DNA of 23,550 nt from a virus: positions 1 to 23,550 of the IMG/VR virus record IMGVR_UViG_3300036715_000367; one strand, written 5' to 3'. Each line of letters starts with the position of its first letter. Position 1 is the stretch's first letter. Shown in pieces: positions 1 to 23,550 of this stretch. The translations under genes were made by a program, and so were the position numbers. The notes beneath the pieces are model-generated. The model saw only the letters and a list, made by a program, of their open reading frames with translations, was not told where the DNA came from and made no database searches.

Positions 1-83
1 GAGGTACGCTTGGAACCTTGTAAGCCTTCTAACAGGGCTTCTTTAGTTTCGCCCCAACGGCTTTCTAGTAATGCGGTTGTCAT
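1..83 (-). CDS. 23: Major capsid protein gp23, N-terminal fragment
   Basis: Only the first 27 codons are inside the window; the gene continues past base 1. The visible start MTTALLESRWGETKEALLEG resembles the amino end of T4-type major capsid proteins, which in T4 is cleaved off by the prohead protease during maturation. The strongest argument is position: it follows the scaffold gene gp22 on the same strand, as in T4 (21-22-23). An AGGAG ribosome binding site lies 11 bases upstream of the ATG. Too little sequence is present to verify the capsid fold, so the call rests on synteny plus weak N-terminal similarity. Confidence 0.75.
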   Translation of the reverse strand, partial: MTTALLESRWGETKEALLEGLQGSKRT

Positions 84-108
84 AATTTCATTTTCTCCTA
101 ATTAGGGT

Positions 109-1230
109 TTAATATTTTAGCCCTGCCAAACGCTTCAACTCAATCACATTAGTGTCATGTGCTTTGTTGACCGCAGCATTTGTAGCAGCCTTATCTCCAG
201 TTACCGCAACGCGGCTTTCAGCAACCATTTGCTTCTGCGGCGCAGGAGCGGATGTTTGTTGTGTAGCTTTGTTGTTAAGTACAGCAGGAAGATACTTTTC
301 GTAAGCGCTCTGTAACTTGGAAGTTTGAACACTCTCTAAAAGCTCGCTCATTACAGCGGCTTTCTCTTTAGCCAATGGCTTCATCAAATCAGCCATTAAA
401 GCCTTACGTGATGTAGTTTCTTGGATAATACGAATCTCTTGTTCCTTGGATTCAACCAAGGCAGCTTTAGCTTGAATAGTCTTCTTAGACTCTGCAAGTG
501 CAGCATTTGTTTCTTTTACTAGCTTTGATAACTTAGCGATTTCGACGTTCTCATTTAAGTGAGTAACTGCGAATTCGGAAGCAAAAGCTTCGAACAGACG
601 ACGACCGAACATGTTCTCACGAGCAAGTTGGATGTCTTCTTTCAATTGTGTCATTTCAGTTGTAAGACTCTTTGTTACAGCTTCTTTAACAAGTTGTGAA
701 CTACGTGCAATAAATTGTTGTTGTAGTTCTGCTAGTTTTTCCTTAGCTCCAGCGATTAAGCGGACCTTAGTTTCAACTACAGCTTGTTTGTCTTTGTCGA
801 ATTCCTTAATTTCTTCGGACAATGCCTTGATAACAAACGACTCTAACTTACCGATAGAGTTTTCGTAACCAATGCGGTCCTTACGTAATTCTTGGATTTC
901 TTCTGCTAACTTGCTTACCATGAAGTTGTTGAACTTCTCAGCGCCTTCGTTCATGTGACGTTTAAATTTCACACGGTCTTCAGCTAAAGCTTGCTTCTCG
1001 GATTGGAACTCAGCCAATTCAGCAGTAAGACTTTCTGTAACCATCTTGTCAAGTGCTTCAACCATTACTTGCTTGTCATGTTGATAACGTTGTGCAAATT
1101 CTTCACGTAGTTCTGCGCGAACTGTTTCCTTAGCTTCGGACAATTGCTCGTTCCAAGCTTCAGTGATAGCATCGCGAGTGCCTTCGTTAATAATGCCGTT
1201 GTCCAACAGAGGTTTTAGTGCGTTTAACAT
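109..1230 (-). CDS. 22: Prohead core scaffolding protein gp22
   Basis: This 373-residue protein is almost entirely charged and helical, with long stretches rich in Glu, Lys, Ala and Gln that predict extended coiled coil over roughly residues 20-290. That fits the T4 gp22 scaffold, the main component of the prohead core around which gp23 assembles and which gp21 later degrades. The N-terminus (MLNALKPLLDNGIINEG) and a central RRLFEAFASEFA segment near residues 205-220 are typical of T4-like gp22 as I know the family. The ATG is preceded by a GGAG site 9 bases upstream. It sits between an inserted endonuclease gene and gp23, the T4 order apart from the insertion. It is longer than T4 gp22 (about 270 residues). 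Confidence 0.9.
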   Translation of the reverse strand: MLNALKPLLDNGIINEGTRDAITEAWNEQLSEAKETVRAELREEFAQRYQHDKQVMVEALDKMVTESLTAELAEFQSEKQALAEDRVKFKRHMNEGAEKFNNFMVSKLAEEIQELRKDRIGYENSIGKLESFVIKALSEEIKEFDKDKQAVVETKVRLIAGAKEKLAELQQQFIARSSQLVKEAVTKSLTTEMTQLKEDIQLARENMFGRRLFEAFASEFAVTHLNENVEIAKLSKLVKETNAALAESKKTIQAKAALVESKEQEIRIIQETTSRKALMADLMKPLAKEKAAVMSELLESVQTSKLQSAYEKYLPAVLNNKATQQTSAPAPQKQMVAESRVAVTGDKAATNAAVNKAHDTNVIELKRLAGLKY

Positions 1231-1245
1231 TAGGGTTTCTCCGTT

Positions 1246-1992
1246 TTATTTCTTTAATTCTTTGATCAGATGCATCGGGTCTGATTTTATTTCAATATTT
1301 GAATGATGCTTACAATTTATACCATGCCAACGAGCATAGGTATTATCTGTAACTTCTTTAAAACAATTGCTACATATTACTTTAGTTCTTGTTTTGCCAA
1401 ACATAGGATTATTAATTCCTTGTTTAGATTTTGATAGTTTTTTCTTATGCTCCGATGATTTAGGTTTGCATAATTTAGCTCTAGTATCTTCAGAATGCTT
1501 TCTCCCCAGATTTAATCCTAAACGGGATGTACCGAACATAGGATTATTTTCTCCAGACATATCAGCATGATTCATTCTCATTTTATCGCGGACTTTTTTA
1601 CTAAACCCAAATTTCCACCCTGCATCTAAATAAATTTGCACGTCAGATTGTTTAACAAAAATATTTACTTCGCTATTATGCATCCTAATTTTGCCTTGAC
1701 TAGATGTTTTTGTTGTCACTAAAGTAATGTTGTTTCTGTTAAAACTTCTCTTATCATTTTTAGCATTTGTTAAATAAAGAATAACACCTTCTAATAGACG
1801 CATTTCTTCGGGCGATCCAGTACTAATAATTTCTCTTTTCCAGAGAGTTTTGTCTGCTTCAATTAATGGCTTAACATACTTACTAGAGCATATATACCCA
1901 TCATTCGGATGGCAATTTTTTGCAGTTCGAGAACCAACATACCACATCATAGTTGGCGTATGAGTCCATTTGTAAACGTATGCAATAGTCAT
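1246..1992 (-). CDS. GIY-YIG homing endonuclease with NUMOD3 repeats and C-terminal zinc motif
   Basis: The 248-residue protein begins with a GIY-YIG nuclease core in degenerate form: YVYKW at residues 5-9, WYVGSR at 17-22, and a candidate catalytic Glu near residue 69. The middle is very basic and carries two NUMOD3-type DNA-binding motifs around ENNPMFG and INNPMFG. The C-terminus holds CSNC followed by RWHGINCKH, a likely zinc-binding element. This is the layout of free-standing Seg/Mob-type phage endonucleases, which cut a related genome so that their own gene is copied in. Its ATG overlaps the gp21 stop by one base (TAATG) and its stop lies 15 bases before gp22, so it is spliced into the head operon without breaking neighbours. 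It looks more A+T-rich than the flanking structural genes, consistent with transfer. Confidence 0.88.
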   Translation of the reverse strand: MTIAYVYKWTHTPTMMWYVGSRTAKNCHPNDGYICSSKYVKPLIEADKTLWKREIISTGSPEEMRLLEGVILYLTNAKNDKRSFNRNNITLVTTKTSSQGKIRMHNSEVNIFVKQSDVQIYLDAGWKFGFSKKVRDKMRMNHADMSGENNPMFGTSRLGLNLGRKHSEDTRAKLCKPKSSEHKKKLSKSKQGINNPMFGKTRTKVICSNCFKEVTDNTYARWHGINCKHHSNIEIKSDPMHLIKELKK

Positions 1993-2627
1993 TATCTTAA
2001 CTCTTTAATAAACTTTAAGAGTTCAGACTGCAGATATTTCTGCACTCTTGGGTCAGCTGCTGATTCCTTCGCCAAATCAAACGTACGATGACCGTGTTTA
2101 AAATTTAAAAGTGATTCGTAGATTGCTTTAGGGTAAGCATGTGGTGCACTAGGTTGTGCAACGATGTCTACTGTAACAATCTCAAACTCACTTACATGAC
2201 CAGAGCCTTCATTCACGTTTCCAGATCCACGGGAAGAAACGCCTAACTTAACACCAGAAGCTAACATTGACTTAACAAGTTCGCCCATTGGTGTAGGAAG
2301 AATTTTCAACTTACCATGGCCGCAAGGTCCGTCCATCCACATTTGTTCAATCATGTGAGAGACGCGATCCAAGTTGATCTTTAAATCATCCGGATGGTCT
2401 ACTTCGCCTAACACAGAGTAGCCACCCTTGATTTGTTCATTGATGGTCCCAACAGCTCGTTCTATTTCGTGAACAGGATAAACACGTTGGTTAGCGTTCT
2501 TCACGCCTCCCTCGATGAATATCCCCTTCATATAGAGATTCTTACCCTTCCCGTCAGCAGAGTCTTCCGATAAAATCGTTAGACCTGCTCGGTCAAAAGT
2601 TAAGTTCTCTTTTAGATATAGTGCCAT
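1992..2627 (-). CDS. 21: Prohead core protease gp21
   Basis: At 211 residues this matches the length and layout of T4 gp21, the serine protease that digests the scaffold and trims the head proteins before DNA packaging. A His/Ser/Asp set is visible: H78 in GEVDHPDD, S131/S132 in LGVSSRGSG and D154 in VDIVAQPSAP. The conserved SAPHAYPKAIYE segment follows, a typical family end to the catalytic domain. The gene lies 9 bases after the gp68-like gene and ends overlapping the endonuclease start. No clear Shine-Dalgarno site precedes the ATG, so translation may be coupled to the upstream gene. Confidence 0.93.
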   Translation of the reverse strand: MALYLKENLTFDRAGLTILSEDSADGKGKNLYMKGIFIEGGVKNANQRVYPVHEIERAVGTINEQIKGGYSVLGEVDHPDDLKINLDRVSHMIEQMWMDGPCGHGKLKILPTPMGELVKSMLASGVKLGVSSRGSGNVNEGSGHVSEFEIVTVDIVAQPSAPHAYPKAIYESLLNFKHGHRTFDLAKESAADPRVQKYLQSELLKFIKELR

Positions 2628-2636
2628 ATTATCTAA

Positions 2637-3797
2637 TTACTTACCTGGATAGCCTAAGCTATCCTTCTTAACTGGAACAGAACCATCAGTTGTGCTACCT
2701 TCAGCAGACTTAGCTTTAGCCTTTGTCTTGTAGAAGTCTTGCGCACCTGCGTTGCCGCCTACTTTATTTACATTGCGCTCGGAACCAGGGATAGCAACAG
2801 GAGCCTTCATGAAGCCGCCTGCTTTAGCCTTGGATGTTTGTCCGTCTTTATCGCTTGTGTCGTTACCCTTGCCGGAAAGGATGTTAGCAGCAGTGCCGCC
2901 CATATCGTTCTTACCTGCAACTGGAGTTGTCTTGTTTACTGGGAAGCTCTTACGATCGCTGCCGACTTCATTGCCTTCAGCTTCACCGTGCTTTTCAGGA
3001 CCGTGGCCGTCGGAAATCTTCTCAACGTATTCGCGCATTAATTCTGCTGCGGACTTCTTGCTTTCTGTCTTAGCGCCAGAGCCGGAGCCCTTCTTAGCGA
3101 ATGGGTTACCGCTGCCTGCTTTACCAGAACCGGAAGCTGCTTTACCGCTACCAGATGCTGCTTTACCAGAGCCGCTTGCCTTCTTGCCGGAGCCAGATGC
3201 TTTGCCTGAACCGGACTTAGCAAAAGGATTTGCGCTTTCGCCCATTGGTGCTTCTTCTTCAGCGCCAACTTCTTCAGGTGCGCCACCAAATTCTTCACCA
3301 GCGTCGTCAGCAGCCATTTCATCGCCACCTTCAATTTCGCCGTCGCCCATCTCGTCGCCCATGCTTTCGTCACCACCCATGATGGATGCAAACTCAGCTT
3401 CTAAATCTTCAATAGCAGATTTGATATCTTGGAACTTGTCGGACAAATCGCCGCCTTCGTCGCCGCTGAAGTCATCGCCTAGATCGTCGTCACCAAATTC
3501 ATCACCACCCATGTCATCGCCGCCGAAGTCTTCTTCACCGCCCATGTCATCATCCATGCCGTCATCAGCATCCATCTCGCCGTCGAACTCGTCGTCAGCT
3601 TCACCTAATCCGCCATTTTCATCGCGGGTTACGTCGTCAACTAAGTCACCTTGTTGGTCGTACTGGTCAACAGTTTCGTCCATTAAGGATTCATAAATGT
3701 CGCGGCTCTTAGCTACAACGATACTGTGAAATAATTCACGAGCTTTATCTTCTTGGTCATTGATGATATACTCAATCAATTGTTCATACTTGTTCAT
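2637..3797 (-). CDS. 68: Prohead core protein, gp68-like, with acidic region and SGSGK linker
   Basis: This 386-residue protein starts MNKYEQLIEYIINDQEDKAR, followed by ELFHSIVVAKSRDIYESL; this helical head is typical of the gp68-position prohead core protein in marine T4-like phages as I know them. Residues about 45-185 are extremely acidic (Asp/Glu/Gly/Met). Residues about 190-235 are a basic, low-complexity linker of repeated ASGSGK units bounded by two NPFAK boxes. The remainder is polar and probably disordered apart from an AAELMREYVEKI helix. It lies between the gp67-like protein and gp21, where T4 has gene 68 (141 residues), so this version is greatly enlarged. An AAGGA site lies 11 bases before the ATG. 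The role as an internal core protein digested at maturation is inferred from position and composition. Confidence 0.72.
   Translation of the reverse strand: MNKYEQLIEYIINDQEDKARELFHSIVVAKSRDIYESLMDETVDQYDQQGDLVDDVTRDENGGLGEADDEFDGEMDADDGMDDDMGGEEDFGGDDMGGDEFGDDDLGDDFSGDEGGDLSDKFQDIKSAIEDLEAEFASIMGGDESMGDEMGDGEIEGGDEMAADDAGEEFGGAPEEVGAEEEAPMGESANPFAKSGSGKASGSGKKASGSGKAASGSGKAASGSGKAGSGNPFAKKGSGSGAKTESKKSAAELMREYVEKISDGHGPEKHGEAEGNEVGSDRKSFPVNKTTPVAGKNDMGGTAANILSGKGNDTSDKDGQTSKAKAGGFMKAPVAIPGSERNVNKVGGNAGAQDFYKTKAKAKSAEGSTTDGSVPVKKDSLGYPGK
3093..3230 (-). repeat. Imperfect coding tandem repeat (ASGSGK units)
   Basis: Within the gp68-like gene, near-identical units encode ASGSGK or AASGSGK about five times in a row. 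They are flanked by two copies of a segment encoding NPFAK (3093-3107 and 3216-3230). The repeat is in frame and gives a flexible, positively charged linker next to a strongly negative region. Copy number could vary between isolates by slippage. Confidence 0.8.
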
Positions 3798-3830
3798 GTT
3801 AAAAGGTTCCTTTGTAATATGGCTATATGT

Positions 3831-3838
3831 TATTTACA
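3831..3838 (-). promoter_or_regulatory. Putative T4-type late promoter for the gp68-like gene
   Basis: Read on the minus strand this is TGTAAATA, one base from the T4 late consensus TATAAATA. It lies 33 bases before the gp68-like start. A second, weaker CACAAATA lies further upstream at 3849-3856. Confidence 0.4.
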
Positions 3839-3880
3839 TATGTACGTGTATTTGTGCTTGTAATGGGTGGTTTTCGTGGT

Positions 3881-3905
3881 TTTTCGTCGTAGAGTGCAAC
3901 GAAAA
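3881..3905 (-). other. Hairpin between the gp67-like and gp68-like genes
   Basis: TTTTCGT and ACGAAAA form a perfect 7-base stem with an 11-base loop in the 120-base gap after the gp67-like stop. No good T run follows on the minus strand. It may be an attenuator, an RNA-stability hairpin or nothing; function is not shown by the sequence. Confidence 0.35.
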
Positions 3906-3917
3906 TGAAATAACCTA

Positions 3918-4157
3918 TTAGATTCCCATACCACCAGGCATTGCGCCACCTTCGGGTGCTGGTTTATACTGTTTACTAACTTGTTCTAATTTTTCTTCGT
4001 GTTCGAATTTACGCACATCGTTAGCCATTCTTAGTTTGTTGATGTGTGAAAACGTAAGCTTTGTCTTGCGCATGTCGTGGAGTTTCATGACGGAATTATC
4101 GTCATTTTCATCACGATATCCTGGTGCGTCTGGTTCAAAGAGTTCTGCTATAAACAT
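3918..4157 (-). CDS. 67: Prohead core protein, gp67-like
   Basis: The 79-residue protein begins MFIAELFEPD and contains DVRKFEHEEK, with a basic central helix and a Pro/Gly/Met-rich tail. T4 gp67 is 80 residues, acts in the prohead core and is encoded immediately after the portal gene, exactly this position and size. The start MFIAE[LI]FE and an early DNS followed by MRKTKLT resemble the short protein at this locus in marine T4-like phages, from memory of that family. An NCTAAATA late-type promoter lies 19 bases upstream of the ATG, so it may have its own late transcript. Confidence 0.7.
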   Translation of the reverse strand: MFIAELFEPDAPGYRDENDDNSVMKLHDMRKTKLTFSHINKLRMANDVRKFEHEEKLEQVSKQYKPAPEGGAMPGGMGI

Positions 4158-4176
4158 ATTTTTCTAGTTATTAGTA

Positions 4177-4184
4177 TATTTAGT
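4177..4184 (-). promoter_or_regulatory. Putative late promoter (ACTAAATA) for the gp67-like gene
   Basis: On the minus strand this reads ACTAAATA, 19 bases from the gp67-like ATG. It matches TATAAATA in its last six positions and is the same variant found before gp20 (GCTAAATA) and gp48 (ACTAAATA). The repetition at equivalent spacing is the main support. Confidence 0.5.
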
Positions 4185-4194
4185 TTAATCTATA

Positions 4195-5916
4195 TTAACC
4201 TACGGCTGCTGGCTGTGCACCACCGCCGCCACCAGGCATTCCACCGCCTACCGCAGGTGCACCAGGGGCTCCGCCAGCTTCGGGAGCAGCACCATCTTCA
4301 CCTGGCCCTGGTGCTAGGTTCTCAAGATCGCCAGATATGCCACCCGGAGTAACGCCAACTGAGCGTAGATCTGCACCATCTGCAGGAGCAGCTTCGACGT
4401 CACCTTGCTCTTCGTTCCATTGCTGTTCGTTTTCGTTCATCTCTTGCTCTGTTAAGCCCAAATAACGTTTCATTAACCAACGCTTAGAGAAGTAAGGGAA
4501 TGCTTCTAAAGCAGTAAATGTACCGATACGAGCAGTGTCTGCGTCGGACTGTGCATACTGTGCAAAGTTTTGTGGCTCTTCGAAGATCAAATCAAACAAC
4601 GCACCGTCAATGTTAATGCCTCTCCAGCGCATAAACATCTTAAATTCTTGGTCTAATTTGTCTGCAATCATGGACTGCAGGCGCTTGCAATACTGGTTAA
4701 AGCGCCACTCTTGAATAAGAGCTGTACCTGTTTTACCATCGTTAAATGTCTGAGAACCTTCATCTACACCTGTTGGCAAGTAGCTAGAAGGAATACGCAA
4801 ACCACGGAATAGCTTGTTAGTGAAGAAGCGTAAGTCCGTAATCTCACCTAAGTTTTGACCACCAGCTAATGCTTCTACGCTAGAACCACGACCATCAGCA
4901 GTAACAGGGAAGAAGAAGTCTTCATTTGTGCTTAATGGATTGTATGTAGCATCCATCATATTGGCGCCGCCACCTGTTTGGGTAGGGATTCTGCGTTGAG
5001 AAACTTCGTTTTTAACACGATCAACGAATGCCATAGCCATGTGTGTTGGCATGTTACCGACGTCAATCTTAAAGATACGGCGCTCAGGCGCACGTTGTAC
5101 ACGGTAGATAATGATAGCGTCTTCCAGCAATTCCTTTTGCTTGAATACTTTGAATACGTTCTCTAGTACGCTAGTACCAAATGGCCAAAATACGTCAAGT
5201 CCCTCAGTCAAGCTAATGTGCACGATGTGCTCTGCGTTGATAACTGCTTCGTTTGTTTGGTGTGTAAATCTAGAGCCGCCGGAGAATGGGGCGCCTGTTT
5301 GCACATAACCACCACCACCTGCACCACCGTTTTGAGGATTGTTGCTATATGTATCCGACGTGCTAACTGCGGTTACAGTTAGATTTTGGAAGTTCGGATT
5401 AATATCTTTTATCAAATATTGTTCCGGCTTCTTTCCAGCTGCTTCGTCAACGATTACTTTGGTAACTTTCCCCATTTCAGTCCAGAACAGTTTGAATGTT
5501 TCTGGATCGCGCACAAAGACTTGATCACCGTATTTTAGTACGTTGCGGAATATCTTAAAAATACGCTTGTTGAATTCGTTAAGAGCAACCCATTGCTGTA
5601 GTTGCTCTTTGATGATGTTTACTTCGTTGTCCGTTGGCTTGTCTTTGAAGTGAATGCTGAATGCAGTGTTATTGTCAATGTTCTTTTGTGTGCAGAACTC
5701 TGCCAAAATATCTAGCGCAGCATTAACTTCAGAGTCGCCGTCCATTTGCTCGTACTGGCTATAACGCTCTGTACGATTTGGGTGACCAGTGTATACTTCA
5801 GGCAAATTGCTCTGATAGTTGCGATAGCCCATATCAGCCATACGGCCTTGACCATTGCCTAACGGGCTAAGATTAGACGGTACATTTGCAGTTTTAAAGA
5901 ATTTTTTCCAGCTCAT
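4195..5916 (-). CDS. 20: Portal vertex protein gp20
   Basis: This 573-residue protein is a clear T4-type portal, the dodecamer at the unique head vertex that starts prohead assembly and passes DNA during packaging. T4 gp20 is 524 residues. Family segments include YEQMDGDSEVNAALDILAEF near residues 55-75, KYGDQVFVRD near 130, the DGRGSSVEALAGGQNLGEI block near 345, and the SSYLPTGVDEGSQ stretch near 380. The C-terminal 60 residues are a Gly/Pro/Ala-rich tail likely to be disordered. It heads the minus-strand head module and is followed by the gp67-like gene. A GCTAAATA late-type promoter sits 22 bases before the ATG. Confidence 0.96.
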   Translation of the reverse strand: MSWKKFFKTANVPSNLSPLGNGQGRMADMGYRNYQSNLPEVYTGHPNRTERYSQYEQMDGDSEVNAALDILAEFCTQKNIDNNTAFSIHFKDKPTDNEVNIIKEQLQQWVALNEFNKRIFKIFRNVLKYGDQVFVRDPETFKLFWTEMGKVTKVIVDEAAGKKPEQYLIKDINPNFQNLTVTAVSTSDTYSNNPQNGGAGGGGYVQTGAPFSGGSRFTHQTNEAVINAEHIVHISLTEGLDVFWPFGTSVLENVFKVFKQKELLEDAIIIYRVQRAPERRIFKIDVGNMPTHMAMAFVDRVKNEVSQRRIPTQTGGGANMMDATYNPLSTNEDFFFPVTADGRGSSVEALAGGQNLGEITDLRFFTNKLFRGLRIPSSYLPTGVDEGSQTFNDGKTGTALIQEWRFNQYCKRLQSMIADKLDQEFKMFMRWRGINIDGALFDLIFEEPQNFAQYAQSDADTARIGTFTALEAFPYFSKRWLMKRYLGLTEQEMNENEQQWNEEQGDVEAAPADGADLRSVGVTPGGISGDLENLAPGPGEDGAAPEAGGAPGAPAVGGGMPGGGGGAQPAAVG

Positions 5917-5938
5917 TTGGGTTATTCACAATATGTAG

Positions 5939-5946
5939 TATTTAGC
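5939..5946 (-). promoter_or_regulatory. Putative late promoter (GCTAAATA) for gp20
   Basis: On the minus strand this reads GCTAAATA with 22 bases to the gp20 ATG, the same spacing as ACTAAATA before gp48. It overlaps the short gap between the tape measure stop and gp20 and would let the head module be transcribed independently. Confidence 0.5.
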
Positions 5947-5949
5947 TGG

Positions 5950-8469
5950 TTACGCCATGGCATTATAAAGTCTTTCAGTGTAGTCTTTAGTGTCTTGCAT
6001 TGCTCGCAGCATTTCGTCTTGCTTGGCAAGTTGCGCTTCTGCCGACGCAATTAGTGTACCGATTGCCCCAGTTAATTCTGAGAGACTGTCTGTTGTATTC
6101 ACTCCCACGTCAGTCATTTTATCGTCTTTAGATTTTGGAGACATAAACGAAGAGATAGCATCCATTGCTGCACCCAATGGATTCATTACAGCTTGCATCA
6201 CTTTTGGTCCTACATCCTCTAATCCAGCTGTTATGTTATCTAGCATATAGCTATTACGGGAAAATGAATCTGTCATCGAGCCCGGTTGAGGAATTACAGA
6301 TGACCCCAAATTGTTAGAACCCATCATCTTCATCAAGTCAGCGTAACCTTTCGAGTCTTTCCTCAACTCACCTCCTAACATAGGAACAATGAGCTCTGTA
6401 CCGTGCAATTTCTCTAAGTGGCCGCCTTCATCGCCAGTGGCAATGCCACCATCCGAATATCCGAGCGCACCTGCCACCATACCTAATCCGCTCATTACCC
6501 CGCCAATTGTTGCCAATGGTACACCACCTATCGCACCAACACCCGTAGATGACGCAACTACACCACCCAACATTGCTGCACCACCGCCTGCTTCTAAGCC
6601 GGTTGATAATGCTTTATTCTCTTTGAGCTTGTCATTCCAACCGCCTACTGTGTTTTTAATACTAGACCAAACTCCTGCTTCATCACCGCCTGCTTCACCT
6701 GGTGCGCCTTTGCCGAGTCCAGCCTCTTTCATCATCTTCTGCACTCCACCAAGCATTTCTTTTGCTACATTCGCAAACTGACCAATGGCAGGTGTTAATT
6801 CTTTTTCCAGAGCAAGCTTCAGATTTTGTGCTGCTGATTCAGCGCCCATTACACTTGCCGTTAGTTTGTCTGTTGTATTTTTCTGTGCTTGAACAGAATC
6901 TATGCCCGCTTGTACTCCATCTTTGGTGTATGTGTTAGCTTGGTTTACGGCTGCGAGCATAGATGCCGATACATCACCCACTACACCGCCAGCCACCATA
7001 CCCGCTTGCGCAAATTCTTTCTGATTTTTTGCGCTTGCACTAATTTGATCACCATACTGTGCATTGAGTTTCGAATTTGCTTCAGCCGTCATTAAGTTTT
7101 GATCAAGCAATGCTTTCTGTGCTTCGCCTTTTTCTCGTGCGCCATCTAATGTAGCTTCGTAGATAGCCCCTTCTTTGTTGATAACTTCGCCAAATACTGC
7201 ACGATCTCTAAAGTTTTTCTTCTCTTGCTCGGACATTGTTGCCATCGCAGCATCAATAGCCGCACGTTGAGCAGGAGTCTTTTCAGCCATTTGCTGCTGA
7301 AATGCTAAAATCTGATTTTGTGCTTTGGCTTCTTCAGTTTTCTTTTTTGCATCTTCGCCCGTAATAGCTGCAATAGTGCGTAGACTATCTGCATATTTTG
7401 CAGTTTGCGTTGCAATTTCTTGGTCTGACGATTTGCCACCGGCAGATCGGCGCATGTTAGCAGTAGTTTCTGCAACTAACCCAGCTTGCTCTTCAAAGCT
7501 AAAGCCTAAATTTTGTAACTGTGCTGATACACCTGATTTCTTTAGTTCACTCGACACACGGCCAACGGATTTTGCGCCTTCGGCCACACCTAAACCAGAC
7601 GCAGCCAAGTCTGCAGAATGTTTTTGCAATACACCTGCAAATTGGTCCACTGTTAATCCTGCACTGTTCGCAGCGTCGCGAAGACCTGTCATACCATTAG
7701 CAAACATTGCTCCTGTAGTTGCTGCGGTGTTAAATGCTTTTACAGTTTTATCTACTTCCTTAGAAAGTACTTCTACGCCAAACTTAGCTAATTTAGATGC
7801 GGCGTCTCCGAGGCCGCCCAGTAATCCGCCAGCTACATCAGCAATAGTGCCTAACGCTTTGATTTTGGGACTGGCAGACGTCTGCATAACTTTACCAGCC
7901 GATGACATTGCACCGCCTGCAGCTTGAGCACCTTGATTAGCTACGTCAATGCCTATACCCATCATCTCTGTGGCTATCTCCAGGCCAGAGCCAGATCCTT
8001 GTAAGCTCTTAGTTAACTTACCTGCACCCGCGAATACAACGCCGCCGGCATTAACCATTGCTGCACCGAAGTTAGCAATAATTTTCTTATTATTGTCCAT
8101 TGCCGCTGCATTGGCTACAGAGGATCTGGCATTCTCTAATTCTCGACGAGCAGTGGCACGGGCGGCAGAATCTACGATGGAATCGGTTTCTTTGATGCGC
8201 TCGTCTAACTCTTTAAGATCTTCGGAAATATCCCTGAAATGTTGTTGCTGACCCTTCAGTGCTTTAGACCATGAGTTGCTATCTTTTGTATTCTCACGTA
8301 AACGCTTTGCGAAAAGCTCTGCATCCTTGGCTATTTTAGCATAGTCGGGTCCGGCGGGTGGTCCACCAGGTGGCGTCCCGCCGCCGCCAAAGCGAGAACC
8401 ACCGCTGCCACCAGTCAAGGCAGCTAGTACTTCCTCTAAGAGTTCTTCCGTCGTTTTTCCCGATGCCAT
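5950..8469 (-). CDS. Tail tape measure protein
   Basis: The 839-residue protein has the composition of a tape measure: long Ala-rich helical regions (residues about 40-200 and 380-560), hydrophobic Gly/Ala segments near 130-230 and 620-670, and the diagnostic motif GGIATGDEGGHLEKLHGTEL running into IVP near residues 675-705. The form GGI-x-TG, then LHGTE-x-IVP, is common near the C-terminal end of tape measure proteins. Such proteins fill the growing tail tube and set its length; T4 gp29 plays this role. It is transcribed away from the gp26-type chaperone gene and stops 33 bases before the portal ATG. An exact TATAAATA late promoter lies 30 bases upstream of its ATG. Homology to gp29 itself is not obvious, so I give no T4 symbol. 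Confidence 0.8.
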   Translation of the reverse strand: MASGKTTEELLEEVLAALTGGSGGSRFGGGGTPPGGPPAGPDYAKIAKDAELFAKRLRENTKDSNSWSKALKGQQQHFRDISEDLKELDERIKETDSIVDSAARATARRELENARSSVANAAAMDNNKKIIANFGAAMVNAGGVVFAGAGKLTKSLQGSGSGLEIATEMMGIGIDVANQGAQAAGGAMSSAGKVMQTSASPKIKALGTIADVAGGLLGGLGDAASKLAKFGVEVLSKEVDKTVKAFNTAATTGAMFANGMTGLRDAANSAGLTVDQFAGVLQKHSADLAASGLGVAEGAKSVGRVSSELKKSGVSAQLQNLGFSFEEQAGLVAETTANMRRSAGGKSSDQEIATQTAKYADSLRTIAAITGEDAKKKTEEAKAQNQILAFQQQMAEKTPAQRAAIDAAMATMSEQEKKNFRDRAVFGEVINKEGAIYEATLDGAREKGEAQKALLDQNLMTAEANSKLNAQYGDQISASAKNQKEFAQAGMVAGGVVGDVSASMLAAVNQANTYTKDGVQAGIDSVQAQKNTTDKLTASVMGAESAAQNLKLALEKELTPAIGQFANVAKEMLGGVQKMMKEAGLGKGAPGEAGGDEAGVWSSIKNTVGGWNDKLKENKALSTGLEAGGGAAMLGGVVASSTGVGAIGGVPLATIGGVMSGLGMVAGALGYSDGGIATGDEGGHLEKLHGTELIVPMLGGELRKDSKGYADLMKMMGSNNLGSSVIPQPGSMTDSFSRNSYMLDNITAGLEDVGPKVMQAVMNPLGAAMDAISSFMSPKSKDDKMTDVGVNTTDSLSELTGAIGTLIASAEAQLAKQDEMLRAMQDTKDYTERLYNAMA

Positions 8470-8478
8470 AATTTAGCC

Positions 8479-8486
8479 CATAAATA
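8479..8486 (+). promoter_or_regulatory. Putative late promoter (CATAAATA) for the gp26-type gene
   Basis: CATAAATA differs from TATAAATA at one position and lies 32 bases before the plus-strand ATG at 8519. Together with 8500-8507 it forms a back-to-back late promoter pair in a 49-base intergenic space. An AGGA site precedes the ATG by 8 bases. Confidence 0.55.
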
Positions 8487-8499
8487 AGAGTATATTAAG

Positions 8500-8507
8500 T
8501 ATTTATA
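8500..8507 (-). promoter_or_regulatory. Late promoter (TATAAATA) for the tape measure gene
   Basis: The minus strand reads TATAAATA, an exact match to the T4 late promoter recognised by gp55-programmed RNA polymerase, 30 bases before the tape measure ATG. gp55 is encoded in this window, which makes use of the motif plausible. Confidence 0.7.
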
Positions 8508-8518
8508 GGATTTCAAAT

Positions 8519-9364
8519 ATGGACACTCAACGACCAAACCCACTTAGTGGTTACTTTCGCCAACCTTCCTTGTACATTAAGCTGCCGTCAAAAGGCAGAT
8601 ACTGGGAAGAAGGTGCGTTAAATCTCACTGCTACGGGCGAAATGCCCGTATACCCAATGAGCACAAAAGACGAAGTTATACTGCGCACACCAGACGCATT
8701 GCTCAACGGTCAAGGCATGGTTGATGTAATTCAAAGTTGCTGCCCAGCTATCACTGACGCCTGGAAAACGCCTAGTATAGATGTAGATGCCATATTGATC
8801 GCAATACGCATTGCCACGTACGGCAACGAAATGAACTTTGATTCTAAATGTGCACATTGCGGAGAAGAAAATGCTCACGATGTTGACCTGGCTACCACGT
8901 TAGCAGACATTAATTGCCCTGACTATAGTGTTGTTAACTACAAAGATCTTAAAATTAAGCTTAAACCGCAGCATTACTTTGATACCAACAATGCAAACAA
9001 AGTTCAATTTGAAGAGCAGCGTTTAGTCAACTTGCTCAATGATACTGTTATGGAACCAGAGGATAAAGCCAAACTGTTAACGGAGAGTATGAATAAACTA
9101 ACTAGTCTGGGTATTGGTTCGGTAGTAACTAGTACTGAGTACATAGAAATACCAGGTGGTCAACGCATTAGCAATGTAGATTTCATCACTGAACTGTATG
9201 AACGTGCAGAAAGTCAACTTGTAAAGACCTTGCAAGATCAGCTTAAAGTGTACGCAGAAGAAGCAAAAGTAAAGCCAGTCACATTATCTTGTTCTTCATG
9301 CGAAAAACCGTACAGGGTCGAACTGACGTTTGATTATGCAAGTTTTTTCGGCAAAGGCTTTTAA
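8519..9364 (+). CDS. 26: gp26-type baseplate/tail assembly chaperone protein
   Basis: The 281-residue protein opens with NPLSGYFRQPSLYIKLPSKG, then RYW, followed by LTATGEMPVYPMSTKDEVIL and TPDALLNGQGMVDVIQSC, the signature of the T4 gp26 (T4 baseplate protein) family. These proteins assist tail and baseplate hub assembly without being a major structural part. Two CxxC pairs (C111/C114 and C258/C261) could form a split zinc ribbon. The ATG has an AGGA site 8 bases upstream and a near-consensus late promoter. Codons 275-277 (AGT TTT TTC) contain a T TTT TTC slippery heptamer at 9343-9349, and the -1 frame from there is open to 9579, so a longer fused product is likely. It is longer than T4 gp26 (208 residues). 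Confidence 0.85.
   Translation: MDTQRPNPLSGYFRQPSLYIKLPSKGRYWEEGALNLTATGEMPVYPMSTKDEVILRTPDALLNGQGMVDVIQSCCPAITDAWKTPSIDVDAILIAIRIATYGNEMNFDSKCAHCGEENAHDVDLATTLADINCPDYSVVNYKDLKIKLKPQHYFDTNNANKVQFEEQRLVNLLNDTVMEPEDKAKLLTESMNKLTSLGIGSVVTSTEYIEIPGGQRISNVDFITELYERAESQLVKTLQDQLKVYAEEAKVKPVTLSCSSCEKPYRVELTFDYASFFGKGF
9343..9349 (+). promoter_or_regulatory. Candidate programmed -1 frameshift site (T TTT TTC)
   Basis: The heptamer fits X XXY YYZ in the reading frame of the gp26-type gene, four codons before its last sense codon. The -1 frame is closed by TGA at 9331-9333, just upstream, and then open without a stop until TAA at 9577-9579. A weak A+T-rich hairpin can be drawn at 9358-9373, eight bases downstream. 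The arrangement mirrors the G/GT frameshift of lambda-type tail chaperones. Confidence 0.65.
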
Positions 9365-9393
9365 CTGTTAAAGAAGATGACATAGAGGGATTT

Positions 9394-9579
9394 TTGTCAT
9401 CTTACGATAAGCAGATAAAAGCCATAAAAGAGGAAGCGTTGCGTTTAGTGTGGGGGATGAGGGGAAGTGTATCTTATTCCGAAGTCATGATGATGTCAAA
9501 CACAGAAAAAGGCATAATCGCGAAGATCATTAAAGATAATATTGAGACAACTAAGAAATCTGGTCTCCCATACTTTTAA
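9394..9579 (+). CDS. Short downstream domain of the tail chaperone (-1 frame extension or separate TTG-started protein)
   Basis: From the TTG at 9394 this is 61 residues; the frame is open from 9334. Residues such as LRLVWGMRGSVSYSEVMMMS and ETTKKSGLPYF look like a conserved small helical domain that I associate with the C-terminal or downstream chaperone part in marine T4-like phages. No ATG exists in the usable part before VMMMS. The TTG has a GAGGG sequence only 4 bases away, poor spacing. Translation through the upstream slippery site would add it to residue 277 of the gp26-type protein, giving a product of about 354 residues. Fusion by frameshift is my preferred reading; independent initiation at TTG is the alternative. 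Confidence 0.65.
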   Translation: MSSYDKQIKAIKEEALRLVWGMRGSVSYSEVMMMSNTEKGIIAKIIKDNIETTKKSGLPYF

Positions 9580-9625
9580 TTCATGACATACCATTTAAAT
9601 ACATTACAGTGGTTACATATATAAA

Positions 9626-9682
9626 GGCTTGTTACACAAGCCCGCTCTTGCGCTGTCGCTTAGAGCATTTCTTTTTCTATTC
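9626..9682 (+). terminator. Double-hairpin terminator after the gp26-type operon, possibly bidirectional
   Basis: The first hairpin is a perfect 7-base stem, GGCTTGT/ACAAGCC with loop TAC (9626-9642). It is followed on the minus strand by TTTATATAT. The second is GCTCT-t-GCG-ctgt-CGC-tt-AGAGC (9644-9666), followed on the plus strand by ATTTCTTTTTCTATTC. The second suits plus-strand transcripts ending the gp26-type operon. The first could end minus-strand transcription arriving from the convergent operon. Confidence 0.7.
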
Positions 9683-9785
9683 TAAATTATACGGTTCTTA
9701 AGCGATTAGTGACTTACGCGAAGCGCGAATATCTTCTGCTAGATGTCTTAGTCATACTTCACCTACTCAAGAGGTGAAGTCAAAA

Positions 9786-9950
9786 CTACTTCTGCTGAGT
9801 GCGGAATAGCCATTCATTTATAGAGATTATGTTGACAATAACATGCGGGGGCGGTTGCTCGGTACCCCCTACTCCACCTTCACGTGCGTTTTTAAAGTAT
9901 ATAGAACTTGCACTGCAACGGAACCCTAGTAACACTGTTGAACTCAGCAT
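9786..9950 (-). CDS. Doubtful small ORF, 54 residues
   Basis: ATG at 9948-9950 overlaps the stop of the upstream 18-residue ORF (ATGCTGA). The product starts MLSSTVLLGF, contains GGVGGTEQPPPHVIVNIISI and ends in TQQK before a TAG. No family is recognised and there is no ribosome binding site. A 9-base hairpin (9756-9780) follows the stop. The plus strand is also open here, which weakens the case. It lies inside the candidate noncoding RNA, and only one of the two readings is likely to be right. Confidence 0.2.
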   Translation of the reverse strand: MLSSTVLLGFRCSASSIYFKNAREGGVGGTEQPPPHVIVNIISINEWLFRTQQK

Positions 9951-10000
9951 CCTACGAGTGGCGGTTGTTTCTTTTTCACAGAGCCGCGACCTTTAGCCAT
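9944..10000 (-). CDS. Doubtful small ORF, 18 residues, basic
   Basis: The ORF encodes MAKGRGSVKKKQPPLVGC and stops at TGA. The start resembles small basic phage proteins, but there is no Shine-Dalgarno site. The closing helix of the 10008-10193 structure ends 7 bases before the ATG on this strand, as if the structure were its leader. It lies downstream of the two radical SAM genes on the same strand. A -1 shift in GTGAAAAAG would join it to the 54-residue frame, but that heptamer is not a good slippery site. Confidence 0.2.
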   Translation of the reverse strand: MAKGRGSVKKKQPPLVGC

Positions 10001-10007
10001 AATAATT

Positions 10008-10193
10008 TTTAAAGTAAGTTAATTCAATTCGGATGGTCAAACGGTTATGAGGCATATCCATCGTCGTCCTGTAAAGGATAGTGACCAAACACACCTGGCA
10101 GCAAGGTGATTCCCGTCCGAGTGACACCAATGTCCTCTTTTCCTGGGATGCGTGAACTAAGCCCGCAAAAGCTATTGAACTGCTTACTTTAAA
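10008..10193. other. Nested inverted-repeat structure
   Basis: TTTAAAGTAAG (10008-10018) pairs perfectly with CTTACTTTAAA (10183-10193). TTCAAT (10023-10028) pairs with ATTGAA (10174-10179). ATTCGGATGG (10027-10036) pairs with CCGTCCGAGT (10113-10122), ten pairs including two G-U. Inside are TATCC/GGATA (10055-10080) and CACCT/AGGTG (10092-10108). The second and third helices compete for two bases. The organisation is that of a multi-helix RNA domain. Confidence 0.55.
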
Positions 10194-10348
10194 TTTTAAT
10201 ACAGAAGGTCTGAATATGGGATTGTCGCATACTAACGCATTGCCGGGTTAATACACTGGTTTGTCGGCTAAAGGGTCTTGGGCAGTCTCCTAAAACGGAC
10301 GGTTGATTAAATAATATAGCTTTACGGTTTTGACATGGTGTCTATTGA

Positions 10349-10774
10349 TTATAACTTGTTTAAAATATGTGAACCATGAACTCTTACGCTGATCTGGCCA
10401 TTGTAATAGTCCTTGGATTCGAGGACTTTTCTTTCGAATTGCTCTCGCGCTTCCACGTAGCTGCACACTGCCTTCGAAGCGCAGTAGTGCAATATCTCTC
10501 TGGTAAAGTTGTCTCTACCTAATTTTTCTACATCTGCGGACAATTCAACGCTTGACCCGTAATATTCCTGCCAATCAGAATCAACTTTACTACGAATCTT
10601 TTTTTTCTTCTTTGTCCCGTTCTTTAATTTTACTGTCTTTGTTGTGGTCTTTGCAAACTTTGCAAGCTTCTTTCCTACATATTTTCTACCGTTTGTTATA
10701 TTTGTTATAAGGTACACGAATCCAACGCAATCGTCTGGCAGTTCTGTAATCTCGGTATTGTTATGCATCCACAT
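10349..10774 (-). CDS. GIY-YIG endonuclease, small single-domain form
   Basis: The 141-residue protein has the nuclease core: VGFVYLI at residues 17-23, KYVGKK at 31-36, WQEYYGSS at 68-75, and a Glu-bearing helix YVEAREQF near 107-114. A Lys-rich insert (KNGTKKKKKIRSK) lies between the second and third motifs. There is no NUMOD3 or zinc-finger region, unlike the other two GIY-YIG genes here. Small proteins of this type are common as free-standing endonucleases in T4-like phages. It starts 18 bases after the second radical SAM gene and is the last gene of the minus-strand operon. ATG codons 1 and 3 are both possible starts. Whether it is a mobile element or has a host- or phage-DNA role is unknown. 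Confidence 0.82.
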   Translation of the reverse strand: MWMHNNTEITELPDDCVGFVYLITNITNGRKYVGKKLAKFAKTTTKTVKLKNGTKKKKKIRSKVDSDWQEYYGSSVELSADVEKLGRDNFTREILHYCASKAVCSYVEAREQFERKVLESKDYYNGQISVRVHGSHILNKL

Positions 10775-10792
10775 GTATACATAGTTATGCTC

Positions 10793-11800
10793 TTACCACT
10801 CACTTGCATATTTTTCATTAACTAATTTGCTATTGCACTTGGTTTTGCATTCTTGCCATTTAAATTCTTGAAACTCAGTAGTCCAATATGCATCATTTAG
10901 TATATCAGACATTGATCTTATATTGAGATCAAACTTATTTGCAGTCTCTTGCCACTCGGAATTATGTCCATACCTGTTGGCAACCCAGCAGCATGGAAAC
11001 ACTCTGCCACGAGAATCTAAGTATAAGCCCTTATTTCCTATGCCGCACAGCGGAATAATTGGTGTTTTATCTTTGTTTTTATTGAACAAGACCGTGTTAA
11101 TGCTATGTACTGGCGTAGCTAATCTATGCGTAAATTGCGTTATTTCCCGTTCGAAGCGGTGTGTGCTGCTGACAAACTTTATGCTAGGTTCTAGTGGATC
11201 ATTCGCTCCGTAAGAGCTATATATAGAGCCGAATTTAGTGCTTTTAGTCAGCTGAAACCTATCAACGCCCATGTACATTGCATTAGCCTTCATGTGCTCT
11301 ATATGCTCTTCGTTGAACTTAAATGCAATAGCGGCCCATACTATTTGACAATTTGACGCAGCCCGCAATGCCTTAATGCCGTCAGTGATGCTATCGTAAT
11401 CACTGTTGACTCTGTACAAGTTGTTGCTGTCAAAGTCGTAACCGTCGATGCTAAAGTGCACTGAATCTTTTTCAGACATTGTCATTCCGAGATTCTTCCA
11501 CCAATCAGCTTTCTTGTAGCTACCATTGGTAACAATGACGATCTCTACGTCTTTGACACTCTTAATATATTTGATAATGTCAATGAGATCATGTGCGTAG
11601 ATAGGATCACCATCATCACCACAGAACGTAATTTTCTCGACATCTGATATAATAAATTCAGGGGCGAACGCTTGTTTGAAAAACGCGAGGTCAAGCTCTG
11701 TGTTGACGAGCGAGGCAGGTACTTCCTGCCGAGCACAACGCGGACACTTCAATGTGCACTTGCTACTAACTTCGATATGCCAATGCCAAGTTGCTAACAT
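10793..11800 (-). CDS. Radical SAM protein with SPASM-like C-terminus (second of a pair)
   Basis: The 335-residue protein has the radical SAM cluster motif CTLKCPRC (C15, C19, C22), which binds the iron-sulfur cluster that cleaves S-adenosylmethionine to a radical. CGDDGDPIYAHDLI near residue 60 and VTNGSYKKADWW near 90 are the SAM-binding glycine and strand motifs. The C-terminal region has LCGIGNKGLYLDSRGRVFPC, a following C, then ECKTKC, a cysteine pattern like SPASM/Twitch domains that bind extra clusters. Such enzymes often modify peptides, but some act on small molecules or RNA. Its ATG overlaps the stop of the preceding radical SAM gene by one base (TAATG), so the two are probably made and used together. 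The substrate is not evident from the sequence. Confidence 0.88.
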   Translation of the reverse strand: MLATWHWHIEVSSKCTLKCPRCARQEVPASLVNTELDLAFFKQAFAPEFIISDVEKITFCGDDGDPIYAHDLIDIIKYIKSVKDVEIVIVTNGSYKKADWWKNLGMTMSEKDSVHFSIDGYDFDSNNLYRVNSDYDSITDGIKALRAASNCQIVWAAIAFKFNEEHIEHMKANAMYMGVDRFQLTKSTKFGSIYSSYGANDPLEPSIKFVSSTHRFEREITQFTHRLATPVHSINTVLFNKNKDKTPIIPLCGIGNKGLYLDSRGRVFPCCWVANRYGHNSEWQETANKFDLNIRSMSDILNDAYWTTEFQEFKWQECKTKCNSKLVNEKYASEW

Positions 11801-12699
11801 TATACTTTGTCCTGAAATTGGTTATCGTGCCTGCTTACCGCATTAGCATAAGTCCCGCAATGAAACAAGCAAAATTTATGCGGATTTGTTGTTAAACTAT
11901 TTTCCAATGTAACATAATCCTTTTCTTCTAACCATGTCTTCATGGTATCGTCTAAATCGAAAATTTCATTACCCAGAAAGCAGCAAGGTAGTAATTGACC
12001 GGTGGCCGCAACGTATAAACTTTTCTCTTCTAATGCATGGCAGTGTGGTTTACCGGTGGGCTGCACATAATTATATCCCTTAGGTGGTTTCAAAAATTCA
12101 ATAGGGCGTTCCAAGAACCTAGAACTCACCTTGTGTAAGAACAAGTTGAATCCCATATCTTCTGCCATTGCCCTACATTCTTCTACTTGGTGTTCATTGT
12201 GTGCAAACGTAAGCATGTTCCAATGAGCCTTACCGCCGGCGCCTATGTACGCTTGTACATTTTCCATCAACTTTTTCCACTGCACATTAACTCTGTAAAT
12301 GTGGTTCGTGTCTTCTAATCCATCTATGCTAAACACAACGTAGTCTAACGGGCCGTACATAATTTCTGCAAGGCTCTTCCAAAACTTAGTATTGCGCACA
12401 CCACCATTGGTGTTCATGCCCAACACGATATTGGGGTTGATGTCTTTAAACCACTCGAAAATGGCGAGGCATTCTTTCGCTACTGCAGGGTCACCGTAGT
12501 CCCCGCAAGCAAACATTTTATCTAACCCGCGTATAAAATCTTCACTAAACAATTCTTTGAGGCGATCAAGAGATAAATCATATTCTATATCGCCGCGGCC
12601 TTGTGTAGGATCCATGCGAGCGCATTGAGGGCAAGCGGCATTACATCTAGTAGTAAACTCTAGATGTAATACTTTGATATTCTCTTGAGCGAAACTCAT
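11800..12699 (-). CDS. Radical SAM protein with SPASM-like C-terminus (first of a pair)
   Basis: The 299-residue protein has LEFTTRCNAACPQCAR near its start (C19, C23, C26), the radical SAM CxxxCxxC motif. FACGDYGDPAVAKECL near residue 65 and MNTNGGVRNTKFW near 98 follow the same plan as its neighbour. The C-terminus has CHALEEKSLYVAATGQLLPC followed directly by CF, then KFCLFHC, a SPASM-like cysteine set. Its ATG overlaps the gp46 stop (ATGA), tying expression to the recombination genes. The two radical SAM proteins are clearly related yet diverged, suggesting two steps of one modification or a heterodimer. A queuosine-type QueE role is unlikely because QueE is shorter and lacks the C-terminal cysteines. 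Confidence 0.88.
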   Translation of the reverse strand: MSFAQENIKVLHLEFTTRCNAACPQCARMDPTQGRGDIEYDLSLDRLKELFSEDFIRGLDKMFACGDYGDPAVAKECLAIFEWFKDINPNIVLGMNTNGGVRNTKFWKSLAEIMYGPLDYVVFSIDGLEDTNHIYRVNVQWKKLMENVQAYIGAGGKAHWNMLTFAHNEHQVEECRAMAEDMGFNLFLHKVSSRFLERPIEFLKPPKGYNYVQPTGKPHCHALEEKSLYVAATGQLLPCCFLGNEIFDLDDTMKTWLEEKDYVTLENSLTTNPHKFCLFHCGTYANAVSRHDNQFQDKV

Positions 12700-14465
12700 A
12701 CTATCTCAGTCTCTGTACCGTAAGTTGTGTAACCGTTCTCTTTAATGACGTTGAACACCTGGTTAACTCGACCAACCAACTCGTCCTTGTGCGAAACAAG
12801 CCAAATGCTCTTGTCACCTTCGCGGCTCATCTTCTTAAGGATAGCCAGTGTGTTTTCAACACCAGCTGTATCCATTCCGTTGTCAACAAGCTCGTCGATG
12901 AACAATAGGTTAACAGTTTGATACAAGCTTTCCCATACATCACGGAACGACCAAGACAAGCTGAGAATCAAACGAGTACGTTCACCGCGAGACAAGTTGT
13001 CAAAGTCTAGCTCGCGTCCCAGTTCTTCAATTGCTACTGTTAGGTCATTATTAAACTTCACTGTATGCGGTAGACCAATCTTGTCGAGGTAGAACGATAG
13101 GCGAGCATTCAAGTGGGTTAAGTTTTGATCGATGATTAGCTTACGGATAAAGCTATCCTTGTTAGTAAGCATCTTGAACAGGAACTCTTGGTGGTCCTTA
13201 ACACTGTTCAACTGGTTGATATGGTCGTACTTGACCTCTTCGATACCCTTTGTCTTCATCTCTTCTATCTGCTCTGCATAAGGATCTTTGTCCTCTTCCT
13301 TGGTGGCAAGTTGCTGCAAAATGTTTGCAAGCTTTGCTTTATGATTTACAGCTTCTGCTTCTGTGTCGTAATACACCTTGGGCTGTGTCCCTAGCTCACC
13401 CAAGTCTTCCAATGCTAATTTAAGGTCAGTGAGTTGATCCGAGTATTCGGCATAGTCGTTAACTGCGGCATCAAGTTCTTTACGTTTGCGCAATACAACC
13501 TCGGCGTATGCATCATCGTGGAAATCTTGCCCGCAAGTGTGACACTTGTGCGCTTCCAGGCTTTCAATTTCATTGCTAAGTTTGTTAACCAGCTTTTCTT
13601 CTTTATCTTTAGCTAACTCTGTCCGTTTGATAGCAGAGTTTAACCCGTTAATGTCATTGTTAAGCTGTGTCCACGCTGCCACCGCCTTGTGTGCAGTAAG
13701 CTCTTTGTCAATGTTGATGTGGCTTAGTTCGTCGTAAGACGTAGACAGCTTTTCGATGTCATCTGTTTGTTTATTAATCCAAAGTGTTTGCCTGCGCTTC
13801 AACGATTCAATTTGCTCGTCGATACGCTTGTTAGCGTTGAGCACAGCATCAATACGATACTGCTCTTGCGTGATAGCTTTCTTTGTCTCACCAGCCTGTT
13901 CTTTGAGTGTGTCAGCCTTCTCGGACAGCAACGTAATACCAAGCAGTTGCTCGATAATAACACGTTGCTCGCCAGCTTTCATGTCCAGGAACGGCGTTGT
14001 GTATGTGTTTAGCGCAATAATGTGCTTGAACATATCGTGCGACATGCAAAGCATACGTTCGATTTCTTGTTGAGTCTCGCGAGAATCGCCCTGTGCCTCG
14101 TCGGTAGCTTCCTTCTTTTCGCCTGCCACCCAAAAGCGCATAACGCTCGGTTTGCGTCCGCGCTCAATCTTGTACTCTACACCATCCTTCTCAAAATCAA
14201 TTGTTACCAACATGTTCTTGGCGTTGGTCTTATTGATTAAGTTATCCTTCTTGATATTAGATAGCGCACTACCAAACAAGCCAAAGCTTAACGCATTGAT
14301 AATGGTAGTTTTACCTGTACCATTTCTACTCCCGCCATCATCTCCACCTAAATCGTTATTTTCACCTAACACCAAAGTTAAGTCGTTACGATCGAAGTTG
14401 ACAGCTTGCGTGGCATTGCCGACGCTCATGAAGTTTTTAACAGTTAGGCTTTTGATTTTAAACAT
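12696..14465 (-). CDS. 46: Recombination endonuclease ATPase subunit gp46 (Rad50/SbcC-like)
   Basis: This 589-residue protein is the ATPase partner of gp47. A Walker A motif, GSRNGTGKTT, lies near residues 45-54, preceded by an acidic/glycine insertion (GENNDLGGDDG). Two long coiled-coil arms flank a zinc hook CHTC at residues 308-311. The ABC signature LSRGER is at 491-496, Walker B LLFIDE near 520-525, and the switch His in LVSHKDE near 568. In T4, gp46/gp47 resects DNA ends for recombination-dependent replication and host DNA degradation. The ATG is supported by the family start but lacks a ribosome binding site. A sigma70-like promoter lies so close that the transcript may begin almost at the ATG. 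The stop overlaps the first radical SAM start. Confidence 0.96.
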   Translation of the reverse strand: MFKIKSLTVKNFMSVGNATQAVNFDRNDLTLVLGENNDLGGDDGGSRNGTGKTTIINALSFGLFGSALSNIKKDNLINKTNAKNMLVTIDFEKDGVEYKIERGRKPSVMRFWVAGEKKEATDEAQGDSRETQQEIERMLCMSHDMFKHIIALNTYTTPFLDMKAGEQRVIIEQLLGITLLSEKADTLKEQAGETKKAITQEQYRIDAVLNANKRIDEQIESLKRRQTLWINKQTDDIEKLSTSYDELSHINIDKELTAHKAVAAWTQLNNDINGLNSAIKRTELAKDKEEKLVNKLSNEIESLEAHKCHTCGQDFHDDAYAEVVLRKRKELDAAVNDYAEYSDQLTDLKLALEDLGELGTQPKVYYDTEAEAVNHKAKLANILQQLATKEEDKDPYAEQIEEMKTKGIEEVKYDHINQLNSVKDHQEFLFKMLTNKDSFIRKLIIDQNLTHLNARLSFYLDKIGLPHTVKFNNDLTVAIEELGRELDFDNLSRGERTRLILSLSWSFRDVWESLYQTVNLLFIDELVDNGMDTAGVENTLAILKKMSREGDKSIWLVSHKDELVGRVNQVFNVIKENGYTTYGTETEIV

Positions 14466-14472
14466 ATAAGAT

Positions 14473-14502
14473 AGTGTAGCATATAAATATGGTAACAGTC
14501 AA
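14473..14502 (-). promoter_or_regulatory. Sigma70-like promoter for gp46 and the radical SAM genes
   Basis: On the minus strand TTGACT (14497-14502) is followed after 18 bases by TACACT (14473-14478), with a TGC extended -10. The predicted start site falls around 14466, at or next to the gp46 ATG, suggesting a leaderless or near-leaderless transcript. The spacer contains TATAAATA when read on the opposite strand. The rest of the 94-base gap to the upstream gene shows no other feature. Confidence 0.5.
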
Positions 14503-14559
14503 CGCCACTGGCAACCAAAGCTGATCCCCGCGAAGATTATCCATGCTGCTCGCAATTTC

Positions 14560-15459
14560 TTAATAAGAAATTGAGTGAAGTTTGAACATATCAAAAATTT
14601 CGCCAGTTGATTTGAACCAGTCTCTATAGTCGTACGCCGGAATTTCAAACCCGTAGTGTATTTGTATAAAATAGTTAATAGTGGCTTGGCTAAACAAATC
14701 GTTTTGCAAGTCAACTAGATCTATATTCTCGTGATTTTTGATGCTGTTGAATACATCAACACACCTAACGTACCAACTTATGTGCACTGCATTGTTTACA
14801 TAAAATTTGTCGTACAATATTTTAAAATCGTCTAACGGCCCCACTTTAGACAACGCGGGGTATAACGTGTCGTAAGACATATAGTCGCGCACGTCGATGT
14901 TGATAACACCATCAACCGGTTGCCAATCGTGTCTGAATTGGTGCTCTTTGAGATATAAAAAATATTTTTCTCTTACTGCCCAAGGCTCGGTATTGTCCCA
15001 CGCCCCTGCGTCAGGCTGTATAAACTGGCCTATGGAAGTCTCGTGTTCCAAGACCTCACTCATACATCTGGTGTAAAATGATTTTGCACTAAACGGCCAT
15101 GAGTAATCGTCGTAGCAAACCCGAACATACGTTGCGCCCGGGAATATAGCCATGTAATTATTAGTGTCGTCAGTTATTCCACTATCCACAATTACGGTCG
15201 CTGACTTACCGTTTTTAGTTATTCTGCGATAGTCTTGCTCGAGAGATGTTGCTGCATATACTGCATACTTTTCTTTGTCGTAGTATTTTTCAATCGTGGA
15301 GGTAGTAAAATGGCTGCTACCACTTTTAAAGTCGTTAGCAAATTTATCGTCAGAATCTACAGAATTGAAATCTTTACCGTAGTTGGATAAGATTAAGTGA
15401 GTGAAATGCCCAAAGCTTCCTGACGGATATTGAACAGTTACTAATTTGTCGTAAATCAT
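14560..15459 (-). CDS. Sulfotransferase-like P-loop protein, second copy
   Basis: I do not recognise a named family with certainty. The 299-residue protein begins with a strand and glycine-rich loop, LVTVQYPSGSFGHFTHLIL, like the phosphosulfate-binding start of sulfotransferase-fold proteins. The rest is mixed helix and strand, with aromatic-rich segments such as DDYSWPFSAKSFY. The gene shares its N-terminal layout and length with the one at 16465-17340, so the two appear to be distant paralogues flanking gp47. Its ATG overlaps the gp47 stop (ATGA). A role in sulfating a phage or host molecule is only suggested by the fold-like motif. The canonical PKSGTTW signature is absent, so another P-loop transferase, or a non-enzymatic role, is possible. 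Confidence 0.5.
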   Translation of the reverse strand: MIYDKLVTVQYPSGSFGHFTHLILSNYGKDFNSVDSDDKFANDFKSGSSHFTTSTIEKYYDKEKYAVYAATSLEQDYRRITKNGKSATVIVDSGITDDTNNYMAIFPGATYVRVCYDDYSWPFSAKSFYTRCMSEVLEHETSIGQFIQPDAGAWDNTEPWAVREKYFLYLKEHQFRHDWQPVDGVINIDVRDYMSYDTLYPALSKVGPLDDFKILYDKFYVNNAVHISWYVRCVDVFNSIKNHENIDLVDLQNDLFSQATINYFIQIHYGFEIPAYDYRDWFKSTGEIFDMFKLHSISY

Positions 15460-16472
15460 AAATTGCGGTATAGATCCAGTAACAATTTCTTGTTGAACTT
15501 ATCACTCTCGATGTTCGTAATCTGCTTGGTTACGATTGTATCAATTGACTCGAACTTGATGTTGCCCTTAGTAGCAAACTGTTCAAAGTCTGTGTTCTTC
15601 TGAGGAAGCAATGTGAGTTCACGCAGCCCATAAGTAGAAATGAATGTGTCCTTGATAAAGTTAGCTTCTTCGTAACTTATCTCGATATCAATGTCTACAC
15701 GAACATGCATCTTAGGCTTAAGCATGACCTCGGTGTGCGCAAGCACATCGGACAACTTAAACACACGATACTTAGGCTGATCAGGCCAAGCGTGAAACAC
15801 GGGCTCTTTGCCCCATTCCATAATCATCATGCCGCGATCATCGTCACCGGCATCAGCGTAATTGTGTGGGAAACAGTTTCCAACGTAGGTAATGTTCTTC
15901 GCCGATTGGCGTTTGTGGAAATGCCCCGAAAATACGTGCTTGAAGCCGGTAAAGTCTTCGCGTTTAATCTCACCATGATCAGGCATCTGGACCATAGCGT
16001 TCATGTAGTAACCCGGAAGCTCAAAGTGACCGAACATGTACTGTCCCTTGAGTTTATGTATCTTCTTGTGCTCTTCACCTACAAGCCAAGGGGCAATTAC
16101 TACATCACCCTCGTTGTGCCAATCGTTGCAAATGGTCACATTCTTCAAATGCTTTGCAAATTCCACACTTTGAATATCACGCTTGTCTCTGTAGTAGAGG
16201 TCGTGATTGCCAGGAATGAAGAACACACGATCGAAGTTTGCATTCATATGCTCTAACGCTTGCAAGCTATAGTTCAATGTGACAATGTTCAAACTCGCTC
16301 GATTGTTGTGCCAATCACCCAAAAACAAACATACATCGCACCCTTCTTCTTTAGCTTTTGTGGTTGCCCATTTAACAAAATTTAGACAATCTTCATTGTG
16401 TGTTTGACTGTTTGATTTCAGTCCAAAGTGAATGTCTGTGAAGACGGCTGCTTTTTTAAATAGGTTAGACAT
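15456..16472 (-). CDS. 47: Recombination endonuclease nuclease subunit gp47 (Mre11/SbcD-like)
   Basis: The 338-residue protein is a calcineurin-type metallophosphoesterase. Metal-binding motifs appear in order: FTDIHFG (D13, H15), FLGDWHNN (D53), GNHD at residues 88-91, FGHFE with H149, and GHFHKRQ at 183-189. This is the Mre11/SbcD pattern and corresponds to T4 gp47, which forms a nuclease complex with gp46. The C-terminal 100 residues lack the catalytic motifs and probably form the capping and gp46-binding part. Its start overlaps the upstream sulfotransferase-like gene by 8 bases and its stop overlaps the next copy, so a transferase-like gene separates it from gp46; in T4 only small genes lie between 47 and 46. 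Confidence 0.95.
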   Translation of the reverse strand: MSNLFKKAAVFTDIHFGLKSNSQTHNEDCLNFVKWATTKAKEEGCDVCLFLGDWHNNRASLNIVTLNYSLQALEHMNANFDRVFFIPGNHDLYYRDKRDIQSVEFAKHLKNVTICNDWHNEGDVVIAPWLVGEEHKKIHKLKGQYMFGHFELPGYYMNAMVQMPDHGEIKREDFTGFKHVFSGHFHKRQSAKNITYVGNCFPHNYADAGDDDRGMMIMEWGKEPVFHAWPDQPKYRVFKLSDVLAHTEVMLKPKMHVRVDIDIEISYEEANFIKDTFISTYGLRELTLLPQKNTDFEQFATKGNIKFESIDTIVTKQITNIESDKFNKKLLLDLYRNL

Positions 16473-17340
16473 TAATCAATAATTTTCGTAGATCAGTTGT
16501 GTTTGTGGGAAACACGTTGACATTGTAGCACATCATGTCGAGCTTATGCAAGTCTCGTAAGCGCATTTGGACAATCGCCTCGTCTATCAAAGATAGATTG
16601 CTCCATTCTAAGTATTTATCATTTATAGTTGCATCTACGATATCATCGATTAATTCTTGTTTGCGGTAGTGCTTCTGTAAAGGACGCCACGCAGAAAATA
16701 CTTCATCAAAGTTTGACCTTGCCAAAGTGTAGCCTGAATATTCGAGAATTTTTCTAATAGTTGTTTCAAAATTTTCAAATAAGTCTTCCACATGTAAATG
16801 CAACATATTAGGATTATGAAAATTTAGTAGCTCGTGATATCCAGATTCGGCTAGATGTTGTGGCATAATATAAAATGATAGAAATTCACGTAGTTCCCAC
16901 GTAGCCATTTCACTTATTGTAGGGGCTGGATTCCATGCTGCTAAATTTGTTTTGATGTTGTCGTAGTTATATTCGAGCCATCCTTCTTCCCATATTTTTT
17001 CATACTTGTTATTCATTACAAGCATGATCGAATTGGATGCATCTAAGTAAATTACTTTTTCAGAATGTGCCAATACAATTTCGAAATTTTTAACAACATC
17101 TTCTTCGGCGTATATCTTGGGATGACAGCATGTAATTGGGTAAAATTTATTCGAATTAATGTACTCTAAAAAACTAGCTGATCCACCACATACCGGTGAT
17201 TTTTTAAAATTATGGCTGTTACCGTTGCTGTTGAACGGTAACCCATCAATTCTTCCTGAGAAATATTCTAGTGACCAATTAACAAATCTGCCATAGGCAC
17301 CGCCGGTATATACAATAGTTAATGGGACTTTACTCGTCAT
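16465..17340 (-). CDS. Sulfotransferase-like P-loop protein, first copy
   Basis: From the ATG at 17340 the product has 291 residues; a GTG at 17358 in the same frame would add six. The start PLTIVYTGGAYGRFVNWSLE carries the same strand and glycine-loop layout as the paralogue at 14560-15459. The remainder, including KVIYLDASNSIMLVMNN and MLHLHVEDLFENFETTIRKI, resembles the later portion of sulfotransferase-fold proteins, where a strand followed by an acidic helix precedes the C-terminus. I chose the ATG because it shortens the overlap with gp55 from 29 to 11 bases. It is co-transcribed with gp55 and gp47. No substrate can be assigned, and the sulfotransferase label is a fold-level guess. Confidence 0.5.
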   Translation of the reverse strand: MTSKVPLTIVYTGGAYGRFVNWSLEYFSGRIDGLPFNSNGNSHNFKKSPVCGGSASFLEYINSNKFYPITCCHPKIYAEEDVVKNFEIVLAHSEKVIYLDASNSIMLVMNNKYEKIWEEGWLEYNYDNIKTNLAAWNPAPTISEMATWELREFLSFYIMPQHLAESGYHELLNFHNPNMLHLHVEDLFENFETTIRKILEYSGYTLARSNFDEVFSAWRPLQKHYRKQELIDDIVDATINDKYLEWSNLSLIDEAIVQMRLRDLHKLDMMCYNVNVFPTNTTDLRKLLINV

Positions 17341-18268
17341 AGTCGCCACTACCGCCACCCGAAGACATACCTTGCCTGGTGTAGCTTGGGTTTAGGCCGT
17401 TGATTTCCAAAATGTCATCGCGTATATTTTGATTACGCTTTTCAATATTTAGAACACGAGTAAATGAGTTAGTAATTGCTGCGGTGTAGTAAGCAAATGG
17501 ATTGTCTGATTTGGCTTCGTCGAATCGCAACCCAATTTGGGAAAGCTGTAGCAGCGCCTGTGCCCGCATTTCATCATTGTATGTGTATCCGCGCCAGTTC
17601 GAACGAGTAGCATAACGCTCGCACAGCTTAACGAACATGTGCGCAAGCTTGTTTGTCATTGCCCCGCCATCTTTATTAAACGAACCTGTATCAAATGCGC
17701 CTTTCCAATGCGACTTGCCTACTAAAGTGAGTTCACCGCTTTCCATCTTGTAATGCATAAATGGCGGGAAGTTACAGCGTGTATATTTTTTGAACTTTGG
17801 ATCACCTGGTTCGTCGTCGACATCATATTCGGAATGTGGAATATCGTCCTCGACGTAGTCTGCTACTTTCTTGCCTTTCTTCGTGTCATCTAGCGGTACA
17901 TGCTCCCAAGTCATCACGCGAAAAATAACATCATCAGTCTGTATCGTTTCCCATTCTACTGTGGCAAGCTCACTTCTGGGCTTTTTGCCCGCAGCAAGCT
18001 CTAGTTCTTGAGATAGCTTAGTGAGCCTGGTTGCCCGTGCAGTGAGTGCCCTGGGTGGGACTTTGACTGATACTTTGGTCTTACCCCCGTTCTCGTCAAC
18101 TTCTTCTTTGATTTCAGTAGTTTCCAAAAATAGTTTGGGGATTTCGTTAACGTGATTTACAATGACATCGTATTCGGAATACTCTGGCTTAGTAAATGTG
18201 CAGTACGTTGTCTTTGATTTGTGAATCTCTTTCAAGATATCTTTATTATTTAAATAGTTGACTTTAAT
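17330..18268 (-). CDS. 55: Late transcription sigma factor gp55
   Basis: The core RSNWRGYTYNDEMRAQALLQ, then LSQIGLRFDEAKSDNPFAYY, and NSFTRVLNIEKRNQNIRDD (residues about 220-285) is the sigma region-2-like part of T4 gp55, which directs RNA polymerase to TATAAATA late promoters. The first usual start codon is TTG at 18235, but similarity to T4 gp55 continues upstream: VNYLNNKDILKEIHKSK here against, from memory, YVNNKELLQAI in T4. The only well-placed codon is ATT at 18266-18268, 7 bases after a GGAG site, giving M-K-V-N-Y and 312 residues. I therefore annotate from ATT. About 150 residues between the N-terminal motif and the sigma core are extra compared with T4 (185 residues). The stop overlaps the next gene. 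Confidence 0.87.
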   Translation of the reverse strand: MKVNYLNNKDILKEIHKSKTTYCTFTKPEYSEYDVIVNHVNEIPKLFLETTEIKEEVDENGGKTKVSVKVPPRALTARATRLTKLSQELELAAGKKPRSELATVEWETIQTDDVIFRVMTWEHVPLDDTKKGKKVADYVEDDIPHSEYDVDDEPGDPKFKKYTRCNFPPFMHYKMESGELTLVGKSHWKGAFDTGSFNKDGGAMTNKLAHMFVKLCERYATRSNWRGYTYNDEMRAQALLQLSQIGLRFDEAKSDNPFAYYTAAITNSFTRVLNIEKRNQNIRDDILEINGLNPSYTRQGMSSGGGSGDYDE

Positions 18269-18896
18269 TTTGAATCTCCGGTTTAGTTTTACAATTATTG
18301 AAGTGCCACTTGCCCATTGCTCCTACCCCACCAGTTTTACTGCAATGTGGGCAAGTTACTTGTGGCTTGCTTACACCCAGCAGTGTAGCAGATATTTTTT
18401 CTTTTTGCAAGCCTTTCATCTTTCTGCCAATTTTAGCCATTGACATTTTTTCTTTAGTGGCGGCTGAATGCTTGTTTCCTTTTTTTGATTCTGCAATTTT
18501 CAACTTGGTGTCGTCAGTCATTGAGTGCCGGATTCTATTTTTAGCGGCAATTGATCGTTTTTCCTTTGTCTCGATTGACTCATTACGTTTAGCAAATGCC
18601 ATTTTTTCTCTAGTAGCTTTCGATGGGTTGCTATGACCCTCACCACCATCAGTCACGTTGTTTAAAATGCCTGTGCCCAAGTCTTTCTACCAAGCAATTA
18701 GGGTAACCTCAAAAGCAAATGCTTGGTCTTCACTAATATTTTCTTTAAGGTAAACGATATGTTCCGCTGTCTTATTGTGGTGTTTAACTATCGCACGATT
18801 ACCACACCCTTTACCTATGTAGTACGGAGTACCTTTGGTCGCGGTTTGCGAATCCTTAGTGCGTAAATAAGCATACACATAAAATTTGTTGTCCAT
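18264..18896 (-). pseudogene. GIY-YIG homing endonuclease interrupted by an in-frame TAG
   Basis: The first 69 codons encode a GIY-YIG nuclease head: FYVYAYLR at residues 4-11, PYYIGKGCGNRA at 24-35, ISEDQAFAFE near 55-64, then LIAW and TAG at 18687-18689. The same frame resumes at once with KDLGTGILNNVTDGGEGHSN, the conserved continuation, followed by a basic NUMOD3-rich region and a C-terminal TCPHC then KWHFNNC zinc motif. In this family, as I know it, a short tripeptide such as YGR or FGR usually stands just before KDLGTG; here it is missing and the stop stands in its place. The whole would be about 210 residues. Its last codon overlaps the gp55 ATT start. It may be dead, read through, or a sequencing error. 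Confidence 0.8.
18266..18279 (-). promoter_or_regulatory. Ribosome binding site and ATT start of gp55
   Basis: GGAG (18276-18279) is followed by 7 bases and then ATT (18266-18268), which shares its last base with the endonuclease stop TAA (18264-18266). Upstream in this frame a TAG closes the reading before any ATG, GTG or TTG, so ATT is the best-placed candidate. Confidence 0.6.
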
Positions 18897-18952
18897 ATTT
18901 TATTTATGCATTTAGGTAATTAACCTTCACAACTCCTATAATGTATACATAT

Positions 18953-18981
18953 ATTGTAGCAACTAAATACTAAAAGAGCAA
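18953..18981 (-). promoter_or_regulatory. Sigma70-like promoter for the endonuclease/gp55 operon
   Basis: On the minus strand TTGCTC (18976-18981), a 17-base spacer and TACAAT (18953-18958), with a TGC extended -10. It shares TGCTACA(A/C)T with the gp46 promoter. It would transcribe the broken endonuclease, gp55 and the downstream operon. A CATAAATA at 18901-18908 on the same strand is too close to the ORF start (4 bases) to be a convincing promoter for it. Confidence 0.5.
18962..18969 (+). promoter_or_regulatory. Putative late promoter (ACTAAATA) for the gp48 baseplate operon
   Basis: ACTAAATA lies 22 bases before the gp48 ATG, the same spacing as GCTAAATA before gp20. It is embedded, in opposite orientation, in the spacer of the sigma70-like promoter at 18953-18981. 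A TATAAT at 18937-18942 on the plus strand has no recognisable -35 element. Confidence 0.5.
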
Positions 18982-18991
18982 GAAAAATCTG

Positions 18992-19942
18992 ATGTCGCTA
19001 TTTGATTCATTACCTGACATTCCACAAGGCCTGAAAGACGCAGGCAATAGCATTTCTACGGGCGTGACCGACACACTAGATTCCATTAAAAGTAAGTATG
19101 GAAACTTTGCCGACAAATTTGATCCGTCGAGTGCACGATTAGATGCAGCCAAACTGCTTAAGGGTGGATTGCCGAGATCATCTGAAAGTTCTGCTGCCAA
19201 AGCTAAGTTCTCGGGCGACGTAATGGATTGGCGTGTCCGTTTAAGCTTGGCCGGAGGCGCAGACTATTTTTACAAAGGATCTGATCCTGGTATTTTATTC
19301 CCGCTAGTAGACACCGGCGGTGTTATATTTCCCTATACGCCTAACATATCAATGACTCATTCTGCAAAATATGGTAGCCAGTCACTAACACATAGTAACT
19401 ACACAAATTATAACTATGAAGGTTCTGAGGTGGCGGCTATATCTATCACAGGTGAATTTACAGCTCAGAACAGCACTGAGGCTGCGTATGTATTGGCGTG
19501 TATTCACTTCTTCAGGTCTTGCACTAAAATGTGGTGGGGCGATGACCCTAAAGCAGGAACTCCTCCTCCTATGTTGTTCTTAACGGGCTATGGAGAAAAC
19601 TACTTTCCTAACGTACCTTGTGTTATTACATCATTCCAACACACGATGCCGCAGGATGTTGATTATGTGCAGGCAATAACTAAAGTGGGTACTAGTACAT
19701 CATCCCCTGTCCCTGTGACGGCAAATCAAGCGATGGCTGCTGGTGGCGGGCCCGGGTCGATTCCCGGCGGCTCTACACAGACCACGACAAAGTCTACGAT
19801 GACGATGATTCCCACAATGTCTCAATTACAAATCACATTGCAACCTATCTACTCTCGTAAGAATATATACAAAAATTTCAGCCTGGACGCATTTGCCAAA
19901 GGCGACTTGTTGGGCGGCGCAGATGGCGGCGGGTTTATATAA
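18992..19942 (+). CDS. 48: Baseplate tail tube cap/initiator protein gp48
   Basis: The 316-residue protein contains the gp48-family core: DWRVRLSLAGGADYF near residues 79-93, GVIFPYTPNISMTHSAKYGS near 110-129, then HSNYTNYNYEGSEVAAISIT and GEFTAQNSTEAAYVLACIHF. PPPMLFLTGYGENYFPNVPC and FQHTMPQDVDYVQ follow. In T4 gp48 sits on the central baseplate hub and, with gp54, starts tail tube polymerisation. A Gly/Ser/Thr-rich linker at residues about 245-270 precedes a short C-terminal part. It is the first gene of the plus-strand baseplate module, has only a weak ribosome site, and its stop overlaps the gp53 start by one base. Confidence 0.86.
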   Translation: MSLFDSLPDIPQGLKDAGNSISTGVTDTLDSIKSKYGNFADKFDPSSARLDAAKLLKGGLPRSSESSAAKAKFSGDVMDWRVRLSLAGGADYFYKGSDPGILFPLVDTGGVIFPYTPNISMTHSAKYGSQSLTHSNYTNYNYEGSEVAAISITGEFTAQNSTEAAYVLACIHFFRSCTKMWWGDDPKAGTPPPMLFLTGYGENYFPNVPCVITSFQHTMPQDVDYVQAITKVGTSTSSPVPVTANQAMAAGGGPGSIPGGSTQTTTKSTMTMIPTMSQLQITLQPIYSRKNIYKNFSLDAFAKGDLLGGADGGGFI

Positions 19943-20244
19943 TGACAACTACATATAAAAATTCAAGTCCGTACGCAACTACGCAGACATTTGGTCCATT
20001 TTTGGATATTATGGCTTCGCGCTCTGTCACAAAATATGCAGATGATGTAGCATTCACGGTTAATACGGTATACAAGTATCGCCCTGACTTACTGGCGTCT
20101 GACTTGTACGGAGACTCTGCATTGTGGTGGGTGTTTGCGGCCCGCAATCCAAACGTCATCAAAGACCCTATTTTCGATTTCCGTCCTGGTGTGACTATTT
20201 ACATCCCGAAGAAATCTAATCTAGCAAAAGATCTGGGGATTTGA
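19942..20244 (+). CDS. 53: Baseplate wedge protein gp53
   Basis: The 100-residue protein carries YKYRPDLLASDLYGDSALWW, then VFAARNPNVIKDPIFDFRPG and IYIPKKSNL, a LysM-like fold pattern characteristic of gp53 in T4-like phages. gp53 clamps the wedges together during baseplate assembly. It is about half the length of T4 gp53 (196 residues), which is usual for the marine relatives. It overlaps gp48 by one base (TAATG) and is followed after 3 bases by the hub-like gene. Confidence 0.88.
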   Translation: MTTTYKNSSPYATTQTFGPFLDIMASRSVTKYADDVAFTVNTVYKYRPDLLASDLYGDSALWWVFAARNPNVIKDPIFDFRPGVTIYIPKKSNLAKDLGI

Positions 20245-20247
20245 TCT

Positions 20248-23001
20248 ATGGCTACGATAGACCAGCAGATAGAAGAAGCTAAGAGCAGAATCGACGAAAA
20301 AAATGACAGGTATAATTACTATCGTGACATTGCGGCTGCAGGCGTAACTGCGACAAGCACTGCGGCAGATGTGTCATTTGCCAATGACGCGGCTAGTACT
20401 GCCCTCGCGAATAAAATCGCAATGGAAAACGATTTAAAAAAATTAGTAGCCACTAAAGATGCTGCTGATGCAGCTGCCGCTGAACAGTCTCGCGTGGCCC
20501 CGCCTGTACCAGCCGAAACCGCAGTTACACCCACTCCTCAAAATAGCGAGCCATTACCTGCAGAGGACGAGGATGCATCACACGCCGCAGATTCTGCCGG
20601 AATAAACTTATTTGCTGGTGATGCTAGAGCTTACGAGTTAGCACAGTTAACAACACCTGGGCGATTGTCTAAAGATGATGTAGTGTCTGCCACTGATCCT
20701 GTTGTCATTGATCCCATTGCAAAAGGATTAACTCCGACACAAAATCCTCTGCACGAATATGCTACATATACATACGGTCTTACTCTGTTTATTTTACAGA
20801 AAGATGAGTTCAATACATTGCAAGCAACAGATGTGGCTGGCGGTACCACCTGGGAACCTAAGTACGCAATCATAAGTTCAGCGGGAAAGTACAATAACGC
20901 TGCATCTAATTTAGATAACGATACTGGTCGCATAGGTCCATTTCAAAACGTAGATTTCTATTTTGATAATCTACGTATGACCACTGTGGTTGGTATGAAT
21001 AGTAAAACACGTGGCACTAACGCCATTGACATAAGCTTTACTATTATAGAACCAATGGGCATGACGCTTTTGAACCGCATTATTGATGCTGCATCTGATC
21101 CGGCCGGGGCCATACAAAGTAAAAACTATATCTCGCAACCATACCTACTACAAATAGATTTCTTTGGTAGCAAAGATTTGGGTGATATAGCTGCACCTAT
21201 TCGCAATCTTCGTAAACGTTTTCCTATCAAAATAATTGAGATGAAGATTAAGGCAACCTCTAAAGGGTCAGAGTATGCGATCAAGGCTATCCCGTTTGGA
21301 CACCAATCGTTAACCGAGACGGTCGCATCTATTCCTGTTAACCTCGAGGTAGTGGCATCCACTGTTGGTAACTTCTTTGGTAGCCTAGTAGCTAATACTA
21401 AGTTTACATCAGAGTTTGATAAGCAAGAAGCTGACAACAGGGCAACAACTGATGAAAGAAAAAAAGCAGATGCAGCGCAAGCGCATCGAGGCGGAAACAC
21501 ACATTCTGCCGCAGTAGCTCCTGCCAATACTCCATTCAGAGTAGAAAGTTATACAGATGCAATGAACGCGTGGTTTCAACGACTAGTATTAAAAGGACAT
21601 TGCGATGTTGCAGACGAGGTAGGCTTTTTCTTTGATGAATCTTTCCGGGAAAGTTTGATTGTTAATCCTGCGACCTCAAATCCTAAAAGCACCGCGTTTA
21701 TTGACGCTCGCACAAACCAAAAATCTATTGCAGGTGGTGGTCGTGGTGGTTATGGCGTAGACAAGTCATTGAATGTATTTCCTATAACTGCGGCAACTAG
21801 TGTCATCGAAGTTATTAATATTGTTATGCGTAGCAGTGAATTCATTAAGCGTCAAATTAATGATCCCATGAGTAAGAATCCTACATTTAAAGAAGACACT
21901 CCTGTAAAATTCTATAAGATAATACCACACGTTATTCTTAAAGACTTTGACGTTAAGCGTAATAGATATGCAACGAAGACTATCTATTATGTAATACCAT
22001 ACGACTACTTTAACACAAAACATCCTAATTTGCCGTATGGAACACCCACAAGCACAAGCAAAGAATACAACTACATGTATACAGGTAAAAATGTCGACAT
22101 AGTTGATTTTCAAATTGATTTCGATACTGCATTCTATACTGCGGTGCAGGTAGACCGTGCCAATGCAAGCCAAGATGCACCAGTGCCTAACGGAGACGAT
22201 ACAGAGTCAGAAGACAAGACCCCGGGAATCCGCGGTGTTCAACCTGACAGCATTCAACAACCCACAGTGGAGTTTAGAACTGGTGATAAAGGTGCAGCGT
22301 CAACTGACGTTAGTAACGCAAACGATGCGCTTGCAGCAAATGCTGTCAAGAGCATATACTCTAGTTCGCGTGGTGACATGATTAATGTCAAGCTAAAGAT
22401 TGTAGGCGACCCAGACTTTATTAAGCAAGATGACATATACACTAATCCTGGGCAGAATACAGAATGCAAAAATAAAAGAATCGCAGCAGACGGTACGATT
22501 ATGATGGATAGCAGTGAGGTATTTGTCCGTATTTCGTTTAAAACTCCCGCTGACATAGATGAGCTGTCGGGAGTTGCTGATCCACATAAAGCAGGTAAGT
22601 ATGCAATAAGCAAGTTTAGCGGAGTCTACAAAGTGTTGACTGTAGACAATGAACTTAGTCGCGGTCAGTTTGTGCAAACTCTCGACGCGATTAAGATATT
22701 TGACGATAATGCTCCTAAAAAGGCAAGACCGATTGCCGGTGCAGGTCAAGGAACTGGGACAGGCATTTACGCAAGACAACCTGTAATTCCTGTGAATACA
22801 GATTCAGCTAATACAGGGTCAGACGCAAAATTTTATTCATCAGATAAAAAACCAGTAATGTACATAGGAAATAGTGGTAGAGGAGTAGTTGATCCTCCTT
22901 TTGCTATACCATCAGCTGATGTGCCCGAATCGGAGAATCCTGCACTAGACCAAGCTAAAGCTGACACTGCAGAACTAAACAGATTTCTACGTAATACATA
23001 A
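20248..23001 (+). CDS. Large baseplate hub-like structural protein (gp27 position)
   Basis: The 917-residue protein has an N-terminal helical and Ala-rich region (residues about 1-115), then a beta-rich body with TYTYGLTLFILQKDEFNTLQ, FYFDNLRMTTVVGMNSKTRG, AIDISFTIIEPMGMTLLNRI and YLLQIDFFG. Further on are VIEVINIVMRSSEFIKRQI, VDIVDFQIDFDTAFYTAVQV, KLKIVGDPDFIKQDDIY and FSGVYKVLTVDNELSRGQF. The last segments resemble the parts of hub proteins (gp27 and late control D type) that end in a tail-lysozyme-binding domain. It lies directly before gp5, the partner of gp27 in T4, with a one-base TAATG overlap. T4 gp27 is 391 residues, so this is more than twice as long and may combine hub functions. 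The exact homologue is not certain. Confidence 0.65.
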   Translation: MATIDQQIEEAKSRIDEKNDRYNYYRDIAAAGVTATSTAADVSFANDAASTALANKIAMENDLKKLVATKDAADAAAAEQSRVAPPVPAETAVTPTPQNSEPLPAEDEDASHAADSAGINLFAGDARAYELAQLTTPGRLSKDDVVSATDPVVIDPIAKGLTPTQNPLHEYATYTYGLTLFILQKDEFNTLQATDVAGGTTWEPKYAIISSAGKYNNAASNLDNDTGRIGPFQNVDFYFDNLRMTTVVGMNSKTRGTNAIDISFTIIEPMGMTLLNRIIDAASDPAGAIQSKNYISQPYLLQIDFFGSKDLGDIAAPIRNLRKRFPIKIIEMKIKATSKGSEYAIKAIPFGHQSLTETVASIPVNLEVVASTVGNFFGSLVANTKFTSEFDKQEADNRATTDERKKADAAQAHRGGNTHSAAVAPANTPFRVESYTDAMNAWFQRLVLKGHCDVADEVGFFFDESFRESLIVNPATSNPKSTAFIDARTNQKSIAGGGRGGYGVDKSLNVFPITAATSVIEVINIVMRSSEFIKRQINDPMSKNPTFKEDTPVKFYKIIPHVILKDFDVKRNRYATKTIYYVIPYDYFNTKHPNLPYGTPTSTSKEYNYMYTGKNVDIVDFQIDFDTAFYTAVQVDRANASQDAPVPNGDDTESEDKTPGIRGVQPDSIQQPTVEFRTGDKGAASTDVSNANDALAANAVKSIYSSSRGDMINVKLKIVGDPDFIKQDDIYTNPGQNTECKNKRIAADGTIMMDSSEVFVRISFKTPADIDELSGVADPHKAGKYAISKFSGVYKVLTVDNELSRGQFVQTLDAIKIFDDNAPKKARPIAGAGQGTGTGIYARQPVIPVNTDSANTGSDAKFYSSDKKPVMYIGNSGRGVVDPPFAIPSADVPESENPALDQAKADTAELNRFLRNT

Positions 23002-23550
23002 TGGCAACAAATAAACGATTAGGCAAAAAATTACCAGAGTGGGTACGCCGCGAAGATGCCCCTGGGGTCCGTGTAGATAGCGGTCCGTTTATAGGTATTG
23101 TTAAGAACAACAATGACCCAACACGCAGTGGTCGTCTACGGGTGTGGATTCCTGACCTTGGTGGTGACGAGAATGATGAAAGAGCGTGGCGCACAGTTGC
23201 GTATGCATCACCTTACTTTGGGCAGACAAACAATAGCAGCACGAGTAAGAACAATAAGTTCACTGAAGTAGCACACACCTACGGGATGTGGATGGTTCCG
23301 CCTGACTTAGAGAATCAAGTAATATGTACATTCGTGTCTGGCGATCCTGCTAAAGGATATTGGTTTGCTTGCGTTAACCCGAATTTAAGCCATTACATGG
23401 TCCCTGCCCTGGCAGCAGGTAATGTAGTGGACAACACTAAAACAAACGCAGGACTACAATCTAAATACGACAAAGCGACAAGTGCCTGGCCAGTAGTTGA
23501 ATTCAACGAAGAAGATCCTGGCAACTTGTCAGCATCGTATTCTATAAATC
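23001..23550 (+). CDS. 5: Baseplate hub and tail spike gp5, N-terminal part
   Basis: The gene runs off the window; 183 codons are visible. Residues about 30-110 form the gp5 OB-fold: GPFIGIVKNNNDPTRSGRLR followed by VWIPDLGGD, then WRTVAYASPYFG and GMWMVPPDLENQVICTFVSG and YWFACVNPN. In T4 this domain binds the gp27 hub at the tip of the tail tube. Whether the T4 lysozyme domain and the C-terminal beta-helix follow cannot be seen. It overlaps the stop of the hub-like gene by one base, so the two are likely translated in coupled fashion. Confidence 0.9.
   Translation, partial: MATNKRLGKKLPEWVRREDAPGVRVDSGPFIGIVKNNNDPTRSGRLRVWIPDLGGDENDERAWRTVAYASPYFGQTNNSSTSKNNKFTEVAHTYGMWMVPPDLENQVICTFVSGDPAKGYWFACVNPNLSHYMVPALAAGNVVDNTKTNAGLQSKYDKATSAWPVVEFNEEDPGNLSASYSIN

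Follow-up and report, generated by a model that had tools for sequence, protein, structure and literature searches.

Does a phage gene of the gp26 type encode a single protein, or does it give rise to two? In phage lambda, whose slippery heptamer is G GGA AAG (here it is T TTT TTC), as in its counterparts in P2, HK97 and other phages, a short and a long tail chaperone, G and GT, are made from one start by a -1 slip at a heptamer close to where the first gene ends, and the small C-terminal domain of the long product has no start of its own. According to the review of Atkins et al., this frameshift is a conserved trait of long-tailed phages, "except T4" (PMC5009743). The question is raised by a stretch of viral DNA of 23,550 nucleotides (IMG/VR record IMGVR_UViG_3300036715_000367; hereafter the window), in which a reading of the sequence alone had proposed a probable programmed -1 frameshift in a gp26-type gene. 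Apart from the sequence of the heptamer, the predicted arrangement would resemble that of lambda in these respects.

The product of the gene matches PF12322 (T4_baseplate; E 3.2e-12, 47 bits with a curated cut-off of 24.5) and PHROG 150 (baseplate hub; E 1.5e-14), and its coding sequence ends ...GCA AGT TTT TTC GGC AAA GGC TTT TAA, so that the heptamer stands in the X_XXY_YYZ phase (AGT TTT TTC) with four sense codons ahead of the zero-frame stop. This position of the heptamer, and a -1 frame closed by a TGA just upstream and thereafter open to its own stop, are found in the sequence as first described (Table 1). The first -1 codon is CGG, from 9349, and the predicted fusion has 353 residues (39.8 kDa); of the sizes originally given, that of the short product was right and that of the long one (about 354) has to be adjusted.

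Table 1. Features of the gp26-type locus and its candidate frameshift signals (window coordinates)
Feature	Position	Strand	Remarks
gp26-type gene, short G-like product	8519..9364	+	281 aa, 31.5 kDa; PF12322 and PHROG 150 matches
TGA closing the -1 frame, 5' of the heptamer	9331..9333	+	sequence
slippery heptamer T_TTT_TTC, in frame	9343..9349	+	sequence; conserved in 44 clusters
-1 frame extension, T-like domain	9350..9579	+	76 residues after FF; stop TAA 9577-9579
outer stem, 5' arm GGCUUUUA	9356..9363	+	6 nt after heptamer; pairs with 9416-9423
additional 5-bp helix	9365-9369/9410-9414	+	predicted fold
inner hairpin inside the outer stem	9373..9405	+	arms 9373-9382 and 9395-9405
outer stem, 3' arm UAAAAGCC	9416..9423	+	pairs with 9356-9363

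A megablast search of the window locus against phages gave no match. On its upstream side the gp26-type gene has a divergent 839-aa gene as its neighbor; downstream, the first gene to follow encodes a SegE-type endonuclease (10349-10774, minus strand; GIY-YIG, of the homing-endonuclease type). Downstream of the gp26 locus, at 10031-10173 on the minus strand, there is a full-length Rfam match to the Polynucleobacter-1 RNA (RF01718, 80.3 bits). Further on, two adjoining radical SAM genes (10793-12699, minus strand), both matching PHROG 21308, lie next to genes of the SbcC (12696-14465) and SbcD (15456-16472) kinds, which are themselves separated by a 299-aa ORF of unknown kind. A second gene of the homing-endonuclease type, encoding a NUMOD3 protein (1246-1992, minus strand), adjoins the prohead protease gene.

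By itself, the heptamer of the window is weak evidence and not significant, because when the gp26 protein was held fixed and its codons were drawn from the window's genes, T_TTT_TT arose in 26% of the synonymous shuffles (P = 0.26), each time at the FF close to the C-terminus. It becomes compelling because it is conserved, because the -1 ORF bears a coding signature and because of the RNA fold downstream. Searches with tblastn found a gp26 relative in 62 phage records and, in Atu_ph07, the -1 extension as well, in the -1 frame of gp26. The 3' ends of gp26 were then compared among 16 annotated jumbo phages and CM1, 21 IMG/VR relatives that are complete there, and 81 cyanophage-like or Rhizobium-like contigs; T TTT TTC was present throughout these sets, the exceptions being XacN1 and CM1, which have T TTT TTT. 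It is also found in Sf-FS3, IC12, VH7D, AsFcp_1, S-CAM1 and phiAS5, and Y68 has T TTT TTG. Altogether the in-frame T TTT TTN occurs at 123 loci that fall into 44 clusters (at about 85% identity), with phiAS5 in addition, and the groups that bear it are jumbo phages, cyanophages, Rhizobium phages and some Straboviridae. By cluster the heptamer is TTTTTTC in 41, TTTTTTT in two and TTTTTTG in one. The codon ahead of the FF is NNT in all 44, despite encoding seven different amino acids (S, D, N, H, A, R and Y); the first Phe codon is likewise TTT in 44 of 44, and the second is TTC in 41. Were the clusters independent, the chance of such codon fixation would be about 10^-34, a figure that is indicative only, as the clusters are related. 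The comparison of gp26 homologues thus finds both the heptamer and the -1 extension conserved, and a programmed -1 frameshift in the gp26-type gene is strongly supported by this sequence evidence.

If the gene does yield two products, what would they do? The "baseplate hub" annotation allows a reading in which the frameshift is real and both products are components of the hub rather than tail assembly chaperones. T4 gp26 has been assigned to the hub by genetics (PMC3004832), and in the record of phage CBB the gp26 homologue is labelled "structural protein", a label that would suit a part of the virion and not a chaperone acting transiently. However, Leiman et al. also list gp26 and gp51 among the hub assembly chaperones; in their account gp51 is essential for assembly, does not occur in the particle and has no known function (PMC3004832). 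Lambda-type tail chaperones, moreover, typically have a long form made by frameshifting (PMC5009743). The AF2 model of the window gp26 (pLDDT 83.4) has as its best VIA-align match the HK97 tail assembly chaperone (2ob9; Z 7.0, 101 of 107 residues). Its lead over unrelated helical pieces is slight (the next has Z 6.8 over 62 residues), and its Z, being below 8, is no higher than chance can give in such searches; the HK97 chaperone is nonetheless the match that the hypothesis predicts. Foldseek alone gave nothing below E 0.2 for the gp26 model, the HK97 chaperone being ranked first only by VIA-align; a sequence search of the PDB with gp26 and gp51 found no solved relative, and the model of the extension (pLDDT 70) had no useful match in BFVD and the PDB. 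On balance, we regard hub components as an unlikely identity for the two proteins, and we infer a role in tail assembly chaperoning.

The comparison with lambda has its limits. No sequence homology to G or GT was detected, and jumbo phages, the window included, do not have the gp26-type gene next to, or ahead of, the one for the tape measure, as the lambda G/GT system does; in Atu_ph07, gp701 encodes the tape measure and gp686 is the hub gene (PMC6102473). In the Rhizobium phages IC12 and Y68, on the other hand, it does come after the tail tube gene, which speaks for the proposed reading. Since it is not directly upstream of the tape measure gene, we treat it as G/GT-like in its working and not as a member of that family. 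The division of labor in lambda also differs from what the sequence-only reading had supposed, namely that the T domain binds the tape measure: in the published model that task falls to the G part, the T part having the major tail protein as its partner (PMC5009743).

A quite different possibility is that the ORF past the slip site is a small gene in its own right, equivalent to the short "gp51" of the cyanophages, which is reached by re-initiation or translational coupling, and that the heptamer is incidental. The -1 frame itself bears the marks of a protein-coding sequence. At the T TTT TTN loci the heptamer leads in every case into a -1 ORF under purifying selection. Among the moderately diverged pairs of relatives, which alone are informative enough for a ratio, w is mostly 0.04-0.25 in the -1 frame and mostly about 1 or greater in the other two; for the window compared with its relatives L024 and L028, the values are 0.17-0.22 in the -1 frame and above 1 in the others. 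No conserved start codon was found in the -1 extension among the sampled phages. In PA5oct, the 75 codons of the extension contain no ATG, GTG or TTG at all; in RaK2, XacN1, L021, L022 and phiAS5 there is no start codon near the 5' end of the extension; and in the rest of the sample the position of the first ATG downstream varies from codon 3 to codon 58. Yet the codons that precede these variable starts are kept, the FFR..LL at the beginning of the -1 frame persisting even though the zero-frame endings differ, and the silent positions of the heptamer are fixed. In the window, the first start-type codon of the -1 frame is indeed, as had been noted, a TTG (at 9394, extension codon 17), and no other early candidate is present; it is less "poorly spaced" than was claimed, because a GAGG lies 5 nt upstream, and to that extent it favors an independent gene.

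So do the cyanophages, Phosso, 121Q and Y68, in which an ATG overlaps or lies just past the gp26 stop; in the cyanophages, this ATG could start a small protein alone. The pattern to be expected of an independent gene, with a good start and no slippery heptamer, was seen only in Cygsa01 and K369 among the sampled phages, both having an ATG at the gp26 stop. The sampled jumbo relatives all keep the heptamer, and the sampled Ackermannviridae phage is without it. That phage, Mooltan (L136, around 2013), lacks both heptamer and early ATG, and an unannotated -1 ORF resembling the extension comes after its gp26. A last point against a separate gene is that in T4 these two parts are joined covalently, as gp51. 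For the heptamer-bearing phages we consider an independently started gene highly improbable.

The RNA around the slip site provides the third line of support for frameshifting. The 77 nt that lie 3' of the heptamer in the window fold with a minimum free energy of -27.9 kcal/mol (z -6.57; none of 200 shuffles was as good), and the z of the window's downstream fold ranges from -6.6 to -7.4. The predicted outer stem of 8 bp extends into the zero-frame stop codon. In 12 relatives, 92.7% of its cells are paired, with two-sided changes at three pairs, versus 38-59% for slid versions of the same stem. Equivalents of the outer stem are present in Phosso, Atu_ph07, L019-L022, L024, L025 and L028; a stem of analogous kind occurs in XacN1 (z -3.9), and L026 and L027 form theirs in a shifted register. 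A downstream structure was looked for, and not found, in the RaK2-like phages and L033-L035. The cyanophages have a hairpin 3' of the heptamer, with covariation chiefly at one pair, and also a Shine-Dalgarno-like GGAGGG at a fixed place about 10 nt upstream in 35 of 44 distinct sites, the others having GAGGG or GAAGG. Slippage of RNA polymerase on the T run, inserting a base and so opening the -1 frame at the level of transcription, would account for the invariance of the six Ts (seven in XacN1 and CM1), but six is a short run for such slippage, the heptamer retains the ribosomal X_XXY_YYZ phase and the downstream structure and, in the cyanophages, the SD-like site lie at distances typical for ribosomal stimulators, so we find this explanation scarcely credible.

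We therefore return to ribosomal frameshifting, and put at roughly 0.85 the probability that the gp26-type gene yields two proteins from one start by a -1 slip, that these are likely G-like and GT-like chaperones, and that T4 uses the paralogues 26 and 51 instead. Most ribosomes would stop at 9364 and release the 281-residue protein; a minority would pause at the RNA structure 6 nt past T TTT TTC, both tRNA-Phe would slip back by one base, and translation would go on in the -1 frame as far as 9579, yielding a protein of 353 residues that ends in a small helical C-terminal domain. The part shared by both products would most likely coat or fold the tape measure, while the C-terminal domain, made less often, would recruit a tail or hub component. 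T4 and the phages close to it lack the slip site; gene 26, encoding the core only, and gene 51, encoding the core plus the tail, would take its place. The sequence itself shows the slip site and how widely it is kept, selection on the -1 frame, the RNA signals, and that core and extension are homologous to gp51; the occurrence of frameshifting, its rate and the chaperone roles are what we infer.

The T4 part of this reading can be examined independently. T4 gp26 (208 aa; E 9e-64) and gp51 (249 aa; E 4e-52) both match PF12322, as does the window gene, and on this evidence are paralogues; gp51 carries about 48 further residues as a C-terminal tail. In hhalign comparisons, the profile of this tail matched the extension of the cyanophages and KVP40-like phages at 96.8% (its score of 49.8 exceeding the 20.2 reached by the best among 100 column shuffles) and that of the jumbo phages more weakly (23.0; shuffles 18.2), the jumbo and cyanophage extensions scoring 31.6 with each other (shuffles 16.6). 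Full-length gp51 aligned end to end with the predicted fusions (241 columns, 99%). By these profile comparisons, the C-terminal tail of gp51 is homologous to the -1 extension. There are two PF12322 copies in each of six intact T4-like genomes, versus one in each of 21 non-T4 genomes with a match, phiAS5 included (the SCTP-2 copy is too diverged for the model). A seventh T4-like genome has gp26 together with a gp51 gene that the PF12322 search finds in two pieces (L053, G004:125062-125666), either by sequencing error or by a real break. A frameshift in the T4 gp26 gene itself was considered and rejected: none of eight T4-like gp26 genes has the heptamer, and the -1 frame merely enters gene 25.

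In the tree, T4 gp26 and gp51 are sister groups with moderate support (86/79), adjoining the frameshifting Straboviridae VH7D and AsFcp_1 (84/93), which fits a duplication within that lineage. Because of the paralogy, the homology of the tail, the end-to-end alignment and the two copies versus one, T4 probably makes a G-like gp26 and a GT-like gp51 from duplicated genes. The genes are thus separate in T4, as the sequence-only reading had it, but do not correspond to "G" and "T", gp51 being a second copy of G with a T-like tail fused to it. Three architectures emerge: a single gene with a frameshift, a separate ATG-started small gene (Cygsa01 and K369), and the two divergent T4 paralogues, which differ from the first in having no slip site. 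We judge it likely that, in the T4 superfamily at large (jumbo phages, cyanophages and KVP40-like phages), one gene makes G-like and GT-like chaperones by a conserved -1 frameshift, and that T4 and its close relatives duplicated the gene instead, with gp26 as G and gp51 as GT.

The same C-terminal domain is found in the short "gp51" of the cyanophages and marine vibriophages. In phiAS5, which we take to be close to Aeh1, the annotation contains only a truncated 40-aa ORF in place of a -1 extension without an early start (L172, 1462-1584); as its slip site and this extension are present, so would be the gp51-like tail, hidden in the -1 frame. In their treatment of gp51, Sullivan et al. (2010) report that Aeh1 lacks the gene, and that the gp51 of cyanophages and vibriophages lacks the first ~200 residues while its C-terminus matches T4 gp51; the passages concerned tie this short gp51 neither to gp26 nor to frameshifting (PMC3037559). 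In the open-access journal literature, no link of gp26 or gp51 to frameshifting was found. The missing ~200 residues may be explained as gp26 itself, joined to the short gp51 by a -1 slip.

The conservation of the slip site points to T4 obtaining such a short and a long product too, from its duplicate genes 26 and 51. If this is true, T4 would no longer be an exception to tail-chaperone frameshifting, and gp51 would gain a function; a single hypothesis would cover the T4 "exception", the function of gp51 and the residues missing from its cyanophage counterpart. Many annotated genomes, of jumbo phages, cyanophages and some Straboviridae, seem to omit or truncate a protein that would be made only by frameshifting.
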